Position numbers and translations under genes: made by a program
Notes under the pieces: model-generated
What the model was told of the DNA's origin: nothing
The model's input: the letters and a program-made list of their open reading frames with translations, nothing else
The model's database searches: none
Source: an uncultured Oscillospiraceae bacterium
GTDB lineage: Bacteria; Bacillota; Clostridia; Oscillospirales; Oscillospiraceae
Reading direction: 5' to 3'
DNA: 51,764 nt
Assembly: GCA_947588955.1 (NCBI GenBank)
Contig: CANPYX010000016.1
Location: 1-51,764, forward strand
Part shown: in pieces, positions 1 to 51,764 of the stretch
Layout: the number at the start of each line of letters is the position of its first letter
Numbering within the stretch: position 1 is the first letter of the stretch

Positions 1-99
1 AGGGCTTGACCTTGAAAAGAATAGCAAGCTCACCGCTTCGCTCACCCTCTCCCATTTGTTCAGTTCTCAGGGCGCAAGCCCAGGCTCAGTTGAGCCGAT

Positions 100-174
100 G
101 GCCCGATGGTCAAGTGGTCAAGACGGGGGCCTCTCACGCCCCAATCGGGAGTTCGACTCTCCCTCGGGTCACCA
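100..174 (+). tRNA. tRNA-Glu (CTC)
   Basis: Cloverleaf with a 7-bp acceptor stem (GGCCCGA with TCGGGTC, one G-U pair), a GGGGC/GCCCC anticodon stem around loop CTCTCAC giving anticodon CTC (reads GAG), and a T arm with GTTCGACTC. The CCA end is encoded at 172-174. It is followed 3 nt later by tRNA-Lys and then 5S rRNA, so the three are probably processed from one transcript. Confidence 0.95.
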
Positions 175-177
175 AAT

Positions 178-253
178 GCACCTTTAGCTCAGTTGGTAGA
201 GCACCTGACTCTTAATCAGGGTGTCCAGGGTTCGAGTCCCTGAAGGTGTACCA
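178..253 (+). tRNA. tRNA-Lys (CTT)
   Basis: Acceptor stem GCACCTT with AAGGTGT (one G-U pair), D arm AGCTCAGTTGGTAGAGC, anticodon stem CCTGA/TCAGG around loop CTCTTAA giving anticodon CTT (reads AAG), T arm GGTTCGAGTCC, and encoded CCA at 251-253. The 5S rRNA begins about 2 nt after the CCA. Confidence 0.95.
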
Positions 254-254
254 T

Positions 255-371
<117 letters not shown>

Positions 372-376
372 CAAAA

Positions 377-403
377 AAACAGACCCTCTTGGGTCTGTTT
401 TTA
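377..403 (+). terminator. Intrinsic terminator of the tRNA-5S transcript
   Basis: Hairpin AAACAGACCC / GGGTCTGTTT with a TCTT loop, followed by a T run, starting about 6 nt after the 5S helix. Confidence 0.9.
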
Positions 404-406
404 TTT

Positions 407-580
407 GCCCAAAAAGGGCGGTGCCCTTTTTGGGCAAGGGGGAACGTGCGGAAAGGAAGTCGTGAATTCTGCGGAATTCACGACTTTCTTTCCTGCTGTT
501 TTGCTGCGCGCACGCCCCGTAGGGGCGCACACTTGCAAAACATAAGGTGATTTTTCCGACGTACATGCCGCCGGAAAAAT
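407..580 (+). repeat. Family A multi-hairpin repeat, copy A1 (complete)
   Basis: Four hairpins in a fixed order. H1 (407-435) is a 13-bp stem with a 3-nt loop. A spacer GGGGGAACGTGCG (438-450) follows. H2 (450-493) has 20 bp with one G-U pair and a TGCG loop. H3 has outer stem TGTTTTGC (497-504) with GCAAAACA (535-542) around an inner GTA-loop hairpin (513-527). H4 pairs TTTTTCCG (551-558) with CGGAAAAA (572-579). Other copies are at 31297, 38133, 44216 and, reversed, 47934. Spacers and loops are shared while most stem sequences differ between copies. Confidence 0.85.
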
Positions 581-627
581 ATTTGGACTTGAGTTTTGGA
601 TTCCTTTTGCGTTGGTTGCATTTCTTG

Positions 628-676
628 TTGACAACTCTGTGTTTTCGTGGTATTATGAAGCTAACTTCATATGAAG
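628..676 (+). promoter_or_regulatory. Consensus sigma-A promoter with a palindromic operator candidate
   Basis: TTGACA (628-633), 17-nt spacer, TATTAT (651-656). Just downstream, at about +3 to +14, is the perfect palindrome CTTCATATGAAG (665-676), with a further GAAG/CTTC repeat up to 685. It precedes the XRE gene at 703, so it may be that regulator's own operator. Confidence 0.8.
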
Positions 677-702
677 GAAGCTTCGTATCTGGAGGTGGTT
701 GG

Positions 703-936
703 TTGAAAACCATGGTCAGGGAGATGAGGACGCGGGCTGGGATGACGCAGCAGAGGCTTGCGGAGCTTGTGCGGGTCTCAGGGAGGACTATCATATCCAT
801 TGAGAGTGGGCAGTACAACCCGTCATTAATGCTGGCTTACCGTATGGCGCGGGTGTTCGGCGTCAGCGTGGAGGAGCTGTGCTGTCTTGAGGAAAATATG
901 GAAATGGAGGATGAAAGACGTGAAAAAATGGCGTGA
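703..936 (+). CDS. Small XRE-family helix-turn-helix regulator
   Basis: A 77-residue protein consisting almost wholly of a Cro/C1-type HTH: an R-x-R-A-G-M-T-Q-Q-x-L-A-E-L recognition region, then S-G-R-T-I-I-S-I-E-S-G and N-P-S-L-M-L-A-Y, which match the family's DNA-contact helices. The tail is short and charged. The start is TTG 703, seven nt after GGAGG at 691-695; ATG 712 in the same frame is the alternative. A strong promoter with a palindrome lies upstream, which suggests autoregulation. Such stand-alone XRE genes often precede a small membrane protein, but only a weak 37-codon frame follows here. The DNA target and signal cannot be told from sequence. Confidence 0.8.
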   Translation: MKTMVREMRTRAGMTQQRLAELVRVSGRTIISIESGQYNPSLMLAYRMARVFGVSVEELCCLEENMEMEDERREKMA

Positions 937-1004
937 AATGAGCTATTATGACAGAATAATATGGCGTATCCGAAGTCTCGGAGCGGCGCGGGGGAGTGAG
1001 CGGT

Positions 1005-1442
1005 ATGGAAATCATCGAATTTGAGGAAAAATACCGGGACGACATGATCTTTACTGTCCTCTCCGCCAAGGACGCGCTTGGGCGGATACCCAGTATAAAT
1101 GAGGATCTGCTTGATGTGCGTAAAAACTACATGGATCGGGGCGGCATGTTTTGGCTCGCTTTGGAAAACGGGCGCGTGGTGGGCTGCGTGGGGTACAGCC
1201 TGGTCCCCGGCTCCGGGGACGCGGTGCTTCACCGGCTCTATGTCAAGCCAGACCGAAAGCGTCAGGGAATCGGTACTGCTCTTCTCGAAACGGCGGAGAA
1301 CTACATGCGAAGCCGCAGCATAACCGGCGTGCGCGTGCATCTTGGCGAGCCGCGGGAGCAGTGGTTCGAGTCCTACGCCTTCTATCCCAAGCACGGCTAT
1401 ACGGAGCTTGAGCCGAGGCACATGAGAAAGGAGCTTCTTTGA
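1005..1442 (+). CDS. GNAT-family N-acetyltransferase
   Basis: A single GNAT domain of about 145 residues. The acetyl-CoA pyrophosphate loop R-K-R-Q-G-I-G-T-A-L-L is near the middle (motif A, R/Q-x-x-G-x-G/A), preceded by the beta strand L-H-R-L-Y-V-K-P. The C-terminus has the common Y-P-K-H-G-Y-T-E-L motif. ATG 1005 is preferred because GGGGGAG ends 9 nt upstream; GTG 996 would abut the Shine-Dalgarno. Its stop overlaps the next gene's start (TGATG), so the two are probably translationally coupled. Substrate unknown. Confidence 0.88.
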   Translation: MEIIEFEEKYRDDMIFTVLSAKDALGRIPSINEDLLDVRKNYMDRGGMFWLALENGRVVGCVGYSLVPGSGDAVLHRLYVKPDRKRQGIGTALLETAENYMRSRSITGVRVHLGEPREQWFESYAFYPKHGYTELEPRHMRKELL

Positions 1443-2191
1443 TGAACTATCAGGACATAAACGCCAAAACCATCGACCGGTGGGTGGAGGAGGACTGGGA
1501 GTGGGGCAGACCCATTGACCGCGAGACGTATCTGCGCGCCCTCCGGGGCGATTGGGACGTGCTGTTGACGCCCACAAAGCCCGTCCCCCACGAGTGGCTG
1601 GGCGAGCTTGGGGGAAAGAGTCTCCTGGGCCTCGCCTCCGGCGGGGGACAGCAAATGCCCATATTTGCCGCGTTGGGCGCAAGGTGCACGGTGCTGGACT
1701 ATTCGGACCGGCAGCTTGAGAGCGAGCGCCTTGTCGCCGCGCGGGAGGGCTATGATATACGTATCGTAAAGGCCGATATGACAAAGCCCTTGCCCTTTTC
1801 CGACGGCGAGTTCGACATCATATTCCACCCTGTCTCCAACTGCTACGTCCGGGAGGTCGAGCCCATCTTTGCCGAGTGCTTCCGCGTTCTCAAGACCGGC
1901 GGCAGGCTCCTTTGCGGCCTTGACAACGGCGTAAACTTCATGGTGGGGGAGGACGAGTCTAGGATCGTGAACAAATTCCCCTTTGACCCCACCAGCGACC
2001 CCGACCAGCTCCGGCTTCTGGAGGACACCGACTGCGGAGTTCAGTTCTCCCACACGCTCACCGACCAGATCGGCGGACAGCTCCGTGCGGGATTCAGGCT
2101 CTTGGACGTCTACGAGGACACCAACGGCGAGGGCTATCTCCACGAGCTCAATATCCCGTCCTTCTGGGCAACGCTGTCTGAAAAACCGTGA
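1442..2191 (+). CDS. Class I SAM-dependent methyltransferase
   Basis: About 249 residues with a Rossmann-type methyltransferase core: motif I L-L-G-L-A-S-G-G-G-Q-Q near residue 60, the acidic post-I strand C-T-V-L-D-Y-S, motif II around A-D-M-T-K-P-L-P-F and F-D-I-I-F-H-P, and F-R-V-L-K-T-G-G-R-L typical of UbiE/Methyltransf_11 enzymes. The start overlaps the GNAT stop; AAGGAG sits 7 nt upstream. The GNAT/methyltransferase pair may modify a common small molecule, but the substrate is not evident. Confidence 0.88.
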   Translation: MNYQDINAKTIDRWVEEDWEWGRPIDRETYLRALRGDWDVLLTPTKPVPHEWLGELGGKSLLGLASGGGQQMPIFAALGARCTVLDYSDRQLESERLVAAREGYDIRIVKADMTKPLPFSDGEFDIIFHPVSNCYVREVEPIFAECFRVLKTGGRLLCGLDNGVNFMVGEDESRIVNKFPFDPTSDPDQLRLLEDTDCGVQFSHTLTDQIGGQLRAGFRLLDVYEDTNGEGYLHELNIPSFWATLSEKP

Positions 2192-2203
2192 ATCAGAGCT
2201 TCC

Positions 2204-2494
2204 TTAGTATTGCATCCTGACGGTGATCTTCACGCAGTTGTCCGCGTCCTCCCGCGTGTACTCCGCGCCGTCGGGGAGCGAGGACTCCACCGCCATCAGA
2301 AATTTGCGGAACCGCACCGGCACCCGCGGAGCCAGAACCGCGTCAACGTACGCCTCCGCCGCCTCCTCCGGCAGCGCCATGTAAGCCATCTCCACAGCCG
2401 CCGCCTCCCGCAGTCCCGGCTCCGCTATCCGCTCCAGCGCCCTCATATGCGCCCCTGAAAGCCCCGGTATCGCCGGCCTTTCCAAAACCTTCAT
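2204..2494 (-). CDS. Hypothetical protein, 96 aa
   Basis: No recognised domain. The protein is alanine- and glutamate-rich, predicted mostly helical, with no signal peptide or membrane segment. A good Shine-Dalgarno (GAGGAGG) lies 8-9 nt before ATG 2494. It converges on the methyltransferase gene, with only 12 nt between their stops. A perfect 8-bp inverted repeat (2511-2530) sits just upstream, and an XRE gene lies upstream on the same strand, so regulation by that protein is possible but not shown. Confidence 0.6.
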   Translation of the reverse strand: MKVLERPAIPGLSGAHMRALERIAEPGLREAAAVEMAYMALPEEAAEAYVDAVLAPRVPVRFRKFLMAVESSLPDGAEYTREDADNCVKITVRMQY

Positions 2495-2510
2495 AAATAA
2501 TCCTCCTCAC

Positions 2511-2530
2511 GGTATTTTCTATAAAATACC
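2511..2530 (-). promoter_or_regulatory. Inverted repeat upstream of the 96-aa gene
   Basis: GGTATTTT and AAAATACC separated by 4 nt (CTAT), about 17 nt before the start codon at 2494. Too short and AT-rich for a convincing terminator; its position suits an operator, perhaps for the XRE protein encoded at 2570-2767. Function inferred only. Confidence 0.4.
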
Positions 2531-2569
2531 ATAAGGAGGATTTATTTTTTGAAGAATACCGTCGAGTCC

Positions 2570-2767
2570 TCACTCATCCCTGCACAGGAGACAGTCCGTG
2601 GTCACGCCAAGTATATCGGCGATCTGGACGAGTCTGTCCACAGGAGGAAACGCCCTGCCGCTTTCGTATTTGCGATACGTGCTGATGGTTATATGAAGCG
2701 CATCCGCCATTTGCTGAGCGGTAAAGCCTTTTTCCTTCCTGACTTCATTCAGCCGTTTCCCAAGCAT
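2570..2767 (-). CDS. Small XRE-family helix-turn-helix regulator
   Basis: A 65-residue single-domain HTH_3 protein starting M-L-G-K-R-L-N-E-V-R-K-E-K-G, followed by the HTH segment A-Q-Q-M-A-D-A-L-H-I-T-I-S-T-Y-R-K-Y-E-S-G-R and a C-terminal helix ending C-L-L-C-R-D-E. The start is ATG 2767, a few nt after AGAGGT; an in-frame upstream start would lack a ribosome site. It lies just downstream of aspS on the same strand, after the aspS terminator, and upstream of the 96-aa gene. Target unknown. Confidence 0.85.
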   Translation of the reverse strand: MLGKRLNEVRKEKGFTAQQMADALHITISTYRKYESGRAFPPVDRLVQIADILGVTTDCLLCRDE

Positions 2768-2796
2768 GATGACCTCTAAATATACTAAGTTTTCCA

Positions 2797-2829
2797 AATT
2801 TCAAAAAGGGCAAAGCCCTTTTTGAAATT
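2797..2829 (-). terminator. Intrinsic terminator of aspS
   Basis: Perfect 15-bp stem (AATTTCAAAAAGGGC with GCCCTTTTTGAAATT) and a 3-nt loop, overlapping the aspS stop codon. The U-rich 3' arm reads off the minus strand. The long stem with a 3-nt loop resembles hairpin H1 of the family A repeats. Confidence 0.75.
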
Positions 2830-4591
2830 ATATTGTCTTGATATTCAGCTCCTTGAGTTGTGCCTCCGTGACCTCTCCGGGGGCGCCCATCATCACGTCC
2901 TGGGCGTTTTTGTTCATGGGGAAGGGTATTACCTCACGGATGGTCTCGGAGCCCGTCAGGAGCATTATCATGCGGTCTACGCCGGGGGCTATACCGGCGT
3001 GGGGAGGAGCGCCATAGCAGAAGGCGTTGTACATGGCGGGGAATTTGGCCTTCACGTCCTCCTCGCCAAGCCGCACCAGCTTGAACGCCTCTATCATGAT
3101 CTCCGGGTCGTGGTTGCGCACCGCGCCGGAGCTGAGCTCCACGCCGTTGCACACCAGGTCGTACTGGAAGGCGGTGATAGTCAGCGGGTCCACCTCGCCC
3201 GCCGCCGCCTTTTGAAGTATCTCCAGCCCGCCGTTGGGCATGGAGAAGGGGTTGTGGCAGAACTCCAGCTCCCCGGACTCCTCGCCGATCTCGTACATGG
3301 GGAAATCCACGATCCAGCAGAAGGCGTACTGCTCCGCGTCCATGTGGTTGGGGCAGAAGGCGCCCAGCTTTGAGCGAAGCACCCCGGCGGTCTTCTGCGC
3401 CGTCAGCCTGTCGCCGGCGGTGAGGCCCACAAAGCAGCCGGGCCTCAGCCCCAGTCCGTTAACCACCTTGTCCTTGATGGGCTCCACGAACTTGGCGATA
3501 CCGCCGACAATGTTGGAGCTCTCGTCGTACCTGAACCAGTACGCCTTCTGCCCCGCCTGGACCTCCACGTCGGCGCACAGCTTGTCTATCTGCTTGCGCG
3601 TGCCCTCAAAATCCGTGACCACGACGGCCTTCACCGTGTTCCCCTCAAAGGGACCGAAGCCGCAGTTTGAAAGGAGCTCCGTGGCATCCTGAAGCGTAAG
3701 GTCGATACGCAGGTCCGGCTTGTCGGAGCCGTATTTGTCCATTGCCTCCAGATACGGTATGCGCTTGAAGGGAGCGCCGGAGGCCCTGTCGAACGTCCCG
3801 AATTTGGCGAAGATGGGAGGCAGAACGCGCTCCAGGACGGCAAAAACGTCCTCCTGTCCGGCGAATGCCATCTCCATATCCAGCTGGTAGAACTCTCCGG
3901 GCGACCTGTCGCCGCGGGCGTCCTCGTCGCGGAAGCAGGGGGCGATCTGGAAGTAGCGGTCAAAGCCGGAGGTCATGAGCAGCTGCTTGAACTGCTGTGG
4001 CGCCTGGGGCAGGGCGTAGAACTTACCGGGGTGCTTGCGGGCGGGAACAAGGTAGTCCCTGGCGCCCTCTGGGGAGGAGGCTGTCAAAATTGGCGTCGTT
4101 ATCTCAAGAAATCCCTCGTTTATCATGGCGTTCCTCAGCGCCGCCACCACGTTGGAGCGAAGGACTATGTTCTTCTTCACATCGGGATTCCTCAGATCCA
4201 GATAGCGGTACTTGAGCCGCAGGGCCTCGTCCGCCTCCTTGGAGCGGTTTATCTGGAAGGGGAGCTCGTTGTAGCGGCAGCGCCCCAGCAGCTCCACGGA
4301 CTCCGGCACCACCTCGATGTCGCCGGTGGGCAGGTTGGGGTTCTTGCTGCTGCGCTCGCGGACGGTCCCGTTGACGGCTATGGTGGACTCCTTGTTCCAG
4401 CCCTTCACCGTGGCTAAAATGTCCTCGTCCTCAATGACCACCTGTGTGGTCCCGTAAAAGTCCCGAAGCACCAGGAAGGCTAAATTCGCGCTTACAAGGC
4501 GCACATTCTCCATCCAGCCTACCAGCCGGACCTCCTGCCCCACATTCTCCATGCGAAGCTCGTTGCAGTTATGCGTGCGTGATTGGACCAT
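2828..4591 (-). CDS. aspS: Aspartyl-tRNA synthetase
   Basis: Cytoplasmic class II synthetase that charges tRNA-Asp. At 587 residues it has the bacterial length, with an N-terminal OB-fold anticodon-binding domain (about residues 1-105, containing V-R-L-V-G-W-M-E-N-V-R), a catalytic core and the inserted GAD domain (about 280-410). Motif 2 is F-R-D-E-D-A-R-G-D-R-S-P near residue 220; motif 3 is G-V-D-R-M-I-M-L-L near the C-terminus. ATG 4591 follows AGAGGAG. In Clostridia aspS normally follows hisS directly; here a small membrane protein and a 162-bp MITE-like element lie between, so aspS either depends on read-through or has a promoter inside the element. Confidence 0.97.
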   Translation of the reverse strand: MVQSRTHNCNELRMENVGQEVRLVGWMENVRLVSANLAFLVLRDFYGTTQVVIEDEDILATVKGWNKESTIAVNGTVRERSSKNPNLPTGDIEVVPESVELLGRCRYNELPFQINRSKEADEALRLKYRYLDLRNPDVKKNIVLRSNVVAALRNAMINEGFLEITTPILTASSPEGARDYLVPARKHPGKFYALPQAPQQFKQLLMTSGFDRYFQIAPCFRDEDARGDRSPGEFYQLDMEMAFAGQEDVFAVLERVLPPIFAKFGTFDRASGAPFKRIPYLEAMDKYGSDKPDLRIDLTLQDATELLSNCGFGPFEGNTVKAVVVTDFEGTRKQIDKLCADVEVQAGQKAYWFRYDESSNIVGGIAKFVEPIKDKVVNGLGLRPGCFVGLTAGDRLTAQKTAGVLRSKLGAFCPNHMDAEQYAFCWIVDFPMYEIGEESGELEFCHNPFSMPNGGLEILQKAAAGEVDPLTITAFQYDLVCNGVELSSGAVRNHDPEIMIEAFKLVRLGEEDVKAKFPAMYNAFCYGAPPHAGIAPGVDRMIMLLTGSETIREVIPFPMNKNAQDVMMGAPGEVTEAQLKELNIKTI

Positions 4592-4621
4592 AAGCTGTCA
4601 CTCCTCTGTCTGAATATGCTG

Positions 4622-4783
4622 ATACTAATATCTAATTAAAATAAGCCATTCGCGCCGGTCTTTTTCGCGCCATGCCGCGTCAGCCGCCTTGGAAATACCA
4701 ATGGGTATTCCCTGTGGCGCCTTCCTTGCCTGGCACGAAAAATACTCGCCGCTCGATGTCTCATTTTAAATAGATATTAGTAT
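4622..4783 (+). repeat. Family B MITE-like element, copy B1
   Basis: A 162-bp non-coding element with 21-bp terminal inverted repeats (ATACTAATATCTA...TAGATATTAGTAT, one internal mismatch). The interior is near-identical to copies at 22818-22978 (inverted) and 42346-42609. It encodes no transposase. It lies 30 bp upstream of the aspS start. Confidence 0.85.
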
Positions 4784-4805
4784 GAATATCCGTTTTTTTG
4801 TATCA

Positions 4806-5318
4806 TCATTGGTTGACGCCGGTGTCCTCTTCGGGATTGTTGGGGTACAGCGGCGAGATAACGCCGTAAACGTCCATCGCCCACTCCTCCTTGTCCTGGG
4901 TGGTCACCAGCGTGGAGCTGCGCCCCGTGAGGCGGAGCTTTCCGCCCGCGTACTCCGCCGTGAGAGTGGAGCCGGAAACCCGGCAGCTGAAGGTGACGCT
5001 CCAGAACACGTCCCCCTCACCAAGGGCCGGGAGGCTGTCGGAAAACAGCCCCGCGGGCGTCATTCCGAACCCCCGCACGTCAAAAAGACCTATGAGGCGG
5101 TCAAACGCCGGGTCATCCTCCGTCAGTACGAGCTCCTCCGGCGGCGCGGAGCCGTCTGAATACTCCCCGGCGGAAACGGTTATGTCGCTCACCGCCGCGA
5201 AGCTGAAAAGCCCCGGCGCGTAGCTGTCCGAGGACATGGGCCTGCACAGGATAAGCCCCACCACAATAAGCACCGACAAAATTATCGCCGTGACAGTGAG
5301 AATCTGCTTTGCTGTCAT
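4806..5318 (-). CDS. Membrane-anchored hypothetical protein, 170 aa
   Basis: One N-terminal membrane helix (about residues 5-25, I-L-T-V-T-A-I-I-L-S-V-L-I-V-V-G-L-I-L) without a lipobox, then about 140 residues predicted to lie outside the membrane. The rest is beta-rich with acidic patches and no motif I recognise. It starts 4 nt after the hisS stop, so it is co-transcribed with hisS. Family B element B1 follows immediately downstream. Function unknown. Confidence 0.7.
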   Translation of the reverse strand: MTAKQILTVTAIILSVLIVVGLILCRPMSSDSYAPGLFSFAAVSDITVSAGEYSDGSAPPEELVLTEDDPAFDRLIGLFDVRGFGMTPAGLFSDSLPALGEGDVFWSVTFSCRVSGSTLTAEYAGGKLRLTGRSSTLVTTQDKEEWAMDVYGVISPLYPNNPEEDTGVNQ

Positions 5319-5322
5319 GCTC

Positions 5323-6672
5323 TCAGTCCTTTATGGGGCTGACCGGAGCCACGGACGCCCGGCGCACCGCCTCGATTGCCTCTCCAAAGCTCAAAAGCTC
5401 CTGCCATCCGGTCCTCATGTCCTTTAACGACACCTTCCCCGCCTTCACCTCGTCCTCGCCGAGAATGGCGGCAAAGGGGACCTTGAGCTTGTTGGCGTAC
5501 GCCATCTTCGCCTTGAACTTCTTTGGCTCGGCGTATATCTGCGCACGTATGCCCGCACCTCTGAGGCCTGTGGCAAGCTCCACGGCGGGGGCGCGGTCGT
5601 CGGTCATGGGGAGGATAAGCACATCCGCCGGAGCCGTGGGCAGCTCGTCGGAGAGCAGCCCGCAGTCGTCCAAAATGAAGAAAAGCCTTGTGAGCCCTAT
5701 GGAAATGCCCACCCCCGGCAGAGATTTGTCCGTGTAGTACCCGGCAAGGTTGTCGTACCGCCCGCCGGAGCATATGGACCCCACCTCCGGGTGGTCTGTC
5801 ATGAACGTCTCATACACAGTCCCGGTGTAGTAATCAAGGCCTCTCGCAATGGTCAGATCCACCGCGAAGTGGTCCTCCGGCACGCCGAAGGACTTCAAAA
5901 GCCCAGTCACCGCCGCAAGCTCGTCGAGCCCTGTGTCAAATACTCCGCTGCGCCCGCGGAAGTCCCGGAGCCGCTCCAAAACCCTGTCGTTGGAGCCCTT
6001 TATGGACATGAAGTCAAGTATCTCCCCGGCGCTCGCCTCAGGTACTCCCAGGTCCTCCGTGAGTATCCCGCGCACCTTCTCGGCGCCAATCTTCTCCAGC
6101 TTGTCCACCGCGCGCATTATGTCCCCGGACTTCTCCGAAAGCCCCAGCATATCGTAAAAGCCGGTGAGCACCTTGCGGTTGTTCACCCTTATCACGAACC
6201 GCCGGAGCCCCAGCTCTGTGAAGACGCGGTATATGATGGAGGGGACCTCCGCCTCGTTCATAATGTCCAGGCTCCCGTCGCCGATAACGTCGATGTCCGC
6301 CTGGTAAAATTCCCGGAACCTGCCCCTCTGCGCCCGCTCGCCCCGGTAGACCTTGCCTATCTGGAAGCGCCGGAAGGGGAAGGTGAGATTTGAATAGTTC
6401 ATGGCGACGTATTTCGCCAGAGGCACGGTGAGGTCGAACCTGAGCGCCAGGTCGCTGTCGCCCTTGGTAAAGCGGTATATCTGCTTTTCCGTCTCCCCGC
6501 CGCCCTTGGCAAGAAGCACGTCGGACGCCTCGATGACGGGCGTGTCCAGCGCCGTGAAGCCGTAGAGAGAGTAGACGCGCCTGACCGTGGCCATTATCGC
6601 GTCCATCGCCGCCTGCTTCTCCGGCAGCAGCTCCATGAACCCTGACAGTGTGTGGGGTTTTATCCGTTCCAT
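5323..6672 (-). CDS. hisS: Histidyl-tRNA synthetase
   Basis: Class II synthetase charging tRNA-His in the cytoplasm. About 449 residues, normal for the family. Motif 2 is F-R-R-F-Q-I-G-K-V-Y-R-G-E-R near residue 110; the histidine-binding signature is L-T-I-A-R-G-L-D-Y-Y-T-G-T-V-Y-E-T; the C-terminal anticodon-binding domain starts at A-D-V-L-I-L-P. ATG 6672 is chosen over ATG 6690 because GAGGAG sits 8 nt before it. Downstream (minus) are the 170-aa membrane protein and aspS. Confidence 0.96.
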   Translation of the reverse strand: MERIKPHTLSGFMELLPEKQAAMDAIMATVRRVYSLYGFTALDTPVIEASDVLLAKGGGETEKQIYRFTKGDSDLALRFDLTVPLAKYVAMNYSNLTFPFRRFQIGKVYRGERAQRGRFREFYQADIDVIGDGSLDIMNEAEVPSIIYRVFTELGLRRFVIRVNNRKVLTGFYDMLGLSEKSGDIMRAVDKLEKIGAEKVRGILTEDLGVPEASAGEILDFMSIKGSNDRVLERLRDFRGRSGVFDTGLDELAAVTGLLKSFGVPEDHFAVDLTIARGLDYYTGTVYETFMTDHPEVGSICSGGRYDNLAGYYTDKSLPGVGISIGLTRLFFILDDCGLLSDELPTAPADVLILPMTDDRAPAVELATGLRGAGIRAQIYAEPKKFKAKMAYANKLKVPFAAILGEDEVKAGKVSLKDMRTGWQELLSFGEAIEAVRRASVAPVSPIKD

Positions 6673-6696
6673 GTAAATTTCTCCTCGCATACAAAG

Positions 6697-6760
6697 CCCC
6701 CGCCCGACAGGACGGGGGAGCTTCTTGTGGTGGTACAGGACCCGCTCCGGCGGGAGCGGG
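6697..6760 (-). terminator. Two GC-rich hairpins between mgsA and hisS
   Basis: Read on the minus strand, the first hairpin after the mgsA stop is CCCGCTCC/GGAGCGGG (6741-6760). The second is CCCCCGTCC/GGGCGGGGG (6697-6718), followed by CTTTGT. Neither has a full U tract, so termination is only probable; the second could instead affect hisS expression. Confidence 0.45.
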
Positions 6761-6764
6761 GCGC

Positions 6765-7166
6765 TCAGTTTTTGGGGTTAACTATGTCGCGCCAGTCAAG
6801 CATACCGTCCTTCAAGCCGCGTATAAGCACCTCCGCGGTGGCCACATTGGTGGCAAAGGGCACGTTCTGCTGGTCGCAAAGCCTGCCTATCTTGTTGGTT
6901 GACGCCATGGCGCGCGGGTCGGTGGGGTCGGAGAAGAACAGCACCAGGTCCAGCTCGTTGTAAGCGAGCCTCGCCGCCATCTGCTGGTCCCCGCCCTGGT
7001 CGCAGGAGAGGTACAGGTCAATGGGTAGCCCCGTTGCCTCCTTCACAAGTCTTCCGGTGGTGTTTGTGGCGCAAATCGAGTGAGCCGAGAGGATTCCGCA
7101 GTAGGCGATGCAAAACTGCACCATCAGTTCCTTCTTCCTGTCGTGTGCCATAAGCGCGATATTCAT
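6765..7166 (-). CDS. mgsA: Methylglyoxal synthase
   Basis: Converts dihydroxyacetone phosphate to methylglyoxal and phosphate, a bypass of lower glycolysis. At 133 residues it has the usual length. Visible family features are the start N-I-A-L-M-A-H-D-R-K-K, the phosphate-binding T-N-T-T-G-R-L, the G-G-D-Q-Q segment and L-F-F-S-D-P. ATG 7166 is chosen because it gives the family N-terminus; the longer frame adds unrelated residues. mgsA ending a cell-shape/Min cluster is common in Clostridia; here it follows the MinD-type gene by 43 bp. Confidence 0.94.
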   Translation of the reverse strand: MNIALMAHDRKKELMVQFCIAYCGILSAHSICATNTTGRLVKEATGLPIDLYLSCDQGGDQQMAARLAYNELDLVLFFSDPTDPRAMASTNKIGRLCDQQNVPFATNVATAEVLIRGLKDGMLDWRDIVNPKN

Positions 7167-7209
7167 ACCGTCACCAACCTTTATAAAATAAATAATTAAT
7201 GTTTTGCCC

Positions 7210-7947
7210 CTAAATTTTCGTAAGCTTGATTTTTTCGCCGGCAAGCCTTCCGGCTATGTTCCTAAACTGCCCCCAGGCGCGCTTCGCGCCGTAGGAGATA
7301 AGCGGAACCTGCAAATTACCCGCCTCGGAGACGCTGCCGTCCTCGCTGACCACCCCGATGAGCTGCGCGCCCACGGAATCTATCACGTCGTCCAGCGACC
7401 GGCGAAGCCTCCTGTATTCCCTGGGGCTCACCCGGTTCACAATGAGCCGAAGCTTTGTGACTCCCAGCGCCCGCAGCTCCGCGGCGGCGCGCTGTCCGTC
7501 CCGAAGGCACGTAAGATCCCCCGTGGCGACTATAATCGCCATGTCCGCGGCGGAGGCGGCAAGGCGAAAGCCCGTGCCTATACCGGCGGGGGAGTCCAGA
7601 AGAATGTAATCGAAGCTCTCCTTGTACCCGTCAATGAGCGCCTTAAACGCGCCGCTGTCGGCGGCGGGCAGCTTGTCCACGGGGGCGGAGAGGAGATAGA
7701 GGCCTGAAAGCTTCGGGTGCTCAGCGATAGCGTCGGAGGCGCTTATACTGCCCTCCAGCACGTCCGCGTAATCCCACAGCACTCCCTCCGCCATGCCCAG
7801 CGTCAGATCCAGGTTCCTGAGCGCCGCGTCGCAGTCCACGCACAGCGTCCTGTGCCCCATGCGCGCCAGAAACGAGCCGATGGCGGCGGTACACGCGGTC
7901 TTACCCGTGCCGCCCTTTCCCGAGGTTATCAAAATCGATGTACCCAT
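7210..7947 (-). CDS. minD: MinD/ParA-family septum-site ATPase
   Basis: Deviant Walker A box G-K-G-G-T-G-K-T at residues 10-17, switch I region V-D-C-D-A-A-L-R-N-L-D, and Walker B Y-I-L-L-D-S-P-A-G-I-G, all typical of MinD. MinD binds the membrane as an ATP dimer and, with MinC, restricts division to midcell. The position between pbp2 and mgsA is where Clostridia keep minC-minD-minE, but neither minC nor minE is present here. The C-terminus lacks an obvious MinD amphipathic targeting helix. ATG 7947 follows GGGAG by 5 nt; ATG 7959 lies before that site. A good promoter at 7965-7993 lets it be expressed apart from the mre genes. Confidence 0.85.
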   Translation of the reverse strand: MGTSILITSGKGGTGKTACTAAIGSFLARMGHRTLCVDCDAALRNLDLTLGMAEGVLWDYADVLEGSISASDAIAEHPKLSGLYLLSAPVDKLPAADSGAFKALIDGYKESFDYILLDSPAGIGTGFRLAASAADMAIIVATGDLTCLRDGQRAAAELRALGVTKLRLIVNRVSPREYRRLRRSLDDVIDSVGAQLIGVVSEDGSVSEAGNLQVPLISYGAKRAWGQFRNIAGRLAGEKIKLTKI

Positions 7948-7964
7948 ACATACTCCCATTAAGA

Positions 7965-7993
7965 ATTATATATGAAGCTTGACATTTTTGCAA
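7965..7993 (-). promoter_or_regulatory. Promoter of minD-mgsA
   Basis: On the minus strand: TTGCAA (7993-7988), 17-nt spacer, perfect TATAAT (7970-7965), about 18 nt before the minD start codon. Confidence 0.75.
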
Positions 7994-8029
7994 TATGAAT
8001 AAACAAATATCTTATTCAAAATTCGGATA

Positions 8030-8068
8030 TTTGCAGGAAAAAACTGCAAAACATCACCGAAAAAACGG
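8030..8068 (-). other. AT-rich inverted repeats after pbp2
   Basis: Two small inverted repeats between pbp2 and minD: TTTGCAG (8030-8036) with CTGCAAA (8044-8050), and CCG-A6-CGG (8057-8068). The string TTTGCAGGAAA recurs at 8030-8040 and 8083-8093. They may weakly terminate pbp2 transcripts; no clear U tract follows. Confidence 0.35.
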
Positions 8069-8093
8069 AAATTTTCAACATTTTTGCAGGAAA

Positions 8094-10235
8094 TCATTTA
8101 AGAAGCGTTTCGTCCGTTGAGACACTTTGGCTCGCGCGGGAGGCGGAGCCGGAAAAATAGGCGTCCATCATGTCCCGCGCAATGGTTATGAGCGAGGAGC
8201 CGGAGCCGCCCTTCTCCACCACCACGGCGATGGCGATCTCCGGGTCGTCGGCGGGGGCGTAGCAGACAAATACGCCGTCGTTCATGGAGGAGTTGGCAGA
8301 CTGCACGGTGCCGGTCTTTGCCGCCACGGGCACCTGGTAGTTGGAAAGCGCGGATTTCGCCGTGCCCTCTGTGGCGACCGCCCTCATGCCCCTCTGGAGC
8401 ACCGGGATATACCCGCCCGTATCCTCGATCACGCTCTTGACCTGTGGCGTGTTTTTCAAAATGAGGTCGGAGTAGTCGAAGCTCACGATGTTGCGGAGCA
8501 CCGTCACCTTGTTCAGCGTCCCGCCGTTGGCGATGGTGGAGACGTAATTTGCCAGCTGTACCGGTGTAAACTCGTTGTAGCCCTGCCCGATGGAGGCGAG
8601 TATGGTGTCAGCCGCCCACCAGCCCTCGTTTTTGAGCTCCATTTTCAGCTCCCTGGACGCCACCCAGCCCACGTTGTCGCCTATCTCGATGCCCGTGTGG
8701 TCTCCGAAGCCAAAGAGACGCGCGGCGGCGGATAAGCGGTTTATGCCTATCCTGTCGCCTATGGTGTAAAAGAAGAAGTTGCAGGACTGCGCCAGCGCCC
8801 CCACCACGTTCAGGTCCCCGTGGGAGTAGGGGTACACGTAGCACCTGGGGGCGAAGCCGGCGTCGGCGTACTCGGTAAACTCCGAGTCGTCGTGTATTAT
8901 CGTCTCCGGCGAGATGAAAAGGTTGCTCAGCGCCGCGTAAGCGGTGACCATCTTGAAGGTGGAGCCGGGGTTATACTGCCCGCTGGTCGCCCTGTTGTTC
9001 AGGGGGTGGTTCGCGGTGTCGTTGGCAAGCTGAGAGTAGTTTTCGTAGAAGGTTGACAGGTCAAAGGTCGGGTAGCTCGCCAGCGCCAGCACCTCTCCGG
9101 TGTTTATGTCCAGCATCACCGCCGCGCCCCCGACGGCAAGCTCCGGCTCCTGGTATCTCTCATTCTCCGCCGTCTCCGCCTCCGCCTGGGCTATACGCTC
9201 CGCGTTCATGGCGGCGATCCTTGTCGCCAGCGCGTTTTCCGTGGCTGCCTGGAGGCTTATGTCGATGGTGAGGTACACGTTGTCCCCCGCCAGCGCGGGC
9301 GAGTTTTCCACCACATCGATCACCGCGCCGGAGGCGTCCCGGTAGGTGGTGACGGAACCGGGAGTGCCGTGCAGATACTCCTCAAACGCCGCCTCCGCCC
9401 CCGTCTGGCCCACCTGGGAGTTCAGGGGATAGCCGAGATCCTTGTATTTATCGTCGTATTGCGCCCTTGTCATGGCGCCCACGTAGCCCAAAAGGTGCGC
9501 GCCGTAATCCGTGTGGTACTCCCTTGTGGAGCGGGTGCTTATGGACACGCTGGGCAATGCCTGCTCGGAGATGTAGCTCACCAGCTCCTCCGGTATGTCC
9601 CTGGCGAAGACGTAGTCCGCCGTCATCGCCACCACCTGAATCTCCAGCCCGTAGCGCACGCCGATTATCTTCCTTGCGTCCTCGGCGGTGACGGTGTAAT
9701 CTATCTTGTAGTGCTCCCTCATCCAGGATATGAGCTGCGTCGCCGATATGCCGGGGTTGTCCGGGTCGTCAATGGAGACGGTATACTCAAAATACGACTC
9801 CAGGGAATTTTTAAAGTACGCGAAATACTTGCTCAGTTGGCTCCTCTGGGAGCTCGTGGCGTAGGCGTCGAACTCAAAGGGCGCGGTTTTCGTCACGGGG
9901 AAGTTGTCGGTGTACTCCACGCCCCACCGCTCCGCCGCGCGTATGAGCTTCAGCACCGTCCCGTTGGGGTCCGCCTCCTTCAAAAGCTGGTCGCGGGAGA
10001 TGCGCACGTCCCTCACCGTCCTGTCGGAGACAAGGAGCGTCCCGTTCCTGTCCAAAAGCGACCCTCTGGCGGCGCTAACCGTCACCGTTGTCGCCACGGT
10101 GTCCTGGGTGTCGTCCTCCAGCGCCCGCACGTCCAGCGCCTCGATCCTGTACAGCGTCAGCCCGTATACGGACAGAAGCAGCGCCATCACCAGGGCAAGA
10201 ACGATAAGTCTTGATTTTTTGATGTATTTTTCCAT
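8094..10235 (-). CDS. mrdA: Penicillin-binding protein 2 (class B, elongation transpeptidase)
   Basis: Cross-links peptidoglycan during cell elongation. It has one N-terminal membrane helix (about residues 9-28), a dimerisation/pedestal domain of the PBP2 type, and a C-terminal transpeptidase. Active-site motifs: S425-T-F-K428, S484-C-N, and K-T-G-T at about 640-643. At 713 residues it is at the long end of the family. The RBS is GGTGG before ATG 10235. It follows mreC-mreD, so it belongs to the rod-shape cluster; mreB and rodA are not in this window. Confidence 0.94.
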   Translation of the reverse strand: MEKYIKKSRLIVLALVMALLLSVYGLTLYRIEALDVRALEDDTQDTVATTVTVSAARGSLLDRNGTLLVSDRTVRDVRISRDQLLKEADPNGTVLKLIRAAERWGVEYTDNFPVTKTAPFEFDAYATSSQRSQLSKYFAYFKNSLESYFEYTVSIDDPDNPGISATQLISWMREHYKIDYTVTAEDARKIIGVRYGLEIQVVAMTADYVFARDIPEELVSYISEQALPSVSISTRSTREYHTDYGAHLLGYVGAMTRAQYDDKYKDLGYPLNSQVGQTGAEAAFEEYLHGTPGSVTTYRDASGAVIDVVENSPALAGDNVYLTIDISLQAATENALATRIAAMNAERIAQAEAETAENERYQEPELAVGGAAVMLDINTGEVLALASYPTFDLSTFYENYSQLANDTANHPLNNRATSGQYNPGSTFKMVTAYAALSNLFISPETIIHDDSEFTEYADAGFAPRCYVYPYSHGDLNVVGALAQSCNFFFYTIGDRIGINRLSAAARLFGFGDHTGIEIGDNVGWVASRELKMELKNEGWWAADTILASIGQGYNEFTPVQLANYVSTIANGGTLNKVTVLRNIVSFDYSDLILKNTPQVKSVIEDTGGYIPVLQRGMRAVATEGTAKSALSNYQVPVAAKTGTVQSANSSMNDGVFVCYAPADDPEIAIAVVVEKGGSGSSLITIARDMMDAYFSGSASRASQSVSTDETLLK

Positions 10236-10270
10236 TAAACCACCGTTACCTTTTTACGCCGGGGTCAAGC

Positions 10271-10771
10271 TCAGATCACACGGCTCAAAAACCTTGAAAT
10301 ATAATATATCGGGAGGGTGAACACCAGCGTGTATAGGCACTGGTCCACCGCTATCCCCACCGTCAGCGCCACGGGAGCTCCCCGAAGTATCACCGGCGCG
10401 AGCACCTGGAAGGCGGAGCATATCAAAAGCTGCATCGCCGCGCACACCAAAAACGACGGGAACCCCTGTACCAGAACCGTATCCGAAAGAAGCCCAATGA
10501 GAAGCCCCGTGAGGGTGAGGAGAAGCGTGAACTCCACCGTCAGCTGATTGCAGGCGAGGTCCATAAGTATGCCGGCAAAGAGCCCGAAAAGCCCGCCGCC
10601 GTAAGAGCCCAGGAACAGCGCCATTCCCGCCGCCGCCAGCGGCAGTAAAAGCGGCTTTACGCCCAAAAGCGTGATGTGCGTGAATACAGTGGACTGGAGG
10701 ATGTAGAGAAGCAGTATATACGGCGCCAGTATCAGCGCCTTTATTAGCGTCACATTCTTCCGCTTCGTCAT
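10271..10771 (-). CDS. mreD: Rod shape-determining protein MreD
   Basis: A 166-residue membrane protein with about five hydrophobic helices and small loops, as expected for MreD. Weakly conserved in sequence, but the position between mreC and the PBP2 gene is diagnostic. MreD is part of the elongasome membrane complex. It starts 9 nt after the mreC stop. The C-terminus ends with a helix and R-F-L-S-R-V-I. Confidence 0.88.
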   Translation of the reverse strand: MTKRKNVTLIKALILAPYILLLYILQSTVFTHITLLGVKPLLLPLAAAGMALFLGSYGGGLFGLFAGILMDLACNQLTVEFTLLLTLTGLLIGLLSDTVLVQGFPSFLVCAAMQLLICSAFQVLAPVILRGAPVALTVGIAVDQCLYTLVFTLPIYYISRFLSRVI

Positions 10772-10780
10772 GCCGCCGCC

Positions 10781-11623
10781 TCACTCGCTCACCGCGAAAT
10801 CGGTTATCACATAGGCGTGGGCAAGCCCCGTCAGGTCCGCCGAGGGCTCCACCACGGCGTATGGGTCAAGCCCGGAGGAGCTGACGCCGATGCCGGAGAT
10901 GGTGCCTATCACCAGCCCCGCCGGGTAGACCCCGCCGGAGCCGGAGGTGACCACCGTGTTCCCGATTATCACGTTGCTGTCGCCGGAGATGTAGGAGAGC
11001 TTCAGGTTCCTGTCCCGGAAGAGCTCAAAATCCCCCGAGGCGACGCCCGTCTCGTCCGTCTCGTAAATCACCGCCCCCACGCTCATGGTGGTGTCGGCTA
11101 TGGTGGTGACCACGCTGGAGGTGCCGGTCACCTCCGTGACCTGCCCCACCAGATAGCCGTTTTCGTTGACCACCGGGTCATAAAGCTCCACGCCGTTGGA
11201 GGAGCCCTTGCTTATGGTGAAGGAGGAGGAGAAGTTGGAGGCTGTCCAGGAGATCACCGTCGCCGGCTCCATCACCAGGTCCTCATGCCTCTCCGCGAAG
11301 CCCAGAAGCGCCCTGAGCCGCTCGTTTTCGTCGCTTATCTCCGTGTACTCCCTGTACTCCTGCTCAAGCTCCGCTATCCTCGCCCGCAGGCGCGCGTTCT
11401 CCGCCTCGGCCTCGTCATAGCGGTAGATGTAGTTGTATGTCCGCTCAAGCGTTGCCACAAGGCTCGTCATGGCGCTTTTGATGGGCTTGAAAAACGGCTC
11501 GGACAACAGGGCGGCAAACCCCGCGTGCCCGCCTGAAAGCGCCACCGATATGGCGGCGGCTATCGCCACCAGCAGCGCCGCCCCGGCGATGTATATTCCC
11601 TTTCCGGATCTTAATGATTTCAA
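10781..11623 (-). CDS. mreC: Rod shape-determining protein MreC
   Basis: Bitopic elongasome scaffold: one N-terminal membrane helix (about residues 10-28), a coiled coil (about 70-110, rich in E-A-E-A-E-N-A-R-L-R-A-R) and a C-terminal beta-barrel region containing L-Y-D-P-V-V-N-E-N-G-Y-L-V-G-Q-V and G-G-V-Y-P-A-G-L-V-I-G-T. The start is TTG 11623, overlapping the maf stop (TTGA), with a GGGTG ribosome site; this implies translational coupling. 280 residues is normal. Confidence 0.93.
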   Translation of the reverse strand: MKSLRSGKGIYIAGAALLVAIAAAISVALSGGHAGFAALLSEPFFKPIKSAMTSLVATLERTYNYIYRYDEAEAENARLRARIAELEQEYREYTEISDENERLRALLGFAERHEDLVMEPATVISWTASNFSSSFTISKGSSNGVELYDPVVNENGYLVGQVTEVTGTSSVVTTIADTTMSVGAVIYETDETGVASGDFELFRDRNLKLSYISGDSNVIIGNTVVTSGSGGVYPAGLVIGTISGIGVSSSGLDPYAVVEPSADLTGLAHAYVITDFAVSE

Positions 11624-12207
11624 GTGTTTTCACCCTTTTGAAAAACGTTGAATCCAGCTTTCTTGAGCATCCGCGCCAGCGTTGACACCGGCAGTCCCAC
11701 AACGTTGCCGTAGTCCCCGCGTATGCCGCTGACCAGCATCGCGCCGAGCCCCTGTATCCCGTAGGCGCCCGCCTTGTCCATGGGCTCGCCGGTGGATACG
11801 TACCAGTCTATCTCGCTGTCCGTGAGCTTTCTGAACCTCACGTATGTGACGCGGCTCGATACCAGCCTCACTTTGCCGCGCAGTACCGCCACGCCCGTGA
11901 TGACCCGGTGCTCCCTTCCCGAAAGCGCCCGGAGCATACGCTTTGCGTCCTCCGCGTCCGCGGGCTTGCCCAGCGGCGCGCCGTCAAGGAACACCAGCGT
12001 GTCCGCCCCGATGACTATGTCGTCCTCCCCGGCTCCGGCGGAAACGTCCAGCGCCTTCCCCAGGGCTATCCTCTCCACCGCGTCCCGGACGTGCGCGGAG
12101 AAGTCGTACGGCTCCTCGCGCCGGGAGGGGCGCGCCTCAAATTCCGTTATGCCCATCCCCCGCAGGAGCTCGCTCCTGCGCGGAGAGGCGGAAGCAAGGA
12201 TGATCAT
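11620..12207 (-). CDS. maf: Maf-family nucleoside triphosphate pyrophosphatase
   Basis: House-cleaning enzyme that hydrolyses non-canonical or modified NTPs to NMPs. The N-terminus I-I-L-A-S-A-S-P-R-R-S-E-L-L is the family signature; G-A-D-T-L-V-F-L-D (catalytic Asp) and G-K-P-A-D-A-E-D-A follow; Y-G-I-Q-G-L-G lies near the C-terminus. 195 residues is typical. It sits between the U32 peptidase gene (10-bp gap) and mreC (overlap), in the same operon. Confidence 0.95.
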   Translation of the reverse strand: MIILASASPRRSELLRGMGITEFEARPSRREEPYDFSAHVRDAVERIALGKALDVSAGAGEDDIVIGADTLVFLDGAPLGKPADAEDAKRMLRALSGREHRVITGVAVLRGKVRLVSSRVTYVRFRKLTDSEIDWYVSTGEPMDKAGAYGIQGLGAMLVSGIRGDYGNVVGLPVSTLARMLKKAGFNVFQKGENT

Positions 12208-12217
12208 GCCAAAACCC

Positions 12218-14287
12218 TCAAAATTTCCCGTAGGTCGTGCTCACCGGCTCAAAGGTCCCCATATCCAGGTACCTCTCGCACACGCCCACGCACTCCTTCG
12301 CGTTCTCCGTGGTGAAGGCGAGCCTCACGCCCCAGAGCCCCGCTGTCATGTACTCCTTCGCCCTTCGCAGAAGGTGGAGCTTCCCGGCGCTCCAAAGCGT
12401 GTTCCCGCAGTCAAAGCCCCTTGTGACGGGGCAGAGGAAGCCGTTGCTGTCGGGGAAGCCCAAAAAGCTGTCGCAAGAGCAAACCCCCGTCCGCGCCCGT
12501 ATGAGGCACCCGGCGGTGCTCATCAACGGCATCCGCCCGTATACCACAAGCTCCGTGTCCAGGTATTTCTTTATGCTTCTCACCCTGGCGCTCGTCAGAT
12601 CCTCCGCCAGAGCCGCGGATTTCAGCCCCAGCCCCAGGAGCACCGCCAGCGTGCCGGAGTTTTTCACCCTCAGCGCCGTGTCGCCCCGGACCTCAAAGCC
12701 CAGTTTTCGAGCGTAAACTATGTGCCCCGGATCGCCCACGGCGACCTGGGTTATCCCCAGCTGCCGCGCCTTGAGCAAAAGCTCCGTGACGCGCCCCAGC
12801 TGCGCGCTGGTTATCACCGCCGGCAGACGCGGGCAGACGGATATGTCCCGGCTGTCAAGGAACCCCTCCAGCCGCTTGTCCCCGCTGACGGCCTCCTCCA
12901 GCGGCAGGTACACCACCGGCGGTGCGAGGGCGAGGAGCCCGTCGGAGAGCTGCGCGCACTTCAGCACCGACACCGTCAGCACCGGCGTCTCGGTGGGGGA
13001 GGGGACGGCGGGCAGCTCAGGCGTCGCCTCCTCCGCCCTGGGCTCAAACCCGGTGCGCCTGAGGGTGAGCTCCCGCAAAAGCCTGTCCCTCACGGGACCC
13101 ACCTCTTTTGGGTCCAGATATATCCCCTTTTCAATACTGCACGTAACCCCGTCGCAGCTGTACGGCGTGCCGCCGGTGTTGAAAAGCTCGGTCCTGAGCA
13201 TCGCCGGCGTGGTCTCCGTGTGGAAGGCAAGCGAGGGCGACGCGCCGGCGGCGGAAACCGTGTTCCCCCGGTCGTCGGTCACCGACAGGGTGAAGGGTTT
13301 TTCAAGCCTCAGCTCCGCTTCAAAGGTCACCTTCACCCGCTGAAATTCGTGGTTTAAATAGTTTTTCCTCACCGCCAAGTTAAAGGGCGTGTCCCCCCGC
13401 GGCTCCTCTCCCGGAGCCCCAAGCATATCCCCGAAGTCCCCGGCGGCAAAATACCCCTCGCTGAAGCCGTCGGAGGGGAACGCCCCCCTCAAAAGCTCCC
13501 GGTCCTCCTCCGAGGGCGCGCGGCCCGTGCCCAGGGCGCGGGAGTATACCCCCGTCACCGCCGCGGCGTACTCCGGACGCCTGTCCCTGCCGTCAATCCG
13601 CAGGGCGGAGACCTTCATCTCCGAAAGCTCCTCAAGCCTGTCAACAAGGCACATATCCCTCATGGCAAGGGGGTGCTTCTCCTTTATCCCCGCGGGGAAA
13701 TCCCTGAGGCACTGCCTTTGGCAGGGACCCGCCGGCGCGCCGTCCGGCGACTCAAGCTTGCACGTCCCGGCGTAGGCGGGGCACATTGGTCCGTGTACCG
13801 GGTACTCGATCTCTATGGGCGACGACTCGCATATCTCCCGCAGCCGCTCCCTTGAAAGCTCCCTCGCCACCGCCACCCTTGTTACGCCCATGGCGGCGCA
13901 CAGCCTCACCCCGTCCGGGTCGTGTATCCCAAGGCTCTCGGCGGCGTGTATCGGCATGGAGGGTATGGCGCGGCGCAGCGCCCATATGAGCCCCATGTCC
14001 CCGGCGATGAGGGCGTCCACCCCCATCCTCGCCGCCCTGCGCCCGTTTTCCAGCGCCAGGGGTATGGCGTCGTCGTTGGGCTCAAAGTCCAGGCAGACGT
14101 AGACCTTCACGCCCCGAACGCGGCAAAACTCCGCCGCCCTGCCAAGCTCGTCCTCCGTGAGGTCATAGGGGGCGCGCTTTTCGCCCGTGGAAAAGCTCAG
14201 GTACACCGCGTCCGCGCCGCTCTGTACCGCCGCCGAAACGCCCTCCGCCGAATACGCCGGAGCCAAAAGCTCTGGCCGAAGGTCCAT
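12218..14287 (-). CDS. U32-family peptidase-like protein (possible RNA hydroxylation factor)
   Basis: About 689 residues. The N-terminal U32 domain starts D-L-R-P-E-L-L-A-P-A and contains G-A-D-A-V-Y-L-S-F, V-H-G-P-M-C-P-A-Y-A-G-T-C and the spaced cysteines C-Q-R-Q-C characteristic of U32 proteins that bind an Fe-S cluster. A long middle/C-terminal region resembles the DUF3656-containing arrangement of RlhA, which hydroxylates 23S rRNA in E. coli; TrhP is the tRNA counterpart. Whether this protein is a protease or an RNA-modifying factor cannot be told here. ATG 14287 is preferred because AAGGAGGGGG lies just upstream; the longer frame starts without one. It heads the maf-mreC-mreD-pbp2 gene row. 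Confidence 0.85.
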   Translation of the reverse strand: MDLRPELLAPAYSAEGVSAAVQSGADAVYLSFSTGEKRAPYDLTEDELGRAAEFCRVRGVKVYVCLDFEPNDDAIPLALENGRRAARMGVDALIAGDMGLIWALRRAIPSMPIHAAESLGIHDPDGVRLCAAMGVTRVAVARELSRERLREICESSPIEIEYPVHGPMCPAYAGTCKLESPDGAPAGPCQRQCLRDFPAGIKEKHPLAMRDMCLVDRLEELSEMKVSALRIDGRDRRPEYAAAVTGVYSRALGTGRAPSEEDRELLRGAFPSDGFSEGYFAAGDFGDMLGAPGEEPRGDTPFNLAVRKNYLNHEFQRVKVTFEAELRLEKPFTLSVTDDRGNTVSAAGASPSLAFHTETTPAMLRTELFNTGGTPYSCDGVTCSIEKGIYLDPKEVGPVRDRLLRELTLRRTGFEPRAEEATPELPAVPSPTETPVLTVSVLKCAQLSDGLLALAPPVVYLPLEEAVSGDKRLEGFLDSRDISVCPRLPAVITSAQLGRVTELLLKARQLGITQVAVGDPGHIVYARKLGFEVRGDTALRVKNSGTLAVLLGLGLKSAALAEDLTSARVRSIKKYLDTELVVYGRMPLMSTAGCLIRARTGVCSCDSFLGFPDSNGFLCPVTRGFDCGNTLWSAGKLHLLRRAKEYMTAGLWGVRLAFTTENAKECVGVCERYLDMGTFEPVSTTYGKF

Positions 14288-14344
14288 ACGCCCCCTCCTT
14301 TCCAAAAATTGCATGTCCATGCGCATACTCGCACAGATAAAAGC

Positions 14345-14373
14345 ATTATAGCACACCGGGATACGGAATTAAA
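14345..14373 (-). promoter_or_regulatory. Possible promoter of the U32-maf-mre operon
   Basis: Minus strand TTTAAT (14373-14368), 17-nt spacer, TATAAT (14350-14345). The -10 is perfect and the -35 weak. It lies about 60 nt before the U32 start codon and is divergent from the recJ promoter. Confidence 0.5.
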
Positions 14374-14430
14374 TCCGTTTTTTCGAAAATTAATAAAAAA
14401 TTGAAAATATACTTTTTTCGCCCCTCGCCC

Positions 14431-14459
14431 TTGTATCCCGAAGGATTATTTGATATAAT
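14431..14459 (+). promoter_or_regulatory. Promoter of recJ
   Basis: TTGTAT (14431-14436), 17-nt spacer, TATAAT (14454-14459), about 45 nt before the recJ start. Confidence 0.75.
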
Positions 14460-14504
14460 AACAAAATATGAATGTTTCATAAATGATTTCGGGAGACAGG
14501 AAAA

Positions 14505-16184
14505 GTGTACGGCAGTTGGAATGTAAAAGGATATGAGCGGGCGGCGGCGGTGGAGCTTTGCCGGCGCGGGGTGAACCCCATGGCGGCGGTGCTCCTGGCC
14601 TCCCGCGGTATAACCGGCGAGCGGGAGCTTCGGGAGTATATGTCCGATGACCTGTCGCTCCTCTCGGACCCCATGTCCTTCGCGGACATGGACAGGGCGC
14701 GGGACAGGGTGCTTTCGGCGATAGAGCGCGGCGAGCACGTCGCCGTCTACGGCGACTACGACGTGGACGGCATCACCTCCAGCTCCATGGTGGCGGATTA
14801 CCTTCGCGGCAGGGGTCTTGAGTGCGACATATACATACCCGAACGCCTTGAGGAGGGCTACGGCGTCAGAGCCGCCGCCCTTGACGCCATAAAGAGCCGC
14901 GGGGCGACGCTGGTCATAACCGTGGACTGCGGCATAACCGCGGTGGAGGAGGCAAAGCACGCCAAGGAGATCGGGCTTGACCTGGTCGTCACCGACCACC
15001 ACAGGTGCGGCGGGGAGATACCCCTCGCTGTGGCGGCGGTGGACCCCATGCGCCTTGACTGCCCCTCCGCCTCCAAGTCCCTCGCCGGCGTGGGAGTCGC
15101 CTTCAAGCTCCTGTGCGCCGTGGCGGGAGAGGGGCATGAGGAGGAGCTTTTGGAAAAATACGGCGACCTTGTGGCGACGGGCACCGTCGCCGACGTAATG
15201 CCCGTCACAGGCGAGAACCGGGTGCTCATAAAGCGCGGACTCAAGCGCCTCGCGGACGGGGACAGGGCGGGGCTCGCCGAGCTCCGCGCCGCATCGGGGA
15301 CCGACACCAAGGCGCCCACCGTCTCCGGCGTGGGCTTTGCCATCGCCCCCAGAATCAACGCCGCCGGAAGGCTGGGCAACACCGACATAGCGGTGGAGCT
15401 GCTGCTCACCCGCGACAGGCGCCGCGCCGCCGTCCTCGCCGAGGAGCTTTGCGCCATGAACCGAGAGCGCCAGAGGATAGAGAGCGCCATGTACGCCGAG
15501 GCTATGGCGATGCTGGAGGCCTTCCCCAACAAAACAAAGCCCATAGTTTTGGCGTCCCGCACCTGGCACCAGGGCGTCTGCGGCATCGTGGCCTCCAGGA
15601 TAAGCGAAAAATTCAACGTCCCCGCCATAATGATCTGCGTAAAGGACGGCGTGGGGCGCGGCTCCTGCCGGAGCGTGGAGGGCTTCAACCTCTACGACGC
15701 CCTCACCGAGTGCGGAGACCTGCTCATGGGCTACGGCGGACATGAGATGGCGGCGGGCCTCACGGTGCGGGAGGAGCGGATAGACGCTCTGAGGGAGGCG
15801 CTGGGCAGGCTATATGAGGGCCGCCCCGCCCCTAAGCGTGTGCTCAACGTGGACTTTGAGGTAATAAAGCCGGAGCTTTTGAGCCTTCGCAACGTGGAGG
15901 CGTTGGACACCCTGGAGCCCTACGGCCCCGGCAACCCCTCGCCGGTGCTGTGCATGTACGGCGTGACGGTGGAGAACGTCGCCTCCCTCTCCGACGGCAA
16001 GCACACAAAGCTCTGGATAAGCAAGAACGGCGCGACCTTTGAGGCGCTCTTCTTCTCCAAGAGCCCGGAGGAGCTGGGAGTGAGGCCCCGCAGACAGGCG
16101 GACATCGCCTTCTCCCCCCAGATAAACGAGTTTCGCGGCAGGAGGACGGTACAGCTGAGCCTCTGCGACGTGAAAATGCTGTAA
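14505..16184 (+). CDS. recJ: Single-stranded-DNA-specific exonuclease RecJ
   Basis: 5'-3' ssDNA exonuclease of recombination and base-excision repair. Phosphoesterase motifs of the DHH family: Y-G-D-Y-D-V-D-G-I-T-S (motif I), T-V-D-C-G-I-T (motif II), V-V-T-D-H-H (motif III, the DHH triad). DHHA1 follows, with G-Y-G-G-H-E-M-A-A-G-L, then a C-terminal OB-like domain. 559 residues is typical of Firmicute RecJ without long extensions. The start is GTG 14505, after GGGAGACAGG. It is followed by rel, the usual clostridial order, though apt, which commonly lies between them, is absent. Confidence 0.95.
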   Translation: MYGSWNVKGYERAAAVELCRRGVNPMAAVLLASRGITGERELREYMSDDLSLLSDPMSFADMDRARDRVLSAIERGEHVAVYGDYDVDGITSSSMVADYLRGRGLECDIYIPERLEEGYGVRAAALDAIKSRGATLVITVDCGITAVEEAKHAKEIGLDLVVTDHHRCGGEIPLAVAAVDPMRLDCPSASKSLAGVGVAFKLLCAVAGEGHEEELLEKYGDLVATGTVADVMPVTGENRVLIKRGLKRLADGDRAGLAELRAASGTDTKAPTVSGVGFAIAPRINAAGRLGNTDIAVELLLTRDRRRAAVLAEELCAMNRERQRIESAMYAEAMAMLEAFPNKTKPIVLASRTWHQGVCGIVASRISEKFNVPAIMICVKDGVGRGSCRSVEGFNLYDALTECGDLLMGYGGHEMAAGLTVREERIDALREALGRLYEGRPAPKRVLNVDFEVIKPELLSLRNVEALDTLEPYGPGNPSPVLCMYGVTVENVASLSDGKHTKLWISKNGATFEALFFSKSPEELGVRPRRQADIAFSPQINEFRGRRTVQLSLCDVKML

Positions 16185-16219
16185 AATCAAGTTAATTTTT
16201 CCCCACAGGTGGATTTGAT

Positions 16220-18457
16220 ATGGATATTCAGGAAACCGCGAACCCGGCGGCAGACGCCGAAAAAGAAAATCTCACCCCGGACCCCTGCGAAGAGGCATAT
16301 AAGCGCCTTGAGGCGGCAATAGGGCAGGGCACCCAGATAAAGTCCACGGAAAAGATCCGCAAGGCATATGAGTTCGCTCGCGCCTCCCACGGCGACCAGC
16401 TTCGCAAGGACGGAAGCCCCTATATAACCCACCCCATCGCCGCCGCCGTCATAGTGGCTGAGATGGGCCTTGACGAGGAGTCCGTGATTGCCGCGCTCCT
16501 GCACGACGTCATCGAGGACACCCCCGTGACCCACGAGGAGGTGGCGCGCCGCTTCGGAGAGAGCGTCGCCGGCATCGTGGAGGGCGTGACCAAGCTTACA
16601 AAAATGCGCTACACCTCCAAGGAGGAGGAGCAGATGGAGAACCTGCGCAAAATGCTCCTGGCGATGGCCAGGGACATTCGCGTGGTGCTCATCAAAATGG
16701 CTGACCGCCTCCACAACATGCGAACCATGGAGTACCAGTCGCGGGAAAAGCAGCTGGAAAAATCCCGTGAGACAATGGAGATCTACGCCCCCATCGCCCA
16801 CAGACTGGGGATGCAGAAGATAAAGCTGGAGCTGGAGGACCTGTCCCTTCTCTACCTCGACCCCGTGGGCTACCGGGAGATCGAAAACGCCCTGAGGGAG
16901 CGGGAGGAGCGAAATTCCGGCTTCATGGAGCGCACCGAGAGCGCCATCCGCGCCAGAATGGACGAGGCGGGCATAAAATGCGCCGTCCAGTCCAGGACAA
17001 AGGACATTTACTCCATTTACAGGAAGATGTACGGCAAGTCCATGGAGTTTGAGGAGATCATGGACATCTACGCCTTCCGTGTGATAGTTGACGACATCGC
17101 CGAGTGCTACAACGTCTTGGGCTGTATCCACGAGCTCTACAAGCCCGTTCCGGGGCGGTTCAAGGACTACATCGGCACTCCCAAGCCCAATATGTACCAG
17201 TCCCTCCACACCACCGTTATAGGCTCCGAGGGCATACCCTTCGAGGTCCAGATACGCACATGGGAGATGCACCGCACCGCCGAGTACGGCATCGCCGCCC
17301 ACTGGAAATACAAGGAGGGCATACAGGGCAAGGGCGACGAGGACAAATTCGCCTGGATACGAAACCTCCTGGAGACTCAGGAGGACACCGACGCCCAGGA
17401 CTTCATCTCCAACCTGAAGGTGGATATGTTCGCCGACGAGGTGTTTGTCTTCACCCCCCACGGGGACGTGAAGAGCCTGCCCGCCGGCGCCACGCCCATT
17501 GACTTTGCCTACTCCATCCACTCCGCCATCGGCAACCGCATGAGCTGCGCCAAGGTCAACGGGCGCATAGTGCCCTTCTCCCACATCCTGCAAAACGGCG
17601 ACGTGGTGGAGGTGATAACCTCCGGCGCGTCCAAGGGTCCCAGCCGCGACTGGCTCACCCTGGTGAAGTCCTCCGAGGCGCGCAACAAAATACGCCAGTG
17701 GTTCAAAAAGGAGCGGCGCGAGGAGAACATCATCACCGGCAAAGCGGCGTTTGAGGCTGAAATGCGCCGCCAGGCGGTGCCCCTCACCGTCCTCTCCGAC
17801 GAGAAGGCGCTTCCCAGGATATTGGAGCGCATATCCGTCTCCGCGCTGGACGACATGTACGCCTCCATAGGCTACGGCGGGCTTTCGGCGCAGAAGACGG
17901 TGAACAACATAAAGGACGAGATGCGCCTTATAGAGCGCACCGCCCGCAAGCAGGGGATAGATCCCGTCTGGGCAAGCCCCGTGGGCAAGCAGCAAAAGGC
18001 CGTAAACGGCATAATCGTGGAGGGCATAGACAACTGCCTTGTCAAGTTCTCCCACTGCTGTATGCCCGTTCCGGGTGACGAGATCGTGGGCTTCATAACC
18101 CGCGGCTACGGCGTCTCCGTCCACCGCACCGACTGCAAAAACTATGACGCCTCCACACAGCGGGAGGAGGACCGGGACCGCTGGATTCGCGTCCACTGGG
18201 CGCCGGGCGAGGACGACCTCTACCAGACCGCCATCGCCATCACCGCCGCCGACCGGGACGGGCTCGTCATGGACATAGCCACTGTCCTAAGTTCCCTAAA
18301 GGTCAAGGTGGACGCCCTCACCGCCCGCAACCAGGGCGGCGGCATCGCCACCATCTTCATCACCATCCGCGTCCACGACAAATCCGAGCTGGGGACGGCC
18401 ATGGCGCGGATAATGAATGTCCGCTCCGTCAAGGAGGTAAAACGCCAAGGGGCGTAA
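16220..18457 (+). CDS. relA: Bifunctional (p)ppGpp synthetase/hydrolase Rel
   Basis: Stringent-response enzyme of 745 residues with all the long-RSH domains in order: HD hydrolase (T-H-P-I-A-A-A and L-L-H-D-V-I-E-D-T, so the metal-binding HD is intact), synthetase (G-R-F-K-D-Y-I-G-T-P-K and Y-Q-S-L-H-T), TGS (F-V-F-T-P-H-G-D-V-K-S-L-P), a zinc-finger/helical region and a C-terminal ACT domain. Both activities are expected to be functional. ATG 16220 follows AGGTGG. It lies 35 nt after recJ. Downstream is a 760-bp gene-free block, then dtd, which usually follows rel directly. Confidence 0.96.
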   Translation: MDIQETANPAADAEKENLTPDPCEEAYKRLEAAIGQGTQIKSTEKIRKAYEFARASHGDQLRKDGSPYITHPIAAAVIVAEMGLDEESVIAALLHDVIEDTPVTHEEVARRFGESVAGIVEGVTKLTKMRYTSKEEEQMENLRKMLLAMARDIRVVLIKMADRLHNMRTMEYQSREKQLEKSRETMEIYAPIAHRLGMQKIKLELEDLSLLYLDPVGYREIENALREREERNSGFMERTESAIRARMDEAGIKCAVQSRTKDIYSIYRKMYGKSMEFEEIMDIYAFRVIVDDIAECYNVLGCIHELYKPVPGRFKDYIGTPKPNMYQSLHTTVIGSEGIPFEVQIRTWEMHRTAEYGIAAHWKYKEGIQGKGDEDKFAWIRNLLETQEDTDAQDFISNLKVDMFADEVFVFTPHGDVKSLPAGATPIDFAYSIHSAIGNRMSCAKVNGRIVPFSHILQNGDVVEVITSGASKGPSRDWLTLVKSSEARNKIRQWFKKERREENIITGKAAFEAEMRRQAVPLTVLSDEKALPRILERISVSALDDMYASIGYGGLSAQKTVNNIKDEMRLIERTARKQGIDPVWASPVGKQQKAVNGIIVEGIDNCLVKFSHCCMPVPGDEIVGFITRGYGVSVHRTDCKNYDASTQREEDRDRWIRVHWAPGEDDLYQTAIAITAADRDGLVMDIATVLSSLKVKVDALTARNQGGGIATIFITIRVHDKSELGTAMARIMNVRSVKEVKRQGA

Positions 18458-18486
18458 TACGTCATAACGGAACTGACTTGAGGACC

Positions 18487-18846
18487 GCGCCTTTAATAGG
18501 CGCGGGGGATTACTTTCCTCTCTTTTTGAATTCGTCAAAAAGAGAGGAAAGTAACAAAGGAGAGAAAAACCGACCAAAGAGGGATAATGTTATCCCTCTC
18601 TGGACTCTCGGTTGGGGTCGGCAGAAGCTTTACGCGCCCTACCGTATAGTCTCACGACGGCTCCCGCGGTCTGAAACTTTCACGCACGGGCAGAAGGAAC
18701 GAAGCGCGGGTTCCCGTAAGCCGAATAGCACAGTCTCCGAACACGCTTAGCCGCTTAACGTGGTCTGGTAATTAGAACGCACTACCCTTCAACATCGCCG
18801 CGCTTTGGCTCTATAATCGGGCAAAATGTTTCAGAGCAGCTCCTAC
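18487..18846 (+). repeat. Family C structured repeat, copy C1
   Basis: Starts with a small hairpin GCGCC/GGCGC (18487-18503), then a perfect 20-bp stem (TTACTTTCC... at 18510-18529 with 18535-18554) and a purine-rich tail. A 10-bp hairpin AGAGGGATAA/TTATCCCTCT (18578-18599) follows, then a conserved block of about 235 nt (18611-18846). That block recurs inverted at 44431-44659 with most bases unchanged. Small open frames across it are shadows. No promoter or coding signal is evident. Confidence 0.75.
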
Positions 18847-19091
18847 ACGGCGTAAGCTGCCGCGTCTGTAATCTGACGCTCTACTTCTACATCCGCGCCC
18901 TCGGCTTCGCCATTGGGCGCTGGCGTTCAGTAATCGGAAGGTTCCCGTTCCCCGTCGCAACCGCTACCGGTCGAGTTCTCCGGGGGTGTCTCCAGTAGGG
19001 GGGCCTCAGCCCCCCTAACTGGTCGTTTTTAAAAGGGGATTGTCAAGGGGGAAAATCGAAATCCCCCTTGACCCGCTATTTCTCCTCTTTG
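18847..19091. other. Gene-free GC-rich segment with hairpins, between family C copies
   Basis: No convincing gene. It contains a hairpin AGTAGGGGGGC/GCCCCCCTAACT (18994-19020) and TCAAGGGGGA/TCCCCCTTGA (19043-19071). The part at 18847-18990 has no match elsewhere in this window that I can see. Together with C1 and C3 it forms one gene-free block of about 760 bp between rel and dtd. Confidence 0.5.
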
Positions 19092-19155
19092 TTACTTTCT
19101 CCTCTTTTGGCGGGACAAAAGAGGAGAAAGTAAGTCCCCCGCCATTTAATGGCGG
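19092..19155 (-). repeat. Family C repeat, hairpin-only copy C3 (inverted)
   Basis: Perfect 17-bp stem TTACTTTCTCCTCTTTT (19092-19108) with its complement (19117-19133), flanked by GTCCCCC and the palindrome CCGCCATTTAATGGCGG (19139-19155). Reading the minus strand gives the same order as C1: palindrome, GGGGGA, long stem, then GTAACAAAG plus purine tail. The long conserved block of C1/C2 is absent. Confidence 0.7.
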
Positions 19156-19223
19156 ACTCATTATAAAAAGCCCAACGGCTCAGGAGTGACAGCCTTCTGC
19201 CGAATTTGAAAGGAGTCTTTTCT

Positions 19224-19667
19224 TTGAGAGCAGTAGTCACGCGTGTCGCGTCCGCCTCCGTCGCCATCGACGGGGTCAATACGGCACGTATTAAAAAGGG
19301 ATTTTTGGTGCTCCTTGGGGTGCATCGGGAGGATACGGAGGAGGACGCGGTGTATCTTGCGGACCGGGTCTGCGGGCTCAGGGTATTTGAGGACGGGCTG
19401 GGGAAAATGAATCTGAATCTTGCCGCCGCCGGCGGGGAGATACTCTGTGTTTCCCAGTTTACGCTGTTTGCCGACACAAGCTCCCGAAGACCCGGCTTTA
19501 CCGAGGCGGCAAGACCTGAAATCGCGGTCCCGCTCTATGAGCTTTTCATGGCTGAGTGCCGGAAGAGGGGCTTTCATGTGGAGCACGGCGAGTTCGGCGC
19601 GGACATGAAGGTGGAGTCGGTGAACGACGGACCTGTGACAATAATTTTTGACACGAAAAAACAGTAA
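19224..19667 (+). CDS. dtd: D-aminoacyl-tRNA deacylase
   Basis: Removes D-amino acids wrongly attached to tRNAs. 147 residues, the standard length. It starts M-R-A-V-V-T-R-V and carries the two conserved active-site motifs S-Q-F-T-L and N-D-G-P-V-T. The start is TTG 19224, eight nt after AAGGAG; it gives the family's usual N-terminus. The dtd-MBL-hemZ order after rel is standard for Clostridia. Confidence 0.95.
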   Translation: MRAVVTRVASASVAIDGVNTARIKKGFLVLLGVHREDTEEDAVYLADRVCGLRVFEDGLGKMNLNLAAAGGEILCVSQFTLFADTSSRRPGFTEAARPEIAVPLYELFMAECRKRGFHVEHGEFGADMKVESVNDGPVTIIFDTKKQ

Positions 19668-19702
19668 AATCACCTGCGTTTCACTTATTAAGGGGGATAA
19701 AA

Positions 19703-20308
19703 ATGCTTATAAAGTGCATACCTGTCGGGCACATCGAGGCAAACTGCTACGTCGTCACCGACGAGAGCTCCTTGAAGTGCGCCGTCATCGACCCCGGCGA
19801 TGAGTTCAACACCATCATGGACTACATCGAGGAGACAAAGCTCCGTGTGGAGGCCATATTCCTGACCCACGGGCACTACGACCACACCGGCGCCGCCGTT
19901 GCCCTCAGCGAGGAGACGGGCGCGCCCATATGGATAAACAGGGCGGACGTCACGGACACTCCTGAGTCCTACCGCTTTTTGGCGACCGAGGGGACCAGGT
20001 TCTACTCCGACGGGGACACCGTGGACGTGGGGCTTTTGAGGTTCCGGGTTATGGAGACGCCGGGACACTCCGCGGGCTCCGTGACGCTCAAATGTCAGGA
20101 CGCGCTTTTTACGGGCGATACGCTCTTTGCCGGCTCCTGCGGGCGCACTGACCTCCCCGGCGGCGACTTCGAAAGGCTTATGGCGTCGCTGAGAAGGCTG
20201 GGGGACATACCGGGCAACTACGAGGTATACCCCGGACACATGGACCCCACCACGCTGGACGTGGAGAAGGCGAGCAACAGATACTTGAGATACGCGAGGG
20301 GACTATGA
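19703..20308 (+). CDS. MBL-fold metallohydrolase (glyoxalase II-like)
   Basis: 201 residues with the binuclear metal site T-H-G-H-Y-D-H (H-x-H-x-D-H), a second histidine in T-P-G-H-S-A-G-S, the aspartate in T-G-D-T-L-F-A-G, and the final histidine in Y-P-G-H-M. Closest to the YcbL/glyoxalase-II-like group. It overlaps hemZ by ATGA, so the two are translationally coupled. mgsA elsewhere in the window makes methylglyoxal, but a direct link is speculative. Confidence 0.9.
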   Translation: MLIKCIPVGHIEANCYVVTDESSLKCAVIDPGDEFNTIMDYIEETKLRVEAIFLTHGHYDHTGAAVALSEETGAPIWINRADVTDTPESYRFLATEGTRFYSDGDTVDVGLLRFRVMETPGHSAGSVTLKCQDALFTGDTLFAGSCGRTDLPGGDFERLMASLRRLGDIPGNYEVYPGHMDPTTLDVEKASNRYLRYARGL

Positions 20309-21780
20309 AGCTCTATCTTGTGGGCCATGAATACAAATACGCCGTGGAGCAGATAATGCTGGCGCTGTTCCCGGAGGCGCGGCCTGAGTACCCCACGGAG
20401 GGACCGGCGGCGGGGGACGACTATGCCGTTGTGGAGCTTGCCGGCGGCGGGGCGGAGTGCCGGGTGGAGCTGCGCATCAACGGAAAAACCGCCCGCGCTT
20501 CGGAAAAGGGCGATGTGTCGCTTCTCACCGAAAAGCGGGAGAGGGACAGGGAGTGCCAGAGGATAATTAAGCTTGCCTTTTACCACGCCGCCATGGAGAC
20601 CGTCGGGGAAAAGCCCGTCTGGGGGGCGCTCACCGGCATCAGACCGGGGACCATCGTGACAAGGCTCCTGGAAAAGGGCGTGAGCGACGCGGACGCCCTG
20701 GAAAAAATGGAAAAGGGCTACTTCGTCTCGCCTGAGAGGGCGCGTCTGTGCCTTGACACGGCAAAGGCGTCGCTGAGGACCGAGAGGGAGCTTGCGGAGG
20801 GGGACATCGCCCTGTACGTGGGGATACCCTTCTGCCCCACCCGCTGCGCCTATTGCTCCTTTGTGAGCCAGAGCGTGGAGAAGTCCATGGGCATGATACC
20901 CGCCTTTCTGGAGGCGCTCCACAGGGAGATCGCGGCGACGGCTCAAACGGCGCGGAGGCTGGGGCTCCGCCCCGTGGCGGTGTATATCGGCGGAGGCACG
21001 CCCACGACGCTCTCGGCAAATGAGCTTTCGGCGCTTCTGGGGTGGCTCCGGGAGGAGTTTGACCTTTCCCATGTGAGGGAATTTTGCGTGGAGGCGGGGC
21101 GGCCCGACACGGTGACGGAGGATAAGCTCCGGGCGCTTTCGGGCGTCACCAGGGTGAGCATAAATCCCCAGTCCATGTCGGACGCGGTGCTTCGCGCCAT
21201 AGGCAGGAGGCACACGGCGGAGGATATAAGGCAGGCTTACGCGCTCACAAGGAAAATACTCCCCTGCGAGGTGAATATGGACCTTATCGCGGGACTGCCC
21301 GCGGACACGCCGGATTCCTTTGAATCGACGGTGAGAGAGGTGCTGGAAATGGCGCCGGAGAACGTGACGGTCCACACCCTCGCCCTGAAAAAGGGCTCAA
21401 GGATAACAGAGGAGGACACCGCAAGACCCGGAAGGCGGGAGGTGGGGCTGATGCTGGACACGGCGGGCGCGCTTCTCACCCGGTCGGATTACAGGCCCTT
21501 CTACCTCTACCGGCAGAAGTTCATGTCCGGCGGGTTTGAAAACGTGGGCTGGTCAAAGCCGGGGTGCGAGAGCCTTTACAACATACTCATAATGGAGGAG
21601 CTTTGCACCATCCTCGCCATGGGCGGGGGCGGCTCAACAAAGCTTGTGGACAGGCGCTCCGGCAGGATAGAGAGGATATTTGACCCCAAATTCCCCAAGG
21701 AATACACCGAAAATATCGAAAAAATCATAGCCGATAAGGTCAAAATAGAGGCGTTTTATCGGGAAACAAGGGAGGAATGA
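20305..21780 (+). CDS. hemZ: Radical SAM coproporphyrinogen dehydrogenase-like HemZ
   Basis: 491 residues. The radical SAM [4Fe-4S] motif C-P-T-R-C-A-Y-C is at about residues 177-184, followed by the glycine-rich V-Y-I-G-G-G-T-P-T-T (SAM-binding). The N-terminal extension of about 150 residues distinguishes HemZ from HemN. HemN-type enzymes oxidise coproporphyrinogen III; the exact role of clostridial HemZ is less certain. It sits in the conserved dtd-MBL-hemZ row and its stop overlaps the next frame. Confidence 0.9.
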   Translation: MKLYLVGHEYKYAVEQIMLALFPEARPEYPTEGPAAGDDYAVVELAGGGAECRVELRINGKTARASEKGDVSLLTEKRERDRECQRIIKLAFYHAAMETVGEKPVWGALTGIRPGTIVTRLLEKGVSDADALEKMEKGYFVSPERARLCLDTAKASLRTERELAEGDIALYVGIPFCPTRCAYCSFVSQSVEKSMGMIPAFLEALHREIAATAQTARRLGLRPVAVYIGGGTPTTLSANELSALLGWLREEFDLSHVREFCVEAGRPDTVTEDKLRALSGVTRVSINPQSMSDAVLRAIGRRHTAEDIRQAYALTRKILPCEVNMDLIAGLPADTPDSFESTVREVLEMAPENVTVHTLALKKGSRITEEDTARPGRREVGLMLDTAGALLTRSDYRPFYLYRQKFMSGGFENVGWSKPGCESLYNILIMEELCTILAMGGGGSTKLVDRRSGRIERIFDPKFPKEYTENIEKIIADKVKIEAFYRETREE

Positions 21781-21782
21781 GC

Positions 21783-22718
21783 ATGGCTTACGGTATTGAC
21801 ACCATAAACCGGCGCGTCAGAGAGGACCCGGAGGGGTTCGTCGTTGACGCGGACAGGGCGTACTTCGCAAGGGTGTGCGAGGCCGCCGACGAGATAAGCG
21901 CAAATATGCACACCTGTCCGGTGGTGCTCCTCTCAGGCCCATCGGGAGCGGGAAAGACCACCACGGCGAAAAATATCGAGACCGAGCTGGAGGCACGGGG
22001 GATAAACTGCCACACCATCTCCATGGACAACTACTTCAACACCCTGGACCCCAGGACATGCCCCAGGACGCCGGAGGGGGAGATAGACTTTGAGTCCCCG
22101 AAGCTTTTGGACATGGACCTTTTGAACGAGCACTTCGCCATGCTCTCCAGGGGAGAGGAGATAAAGGTGCCGTATTTCATGTTCACCCGCCAGAAGCGGG
22201 CAGCCAGCCAGTTCACAAGGCTGCGCCTTGCGCCCAACGAGGTGGCGATATTCGAGGGCATCCACGCCCTCAACGACGACATCACCGGCAAAAATCCCGG
22301 CGCCTTCGCCCTCTATATCGCCGCCACTTCATCCATTGAGTTTCCCGACGGGAAGGTTTTCCGCCCTGAGTGGGTGCGGCTGGTGCGGCGCGTGGTCAGG
22401 GACAACAACTTCCGGGGCGCGGACGCTGAGTGCACACTGACGCTCTGGCCCAACGTCATGCGCGGGGAGCGGGAGCACATCACGCCATATATTCCCAAAG
22501 CGAGGCTGAAGCTGGACTCCTCGCTGGAATACGAGATGAGCGTCTTGGCGCCACTGGCCCTGCCGCTTTTTAAAAAGCTCACCCGGGACAAGCCCGCCTT
22601 CGGGGAGGTGGAGGAGCTCATACCGCTTTTGGAGCGGTTCGAGCCCCTGGACGAAAAGTACGTCCCCGCCACATCCCTCCTTCGGGAGTTCATAGGCGGC
22701 GGAATATACGAATACTAA
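21783..22718 (+). CDS. Uridine kinase-like nucleoside kinase
   Basis: P-loop kinase: L-S-G-P-S-G-A-G-K-T-T-T (Walker A) near residue 50, S-M-D-N-Y-F (base-binding DxxY region), and F-E-G-I-H-A-L-N matching uridine kinase. About 311 residues, longer than Udk, with an extra N-terminal segment like the Clostridia/Thermotoga nucleoside kinases. ATG 21783 is chosen because AAGGGAGG lies 7 nt before it; ATG 21777 would be only 1 nt from it. Substrate (uridine, cytidine or other) unproven. Confidence 0.88.
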   Translation: MAYGIDTINRRVREDPEGFVVDADRAYFARVCEAADEISANMHTCPVVLLSGPSGAGKTTTAKNIETELEARGINCHTISMDNYFNTLDPRTCPRTPEGEIDFESPKLLDMDLLNEHFAMLSRGEEIKVPYFMFTRQKRAASQFTRLRLAPNEVAIFEGIHALNDDITGKNPGAFALYIAATSSIEFPDGKVFRPEWVRLVRRVVRDNNFRGADAECTLTLWPNVMRGEREHITPYIPKARLKLDSSLEYEMSVLAPLALPLFKKLTRDKPAFGEVEELIPLLERFEPLDEKYVPATSLLREFIGGGIYEY

Positions 22719-22817
22719 TGATTATTTTGCTTTGTAAGTGCATTATACCTCAAAGATAAGTAAATGTCAAGTAAAATTTTAAAGTAAAGTAAAATACAGC
22801 AAGATTTGCAATGTTTT

Positions 22818-22978
22818 ATACTAATATCTATTTAAAAAGAGACACCGAGCGGCGAGTATTTTTCGCGTCAGGCAAGGAAAGCGCCGCAGGGAATACTGTA
22901 TGTATTTCCAAGGCGGCTGACGCGGCATGGCGCGAAAAAGACCGGCGCGAATGGCTTTTTTTAATTAGATATTAGTAT
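22818..22978 (-). repeat. Family B MITE-like element, copy B2
   Basis: 161 bp, in the orientation opposite to B1, with the same terminal inverted repeats (ATACTAATATCTA ends) and a near-identical interior. The region 22719-23116 otherwise holds only AT-rich DNA with no gene. Confidence 0.85.
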
Positions 22979-23116
22979 TAGGTGCCGGAGGGGGAGCGGT
23001 ACGTTGACGGGCCCCCTCTGGTGTTATTTTATTCAAAAGTGTTAAAAGTTTGTCAATCACTACTCAAAATAAAGGTCAAAAGGACGAAAAAAACATAAAA
23101 ATATCCTTATTATTTA

Positions 23117-23178
23117 TTGCGGGCGGGGGACGGGCTGTGATATACTGTAAAGTGCCGAATCGGTATCGGGGATTCGGC
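23117..23178 (+). promoter_or_regulatory. rnf operon promoter and leader hairpin
   Basis: TTGCGG (23117-23122), 18-nt spacer, extended -10 TGATATACT (TATACT at 23141-23146). The leader then carries an 8-bp hairpin GCCGAATC/GATTCGGC (23154-23178), about 30 nt before the rnfC start. No U tract follows the hairpin, so it is not a clear attenuator. Confidence 0.65.
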
Positions 23179-23207
23179 GAAGGTCAATTGATAGGGAGGA
23201 AGGATAC

Positions 23208-24584
23208 GTGGGTTCAGTGAAATTACCCAAGCTTCATGGCGTCCATGTTCCCCACAGGAAGAACACGGCGGCGATGGCACCGGTGAGGATGCCGGTCCCG
23301 CCCACGGTGACGATACCGATGTCCATGCACATCGGCGCGCCGGCGGTTCCCGCGGTGAAGGTGGGCGACACGGTGAAGGTGGGACAGCTTATTGCCGCGC
23401 CCGGCGGCTTTGTGTCCTCGCCTGTTTACTCCAGCGTCTCCGGGAAGGTGAAAAAAATCGACGACATGCTCATGTCCTCCGGCCGCTTTATGAAGGCGAT
23501 CACCATCGAGGCGGACGGGGAGCAGGCGGTACTTGAGGGGATAGCGCCCCCCGATGTCACGGACCTTCCGTCCTTCATAAGCGCGGTGAGGGACAGCGGA
23601 GTTGTGGGTCTTGGCGGCGCGGGCTTCCCCACGGCGGTGAAGCTGAGCGTGAAGGACCTAAAGCAGGTGGAGGCGGTGATCATCAACGGCGCGGAGTGCG
23701 AGCCGTATGTCACCTCGGATACCCGCACAATGCTGGACGACGCCGCGCTTGTGCGCAGGGGCATCGAGCTTTTGCAAAGGTACCTGGAGGCAAAGCGGGT
23801 GGTCATCGGCATCGAGTCCAACAAGCCGGAGTGCGTGAAAAGGATGAGGGAGGAGACCTCCGGAATGACCGGCGTTGAGGTCATGGCCCTGCCGCCGCTC
23901 TACCCGCAGGGAGGCGAAAAGGTGCTCATCTACAACACCACCGGCAGGATAGTCCCGGAGGGGAAGCTCCCCCTGGACGCGGGCGCGATAGTCATAAACT
24001 GCACCACTCTGGCGGCGATAGCCAGGTACATAGACACGGGTATGCCGCTGGTGGAGAAGGTGGTGACCGTGGACGGCTCGGCGGTGAAGGAGCCGAAGAA
24101 CGTCATAGCCCCCATCGGAGCCTCCATGCAGTCGCTTTTTGACTTCTGCGGGGGGTTCAAATCCGAGCCCAAAAAGGTCCTCTACGGCGGGCCCATGATG
24201 GGGATAGCGGTGCCAAATACGGACTTCCCCGTTATGAAGAACACCAACGCGATTCTGGCGCTGGACGAGAAGGACGCCACGCTTCCAGAGCCCACGGCCT
24301 GCATACGCTGCGGGCGGTGCGTGGACGCCTGCCCCTTAGGGCTCATGCCGGCGGCGATAGAGGCGGCGTACAACAAGAAAAACGTGGATAAGCTCAGGGC
24401 GCTGAAAGCGAACCTGTGCATGGAGTGCGGTTGCTGCTCCTTCGCCTGCCCTGCCAAGCGTATGCTGGTGCAGACGAACAAGCTCGCCAAGGGGCTCATC
24501 GCCGCCGACAACGCGGCGAAGAAGGCCGAGGCTGAGCGGAAGGCTAACGCGGAAAAGGCGGGAAAGGAGGAGGCGGTAAAATGA
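23208..24584 (+). CDS. rnfC: Rnf complex subunit C
   Basis: Peripheral subunit that carries NADH and FMN sites in the Rnf ferredoxin:NAD+ oxidoreductase, which pumps Na+ or H+. 458 residues, with the glycine-rich nucleotide region G-L-G-G-A-G-F-P-T-A-V-K and two [4Fe-4S] motifs, C-I-R-C-G-R-C-V-D-A-C-P and C-M-E-C-G-C-C-S-F-A-C-P. The C-terminus is a short Lys/Ala/Glu-rich tail. The start is GTG 23208, after GGGAGG. First gene of the rnfCDGEAB operon. Confidence 0.95.
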   Translation: MGSVKLPKLHGVHVPHRKNTAAMAPVRMPVPPTVTIPMSMHIGAPAVPAVKVGDTVKVGQLIAAPGGFVSSPVYSSVSGKVKKIDDMLMSSGRFMKAITIEADGEQAVLEGIAPPDVTDLPSFISAVRDSGVVGLGGAGFPTAVKLSVKDLKQVEAVIINGAECEPYVTSDTRTMLDDAALVRRGIELLQRYLEAKRVVIGIESNKPECVKRMREETSGMTGVEVMALPPLYPQGGEKVLIYNTTGRIVPEGKLPLDAGAIVINCTTLAAIARYIDTGMPLVEKVVTVDGSAVKEPKNVIAPIGASMQSLFDFCGGFKSEPKKVLYGGPMMGIAVPNTDFPVMKNTNAILALDEKDATLPEPTACIRCGRCVDACPLGLMPAAIEAAYNKKNVDKLRALKANLCMECGCCSFACPAKRMLVQTNKLAKGLIAADNAAKKAEAERKANAEKAGKEEAVK

Positions 24585-25522
24585 ACGAGCTGAAGGTAAG
24601 CGTTTCCCCGCACCTGCGCAGTACGCGCACCACGCAGAACATAATGCTGGACGTGCTCATAGCCCTGTGCCCGGCGCTTGTGGCGTCAGTCATAATTTTC
24701 GGGATACGGTCACTGTTGCTGACGCTTGTGTCCGCCGCCGCGTGCGTCGCCTGCGAGTACATTTGGGAGAGGCTCATGAAAAAGCCGATCACCGTTTCGG
24801 ACCTGTCGGCTGTTGTGACGGGCGTTCTGCTGGCGTTCAACGTGCCGGCGTCCATGCCGGTGTGGGAGCTCATCGTCGGGGACGTGGTGGCGATAATCTG
24901 CGTCAAGATGCTCTTTGGCGGCATAGGCTGTAACTTTGTGAACCCGGCGCTGGTGGGGCGCGTGGTGATGTTCTTTTCCTTCACCGGCGACATGACGAAT
25001 TACCAGTTCCCCACCTTCATGGCGGGGAAGGTGGACGCGCTTTCCAGCGCCACGCCCCTGGCTGTCATAAGGAACGGCGAGCTGGGCTGGGAATACTTCG
25101 GGCGGCTCCTTCTGGGTACGCACGGGGGCGTTCTCGGCGAGACCTGCGCGCTGGCGCTGATCATAGGCGGCGTGTATCTTTGCGCGAGAAGGGTGATAAA
25201 GCCCATCATACCCTTGGCGTACATAGGCTCCACACTGCTTTTCGGGTGGATTTTCGGCTCGCCCCAGCCGGTGCTGGCGGTGTTCTCCGGCGGGCTCATG
25301 CTGGGCGCCATATTCATGGCGACGGACTACGTGACGAGCCCCACAACGAATCTGGGCAAGCTCATATTCGGCATGGGGTGCGGGCTCCTGACGGCGATGA
25401 TGCGCACGTTCGCAAGCTCCGCCGGCGCCGTGACCTTCTCGATACTTCTTATGAACCTTGTGGTGCCCTACATCAATGACCTGACGGCGCCCAAGCCCTT
25501 TGGAGGTGTGACGGAGAAATGA
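24581..25522 (+). CDS. rnfD: Rnf complex subunit D
   Basis: 313-residue integral membrane subunit with about 9-10 helices. RnfD carries a covalently bound FMN; the threonine in the S-A-T-P-L segment (S-S-A-T-P-L-A-V) matches the known S-x-A-T attachment site. G-I-G-C-N-F-V-N-P-A-L-V-G is a conserved family segment. It overlaps rnfC and rnfG by 4 bp each. Confidence 0.95.
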   Translation: MNELKVSVSPHLRSTRTTQNIMLDVLIALCPALVASVIIFGIRSLLLTLVSAAACVACEYIWERLMKKPITVSDLSAVVTGVLLAFNVPASMPVWELIVGDVVAIICVKMLFGGIGCNFVNPALVGRVVMFFSFTGDMTNYQFPTFMAGKVDALSSATPLAVIRNGELGWEYFGRLLLGTHGGVLGETCALALIIGGVYLCARRVIKPIIPLAYIGSTLLFGWIFGSPQPVLAVFSGGLMLGAIFMATDYVTSPTTNLGKLIFGMGCGLLTAMMRTFASSAGAVTFSILLMNLVVPYINDLTAPKPFGGVTEK

Positions 25523-26055
25523 AAGGGAACACGTTCAACGAATACTTTAAGCCCTTTGTGGTGCTGGTATGCATATGCGTCGTTGTATCCTTCCTCCTGG
25601 CGTTCACAAACTCGAAAACCGCGCCGGTGATCGAGGAAAACGAGCGGATAGAGGCGGAGAGGACGCGGCAGGAGGTGCTTCCGGGGTCCTCCACCTTCAC
25701 GGAGCTGGACGTCTCCGGCATCGAGGGCGTTGAGACGGCCTTCAGGGACGACGGGGGCGCGGGATATGTCGCCACCGCCGGCTACAAGGGCTACGGCGGT
25801 ATAGTCACCGTGACCGTGGGACTTGACGGCGAGGGCAAGGTGGTGGGTATATCCGCCAACGTGAGCTCCGAGACGCCCAACGTGGGCTCCAAGGCGGGAC
25901 AGGAGAGCTACCTTCAAAATTACATGGGTCTTTCCGGGACTGCCGCCGGGGTGGACACCATAACAAACGCCACGTATTCCAGTACCGCCGTCCGCACGGG
26001 CGTCACGGCGATACTTGAGGCCTTCGATTCGGTAAAGGGGGCGAGCGCGAAATGA
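25519..26055 (+). CDS. rnfG: Rnf complex subunit G
   Basis: 178 residues with one N-terminal membrane helix (about residues 12-30) and an extracytoplasmic FMN-binding domain. The covalent FMN attachment is expected at a Thr near T-N-A-T-Y-S-S-T-A-V, which takes the place of the common S-G-A-T motif. Earlier G-Y-G-G-I-V-T-V-T-V is typical of FMN_bind. Overlaps both neighbours by 4 bp. Confidence 0.94.
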   Translation: MKGNTFNEYFKPFVVLVCICVVVSFLLAFTNSKTAPVIEENERIEAERTRQEVLPGSSTFTELDVSGIEGVETAFRDDGGAGYVATAGYKGYGGIVTVTVGLDGEGKVVGISANVSSETPNVGSKAGQESYLQNYMGLSGTAAGVDTITNATYSSTAVRTGVTAILEAFDSVKGASAK

Positions 26056-26732
26056 AGGACAAGATGAAGATACTTTTAAACGGCATATTCAAGGAAAATC
26101 CGGTGCTCATTCTGGCGCTGGGGTGCTGTTCGGTGCTGGCGGTGTCCGTATCCGTCTCCGGCGGGCTGGGCATGGGGCTGGCGCTCACCTTCGTGCTGGT
26201 GTGCTCCAACGTGGTCATCTCGCTTTTGCGGAACATAATCCCCGCAAAGGTGCGCATACCCTGCTACATCGTGGTCATCGCCACCTTCGTGACCATCGTG
26301 GAGATGGTGATGGAGGCGTATCTGAAGTCGCTTTACGACTCCCTGGGGGTGTTCCTTTCCCTCATCGTGGTCAACTGCATAGTGCTTGGCAGGGCGGAGA
26401 TGTTCGCAAGCAAGCACTCCGTCGCGGACAGCTTCTTTGACGGGCTGGGCATGGGCATAGGCTACACCATGGTGATAACGGGGATGTCAGTGATACGCGA
26501 GCTCTTCGGGGCGGGGACGCTCTTCGGGATACGCATAATCCCTGAGGGGTACCAGCTGGGGATACTCACCCAGGCGCCGGGAGGGTTCTTCCTCTTTGGG
26601 TGCGCCATCGCCATACTGGTTGCGGCTATGGCGGCCCACGGAAAGAAATTTGAGCCGAAGATGGGGTGCGACGGCAACTGCGCCGCCTGCCATTCTCAAT
26701 GTGACGACCGAAAGGAGGCTGAAGCGAAATGA
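26052..26732 (+). CDS. rnfE: Rnf complex subunit E
   Basis: 226-residue membrane subunit with about six helices, homologous to RnfA; P-V-L-I-L-A-L-G-C-C-S and E-M-F-A-S-K-H-S are family signatures. The C-terminus carries a hydrophilic tail with a compact C-x3-C-x2-C-x3-C cluster (C-D-G-N-C-A-A-C-H-S-Q-C), about 14 residues from the end, not needed for the membrane fold. Overlaps rnfG and rnfA by 4 bp. Confidence 0.94.
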   Translation: MKDKMKILLNGIFKENPVLILALGCCSVLAVSVSVSGGLGMGLALTFVLVCSNVVISLLRNIIPAKVRIPCYIVVIATFVTIVEMVMEAYLKSLYDSLGVFLSLIVVNCIVLGRAEMFASKHSVADSFFDGLGMGIGYTMVITGMSVIRELFGAGTLFGIRIIPEGYQLGILTQAPGGFFLFGCAIAILVAAMAAHGKKFEPKMGCDGNCAACHSQCDDRKEAEAK

Positions 26733-27322
26733 GCAAGATCTTCCTCATTCTCTTTACCCTCGTATTCACCGAAAACTATGTGCTGGTGCAGTTTTTGGGC
26801 ATATGCCCGTTCTTGGGCGTGTCCCAGAAGCTAAGCTCCTGTGTGGGCATGTCGGGCGCCGTTATATTCGTCATGACGCTGGCGTCCGCCGTCACCTGGG
26901 TCATATACAACACCCTGATGGTGGCCTTCGGGCTGGAGTTTATGAGGACCATAATCTTCATACTCGTCATCGCGGCGCTGGTGCAGCTGGTGGAGATCAC
27001 GCTTAAAAAGTTCATGCCGCCGCTCTATAAGGCGCTGGGCGTGTATCTGCCGCTCATCACCACGAACTGCGCGGTGCTGGCGGTGACCATCCTCAACATC
27101 GACGAGAGCTACAGCTTTTTGGAGTCCTGCGTCTCCGGCTTCTCCGCGGGGCTGGGCTTCTCCGTGGCGCTGATACTTTTCTGCGGCGTGCGCAAGAGCC
27201 TGGAGCGGGCAAAGCCGCCCAAGTGCTTTGAGGGTCTGCCCATATCCCTGGTGGCGGCGGCCTTCACCAGCATGACCTTCATGGGCTTCACCGGCATGGC
27301 TGAGAATATGTTCGGCGGCTGA
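26729..27322 (+). CDS. rnfA: Rnf complex subunit A
   Basis: 197-residue membrane protein with about six helices; N-Y-V-L-V-Q-F-L-G-I-C-P-F-L-G-V-S is the diagnostic start region and T-T-N-C-A-V-L a second conserved segment. RnfA and RnfE form a pseudo-symmetric pair holding an intramembrane Fe-S cluster through conserved cysteines, visible here in G-I-C-P and T-N-C-A. 14 nt separate it from rnfB. Confidence 0.96.
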   Translation: MSKIFLILFTLVFTENYVLVQFLGICPFLGVSQKLSSCVGMSGAVIFVMTLASAVTWVIYNTLMVAFGLEFMRTIIFILVIAALVQLVEITLKKFMPPLYKALGVYLPLITTNCAVLAVTILNIDESYSFLESCVSGFSAGLGFSVALILFCGVRKSLERAKPPKCFEGLPISLVAAAFTSMTFMGFTGMAENMFGG

Positions 27323-27336
27323 GGGGAGGTAGGAAT

Positions 27337-28176
27337 ATGACTGGGATATTGAACGCTGTTTGGGTACTTGCCGCCATTGGAGCCGTGTGCGCGGTGCTGC
27401 TGGTGCTGGCGGCCAAGTTCATGTACGTGCCTGTTGACGAGAAATTCCCCAAGATCCGAGAGTGCCTGCCGGGTGCCAACTGCGGCGCCTGCGGCTACGC
27501 CGGGTGCGACGGGTACGCCACGGCGCTTGCCTCCGGGGAGGAGGACAAGATAAACAAGTGCGTCGCCGGCGGCGACGCCGTCGCCAAGGCGCTGGCACAG
27601 GTGACGGGGGCGGCCTTTGAGGACGTGGTGGAGCAGGTCGCCATAGTGCGCTGTTCCGGCGACTGCAACACCGTGAAGAACAAGTCGGGGTACCAAGGGC
27701 TCGCCTCCTGCGCGGCGGCGAAGCTCCTTTACGGGGGACCCTCCATGTGCGTCTACGGGTGCATAGGGCTGGGGGACTGCGAGCATATTTGCCCCGAGGG
27801 AGCGATCAAGGTCGTGGACGGGCTGGCGCGGGTCAATTACAGGGCGTGCATAGGCTGTGGAATGTGCGTCAAGACCTGCCCCAACCAGGTGATAACGCTT
27901 ATGCCCGACGTGGAGCGGGTCATCGTCGCCTGCTCCAACCGTGAAAAGGGCGCAAGCACCCGCAAGGAGTGCGAGAAGGGCTGTATCGGCTGTAAGAAGT
28001 GCGAGAGGGAGTGCCCGGCGGGGGCCATTACAGTTGTTGACAATTTGTCGCGGATAGATTATAATAAGTGTATGGACTGCGGCCACTGCCAGGACGTGTG
28101 CCCCGTGGGGTGCGTACACTTCCGCGTCTTCCGGGGCGCGCACAACGCGCCTTTGGCAGAAAAGGCAGACGCGTAA
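27337..28176 (+). CDS. rnfB: Rnf complex subunit B (ferredoxin-like)
   Basis: 279 residues: one N-terminal membrane helix, an Fe-S motif L-P-G-A-N-C-G-A-C-G-Y-A-G-C-D-G-Y, then ferredoxin-type clusters including C-I-G-C-G-M-C-V-K-T-C-P, C-I-G-C-K-K-C-E-R-E-C-P and C-M-D-C-G-H-C-Q-D-V-C-P. Accepts electrons from reduced ferredoxin. Last gene of the operon, followed by a terminator. Confidence 0.96.
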   Translation: MTGILNAVWVLAAIGAVCAVLLVLAAKFMYVPVDEKFPKIRECLPGANCGACGYAGCDGYATALASGEEDKINKCVAGGDAVAKALAQVTGAAFEDVVEQVAIVRCSGDCNTVKNKSGYQGLASCAAAKLLYGGPSMCVYGCIGLGDCEHICPEGAIKVVDGLARVNYRACIGCGMCVKTCPNQVITLMPDVERVIVACSNREKGASTRKECEKGCIGCKKCERECPAGAITVVDNLSRIDYNKCMDCGHCQDVCPVGCVHFRVFRGAHNAPLAEKADA

Positions 28177-28189
28177 GCGCGTGGGATCA

Positions 28190-28225
28190 AAAGCCGCCGG
28201 AGCCCAGGGCTTTGGCGGCTTTTTT
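28190..28225 (+). terminator. Intrinsic terminator of the rnf operon
   Basis: Stem AAAGCCGCC (28190-28198) with GGCGGCTTT (28214-28222), an inner AGCCC/GGGCT pairing, then a T run. It begins 14 nt after the rnfB stop. Confidence 0.9.
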
Positions 28226-28252
28226 CAGCGGCATTATCCGGGGAGGTTTCTT

Positions 28253-29089
28253 ATGCTTTTTACCAAGATGCAGGGAGCGGGGAACGACTTCGTACTTATC
28301 GAGAACCTGGACGGGAGCGTCGACACGGCGGAATACCCGCGTTTAGCGGCGAGGCTGTGCTCCCGGAGGCTATCCATCGGCGCGGACGGGCTTATGGTCC
28401 TGGAGCCGCCGAGGGAGGGCGGGGACGTGAGAATGGCGTTTTTCAACTCCGACGGCTCGGTGGGGGAGATGTGCGGGAACGGGGCGCGGTGCGTCTCGCG
28501 CTACGCCATCGAGCGGGGCTTCGGCAGGGGCGGGGAGGTCGGGATAGAGACCACCGCCGGACTTGTGACGGGGCGGCGCGTGTCGGAGCGGATGTACACC
28601 GTCAGGCTCAACGACCCCACCGTGATCGACCTGGAGCGCCGGGTGGAGGCGCGCGGGAGGGAGTACACCGTCTCCTATCTTGAGCTGGGGGACCCCGGCA
28701 TACCACACGCGGTGGCGCTTTGCCCGCAGTGGCGGGATATGCCTGAGGAGGAGCTCAGGGAGACCTGCCGGCAGATACGCTTCTGGAGGGGCTTTCCCAA
28801 GGGCGCAAACGTCACCTTCTGCCGGGTGGACGGGGAGAACTCCCTGGACGCCAGGACCTTTGAGCGGGGCGTGGAGGACTTTACCCTCGCCTGCGGCACC
28901 GGCTGCGGCTCCACCGTCACGGCGCTGGCGCTGAGGGGGTACGTGACGGGCGTCAACACAAAGATCACCATGCCCGGCGGCACGCTCTACGTCACCGTGG
29001 ACACCCACGGCGGCAAAGCCCAAAACATCATGCTAACCGGCCCCACGACAATGGTGGCGCGGGGAGAGGTGCTGGACGAGGAGCTTTGA
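28253..29089 (+). CDS. dapF: Diaminopimelate epimerase
   Basis: Interconverts LL- and meso-diaminopimelate for lysine and peptidoglycan synthesis. 278 residues. The two active-site cysteines are in E-M-C-G-N-G-A-R-C and A-C-G-T-G-C-G-S; the N-terminus M-Q-G-A-G-N-D-F is diagnostic. ATG 28253 follows GGGGAGG; the longer frame would run back into the terminator. Confidence 0.96.
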   Translation: MLFTKMQGAGNDFVLIENLDGSVDTAEYPRLAARLCSRRLSIGADGLMVLEPPREGGDVRMAFFNSDGSVGEMCGNGARCVSRYAIERGFGRGGEVGIETTAGLVTGRRVSERMYTVRLNDPTVIDLERRVEARGREYTVSYLELGDPGIPHAVALCPQWRDMPEEELRETCRQIRFWRGFPKGANVTFCRVDGENSLDARTFERGVEDFTLACGTGCGSTVTALALRGYVTGVNTKITMPGGTLYVTVDTHGGKAQNIMLTGPTTMVARGEVLDEEL

Positions 29090-29106
29090 GGGGGCGTGGT
29101 GAAGAA

Positions 29107-29424
29107 TTGGACATAAGTATTGATATAATCAGGGAATTGTGCAATAATAGAGCCATGATATGGACGGGACATATCGTCAGGAGGCTGCGCGAGCGGGGAA
29201 TAACCATGGACGATGTGAGAAACTGCCTTATGACGGGCGACATTATTGAGCAATACCCCGGGGATTACCCGTATCCCAGCTGCCTTATCAGCGGAAAAAC
29301 CGTTTCGGGAAAGGCACTGCATATTGTTGCGGGGATAGGACAGGGAAGACTGTGGTGCGTTACGACGTATTTTCCCAGCGATGAAAAATGGAATGCCGGT
29401 GACGTGAGGAGAAAGGAGCGGTGA
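29107..29424 (+). CDS. DUF4258 domain protein (possible toxin-like partner)
   Basis: About 106 residues containing W-T-G-H-I-V-R-R-L-R-E-R-G-I-T, E-Q-Y-P-G-D-Y-P-Y-P-S-C-L and L-H-I-V-A-G-I, the core of DUF4258, a small fold related to RelE/HigB-type toxins. The start is uncertain: TTG 29107 keeps the conserved D-I-S-I-D-I-I-R segment; ATG 29155 would lose it. Four nt after its stop is a YgiT-type zinc-finger gene. This pairing recalls toxin-antitoxin order, but no activity is known to me. Confidence 0.75.
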   Translation: MDISIDIIRELCNNRAMIWTGHIVRRLRERGITMDDVRNCLMTGDIIEQYPGDYPYPSCLISGKTVSGKALHIVAGIGQGRLWCVTTYFPSDEKWNAGDVRRKER

Positions 29425-29428
29425 AGGC

Positions 29429-29659
29429 ATGAATTGCTTTTTTTGCGGCGGCAGTATGGAGGAAGGCGTCACAAGCCATGTGGTGACGCTGGAAAAGTGC
29501 ATTATTATTGTCAAGAATGTACCCTGCCTGAAGTGCGGGCAATGCGGAGAGACATTTTTTGAGGACAGCGTTGCCGAAAGACTTGAGGAGATAGTCAGCA
29601 CCCTTCAGACGGTGGTGACGGAGATCGCGGTGGTGGAATTTACCCGGTCCGCCGCGTGA
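29429..29659 (+). CDS. YgiT-type zinc-finger protein (antitoxin-like)
   Basis: 76 residues with two C-x2-C pairs, N-C-F-F-C-G-G and P-C-L-K-C-G-Q-C-G-E, forming a zinc site like the N-terminal domain of MqsA/YgiT antitoxins. It lacks the C-terminal HTH of MqsA, so it would not bind DNA by that domain. It lies 4 nt after the DUF4258 gene. Confidence 0.8.
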   Translation: MNCFFCGGSMEEGVTSHVVTLEKCIIIVKNVPCLKCGQCGETFFEDSVAERLEEIVSTLQTVVTEIAVVEFTRSAA

Positions 29660-29816
29660 TTGAGAAAGCGAAATACCTTATCCCCGCCCCTTTGACGAGA
29701 AGGCGCGGGGATAAGCTTTGCGTGGGGGAATGCGGTAATTTGCACGAAAGGAATGGGGAAGTTGCAAATATGGTATGTGTAACACGCTGAAAAGCTGAAA
29801 TTTGCAAGTTTTGAGG

Positions 29817-29845
29817 TTGACATCGGGCAAATTCGGTCATATAAT
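29817..29845 (+). promoter_or_regulatory. glnA promoter P1 (perfect consensus)
   Basis: TTGACA (29817-29822), 17-nt spacer, TATAAT (29840-29845). The start would be near 29852, immediately before the terminator-like hairpin. Confidence 0.85.
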
Positions 29846-29853
29846 AGCGCATG

Positions 29854-29902
29854 AAAGAGCGATGGTGCTTTTCCGGAACGGAAAGCCGTTGCTCTTTTGT
29901 TA
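29854..29902 (+). promoter_or_regulatory. glnA leader attenuator hairpin
   Basis: A 12-bp stem (29854-29865 with 29886-29897, two G-U pairs) continues into an inner stem CTTT.CCG/CGGAAAG and ends in TTTTGTT, so P1 transcripts could stop after about 50 nt. An alternative hairpin AAGAGC-GATGGT-GCTTTT (29855-29872) with a six-nt loop would break it. The same motif lies before amt (38320). This fits ANTAR-type antitermination, but the loop register (A at position 2, G at 4) is not the canonical A1/G4. Confidence 0.6.
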
Positions 29903-29908
29903 TGATAC

Positions 29909-29937
29909 TTGTCAATATCATATCTGTGTGATATAAT
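29909..29937 (+). promoter_or_regulatory. glnA promoter P2
   Basis: TTGTCA (29909-29914), 17-nt spacer, TATAAT (29932-29937), about 30 nt before the glnA start and downstream of the attenuator, so its transcripts would escape that hairpin. Confidence 0.8.
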
Positions 29938-29966
29938 CCCAACAACATATTGAAAGGAGCTTTCCC

Positions 29967-31298
29967 ATGAGCAAATACACAAAGGAAGATATTATCCGTT
30001 TAGTCGAGGAACAGGACGTTGAGTTTATCCGTATGCAGTTCACCGACATCTTCGGTCAGCTCAAGAACGTTGCAATCACCAAGAGCCAGATCACAAAGGC
30101 TGTGAACAACCAGATAATGATCGACGGAAGCTCCATCGAGGGGTTTGTCCGCATCCATGAGTCAGACCAGTATCTCTATCCCGACCTTGACAGCTTCACC
30201 GTCCTGCCCTGGCGTCCCCAGTACGGCAAGGTGGCGCGGCTCATCTGCGACGTCTACAACCCGGACGGCACGCCCTTCGTGGGCGACCCCAGGGGAGTTT
30301 TGAAGAAGACGCTGAAGCGCGCCGCGGACATGGGCTACAGCTTCAACGTGGGTCCAGAGTGCGAGTTCTTCCTCTTTGAGACTGACGACGAGGGGCGTCC
30401 CACCACCAAGACCGGCGACGAGGCGGGCTATTTTGACTTAGGGCCCCTTGACCACGGCGAGGGCACAAGGCGCGAGATCTGCCTGAACCTGGAGGCAATG
30501 GGCTTTGAGATCGAGGCGTCCCACCACGAGGTCGCCGCCGGACAGCATGAGATCGACTTCAAGTACGACGAGGCTCTGCGCGCCGCCGACAAGATAATGA
30601 CCTTCAAGCTTGCCGTGAAGACCGTCGCCCAGAAGAACGGGCTCCACGCGACCTTTATGCCAAAGCCCGTGTTCGGCATAAACGGCTCCGGTATGCACAC
30701 CAATATGTCGCTTTTCAAGGACGGCAAGAACGTCTTTTACGATCCTGCCGACGCCAGGGGGCTCTCCAAGGAGGCCTACAGCTTCATCGCGGGGCTCCTT
30801 GCCCACGTCAGGGGCATGGCGGCCATAACAAACCCGCTGGTGAACTCCTACAAGCGCCTGGTGCCCGGCTATGAGGCGCCCTGCTACCTGGCCTGGTCCG
30901 CCTCCAACCGCTCCGCGCTTATCCGTATCCCCGCCGCCCGCGGGCAGTCCACGCGCGTGGAGCTTCGGTGCCCGGACCCCTCCTGCAACCCCTATCTGGA
31001 GCTTGCCTGCTGCCTGGCTGCCGGACTTGACGGCATTGAGAAGGGCATGACGCCCCCGGCGGAGATCACCGAGAACATCTTCGCCATGGACCGCAAGACC
31101 CGCCACGCCCACGGCATCCACTCCCTCCCCGGAAACCTTGCCGAGGCCATCGACGAGCTGGAGAAGGATGAACTCATCTGCCAGACCCTTGGCGAGCACG
31201 TGGTCGAGCAGTACACCCAGGGCAAGAAGAAGGAGTGGGACGCGTACCGCACTTATGTCTCCGACTGGGAGATAGAAAAGTACATCGTCACTTATTAA
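29967..31298 (+). CDS. glnA: Glutamine synthetase (type I)
   Basis: Makes glutamine from glutamate, ammonia and ATP. 443 residues, the GSI-alpha length. Diagnostic segments: [28 protein letters not shown], the ATP-site H-A-T-F-M-P-K-P and [10 protein letters not shown], and the glutamate site N-R-S-A-L-I-R-I-P. The adenylylation loop of GSI-beta enzymes is not evident. ATG 29967 follows AAAGGAG. Two promoters and an attenuator lie upstream; an ANTAR regulator and GOGAT genes follow. Confidence 0.97.
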
Positions 31299-31467
31299 TT
31301 TTGAAGCCCTTTGGGCTTCAAAATTAGTGGGAACGTGCGGAAAAATTTTATGGATTTTGCGAAATCCATAAAATTTTTCCTGCCGTCACGGTTCGCGCAC
31401 TCGCTTCGCTCGCACACTCACCGTGACAAAAGGGATTTTTCCCGACGCACATGTCGTCGGGAAAAAT
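31297..31467 (+). repeat. Family A multi-hairpin repeat, copy A2 (complete)
   Basis: H1 is a perfect 13-bp stem with a TTT loop (31297-31325), overlapping the glnA stop. The spacer GGGAACGTGCGG follows. H2 is a perfect 19-bp stem with a TGCG loop (31339-31380). H3 has outer stem GTCACGG (31385-31391) with CCGTGAC (31421-31427). H4 is a perfect 12-bp stem TTTTTCCCGACG/CGTCGGGAAAAA with loop CACATGT (31436-31466). H1 probably also terminates glnA. Confidence 0.85.
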
Positions 31468-31485
31468 ATTGAATTAAGAGTTTTC

Positions 31486-31520
31486 AGGGGCGGGCATGTC
31501 GCCCGCCCCTATTGCTTTTT
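31486..31520 (+). terminator. Terminator-like hairpin before the ANTAR gene
   Basis: A 10-bp stem AGGGGCGGGC (31486-31495) with GCCCGCCCCT (31501-31510), then ATTGCTTTTT. It ends 15 nt before the ANTAR start codon and overlaps its leader, so it either ends glnA read-through or attenuates the regulator's own mRNA. Confidence 0.7.
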
Positions 31521-31534
31521 GGGGGTGAGGACCC

Positions 31535-32065
31535 GTGATACGAACGGTAGTCGCTTTTGAGAAGGACGAATCCAGGGACAGGATAGCGGATATGCTGGAG
31601 AGGGCCGGGGTCCCCGTCAGGTTCCGGTGCAGGTCCGGTGCGGAGGTTTTGAGAGCGGTAAAGACCATGGGCTCTGGCGCGGTGATTTGCGGGCACAAGC
31701 TCACGGATATGTCCGCTCAGCGCCTTGCCCACGAGCTCAACGGACAGGCGAAGCTCCTGGTGCTGGCAAAGCAGAACCAGCTTGACATGATAGACGACCC
31801 GGACGTGTTCAAGCTTCAGATACCCATTTCCTCCGGCGAGCTGCGGGGGAGCGTGAGCATACTCATACAGCTTGACGAGATCTCGGCCAGGAGCCACATA
31901 CCCCAGCGCACCGAGGAGGAGAAGCACGTCATTGAGAAGGCCAAGGAGCTTTTGATGGAGTCCAGGGGCTTTTCCGAGGAGCAGGCCCACAGATACCTCC
32001 AGAAGCGGAGCATGGAGACGGGAATGAAGCTTGCCGATACCGCGAGGCAGATACTTGACATATGA
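31535..32065 (+). CDS. ANTAR-domain RNA-binding antiterminator with a pseudo-receiver
   Basis: 176 residues: an N-terminal receiver-like domain (about 1-115) and a C-terminal ANTAR domain (about 125-176) with E-K-A-K-E-L-L-M-E-S-R-G-F-S-E-E-Q-A and K-L-A-D-T-A-R-Q-I-L. ANTAR proteins such as EutV and NasR bind paired hairpins in nascent RNA and prevent termination. The receiver lacks the phospho-acceptor Asp: the equivalent strand end reads A-V-I-C-G-H-K-L (Gly53). No histidine kinase is adjacent. GTG 31535 follows GGGGGTGAGG. Between glnA and gltB, it is the likely regulator of this nitrogen locus. Confidence 0.9.
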   Translation: MIRTVVAFEKDESRDRIADMLERAGVPVRFRCRSGAEVLRAVKTMGSGAVICGHKLTDMSAQRLAHELNGQAKLLVLAKQNQLDMIDDPDVFKLQIPISSGELRGSVSILIQLDEISARSHIPQRTEEEKHVIEKAKELLMESRGFSEEQAHRYLQKRSMETGMKLADTARQILDI

Positions 32066-32116
32066 TACTGATCTTCATTTAGTTGAAAATCAGTATAACG
32101 GACACAAGGATGTGTT
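32065..32116 (+). promoter_or_regulatory. gltB leader hairpins; ribosome site in a six-nt loop
   Basis: The first hairpin is ATACTGAT/ATCAGTAT (32065-32096), with an inner TTCA/TGAA and no U tract. The second is a 5-bp stem GACAC/GTGTT (32101-32116) with loop AAGGAT, which contains the Shine-Dalgarno AAGGA 9 nt before ATG 32120. The loop has A at 1 and G at 4, the ANTAR-loop pattern. Whether a protein binds here is unknown. Confidence 0.4.
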
Positions 32117-32119
32117 GGA

Positions 32120-35100
32120 ATGACAGGAAACGAAACAAAAAGGAATACGGGGCTGTACGACCCCAGGTTTGAGCATGACGCCTGCGGCATAGGCGCGGTG
32201 GTGAGCCTCCGGGGGGTCAAGACCCACAAGACGGTGGACGACGCGCTGAGGATAGTGGAGCGGCTGGAGCACCGGGCGGGCAAGGACGCCGCCGGCGAGA
32301 CGGGCGACGGCGTTGGGATAATGCTCCAGGTGAGCCACAGCTTTTTCAAAAAGGCGGCGGCAAAGCTGGGGATAGAGCTGGGCGGCGAGCGGGACTACGG
32401 CGTGGGGATGTTCTTCTTCCCCAACGACATCGTAAAACGCTCACAGGCAAAGCGTATGCTGGAGATAATCTCCGCCAAGGAGGGGCTGGAGCTCCTGGGT
32501 TGGCGGGATGTGCCGGTGGACGCATCAATTTTGGGCAAAAAGGCGCTGGACTGTATGCCCTACATCGCCCAGTGCTTTATTAAAAGACCCGCCAACGTGG
32601 AGAAGGGGCTGCCATTTGACAGGCTCCTCTACGTCATTCGCCGGGAGTTTGAGCAGTCAAACGACAACACGTATGTGCTGAGCCTGTCCTCCCGCACGGT
32701 GGTGTACAAGGGGATGTTCCTGGTGCACCAGCTCAGGAGGTTTTACACGGATCTGCAAAGCCCGGACTACAAGTCGGCGATAGCGTTGGTGCACTCCCGC
32801 TTTTCCACCAACACAAACCCCAGCTGGGAGCGGGCGCACCCCAACAGGCTCATTCTCCACAACGGGGAGATAAACACCATCCGGGGCAACATCGACCGCA
32901 TGGTGGCCAGGGAGGAGACTATGAACTCCCGCATATTGGAGCCCTACATGGACCGTATCCTGCCGGTGGTGAACCCCAACGGCTCAGACTCGGCGATGCT
33001 GGACAACACCATAGAGTTTTTGATGATGTCGGGCATGGACCTGCCCATGGCGGTGATGATCCTCCTGCCTGAGCCCTGGCGCCACGCGGACGCGGCGGAC
33101 CAGGCAAAGCAGGATATGTACCACTACTACGCCACCATGATGGAGCCCTGGGACGGGCCGGCGGCGGTGCTGTTCTCCGACGGCGACAGGGTGGGAGCGG
33201 TGCTGGACAGGAACGGCCTGCGTCCGGCGCGGTACTACGTCACCGACGACGACCACCTGATACTCTCCTCCGAGGTGGGCGTTCTGGACATCGGCGAGGA
33301 GCACATAAAGGAGAAGGGGCGGCTCCAGCCGGGGCGTATGCTTCTTGCCGACACGGTGGAGAAGCGGATAGTGACCGACAGCGAGCTCAAGGAACGCTAC
33401 GCCGCCTCCCGACCCTACGGGGAGTGGCTGGACGCGAATTTGGTGAAGCTCAGGGAGCTTCCCATACCGAACAAAAAGGTCCCCATACACACCCAGGAGA
33501 CGCGAGACAGGCTCTACAAGGCCTTCGGCTACACCTACGAGGACGTGAGGAGCGTCATACTCCCCATGGCGCGCACGGGCGCGGAGCCCACGGCCTCCAT
33601 GGGGGCGGATATACCCTTGGCGGTGCTCAGCGAGAAGCACCAGCCGCTTTTCAGCTACTTCAAGCAGTTATTCGCGCAGGTGACAAATCCCCCCATTGAC
33701 GCCATACGGGAGGAGATAGTCACGGACACCACGGTCTACGTGGGCTCCGACGGCAACCTTTTGGAGGACAGCCCGGAGAACTGCCGGGTGCTGGAGATAC
33801 ACAACCCCATCCTCTCCGGCGTCGACATGCTGAAGATACGAAGCATGGATAAGCCGGGCTTCAAGGTGGAGACGGTATCCATACTTTACTACAAGAACAC
33901 CCCGCTGGAGCGGGCGATAGACAGGATGTTCATCGCCTGCGACAGGGCTTACAGGAACGGGGCGAACATAATAATCCTATCCGACAGGGGAGTGGACGAG
34001 AACCACGTGGCCATACCGTCGCTGCTGGCGGTGTCGGCGATGGAGCAGTACCTCATCCGCACGAAAAAGCGCACGGCGGTGTCGGTGATACTTGAGTCCG
34101 GCGAGCCCAGGGACGTGCACCACTTCGCCACGCTCTTGGGATACGGCGCAAGGGCGGTGTATCCGTACCTTGCCCACGAGTGCATAGCCGAGCTCATTGA
34201 GAAGTCCATGCTGGACAAGGACGTTTACGCGGCGGTGGACGACTACAACTCCGCCGTGCTCCACGGGATAGTGAAGATAGCCTCAAAAATGGGCATCTCC
34301 ACGGTGCAGTCCTACCAGTCGGCGCAGATTTTTGAGGCGGTGGGCATAAGGCCCGACGTGATAGATAAATACTTCACCAACACCGTCTCACGCGTGGGCG
34401 GCATCGGCCTTGAGGAGATAGGCGAGGGGGTGGAGTGGCGGCACTCCAGGGCGTTTGACCCGCTGGGGCTGGGGGTGGACCCCACTCTGGACTCCACCGG
34501 CACACACTCCCTGAGAAGCGGCGAGGACAAGGAGGACCACATGTACGATCCTCTCACCATCCTGACGCTCCAGCGCGCCACAAGGGAGGGGGACTACCGG
34601 CTTTTCAAGGAGTACAGCAGCCGGGTGGACTCCGACGCCGTGCCACACACCCTGAGGGGCTTGCTGCGGTTCAATTTCCCGGCGGAGGGGATAGACATTG
34701 ACGAGGTGGAGAGCGTTGACGAGATCGTGAAGCGATTCAAGACCGGCGCCATGTCCTACGGCTCCATCTCCCAGGAGGCGCACGAGTGCCTTGCGATAGC
34801 CATGAACACCCTCCACGGCAAGTCAAATTCCGGCGAGGGCGGCGAGCTCCCGGAGAGGCTGGGGACAATAAAGGGCTCCGCCATAAAGCAGGTGGCCTCA
34901 GGGCGCTTCGGTGTCACCAGTGAGTATCTTGTCTCCGCAAAGGAGATACAGATAAAGATGGCGCAGGGGGCAAAGCCCGGCGAGGGCGGGCACCTTCCCG
35001 GCGGGAAGGTATACCCCTGGATAGCGAAGACCAGGTATTCAACGCCCGGTGTGGCGCTCATTTCGCCGCCGCCGCACCACGACATATACTCGATAGAGGA

Positions 35101-36649
35101 CCTGGCGCAGCTCATATTTGACCTTAAAAACGCCAACAGGTACGCGGACATAGCCGTGAAGCTTGTCTCCGAGGCGGGCGTGGGGACCATTGCCGCGGGC
35201 GTGGCAAAGGCCGGGGCGCAGACGGTGCTCATATCCGGCTACGATGGGGGTACGGGCGCCGCGCCCAAGACCTCCATCCACGATGCGGGGCTCCCCTGGG
35301 AGCTGGGCGTTTCCGAGACGCACCAGACGCTTGTGAAAAACGGGCTTCGCGGGCGCGTGCGCATCGAGGCGGACGGAAAGCTCATGACGGGCAGGGACGT
35401 TGCCATCGCCTGTATGCTGGGCGCGGAGGAGTTCGGCTTTGCCACGGCGCCGCTGGTGACGCTGGGGTGCGTGATGATGAGGGTGTGCAATCTGGACACC
35501 TGTCCCATGGGCGTCGCTACGCAGAACCCGGAGCTGAGGAAGCGATTTACCGGAAAGCCGGAGTTTGTCATGAACTTCATGCGCTTTGTCGCCCAGGAGC
35601 TCCGGGAGATCATGGCAAAGCTTGGTATACGCACGGTCGACGAGCTTGTGGGGCGAACGGACCTTTTGAAGGTGCGGGAGAAGCAGGTGACGCACCGGGC
35701 GGCGAGCGTGGATATGTCCGCTGTCCTGGGCGGCGAGTATTCGACGCCCTGCCACTTTGAGCCGGAGGCGGTGTACGACTTTGAGCTGGAGAAGACAAAG
35801 GACGTGAACACGCTGCTTTCGGAGCTTGACCTGGATAAAAGGTTTTCCAGGGTGTCCGTGGAGGTGGGCAACACCGACAGGGCATTCGGCGCGATACTGG
35901 GCTCGGAGATCACAAGAAAATACAGGAACACCCTCCCTGACGACGCCTTTACGGTGGATTGCCGGGGCGCCGGCGGGCAGTCCTTCGGGGCGTTCATTCC
36001 CAAGGGGCTGACGCTGAACCTGGTGGGCGACTCCAACGACTACTTCGGCAAGGGGCTTTCCGGCGGAAAGCTCACCGTGAGGCCGCCGGAGGGAGCCAGA
36101 TACAGGGCGGAGGACAACATAATCATAGGCAACGTGGCGCTCTACGGCGCCACCGGCGGCAGGGCGTTCATCGCGGGGCTTGCCGGGGAGAGGTTCGCGG
36201 TCCGCAACTCCGGCGCTTACGCCGTGGTTGAGGGCGTGGGCGACCACGGGTGCGAGTATATGACCGGCGGGAGAGTCGTGGTCCTTGGTCCCACGGGAAA
36301 GAACTTCGCCGCGGGCATGTCCGGAGGGATCGCCTACGTCTGGGACGGAAAGCGGGACCTTTACAAGCGGGTGAACAAGTCCATGGTGGAGCTGGAGCCC
36401 GTCACGGAGAAGCACGACATTGAGGAGCTGAGGGGGCTCATAGAGGAGCACCTGAAGGCAACGGGCTCGGCAAGGGCAAAGGAGCTCCTAGAGGGCTTTT
36501 CGGAGAACGTGGGGCTATTTAAGAAGATAATGCCCAGGGACTACGAGAGGATGCTCCGCGCCATCTCCCAGTTTGAGGAGCGCGGTCTGGGGCACGAGGA
36601 GGCCCGTGAGGAGGCATTCTACATGATAACGAGAGGGGGCGGGCGCTGA
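32120..36649 (+). CDS. gltB: Glutamate synthase large subunit
   Basis: Makes two glutamates from glutamine and 2-oxoglutarate with the small subunit. 1509 residues, full length. The N-terminal class II amidotransferase has catalytic Cys22 in F-E-H-D-A-C-G-I-G, implying removal of a 21-residue propeptide. A central domain follows, then the FMN-binding synthase domain (G-E-G-G-H-L-P-G-G-K-V, S-G-Y-D-G-G-T-G-A-A-P) with the [3Fe-4S] cysteines C-N-L-D-T-C-P-M-G-V, and a C-terminal beta-helix rich in G-x-x-G. Its stop overlaps the gltD start (TGATG). Confidence 0.97.
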   Translation: MTGNETKRNTGLYDPRFEHDACGIGAVVSLRGVKTHKTVDDALRIVERLEHRAGKDAAGETGDGVGIMLQVSHSFFKKAAAKLGIELGGERDYGVGMFFFPNDIVKRSQAKRMLEIISAKEGLELLGWRDVPVDASILGKKALDCMPYIAQCFIKRPANVEKGLPFDRLLYVIRREFEQSNDNTYVLSLSSRTVVYKGMFLVHQLRRFYTDLQSPDYKSAIALVHSRFSTNTNPSWERAHPNRLILHNGEINTIRGNIDRMVAREETMNSRILEPYMDRILPVVNPNGSDSAMLDNTIEFLMMSGMDLPMAVMILLPEPWRHADAADQAKQDMYHYYATMMEPWDGPAAVLFSDGDRVGAVLDRNGLRPARYYVTDDDHLILSSEVGVLDIGEEHIKEKGRLQPGRMLLADTVEKRIVTDSELKERYAASRPYGEWLDANLVKLRELPIPNKKVPIHTQETRDRLYKAFGYTYEDVRSVILPMARTGAEPTASMGADIPLAVLSEKHQPLFSYFKQLFAQVTNPPIDAIREEIVTDTTVYVGSDGNLLEDSPENCRVLEIHNPILSGVDMLKIRSMDKPGFKVETVSILYYKNTPLERAIDRMFIACDRAYRNGANIIILSDRGVDENHVAIPSLLAVSAMEQYLIRTKKRTAVSVILESGEPRDVHHFATLLGYGARAVYPYLAHECIAELIEKSMLDKDVYAAVDDYNSAVLHGIVKIASKMGISTVQSYQSAQIFEAVGIRPDVIDKYFTNTVSRVGGIGLEEIGEGVEWRHSRAFDPLGLGVDPTLDSTGTHSLRSGEDKEDHMYDPLTILTLQRATREGDYRLFKEYSSRVDSDAVPHTLRGLLRFNFPAEGIDIDEVESVDEIVKRFKTGAMSYGSISQEAHECLAIAMNTLHGKSNSGEGGELPERLGTIKGSAIKQVASGRFGVTSEYLVSAKEIQIKMAQGAKPGEGGHLPGGKVYPWIAKTRYSTPGVALISPPPHHDIYSIEDLAQLIFDLKNANRYADIAVKLVSEAGVGTIAAGVAKAGAQTVLISGYDGGTGAAPKTSIHDAGLPWELGVSETHQTLVKNGLRGRVRIEADGKLMTGRDVAIACMLGAEEFGFATAPLVTLGCVMMRVCNLDTCPMGVATQNPELRKRFTGKPEFVMNFMRFVAQELREIMAKLGIRTVDELVGRTDLLKVREKQVTHRAASVDMSAVLGGEYSTPCHFEPEAVYDFELEKTKDVNTLLSELDLDKRFSRVSVEVGNTDRAFGAILGSEITRKYRNTLPDDAFTVDCRGAGGQSFGAFIPKGLTLNLVGDSNDYFGKGLSGGKLTVRPPEGARYRAEDNIIIGNVALYGATGGRAFIAGLAGERFAVRNSGAYAVVEGVGDHGCEYMTGGRVVVLGPTGKNFAAGMSGGIAYVWDGKRDLYKRVNKSMVELEPVTEKHDIEELRGLIEEHLKATGSARAKELLEGFSENVGLFKKIMPRDYERMLRAISQFEERGLGHEEAREEAFYMITRGGGR

Positions 36650-38133
36650 TGGGCAAGCAGACGGGTTTTCTGGAATTTGACCGCCGCCCCAACCCCTGCG
36701 AGGCGCCAGAGGCGAGGATAAAGCACTGGAGGGAGTTCCACCCGGCGCTGGACCTTCCCGAGAGGCAGCGGCAGGCGGCGCGGTGCATGGACTGCGGCGT
36801 GCCCTTCTGCCAGTCGGGGTTGAAGCTGGGCTCCGGGTACACCGGCTGCCCCTTGCACAACATGGCGCCGGAGTGGAACGACCTTGTCTACCACGGGAAT
36901 TTCGAGGAGGCGTACAAGAGGCTCCGGAAGACCAACAACTTCCCGGAGTTCACGGGGAGGGTGTGCCCGGCGCTTTGCGAGGCGGCGTGTACCTGCGGAC
37001 TTCACGGCGAGCCGGTGACGGTGCGGGAAAACGAGCTTTTCGTGGTGGAGAACGCCTACGCCTCTGGCGTTGTGGAGCCCAAGATACCGGCGGTGCGCAC
37101 GGGGAAGAAGGTCGCCGTGGTGGGTTCGGGACCGGCGGGGCTTGCCGCCGCGGACCAGCTCAACGGGCGCGGACACTCCGTCACGGTGTTTGAAAAGGCG
37201 GACAGGGCCGGAGGGCTCCTGATGTACGGCATACCAAACATGAAGCTGGAAAAGAGCGTGGTGGAGCGCCGCCTGGAGCTCATGCGCGCCGAGGGCGTGG
37301 AGTTCAAAACGGGCGTGGACGTGGGGAGGGACTTCCCCGCGGGAGGGCTTGAGGCGGTCTATGACGCGGTGATACTCTGCTGCGGCGCCAGAGAGCCCAG
37401 GGACCTGAAGGTGCCGGGGAGGGACTGCGGTGGAGTGCATTTCGCCGTGGATTTCCTCACCTCCACCACTAAGAGCCTTTTGGACTCAGGGTTGAAGCCG
37501 GGGACGTTCATCTCCGCAAAGGGGAAAAACGTGGTTGTGGTCGGCGGCGGGGACACGGGCAACGACTGTGTCGGGACCGCCCTGCGCCACGGGTGCGCCT
37601 CGGTGACACAGCTTGAGATGATGCCCCGTCCCCCGGAGAAGCGGGACCTCGCCTCCAACCCCTGGCCAGAGTGGCCGAGGGCGGAGAAGACCGACTACGG
37701 TCAGCAGGAGGCGGCGGCTGTCTTCGGGCGCGACCCCAGGCTATATCAGCGGACAGTCAAGGAGATAATTCCCGACGAAAACGGGAACGTGAAGGAGATC
37801 GTCACGGTGTCACTTTTGCCGCATCAGGAGGGCGGCAGGACGGTGATGGTACCGGTGGAGGGGTCGGAGGAGACTCTGCCCTGCGAGCTTTTGCTCATAG
37901 CGGCTGGCTTTTTGGGACCTGAGGCGTATATAGCGGAGGCCTTCGGCGTGAAGACCGGCGCCCGCGGCAACATCGCCACGGAGGACGGGAGCTTCCGCAC
38001 GTCAAACCCGAAAATATTCGCCGCCGGCGATGTCCGGCGCGGTCAGTCCCTTGTGGTCCACGCCATAGCCGAGGGCAGAGGCGCGGCGCGGGAGGCGGAC
38101 GAGTTTTTGATGGGCTACACGAACCTAGTGTGA
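36649..38133 (+). CDS. gltD: Glutamate synthase small subunit
   Basis: NAD(P)H-oxidising subunit feeding electrons to GltB. 494 residues. N-terminal Fe-S cysteines are in C-M-D-C-G-V-P-F-C-Q-S and C-P-A-L-C-E-A-A-C; the FAD site is V-V-G-S-G-P-A-G-L-A-A; the NAD(P)H site is V-V-V-G-G-G-D-T-G-N-D. The last codon and stop (GTG TGA) lie in a stretch, GTGTGACTGGCT, identical to the end of gdhA; it is the edge of a family A repeat. Confidence 0.97.
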   Translation: MGKQTGFLEFDRRPNPCEAPEARIKHWREFHPALDLPERQRQAARCMDCGVPFCQSGLKLGSGYTGCPLHNMAPEWNDLVYHGNFEEAYKRLRKTNNFPEFTGRVCPALCEAACTCGLHGEPVTVRENELFVVENAYASGVVEPKIPAVRTGKKVAVVGSGPAGLAAADQLNGRGHSVTVFEKADRAGGLLMYGIPNMKLEKSVVERRLELMRAEGVEFKTGVDVGRDFPAGGLEAVYDAVILCCGAREPRDLKVPGRDCGGVHFAVDFLTSTTKSLLDSGLKPGTFISAKGKNVVVVGGGDTGNDCVGTALRHGCASVTQLEMMPRPPEKRDLASNPWPEWPRAEKTDYGQQEAAAVFGRDPRLYQRTVKEIIPDENGNVKEIVTVSLLPHQEGGRTVMVPVEGSEETLPCELLLIAAGFLGPEAYIAEAFGVKTGARGNIATEDGSFRTSNPKIFAAGDVRRGQSLVVHAIAEGRGAAREADEFLMGYTNLV

Positions 38134-38294
38134 CTGGCTCGAAAGGCCTGCGGCCTTTCGATGCCAATGGGGATTTGCCGGTCCCCTGCGCGCACGGTCC
38201 AAGGACCGCACACTCCGGGGACCTAAAAGGGCAAATTTTCAAGGCGCATGTCCTTGAAAATTTGATTAAATTTTTTCGCGCCTGCGGGCGCGAA
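38133..38294 (+). repeat. Family A multi-hairpin repeat, copy A4 (rearranged)
   Basis: H1 is CGAAAGGCC/GGCCTTTCG with loop TGC (38140-38160), extended by flanking TGGC/GCCA. H3 has outer stem GGTCCCC (38180-38186) with GGGGACC (38217-38223) around CGGTCC/GGACCG. H4 is a perfect 13-bp stem CAAATTTTCAAGG/CCTTGAAAATTTG with loop CGCATGT (38232-38264). H2 is missing from its usual place, but an 8-bp TGCG-loop hairpin TTCGCGCC/GGCGCGAA follows at 38275-38294. Confidence 0.75.
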
Positions 38295-38319
38295 GTCTGC
38301 GACGCTTAATATTGTCAAT

Positions 38320-38357
38320 AAGAGCGACGGTGCTTTTAACCGGCGCTCTTTATTTTT
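38320..38357 (+). promoter_or_regulatory. amt leader attenuator
   Basis: Terminator AAGAGCG-A-CGGT, loop GCTTTTA, ACCG-G-CGCTCTT (38320-38350), then TATTTTT. The alternative hairpin AAGAGC-GACGGT-GCTTTT (38320-38337) has the same 5' arm and a six-nt loop, matching the glnA leader. It lies 65 nt before the amt start. I see no good promoter directly upstream; transcripts may come from gltD or from within repeat A4. Confidence 0.65.
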
Positions 38358-38421
38358 CACCCGTTGAATTACAAAGGTGTGTTCACCGGGAAAAACAAAT
38401 CATTTCAGGAGGATAAACAAA

Positions 38422-40119
38422 ATGGATATGTCAGTATGGTATCTGGTGGGAGCGATCCTGGTGTTCTTCATGCAGGGCGGCTTCGCCATGGTGGAGACGG
38501 GACTTACCCGCGCCAAAAACGCGGGGAACATCATCATGAAAAACCTGATGGATTTCTGCATCGGGACCGTGGTGTTCAGCCTTTTGGGCTACGGGATCAT
38601 GATGGGGGAGCACGTGTTTTTCGGGCTAATCGGCAAACCGGATTGGCAGCTTTTCACCGACTTTGACGGCGCCGACTGGAGGAGCTTCGTGTTCCAGCTG
38701 GTGTTCTGCGCCACCGCCGCGACGATAGTGTCCGGCTCCATGGCGGAGCGCACCAAGTTCTCGTCCTACTGCATCTACTCCGCCGTTATAAGCCTTGTCA
38801 TCTACCCCGTGGAGGCGGGCTGGGCCTGGGGCGGCGGATGGCTCAGCGACCTTAAATTCATCGACTTTGCCGGCTCCGCCGTGATACACATGGTGGGCGG
38901 CTGGACGGCGCTCATCGGCGCGTGGCTGGTGGGTCCGCGCATCGGAAAGTACACAAAGGGTAAGGACGGGAAGACCAAGGTCAACGCGATCCCCGGTCAC
39001 TCCATGACCCTGGCGGCGCTGGGCGTATTTATGCTGTGGTTCGCCTGGTACGGCTTCAACGCCGCCGCCGCCGCGGACGTTACGGAGATGGCCCAGATCC
39101 TCGGCACCACCACCATCGCCCCCGCCGTGGCTACGGTGGTGTGCATGTGCTACACCTGGCTTCGCACCGGCAAGCCTGACGTCTCCATGTGCCTCAACGC
39201 CTCCCTCGCGGGCCTCGTGGCCATCACCGCCGGGTGCGCCAGCGTGGACGCCATAGGCGCCGTCGTCATCGGCGCGGTCTCCGGCGTGCTGGTGGTGGAG
39301 TCGGTCAACTTCATCGACCAGAAGGTTAAGATAGACGACCCTGTGGGCGCTTTTTCCGTCCACGGCGTACACGGGCTCTGGGGGACAATAGCCGTGGGGC
39401 TCTTTGCCTGCAACGAGAAATACGGCACAAAGGGGCTTTTCTACGGCGGCGGCTTCCGTCAGTTGGGCGTTCAGTGCTTGGGCACCGTGTGCATACTGGC
39501 GTGGACAATTGTGACCATGTTCCTGGTCTTTAAGCTCATTCAAAAGACCAACGGGCTTCGCGTAAAGCCTGAGGAGGAGGTGGAAGGACTTGACATCGCC
39601 GAGCACGGTCTTGTGTCCGCCTACGCCGATTTTGTGACGCCCCAAAACCTGAGCGTTTACTCCCTGGGCGCCTCCGTTATCCCCTCCGAGGACGTGGCGA
39701 ATGCGGGCGGGGATGTGCCTGTGGAGGCGGCAGTGCCCGTCTACGGCAGGAAGTCCGACTCCAAGCCCGGCGAGAAGATAAGCAAGGTGGAAATCATAAT
39801 GAATATGAACCGGTTCGAGCCGCTTAAAAACGCCATGGAGGGCATTGGCGTGACCGGTATGACCGTCACAAACGTGATGGGCTGCGGCATCCAGAAGGGC
39901 CAGAGCCGCTACTACCGCGGCGTACCCGTGGAGATCCAGCTCCTGCCCAAGGTGCAGGTGGACATCGTGGTCTCCAAGGTCCCAGTCAGCGAGGTCATAA
40001 ACACCGCCCGCAAGGTCCTTTACACCGGCAACATCGGCGACGGGAAGATATTCGTCTTCGACGTGGAGAACGTGGTCAAGGTGCGCACCGGCGAGGAGGG
40101 CTACGACGCGCTGCAATAA
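38422..40119 (+). CDS. amt: Ammonium transporter fused to a PII signalling domain
   Basis: 566 residues in two parts. Residues 1 to about 400 are an Amt channel of about 11 helices with the pore histidines in V-I-H-M-V-G-G-W and V-H-G-V-H-G-L-W-G. Residues about 453-566 are a complete PII (GlnK-like) domain: K-V-E-I-I-M-N-M-N-R-F, T-loop K-G-Q-S-R-Y-Y-R-G with Tyr499 at the usual uridylylation position, and B-loop T-G-N-I-G-D-G-K-I-F-V. PII normally blocks Amt as a separate trimer; here it is tethered. ATG 38422 follows AGGAGG; upstream in-frame starts lack a ribosome site. Fusions of this kind are known in anaerobes. Confidence 0.95.
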   Translation: MDMSVWYLVGAILVFFMQGGFAMVETGLTRAKNAGNIIMKNLMDFCIGTVVFSLLGYGIMMGEHVFFGLIGKPDWQLFTDFDGADWRSFVFQLVFCATAATIVSGSMAERTKFSSYCIYSAVISLVIYPVEAGWAWGGGWLSDLKFIDFAGSAVIHMVGGWTALIGAWLVGPRIGKYTKGKDGKTKVNAIPGHSMTLAALGVFMLWFAWYGFNAAAAADVTEMAQILGTTTIAPAVATVVCMCYTWLRTGKPDVSMCLNASLAGLVAITAGCASVDAIGAVVIGAVSGVLVVESVNFIDQKVKIDDPVGAFSVHGVHGLWGTIAVGLFACNEKYGTKGLFYGGGFRQLGVQCLGTVCILAWTIVTMFLVFKLIQKTNGLRVKPEEEVEGLDIAEHGLVSAYADFVTPQNLSVYSLGASVIPSEDVANAGGDVPVEAAVPVYGRKSDSKPGEKISKVEIIMNMNRFEPLKNAMEGIGVTGMTVTNVMGCGIQKGQSRYYRGVPVEIQLLPKVQVDIVVSKVPVSEVINTARKVLYTGNIGDGKIFVFDVENVVKVRTGEEGYDALQ

Positions 40120-40283
40120 GAGGCATGAGCGACGGCGGCACCGTCGGGGCAAAAACGCGAAATACGCCAAAAGTAGTCCTTTTGCGACAAAACTTCCTAT
40201 TTACAATTTGTCCCGGCGGTGCTACTATTTAATTACAGCTTATCCAACCATAAGCTCATATCTTTATCCCACAACCCTTTTTA
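40120..40283. other. Gene-free gap after amt
   Basis: No gene seen. AT-rich in its second half. GACGGCGGCACCGTC near 40130-40144 can form a small hairpin. The region ends at the shared terminator. Confidence 0.5.
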
Positions 40284-40313
40284 AGGCGGGCAGAAATGCC
40301 CGCCTCCTTTTTT
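40284..40313 (+). terminator. Intrinsic terminator between amt and the serpin gene
   Basis: Perfect 9-bp stem AGGCGGGCA/TGCCCGCCT with a GAAA loop, then CCTTTTTT. It serves plus-strand transcripts and, without a U tract, may also slow those from the converging serpin gene, whose stop is 2 nt away. Confidence 0.9.
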
Positions 40314-40314
40314 G

Positions 40315-41769
40315 TCACGGCTCGTTGACTATACCCGTGAAAACCGGCAGGCCGTTTTGGAGGACGGCGAAGAGAAAGGGGCGGTCGAAGGTGAGGGTGA
40401 TTTTTTCCGTCTCGACAGGGGGCGCGGCGCCGTCGCCCAGATAGATAAACGTATATGCCGCGCCCTCGCCGCCATCCTCGTCCACCTTCATCCTGGCGCC
40501 GTGGAGGGCGCCGGAGAGGTAGAGCTGCGCCGGGGTCCCGTCCTCGCACACGGCGTTCAAGGGGGAGAAATCGGCAGTGTTCATGTCAAAGGCGTCGGTG
40601 ATACCGAGATCCTTCAGCGCGTCATTCAAAAGCCCGTCGCTGCGTACATCGAAGCGCGGGAGGGTCAGCGCAATCTCATACTCCCCGGACCTGTCGTAGT
40701 CGCGCTCTCCGCACAGCATCGCCATGGCCTGGGGGTCATTGAGGAGCTCCTCCGGCGTCACGCCCTCGTCGGGGAGCATGAGGAGAATCTGACAGTTTTC
40801 AAAGCTCTTGCTGACAGCCCCGTACCTGTCGCCCCAGTAGTAGAGGTCGTCGTAGGTCTGGTGCATGAAGTCCGCCTCGGTGTCACCGCCGGGGGCGTGG
40901 AACATCCCCATTTCCGTGAGGGACTTGTCAAAGAACCACGCGTCCTTGAAATACACCGTGGACACCAGGGCCATGGCGGTGTCCGGCGTCAGCCTGAGGT
41001 TCCCCGTCTCCTCCTTGAGCATACCCCCGGTGTGGGCGTCGATCCAGCTGTGAAGTGCCTCGTCAAGCTCCGCGCTGCCCATCTTCCCCGAGAAGACCGA
41101 GGCGTAGTAGTCCATGGAGAGGGTATCAAGGACGCCCCGGTCGAACATCATCCCCTCCCGCAGCCACACGGAGGTGGCAAGCTCCATTACGGACACCCCG
41201 TCGTTGACATAGAGGGCGTTCCAGGCCCGCTTCGTAAGCGCCCGGACCTCCTCCACGCTGTCCATCCCCAAAAGCTCCAAGAGCTGCCGACGCGTCCCGC
41301 CGCCCGCGGTCTCCGTCAGCATGGCAAGGCCTATATACACGTCCATGGGCGAGCATACCACGTTCTCCCCGTTCCCGACCGAGAGGAAGGCGGGGATGGC
41401 CGCCTCCAGATAGGGCCGGAAGGCCTCCCGCTCCTCCCTGTAAAGCTTGAGCTCCGACCTTTGCTCCTCCCACTCGTCGTAGTTCCTTTTGGAATACTGC
41501 ACCCGCTCCGGGTAGACTGCCTTGGCGAGCCTCGTCACCCCCGCCGGGACGCGCAAAAGGTCGTCTGGGGAGAGGCCGTCCCGGTACCGGCGCCAGGCGG
41601 CAAAGCCGCCGATGCCCACCGCCAGCGCCAGGACCGCCGCCAGGAGCCGCGTGGACCGGCGGCGCTTCAGGGAGCCGCCCCGCCTCCGCCCGGGCGTCAG
41701 CGTCCCCGACGCCTCTATGTGCCGCTCGTCTATCTCGCCCAGGGCGTCCACTAAATCATCCTTATTCAT
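40315..41769 (-). CDS. Membrane-anchored serpin-domain protein
   Basis: 484 residues: a short cytoplasmic head (N-K-D-D-L-V-D-A-L-G-E-I-D), a basic stretch and one membrane helix (about 38-56), then a full serpin domain outside the membrane. Serpin hallmarks are N-V-V-C-S-P-M-D-V-Y, L-V-S-T-V-Y-F-K-D-A-W, and C-terminal D-R-P-F-L-F-A-V with G-L-P-V-F-T-G. The reactive-loop hinge E-D-G-G-E-G-A-A-Y-T (from Glu431) has the small residues of inhibitory serpins; counting 17 from Glu431 predicts P1-P1' at Gly447-Ala448. ATG 41769 overlaps the sigma gene's stop and follows AAGGAGG. The head resembles an anti-sigma region. Confidence 0.85.
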   Translation of the reverse strand: MNKDDLVDALGEIDERHIEASGTLTPGRRRGGSLKRRRSTRLLAAVLALAVGIGGFAAWRRYRDGLSPDDLLRVPAGVTRLAKAVYPERVQYSKRNYDEWEEQRSELKLYREEREAFRPYLEAAIPAFLSVGNGENVVCSPMDVYIGLAMLTETAGGGTRRQLLELLGMDSVEEVRALTKRAWNALYVNDGVSVMELATSVWLREGMMFDRGVLDTLSMDYYASVFSGKMGSAELDEALHSWIDAHTGGMLKEETGNLRLTPDTAMALVSTVYFKDAWFFDKSLTEMGMFHAPGGDTEADFMHQTYDDLYYWGDRYGAVSKSFENCQILLMLPDEGVTPEELLNDPQAMAMLCGERDYDRSGEYEIALTLPRFDVRSDGLLNDALKDLGITDAFDMNTADFSPLNAVCEDGTPAQLYLSGALHGARMKVDEDGGEGAAYTFIYLGDGAAPPVETEKITLTFDRPFLFAVLQNGLPVFTGIVNEP

Positions 41770-42323
41770 AACCAATCCTCCTTTTCCAGAAAGGCACGGA
41801 GCTTCGCACGGGTCCGGCGGAGGGACTGCTTGACGGCCCCCTCGCTGGCCCCGGCGTCCCGGGCGATGCCGGCTAAACTCTCAAAGCCGAAATACCGCCG
41901 GAGGAAGACGCTCCGCTCCCGCGCCGGAAGCCCGTCCAGGAACCGGTCCAGCGCCCGGCCCAGCTCCGCCGTTTCCACCGCGGCCGCCGTGTTGTCGGGG
42001 GAGGGCAGGACCTCCGCAAGCTCGTCGATGGCGGCCTCCGCCTCCCCGCCACCCCGCTTTTGGGCAAGGCGCGCGCGCAGCCGCGTGAGGCTCATCCTGC
42101 GGGTGAGCTTGGCAAGGTACGCCCCCAGCCGCTCCGGTCGGTGCTCCGGCATGGAGCCCCAGGCGGCCAGGTATGTGTCGTTGACGCACTCCTCCGCGTC
42201 CCGCTCGTCGTCCAAAATGTTGGCGGACAGCCGTTTCAGCGGCCGCCCATACTTTTCCGCCGTCTCGTGGACGGCCCTCTGGTCGCGTGCCCAGTAAAGC
42301 CCCACGATTTCGGAATCCTCCAT
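41766..42323 (-). CDS. Sigma-70 family (ECF-type) sigma factor
   Basis: 186 residues with region 2 (I-L-D-D-E-R-D-A-E-E-C-V-N-D-T-Y-L-A-A-W) and region 4 (L-P-A-R-E-R-S-V-F-L-R-R-Y-F-G and G-A-S-E-G-A-V-K-Q-S-L-R-R), the layout of ECF sigma factors. ATG 42323 is chosen: GAGGAGG lies 8 nt upstream, whereas GTG 42332 would touch it. Its stop overlaps the serpin start, so the two are coupled; the serpin protein's cytoplasmic head is a plausible anti-sigma partner. Family B copy B3 begins 23 bp upstream. Confidence 0.9.
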   Translation of the reverse strand: MEDSEIVGLYWARDQRAVHETAEKYGRPLKRLSANILDDERDAEECVNDTYLAAWGSMPEHRPERLGAYLAKLTRRMSLTRLRARLAQKRGGGEAEAAIDELAEVLPSPDNTAAAVETAELGRALDRFLDGLPARERSVFLRRYFGFESLAGIARDAGASEGAVKQSLRRTRAKLRAFLEKEDWL

Positions 42324-42345
42324 GCGTCTCACCTCCTCACCCCTA

Positions 42346-42609
42346 ATACTAATATCTAATTAAAATAAGCCATTCGCGCCGGTCTTTTTCACGTCGTCGT
42401 CGCTGAAGTCGCTTAACCTCGCCTCCGCGCAAGCGCGAAGGCTCAGGCGCGGACTTCGCTCCTCCTCTCCCCAACGGGCTTTTGCCCGTCGGGGACCCCG
42501 GTTGCGTCAGCCGCCTTGGAAATACATACAGTATTCCCTGCGGCGTCTTCCTTGCCTGACGCGAAAAATACTCGCCGCTCGGTGTCTCCTTTTAAATAGA
42601 TATTAGTAT
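42346..42609 (+). repeat. Family B MITE-like element, copy B3 (enlarged)
   Basis: 264 bp, same orientation as B1. Both ends match B1 and B2, but where those have about 10 nt (GCGCCATGCC) B3 carries about 112 bp of extra, GC-rich, hairpin-prone DNA (roughly 42393-42505), including GACGGGCAAAAGCCCGT read on the minus strand. Confidence 0.85.
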
Positions 42610-42753
42610 AAACTCGCGAAAAAAGGCTGCCGGTTACGGTCATATCACAAAAATACCACAGTTTTTTTACCGGCGCAAGGGCGGGAACGCGGCACTTCGT
42701 CTATTATTTGCAAGATTTCATAAATGAAAATTCATTTTTATATGGATTGCCCA

Positions 42754-44404
<1,651 letters not shown>

Positions 44405-44430
44405 ATTCAAATTAGAGCGAAAAACACAGC

Positions 44431-44734
44431 GTAGGAGCAGCGCCATAAGTTTTGCCCGACAACAGAGCCAAAGCGCGGCGATGTTGAAGGGTAGGGCGTT
44501 CTGACACCCGACCGCGTTAAGCGGCTAAGCGGGTTCGGAGACTGTGCAATTCGGTTTTGGGAACCCGCGCTTCTTTTTTTGCCCGTGCGTGAAAGTTTTG
44601 GACTGCGTGAGCCGACACGCCGACTAAACGGCAGGGCGCAAAATTTTCTGCCGACCCCAAAAAAATTCTTTTTCTCTCTTTTGCTTCTTTTACTCATCTT
44701 TTTCTCATTTCGGAGAAAAAGATGAGAAAAGAAG
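44431..44734 (-). repeat. Family C structured repeat, copy C2 (inverted)
   Basis: The block 44431-44659 is the reverse complement of 18611-18846 with most bases conserved, including CTTCAACATCGCCGCGCTTT and TTAGCCGCTTAACG on the minus strand. The attached long hairpin (44684-44734) has 22 bp with one bulge. Its stem sequence (CTTCTTTT.CTCATC...) differs from that of C1 yet is equally complementary. No gene is seen between gdhA and the GTPase gene. Confidence 0.75.
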
Positions 44735-44768
44735 ATCCCCCCGTCCCTCGCGGGCGGGGGACAATTGC

Positions 44769-44797
44769 TTGCCAACACCGTTTAACTGTGTTAAAAT
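44769..44797 (+). promoter_or_regulatory. Promoter of the GTPase-NYN gene
   Basis: TTGCCA (44769-44774), 17-nt spacer, TAAAAT (44792-44797), 30 nt before the start codon. The spacer carries an inverted repeat AACAC/GTGTT (44774-44778 and 44788-44792), a possible operator. Confidence 0.7.
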
Positions 44798-44826
44798 AAC
44801 GTTGACTTAAAAAAGGGGGTCTTGGC

Positions 44827-47382
44827 GTGTCCGCAAGTGTTATTGGAATACTCGCCCATGTGGACGCGGGGAAGACCACGCTCTCCGAGGCGCTTCTTTA
44901 CTGCGCCGGCGACATCCGAAAACTTGGCAGAGTAGACCACGGGGACGCGTTTCTTGACAATTTCGCCCTGGAGCGCAAGAGGGGCATCACCATATTTTCC
45001 AAGGAGGCGCGGCTGACGCTGGAGGGCAAGACCGCCACGCTCCTTGATACGCCGGGGCACGTGGATTTCTCTGCCGAGACGGAGCGGACGCTGGACGTGC
45101 TGGACTGCGCCATACTTGTCGTCTCCGCGCCGGAGGGGGTGCAGAGCCACACCCGCACGCTCTGGCGGCTCCTGCGGGCGCGGGAGATACCAACGGTTCT
45201 GTTTATCAACAAGATGGACCTCCCCGGCGCGGACCGGGAGGGGATACTCTCTGCCCTCGCCGGCTCCCTGGGGGACGGATTCTTTGACCCCGCGGACTTT
45301 GACTCCGAGACGCTGGCGCTGTGCGACGAGGAGCTTTTAGAGGAGCATCTGGAGCGCGGGGATCTCTCGAAAGAGGCTGTTGACAGGGCTTTTGAGCGGG
45401 GAAACGTATACCCCTGCTTTTTCGGAGCGGCTTTGAGGCTTGAGGGGGTGGAGGAGCTTCTGGCGGGGCTTGGGCGTTTCTCGCCGGTGTGCCGTGAGAA
45501 GGGGAGCTTTGCCGCCAGGGTATTCAAAATATCACGGGACCCGGAGGGCAAGCGGCTCACCCACATGAAGATAACCGGCGGCGCGCTGCGGGTCCGGGAC
45601 ACCGTTTCGGGACCGGACTGGGAGGAGAAGGCGACGCAGCTGCGGGTATACTCCGGCGCGAAATATACCCCCGTGGAGGAGGCCCTGCCGGGGGACATCG
45701 TGGCGGTCACGGGGCTCTCCGCAACCTTCGCGGGGCAGGGCTTGGGAGCCGAGGGGGACGGCAGGGCGCCGGCGCTGGAACCGGTGCTGGGCTACGCCGT
45801 GTATCTGCCATCCGGCTGTGACCTACACAGGACCCTGGCGCAGCTCCGGGAGCTGGAGGAGGAGGAACCGGAGCTGAAGCTGGTGTGGGAGCCGAGGAGT
45901 CAGAGCCTCCACGTCCAAATAATGGGGCAGGTCCAGCTTGAGGTCCTGCGACAGCTTGTTTTGGACAGGTTCGGACTTGAGATCTCCTTCGGTCCCGGCG
46001 GGATAATCTACCGGGAGACCATAGCAAACCGGGTGGAGGGCGTGGGGCACTATGAGCCCCTGCGCCACTATGCCGAGGTTCACCTGATTTTGGAGCCGGG
46101 GGAGAGGGGAAGCGGCGTTGAGATCGCCGCCAACGTCCCGGAGGACACACTTGCCGGCAGTTGGCAGAGGCTCATCTTGACGCACCTGCACGAAAAACAA
46201 CACCTGGGCGTGCTCACGGGCTCGCCTGTCACGGACATAAAAATAACCCTCACCGCCGGCAGGGCGCACCTGAAGCACACCGAGGGCGGCGACTTTCGCG
46301 AGGCGACCTACCGGGCGGTGCGCCAGGGGCTCATGCAGGCTCAAAGCGTCCTTTTAGAGCCCTGGTACGACTTTCGCATCGAGGTGCCCGCCGCCAACGT
46401 TGGAAGGGTGATGACGGACCTTCAGCGCATGGGCGCTCAGTTCGCGCAGGGGGAGGGCGTGGGCTCGGACCCGGTGCTCACGGGTTCGGGACCCGTCTCC
46501 AAGCTGCGCGAGTACCCCTCCGAAATAGCCGCCTTCACCCGCGGACAGGGGCGCGTGAGCTTCGTTTTCCACGGCTACGAGCCCTGCGCGGAGCAGGATG
46601 CGGTGGTGGAGGCGATAGGCTACGACCCGGAGGCGGATATGGACAACTCGCCACACAGCGTATTCTGCTCCCACGGCGCGGGAGTCGTGGTGCCCTGGTA
46701 TGAGGTCAAGGGGCGTATGCACCTGGAGAGCACCCTGGAGCCGCCCAAACCGCCCGATCCCATAAGGGAGGCGGCGGCAAGATACGTGAAGCTCGCCGCC
46801 ACGGACAAGGAGCTCATGGCGATATTCGAGCGCACCTACGGCAGGATAGACCGGGGCGAGGAGGCCATGCGCCCCGCTCCAAAGGAGCCCGAATCACGCC
46901 AAAAGGAGCCGAGGCGCGCCAAAATGCCCCAGAAGGACGGGCTGGAATTTGTGCTTGTGGACGGCTACAACATAATCTTCGCCTGGGAGGACCTTAAAAG
47001 GCTCGCCGCCCAGAGCCTTGACGCCGCCAGGGAGAGGCTCATAGAGCGGCTGAGGAACTACCAGGGCTTCCGCCAGTGCGCAGTCATAGTCGTTTTTGAC
47101 GCCTACAAGGTTAAAAATAACCCCGGCAAGGTGGAGCACCTGGGGGGCGTGTCCGTGGTGTACACCAGGGAGGCGGAGACAGCCGACATGTACATCGAGC
47201 GCGCCACCTACGACCTTTCAAAGCGCCACCACGTCCGCGTCGCCACCTCCGACGGAATGGAGCAAATGATAATCCTCGGCAACGGCGCCCTCCGCGTCCC
47301 CGCCTCCGCCTTCGAAGCGGAGGTCAAGGAGGTGGAGAAGGCGATTGGCGATTATCTGAGGGAGTACAACATCTCAAAATAG
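44827..47382 (+). CDS. TetM/EF-G-like ribosomal GTPase fused to a YacP/Rae1-type NYN nuclease domain
   Basis: 851 residues. The first part is a translational GTPase: G1 A-H-V-D-A-G-K-T-T (10-18), G2 E-R-K-R-G-I-T (49-55), G3 D-T-P-G-H (74-78), G4 N-K-M-D, then EF-G-type domains II-V as in ribosomal-protection proteins (I-Y-R-E-T, H-Y-E-P-L-R-H-Y). After a charged linker (about 670-705), residues 707-851 form a NYN domain like YacP/Rae1: V-D-G-Y-N-I-I (Asp712), V-V-F-D-A, T-R-E-A-E-T-A-D (Asp787) and A-T-S-D-G-M-E-Q (Asp809). Rae1 cuts mRNA in the ribosomal A site of Bacillus. The fusion suggests ribosome-targeted mRNA cleavage. GTG 44827 follows AAGGGGGT. Tetracycline resistance is not implied. 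Confidence 0.9.
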   Translation: MSASVIGILAHVDAGKTTLSEALLYCAGDIRKLGRVDHGDAFLDNFALERKRGITIFSKEARLTLEGKTATLLDTPGHVDFSAETERTLDVLDCAILVVSAPEGVQSHTRTLWRLLRAREIPTVLFINKMDLPGADREGILSALAGSLGDGFFDPADFDSETLALCDEELLEEHLERGDLSKEAVDRAFERGNVYPCFFGAALRLEGVEELLAGLGRFSPVCREKGSFAARVFKISRDPEGKRLTHMKITGGALRVRDTVSGPDWEEKATQLRVYSGAKYTPVEEALPGDIVAVTGLSATFAGQGLGAEGDGRAPALEPVLGYAVYLPSGCDLHRTLAQLRELEEEEPELKLVWEPRSQSLHVQIMGQVQLEVLRQLVLDRFGLEISFGPGGIIYRETIANRVEGVGHYEPLRHYAEVHLILEPGERGSGVEIAANVPEDTLAGSWQRLILTHLHEKQHLGVLTGSPVTDIKITLTAGRAHLKHTEGGDFREATYRAVRQGLMQAQSVLLEPWYDFRIEVPAANVGRVMTDLQRMGAQFAQGEGVGSDPVLTGSGPVSKLREYPSEIAAFTRGQGRVSFVFHGYEPCAEQDAVVEAIGYDPEADMDNSPHSVFCSHGAGVVVPWYEVKGRMHLESTLEPPKPPDPIREAAARYVKLAATDKELMAIFERTYGRIDRGEEAMRPAPKEPESRQKEPRRAKMPQKDGLEFVLVDGYNIIFAWEDLKRLAAQSLDAARERLIERLRNYQGFRQCAVIVVFDAYKVKNNPGKVEHLGGVSVVYTREAETADMYIERATYDLSKRHHVRVATSDGMEQMIILGNGALRVPASAFEAEVKEVEKAIGDYLREYNISK

Positions 47383-47443
47383 GCCGCGGGCAGGGTTTGA
47401 TAAAGCGAAATATTCGGAAAATCCGTTTTTTGGAGAAACTGAT

Positions 47444-47944
47444 ATGGAAAAAATTGTTATCAAAAAGATGGAAAGCGAAGCCGAAATCAACGGCAAAGGA
47501 TATGTTCACTACAAATCCTGGCATGAAACATATACGGGCTTGATTGACGCGGATTATCTTGAGAGGCAAACGCTTGAAAAATGTATAGCGACAGCGCACA
47601 AATGGCCGGACAATATTCTTGTGGCAAAAGACGGAGAGAAGGTCGTCGGATTTGTGGGATGCGGCGCTTACCGTGACGACACGCTTCCTGCCTGCGGCGA
47701 GGTCTTTGCCATCTATGTCCTTGCGGAATATCACGGACAAAGGGTCGGTTACGAGTTGATGAAAGCGGCAGTTGAAAAACTCTCCGCATATAAAAAGATC
47801 GCCGTTTGGGTGCTGAAGGGGAACGAAAGAGCCATTCGATTCTACGAAAGGTTTGGCTTCCGTTTTGACGGGACAGAAGCGCAAATCATGCTCGGCACAC
47901 CAAATACGGAGCTGAGAATGATTTTTGAGAGAGATTCTCTCTGA
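47444..47944 (+). CDS. GNAT-family N-acetyltransferase
   Basis: 166 residues with acetyl-CoA motif E-Y-H-G-Q-R-V-G-Y-E-L-M, strand V-F-A-I-Y-V-L, and the terminal motif N-E-R-A-I-R-F-Y-E-R-F-G-F, all typical of GNAT. The codons are visibly more AT-rich than in the flanking genes, suggesting a different origin. The last few codons form one arm of a family A hairpin (47934-47967), so the gene's 3' end was probably shaped by the repeat. Substrate unknown. Confidence 0.85.
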   Translation: MEKIVIKKMESEAEINGKGYVHYKSWHETYTGLIDADYLERQTLEKCIATAHKWPDNILVAKDGEKVVGFVGCGAYRDDTLPACGEVFAIYVLAEYHGQRVGYELMKAAVEKLSAYKKIAVWVLKGNERAIRFYERFGFRFDGTEAQIMLGTPNTELRMIFERDSL

Positions 47945-48014
47945 ATTTCGCAAAAATCAGAGAGAATTACCCGCACGTTCCCCTTGTCGGCAAAGGCCAG
48001 CGGCCTTTGCCGAC
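47934..48014 (-). repeat. Family A repeat, partial copy A5 (inverted)
   Basis: On the minus strand: H1 is a perfect 13-bp stem (GTCGGCAAAGGCC, 47986-47998 with 48002-48014) and a 3-nt loop. Then CAAGGGGAACGTGCGG (complement of 47971-47986), then H2 of 11 bp plus 3 bp around one mismatch, with a TGCG loop (47934-47967). H3 and H4 are missing; the GNAT coding region occupies their place. Confidence 0.75.
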
Positions 48015-48019
48015 AGACT

Positions 48020-48055
48020 AAAAAAACGTGAATTCCCCGGAATTCACGTTTTTTT
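48020..48055. terminator. Bidirectional intrinsic terminator
   Basis: Perfect 17-bp stem AAAAAAACGTGAATTCC (48020-48036) with its complement (48039-48055), T7 on each strand. It serves the GNAT gene from the left and the LysR remnant from the right. Its GTGAATTC core also occurs in H2 of copy A1. Confidence 0.85.
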
Positions 48056-48169
48056 CACACGTATACACCTTGTCAAAAAAGACATAGCCTTTTTAACAAA
48101 TCAGCATGATAAATTAACGGCCTCAATCAACCGTTGGTCGAAAGTCGTGCTTTTCGGTTGGGCAGGACG

Positions 48170-48448
48170 TCATTCCTCGGCGTTCTGCTTTTTCATACCG
48201 GCAAGTCCCTCGGTATACTCGTCCTCGGCGTTGACTATGAGTCTTGCGAAGGGGAGGAAATATTCGCCGCACTCCGTGAGCTCGACACGGCGGGTGGAGC
48301 GGTTGAAAAGCGTTACGCCCAGCTCCTCCTCCAGCTCCTTTATATGACGTGACAGCGTAGGCTGTGATAAAAACAGTTTTTCTGACGCGGAGTTGAAATT
48401 TCTGAGCTCCGAAAGGGTCAGAAATTCACGCATACTTTGAATTTTCAA
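48170..48448 (-). pseudogene. Truncated LysR-type regulator (DNA-binding domain only)
   Basis: 92 residues matching only the LysR winged HTH: M-R-E-F-L-T-L-S-E-L-R-N-F, S-Q-P-T-L-S-R-H-I-K-E-L-E-E-E-L-G and L-T-E-C-G-E-Y-F-L. A normal LysR protein has about 300 residues; here the frame stops just past the linker helix, and no frame downstream resumes an effector-binding domain. The start is TTG 48448 or ATG 48433. A strong promoter remains upstream. Probably a remnant, though a free LysR HTH could still bind DNA. Confidence 0.75.
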
Positions 48449-48513
48449 AATGGCCCATCCCTTTTTCTATCTAAATCGACATAAAGCGAAGCTTTTCCCT
48501 TTATTCCAGAAAA

Positions 48514-48542
48514 AGTATACCACGGAAAACCCTTTTTCGCAA
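48514..48542 (-). promoter_or_regulatory. Promoter of the LysR remnant
   Basis: Minus strand TTGCGA (48542-48537), 17-nt spacer, TATACT (48519-48514), about 65 nt before the start codon. Confidence 0.65.
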
Positions 48543-48663
48543 TAATTCATACAAAAGACAAATTAATTTTCCAAAGAAAGTATTAATCATTGTACCGTCG
48601 CGGCGGGAGGCAGGCGGAGCATAATGGCGCAACGGCTTGAAAAATGTAGCTTTGGGGAATATA

Positions 48664-49932
48664 ATGGAGAAAAAGGAGGTGGAAATTACGGAGAACAAAT
48701 TACTTTGCCTGTTCCTTTGCGTACTTTTGCTTTTTTCCCTCTCCGCCTGCGGCGGACCTGCCGCGCCGGAGCAAAACGATCCGCCGGTACAGGATGACCC
48801 GCCCTTCGTGACTGTCCCGGAGCGGCAGCCCGCGCCGGAACCGGAGCCTGTTCCAGAACCCACGCCGGAGCCCGCGCCGGAGCCTGACCCAGAGCCGGAC
48901 CCGATCGCGGAGCTGATGGCGTCCATGACCTTGCGGGCGAAGCTTTTACAGCTTTTCATTGTGACGCCGGAGGCGCTGACGGGGGAGGCGGCGGTGACGG
49001 GCGGGGAGGAGCTTTCGGCGGCGCTTGCCGAAACGCCAGTGGGCGGGCTTGTGCTGTTCCGGCAGAACCTTGTGGACAGGGAGCAGGTGAAAAAGCTCCT
49101 GGAGGACGCCCAAAACGCCTCGGAGATCGGGCTTTTTATCGGCGTTGACGAGGAGGGCGGCGTTGTGAACCGCCTGATGGGGACGCTGGGCACCACGCGC
49201 GTAAACTCCATGTTCTACTATAAGGACATGGGTACCGAGAAGGCGCGGGAGAACGCCCAAACCATCGGCACGGACATATCGGACTGTGGCTTTAACCTAA
49301 ATTTCGCGCCTGTGGCGGACGTGTGGACGAATCCGGATAACACGGTCATTGGGCGCAGGGCGTACAGCGACGACCCGTCGCAGGCGTCTGAGCTTGTGGC
49401 GGCGGCGGTGGAGGGCTTTCACCTCGCCGGGGTCATGTGTACATTGAAGCACTTTCCGGGACACGGCGACACCCGCGCCGATTCCCACACGGGCGAGGCC
49501 CTTGTGGAGCTTTCAAGGGAGGAGATATACGCCACACAGCTCCCGCCCTTCGCCTCCGGCATCGCGGCGGGGGCGGACATGGTGATGGTGGGGCACCTCA
49601 CCGTACCGGCGCTGGACGGTGAGATCGCCACGGTGTCGAAGACCGTCATTACGGAGCTTCTGCGCGGCGAGCTGGGCTTTGAGGGGGTCGTCATCACCGA
49701 CAGCCTTCAGATGTCCGCCGCCGCGGAAAAGTACCCGCCGGGGGAGCTGGCGGTGAGGGCGATAGGCGCCGGCGCCGACATACTTTTGATGCCCTCTGAC
49801 CTGCCGGCGTCCCTCGCCGCCCTTGAGGACGCCGTCGCCTCCGGCGATCTGACAGAAGAGCGTGTTGACGGGAGTGTTCGGAGAATTCTGGAGCTGAAAG
49901 CCAAATACGGACTTATCGAAATCGAGGGCTGA
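48664..49932 (+). CDS. Glycoside hydrolase family 3 lipoprotein (NagZ-like)
   Basis: About 422 residues. Signal peptide with lipobox L-S-A-C near residue 33, so it is probably anchored outside the membrane; then a Pro/Glu/Asp-rich linker of P-E-P repeats and a GH3 N-terminal barrel with K-H-F-P-G-H-G-D-T and D-S-H-T-G, which in NagZ-type beta-N-acetylhexosaminidases hold the His-Asp dyad, and the nucleophile in V-I-T-D-S-L-Q-M. Likely cleaves N-acetylhexosamines from cell-wall material. The start is uncertain: ATG 48664 has GGGGA upstream, while a strong AGGAGGTG lies 9 nt inside the frame without a standard start after it. Confidence 0.88.
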   Translation: MEKKEVEITENKLLCLFLCVLLLFSLSACGGPAAPEQNDPPVQDDPPFVTVPERQPAPEPEPVPEPTPEPAPEPDPEPDPIAELMASMTLRAKLLQLFIVTPEALTGEAAVTGGEELSAALAETPVGGLVLFRQNLVDREQVKKLLEDAQNASEIGLFIGVDEEGGVVNRLMGTLGTTRVNSMFYYKDMGTEKARENAQTIGTDISDCGFNLNFAPVADVWTNPDNTVIGRRAYSDDPSQASELVAAAVEGFHLAGVMCTLKHFPGHGDTRADSHTGEALVELSREEIYATQLPPFASGIAAGADMVMVGHLTVPALDGEIATVSKTVITELLRGELGFEGVVITDSLQMSAAAEKYPPGELAVRAIGAGADILLMPSDLPASLAALEDAVASGDLTEERVDGSVRRILELKAKYGLIEIEG

Positions 49933-49962
49933 AATTATTTGACCGCAAATTGAACACCGCTC

Positions 49963-50012
49963 TTGACAAAGTGGTTTACTTGCTGTAAACTAAGATTAGG
50001 CTACAGCCTGTA
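49963..50012 (+). promoter_or_regulatory. blaI-type promoter with two operator-like inverted repeats
   Basis: TTGACA (49963-49968), 17-nt spacer, TAAACT (49986-49991). Inverted repeat GTTTAC-N5-GTAAAC (49974-49990) overlaps the -10, and TACA-N3-TGTA (50002-50012) lies just downstream. BlaI/MecI repressors bind TACA/TGTA dyads at this place, so autorepression is likely. Confidence 0.75.
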
Positions 50013-50039
50013 AACCATTTTGATAAGGAGGCGCGGACA

Positions 50040-50399
50040 GTGGCGCAATACAAGCTGGGAGCGGTGGAGGCAAGCTTCGCCGGCATTATCTGGGACAACG
50101 AGCCCATATCCTCCACGCGGCTGGTCAAGCTGTGCGAGGAGCGGCTGAACTGGAAGAAGTCCACCACCTATACGATCCTGCGGCGGCTTTGCGGGAGGGG
50201 GATATTCCAAAACAACGACGGTACGGTGACATCTCTGGTGAGCAGGGAGGAATTTGCCACTCTGCAAAGCCGGGAGTTTGTGGACGAGGCCTTCGGCGGC
50301 TCCCTGCCCAGGTTCCTGACAGCCTTCACCCGACGGGGAGAGCTGTCGGAGGAGGACGTCGCCCAGCTCCGGCGGCTCATCGACGAGCATCGGAGGTGA
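50040..50399 (+). CDS. blaI: BlaI/MecI-family transcriptional repressor
   Basis: 119 residues of the Penicillinase_R winged-helix family: G-A-V-E-A-S-F-A-G-I-I-W, K-K-S-T-T-Y-T-I-L-R-R-L (recognition helix) and a C-terminal dimerisation helix region F-G-G-S-L-P-R-F-L-T-A-F. BlaI is normally inactivated by cleavage triggered by its BlaR1 partner. GTG 50040 follows AAGGAGG. The next gene starts 4 nt after its stop. No beta-lactamase is visible before the window ends, so the regulated genes are unknown. Confidence 0.92.
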   Translation: MAQYKLGAVEASFAGIIWDNEPISSTRLVKLCEERLNWKKSTTYTILRRLCGRGIFQNNDGTVTSLVSREEFATLQSREFVDEAFGGSLPRFLTAFTRRGELSEEDVAQLRRLIDEHRR

Positions 50400-50403
50400 G
50401 CCT

Positions 50404-51764
50404 ATGCTGAACGAGCTGTTCCAGGCCGTGCTGGGCATGAGCCTGGCGGGGACCGGGGTAATTCTGGCGGTGCTGTTGGCGCGGCTGATTTTGCGGGGCG
50501 CGCCCAGGGTGTTCTCCTACGCCCTGTGGGCGGTCGTTTTGGTGCGGCTGCTGTGCCCCTTCACGCCGGAGAGCGCCCTGAGCCTGGTGCCCTCCGCCCG
50601 GCTCGTGGAGACGCCGGGTATCGCCGGCACCACCGCGGAGATTTTGGAGGTCTCCACCGGCATCCCGGCGGTGGACGACGGACTCAACGGCTATCTCGCC
50701 GTACATCCATACCGGGGCTATGTGCCCGCCGAGTTTGTCCCTGACGGGCCGCTTCCCGTCGTCCCCCAGACGGGGGACGCCTCCGACTGGCGCACCGCGC
50801 CGGCGATTGTGTGGGGCGTGGGTGTAGGATGTATGCTTGCGTACACCGCCGTAACCCTTCTGCGCCTGCGCCGCCGCCTGGTGGGGGCGGTACCGCTGGA
50901 GGGCGAGCCCGGCGTGTGGCTGGCGGACCGGGCGGATACCCCCTTCATTCTGGGACTTTTCCGCCCAAAAATATACCTGCCTTCCTCACTGCCGGAGGCG
51001 GATCGGAGGTACATCCTGCTCCACGAGCGCACACATATCCGACGCTTTGACCATGTGACGCGCGCGCTGGCGTGGCTGGCGCTGTGCCTCCACTGGTTCA
51101 ACCCGCTTGTGTGGTTGGCGTTCAGGCTGGCGGGCAGGGACATGGAGGCCTCCTGTGACCGGGCGGCGCTTGAAAGGGCCGAGGGCGACATCAGGGCGGA
51201 CTACGCCGATGTCCTGCTGCGCCTGTCCGCCGGAAGGCGTCCGGCGGCGGGACCGTTGGCGTTTGGGGCGGGCGATGCGAAGGAGAGGATAAAGGGCGTG
51301 CTGAGCTATAAAAAACCGGCGCATTGGGTGGCGCTGACCGGGCTTATTGCCGTTGTCCTGATTCTGGCGTCGCTGGTCACCGACAGACCGTTTGCCGCGC
51401 CGGACAGCCCCTTTGGGGATACCTACACGGTGTCGGGGTACATTTACATCGACCCGTCAGTGGGCGCTGAGGCAGAGGAGTACACCCTCACCGCCGACGG
51501 GACGGTATATGCCGGCGAAAGCCCGGAGACAGCCGTGGAGCCAGTCTCCCTTGGCGGGAGCCTTGATAAATATACGAACAGGGATTACTGGACCGGCGGC
51601 AGGGACCTGACCGCGCGCCTCCGGCGCAATAACCATGCCGCCTGGCGCGGGCTCGGCGTAACGGACGACAGCTTTTGGTACATTCTCCAACAAAAAGACG
51701 GCACCCTGTACCTCGCCGCAGGCTGGCACGACCCCGAAGCCAATACCGACCCCGCCTCCGACGA
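50404..51764 (+). CDS. blaR1: BlaR1/M56-family membrane metallopeptidase (3' end outside window)
   Basis: 453 codons are visible with no stop before the edge. It starts M-L-N-E-L-F-Q-A-V-L-G-M-S with N-terminal membrane helices, an extracytoplasmic loop, and the gluzincin site H207-E-R-T-H211 (HExxH) followed by H-W-F-N-P-L-V-W, typical of M56 peptidases. A further helix at about residues 300-320 leads to an extracellular region starting A-A-P-D-S-P-F, which does not obviously resemble a penicillin-binding sensor domain in the visible part. GGAGG is 7 nt before ATG 50404. Expected to sense a signal and trigger BlaI loss. Confidence 0.88.
   Translation, partial: MLNELFQAVLGMSLAGTGVILAVLLARLILRGAPRVFSYALWAVVLVRLLCPFTPESALSLVPSARLVETPGIAGTTAEILEVSTGIPAVDDGLNGYLAVHPYRGYVPAEFVPDGPLPVVPQTGDASDWRTAPAIVWGVGVGCMLAYTAVTLLRLRRRLVGAVPLEGEPGVWLADRADTPFILGLFRPKIYLPSSLPEADRRYILLHERTHIRRFDHVTRALAWLALCLHWFNPLVWLAFRLAGRDMEASCDRAALERAEGDIRADYADVLLRLSAGRRPAAGPLAFGAGDAKERIKGVLSYKKPAHWVALTGLIAVVLILASLVTDRPFAAPDSPFGDTYTVSGYIYIDPSVGAEAEEYTLTADGTVYAGESPETAVEPVSLGGSLDKYTNRDYWTGGRDLTARLRRNNHAAWRGLGVTDDSFWYILQQKDGTLYLAAGWHDPEANTDPASD

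Follow-up and report, generated by a model that had tools for sequence, protein, structure and literature searches.

A Rae1/YacP-type nuclease domain fused to an EF-G-like translational GTPase in gut Clostridia

Organization of the fused gene

The window analyzed here is the whole 51,764-nucleotide stretch (contig CANPYX010000016.1) from an uncultured Oscillospiraceae bacterium. It contains a gene with GTG as start codon, in which the coding region of an EF-G-like translational GTPase continues into that of an NYN nuclease domain of the Rae1/YacP type. The gene, its predicted expression signals, and its parts are organized as follows.

44769–44797, forward strand: predicted promoter (−35 TTGCCA, 17-nt spacer, extended −10 TAAAAT; 10 of 12 consensus positions, TG before the −10)
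44815–44819, forward strand: ribosome-binding-site-like GGGGG, 7 nt ahead of the GTG start
44827–47382, forward strand: fused gene, 851 amino acids, EF-G-like translational GTPase plus Rae1/YacP NYN nuclease
44839–45471, forward strand: G domain, residues 5–215 (Pfam GTP_EFTU)
45508–45993, forward strand: domains II and III, residues 228–389 (Pfam EF-G_D2 and a weak EFG_III)
46003–46344, forward strand: domain IV, residues 393–506 (Pfam EFG_IV), the most strongly conserved domain of the protein
46267–46299, forward strand: domain IV tip loop HLKHTEGGDFR, residues 481–491, with Lys-483 at the position of TetM Pro509
46348–46596, forward strand: domain V, residues 508–590 (Pfam EFG_C)
46597–46821, forward strand: tail of the GTPase with an SVFCxHGAGxxVxW motif, residues 591–665
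46831–46938, forward strand: linker rich in lysine and arginine, predicted to be disordered, residues 669–704 (pLDDT <50)
46945–47379, forward strand: Rae1/YacP NYN nuclease domain, residues 707–851

Two promoter-type sites were found in the region searched (0.9 expected by chance). The −10 region of the predicted promoter is similar in two congeners, and the congener L081 has GGGAGGG at the site equivalent to the GGGGG of the window. A search for RNA regulators gave no Rfam match between positions 44200 and 47700. At positions 48170–48448, a 92-amino acid ORF covers no more of a LysR regulator than its helix-turn-helix portion (Pfam HTH_1) and is perhaps a truncated gene.

The GTPase and nuclease halves

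The N-terminal half shows the features of the translational GTPase superfamily, namely GTP_EFTU followed by domains II–V (domain III being weak) and intact G motifs. The top Foldseek matches of the full predicted model in the PDB are EF-G-type factors. We aligned 128 complete fusions (127 distinct) with 13 GTPases of the same subfamily that lack the NYN domain, leaving out L185, L237, and L234. Asp-13, Gly-15, Lys-16, Asp-74, Gly-77, Lys-129, and Asp-131 are kept in all 128 fusions, Thr-17, Thr-55, and His-78 in 127, and Asn-128 in 122. At the tip of domain IV, His-484, Thr-485, Asp-489, and Phe-490 are present in all 141 family members, fused and NYN-less. The mean share of the commonest residue is 0.82 in domain IV versus 0.71 in the G domain and 0.69 in the NYN domain (41 sequences).

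Compared with two congeners, dN is lowest in the NYN domain (0.06–0.11) and domain IV (0.08) and amounts to 0.16–0.23 in the other parts. The corresponding dN/dS values are ∼0.08–0.16 for the NYN domain, 0.08–0.12 for domain IV, and 0.2–0.24 for the G domain, with dS being only rough at such a distance. For the linker, which is 29–73 residues long (median 36) and rich in lysine and arginine across the 128 fusions, dN/dS is erratic; a third, more distant pair is near saturation. Cys-587 is found in 128 of the 128 fusions and Cys-614 in 124, and both are present in 13 of 13 NYN-less members. These two cysteines (window positions 46585–46668) may form a metal site or a structural pair.

The genome of the window also encodes an EF-G (717 amino acids, G000:C25) and an EF-G-like protein (680 amino acids, G000:C3), which share domains G–V with the fusion and align their tip histidine with His-481. 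In contrast to the fusion, both lack the SVFC tail and the nuclease. They score 315 and 265 bits, respectively, against the fusion profile, whereas two fusions outside the profile-building set reach 1231 and 1421 bits. Conversely, the fusion scores 257.6 bits with the curated EF-G model TIGR00484, below its cut-off of 659.4.

The NYN-less sisters are annotated as “translation factor GTPase family protein” and were found in 22 of 391 genomes of the class. The sister from Ligilactobacillus salivarius (L105) belongs to the same GTPase subfamily as the fusion (46% identity) and scores 923 bits with the fusion profile versus 388 bits for TetW, but ends at approximately position 640 of this profile. 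Twelve of 13 NYN-less sisters also carry the tip signature of the fusion (L105 has valine at position 483). The SVFCxHGAGxxVxW tail is common to fusions and sisters and was not seen in TetW or in the two EF-G-type proteins of the window's genome. On its plasmid record (NZ_CP117984.1, L105:5390-7908), the L. salivarius gene lies divergently beside rpsN, encoding ribosomal protein S14, and a small “putative metal homeostasis protein.” Because spare S14 genes are often zinc-regulated, a metal-stress link of this GTPase is possible.

The assignment of residues 707–851 to the YacP/Rae1 family, made in a preliminary description of this locus, is borne out by a NYN_YacP profile score of 162.2 bits versus a curated cut-off of 24.6. 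The structure prediction proposed there agrees as well; the modeled C-terminal domain assumes the Rae1 fold and stops at Rae1 residue 145–146 (VIA-align). Asp-712, Asn-715, Asp-758, Asp-787, and Asp-809 occur in all 128 fusions (127 distinct), so that the acidic residues at catalytic-type positions are invariant.

In contrast to the window protein, Bacillus subtilis Rae1/YacP (PDB codes 5mq8 and 5mq9) is free-standing and has no GTPase. Its C-terminal tail contains an F-E-K-x-R-R motif, which is missing from the window protein. All 26 free Rae1s that we aligned end in L-E-x-x-R (23 in the strict pattern and 3 as variants recognized by eye), a feature derived in the present analysis rather than a curated one, from a set (25 of the best-scoring loci of the class sample plus L234) that leans toward full-length tails. 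The strict pattern occurs in 4 of 128 fusions, of which two (L208 and L209) were judged to be correctly placed, and was not found in the window protein. The tail after position 825 has a median of 41 residues in fusions versus 49 in free Rae1s, and many fusions outside the window's family keep a tail about as long that is devoid of the motif. Among 299 genomes sampled across the phylum, most free Rae1 matches reach within a few positions of the model end, with family f107 as an exception.

In our alignment, the motif of B. subtilis Rae1 ends at Arg-166. R166P is among the rae1 alleles that suppress an EF-P deletion, and the authors read these alleles as loss of function (PMC6613710). The tail may thus serve to dock free Rae1 on ribosomes, although R166P could equally disturb the folding of the enzyme, and the near absence of the motif from the fusions suggests that targeting has passed to the GTPase. 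Because the motif is missing, we file the window protein as a Rae1 domain in a fusion and not as a plain Rae1.

Distribution and evolution of fused, free, and NYN-less forms

In the genome of the window (96% complete), the only YacP domain is that of the fusion, and two other proteins contain an EF-G domain IV. Among 120 genomes of the family, 73 have a YacP match, each just one, and 74 have the GTPase. By our reading of the matches listed, these comprise 72 fusions, two NYN-less GTPases without YacP (G053 and G100), and, in G103, an NYN fragment located at the edge of a contig. No clear free Rae1 was seen in the 120 genomes, the short frames of G026, G057, and G103 being situated where contigs end. 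Neither half occurs in 45 of the 120, indicating that the function of the fusion is dispensable; the GTPase is missing from 27 of the 78 family genomes that are ≥90% complete and ≤5% contaminated.

Across the class, 249 of 391 genomes have a YacP match (248 over the cut-off), and 164 have the GTPase. These genome lists are complete, whereas the following tallies are partly deduced from the matches listed. The survey of domain architectures that the preliminary description had proposed reveals that the fusion recurs, with 142 examples, of which ∼14 are interrupted by a frameshift or the end of a contig (the fusion of G249 is cut before the NYN domain). Ninety-three genomes have YacP without a GTPase match, which we take as free Rae1, and 134 have neither. 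G447 is the only class genome found with both a fusion and a free Rae1, compared with 39.6 expected if the two were independent in a test that also treats related genomes as independent. G251 has two fusions, and the second YacP matches of G254, G319, and G360 fall below the cut-off.

Fifteen of the 22 NYN-less GTPases in the class occur with a YacP elsewhere in the genome, versus 9.5 expected (odds ratio 3.1, p = 0.013, again with related genomes treated as independent). This co-occurrence with free Rae1 is weak, because 11 of the 15 genomes come from one family (f44). The existence of the NYN-less sisters, seven of which lack any YacP match in their genome, indicates that the GTPase can be of some use on its own.

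The phylum sample, which overlaps with the class sample in some genomes, contains YacP in 155 of its 299 genomes (154 over the cut-off) and the GTPase in 20, of which 18 are fused. All 18 fusion genomes show just one YacP match, and the two NYN-less genomes (G697 and G721) each have a free Rae1. Because families f25, f26, f31, and f53 each hold fused and free genomes, the mutual exclusion of the two forms holds across several switches.

Within a collection of named genomes, at least 590 stretches encode relatives. The best-scoring 80 of these all reach residue 826 or beyond, and all 80 are thus fused; they include proteins of Intestinimonas butyriciproducens, Ruminococcus flavefaciens FD-1, Eubacterium xylanophilum, Anaerovorax odorimutans, and Fusibacter. 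Many gut Clostridia encode the fusion, usually as their sole copy of a Rae1-type enzyme. A fused relative in a one-contig genome (L237, G339:C1:1370537-1373245) is broken by two in-frame TAG codons, which may reflect decay or something else.

Neither the GTPase tree (p-AU 0.149) nor the NYN tree (p-AU 0.631) rejects a single origin of the fusion, although this does not demonstrate one. In a quick GTPase tree, NYN-less members are nested inside the fused ones. In a more careful tree, the main NYN-less clade is basal, and the remaining members group together with 80/85 support. The NYN-less L. salivarius protein falls among the fused ones with modest support. The outgroup is distant, making the root unsafe. 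One free Rae1 (L056, G361:C1:394804-395292) clusters with the NYN domains of fusions despite having retained the C-terminal motif, and the NYN-less GTPase of the same genome is encoded on a different contig. This arrangement is a candidate for the state preceding the fusion or, alternatively, for a product of fission.

Over 143 loci, fused and NYN-less together, no conserved neighbor gene was found. The largest neighbor clusters (25 and 21 loci) are of mixed position and look like large superfamilies, so that the neighborhood gives no hint at a pathway. We also considered whether the fusion had vacated a rae1 place, but found no YacP in the rlmB region of the genome, its sole YacP being the one in the window. 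A mobile or plasmid-borne gene has little support, as a screen of 72,556 plasmid records found ≥80% of the protein in just 2, which are large replicons and recorded as non-mobilizable.

Two records named “Bacteriophage sp.” (H31 and H32) hold most of the fusion, and we rejected a phage-borne copy, reading both as bacterial contigs. Of ten neighboring ORFs tested, five match Pfam at 1e-10, none of them phage-like. In the unverified record MT835514.1 (L252), four of four neighboring ORFs are of bacterial type (UvrD, FeoB, tRNA-synt_1c, and radical SAM). In MT835563.1 (L251), also unverified, only one of six has a Pfam match (DAP epimerase), and the bacterial reading is less sure.

Putative mode of action

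The fusion is probably a variant of the endoribonuclease Rae1 that is targeted to ribosomes and gated by GTP. In this reading, ribosome binding, the state recognized, the cutting of mRNA, and the order of hand-over are inferred. The EF-G-like half would enter ribosomes with an empty or slow A site, where the domain IV tip, whose HxKHTxGGDFR sequence hardly varies within the family, would probe the decoding center. GTP hydrolysis would free the GTPase half, and the Rae1 domain on its flexible basic linker of ∼36 residues could then cut the mRNA of the same ribosome, most likely at the A site or entry side once domain IV has withdrawn. The stalled message would be destroyed and the ribosome passed on to rescue. 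Alternatively, the cut might occur at the mRNA entrance with the GTPase still bound, or on a neighboring ribosome.

Descriptions of Rae1 assign this endoribonuclease to the ribosomal A site (PMC6613710), and Tet-type GTPases are described as binding to the A site, over the site of EF-G (PMC8161019). With both factor types placed there, domain IV and the nuclease should exclude each other from one A site, and by this analogy simultaneous action is unlikely. The simple picture thus needs a hand-over step or a second place of cutting. The disordered linker suggests a sequence in which the GTPase probes, hydrolyzes GTP, and leaves before the tethered nuclease cuts. The preliminary description had envisaged that one polypeptide delivers the nuclease and cuts the message; its mRNA-decay reading fits sequence, fold, and distribution.

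Going further, the fusion might tentatively be seen as a surveillance enzyme for stalled ribosomes, with the GTPase as the delivery arm and hydrolysis timing the transition from probing to cutting. The nuclease would have lost its docking tail after the fusion, making the GTPase obligatory, and free Rae1 may partner the NYN-less sister where the two are separate genes.

The two halves could instead do separate jobs, with Rae1 docking alone as in B. subtilis and the fusion just fixing stoichiometry or co-expression. We know of no GTPase requirement for free Rae1 in B. subtilis, the flexible linker would permit independent action, and 15 class genomes encode an NYN-less GTPase and a free Rae1 separately. 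However, this explanation appears unlikely, because fusions have lost the Rae1 C-terminal motif and hardly any genome combines the two forms, both of which suggest a nuclease that became dependent on the GTPase.

A role in ribosome assembly or repair, with a LepA/EF-G-like GTPase docking on the particle and trimming of rRNA or tRNA by the NYN domain, appears similarly unlikely. NYN domains were proposed to act in rRNA and tRNA maturation (cited in PMC4342817), free rae1 of B. subtilis is co-transcribed with an rRNA methyltransferase gene (PMC6613710), and family genomes with a match have a single YacP. In contrast, the studied homologue of this NYN subfamily is described as an A-site cutter (PMC6613710), and the lack of both halves from 45 of 120 family genomes would be odd for a maturation enzyme.

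The fusion shares the five-domain EF-G-like layout and the GTPase motifs with Tet(M), Tet(O), and Tet(W), but these proteins lack the SVFC-type tail and the nuclease. Tet(O) is its best phmmer match in the PDB, and its identity to Tet(W) is 31%. The best curated translational GTPase model is tet_protect (NF012153), with a score of 398.6 bits that is about half the cut-off of 775. Whereas the tip of Tet proteins (YYSPVSTPADFR) features Pro509, the fusion tip HLKHTEGGDFR has Lys-483 at the aligned position (phmmer alignment). Lysine occupies this position in 125 of the 128 fusions and in 12 of the 13 NYN-less sisters, and proline in none of the 141 family members. Regulation of the tet(M) kind relies on a leader peptide, for which the predicted −10, ending 29 nt before the start codon, leaves no room.

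Three family genomes encode a second, Tet-scoring protein. Those of G082 and G118 are 82% identical to Tet(W) and have proline at the tip position, whereas that of G099 is 34% identical and has isoleucine. TetM Pro509 sits in the tetracycline site (PMC8161019). Given the lysine at this position and the score of about half the Tet cut-off, the fusion is, as judged by its sequence, no Tet resistance protein. Of the TetM-like GTPase with G1–G4 motifs named in the preliminary description, the EF-G superfamily and the intact GTP-binding residues stand, whereas the likeness to TetM gives way at Lys-483. A resistance role was suggested for such fusions (Atkinson 2015, PMC4342817), and public plasmid annotation (H2 and H6–H24) labels members of the subfamily as TetM, TetW, TetO, or TetS, but tip, score, separate Tet(W)-like proteins beside the fusion, rarity on plasmids, and missing leader space make it highly improbable that the GTPase clears tetracycline or another drug while the nuclease aids resistance. 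These labels are probably wrong and may inflate resistome counts.

The preliminary description knew of no functional account of such a fusion, and we likewise found no functional study in the open-access literature; the architecture itself is already in print. One passage of Atkinson 2015 (PMC4342817) names Tet proteins of ten Clostridiales species that acquired a YacP-like NYN domain, the same architecture as in the window protein, and this passage is silent on free Rae1, on the tip of the NYN fusions, and on mRNA decay. The fusion bears on how bacteria choose stalled ribosomes for mRNA cutting and on how Rae1 enters the A site. Roughly one-third of the sampled class genomes tie this nuclease to an A-site type of GTPase, which makes the question of A-site targeting addressable with a single purified protein.
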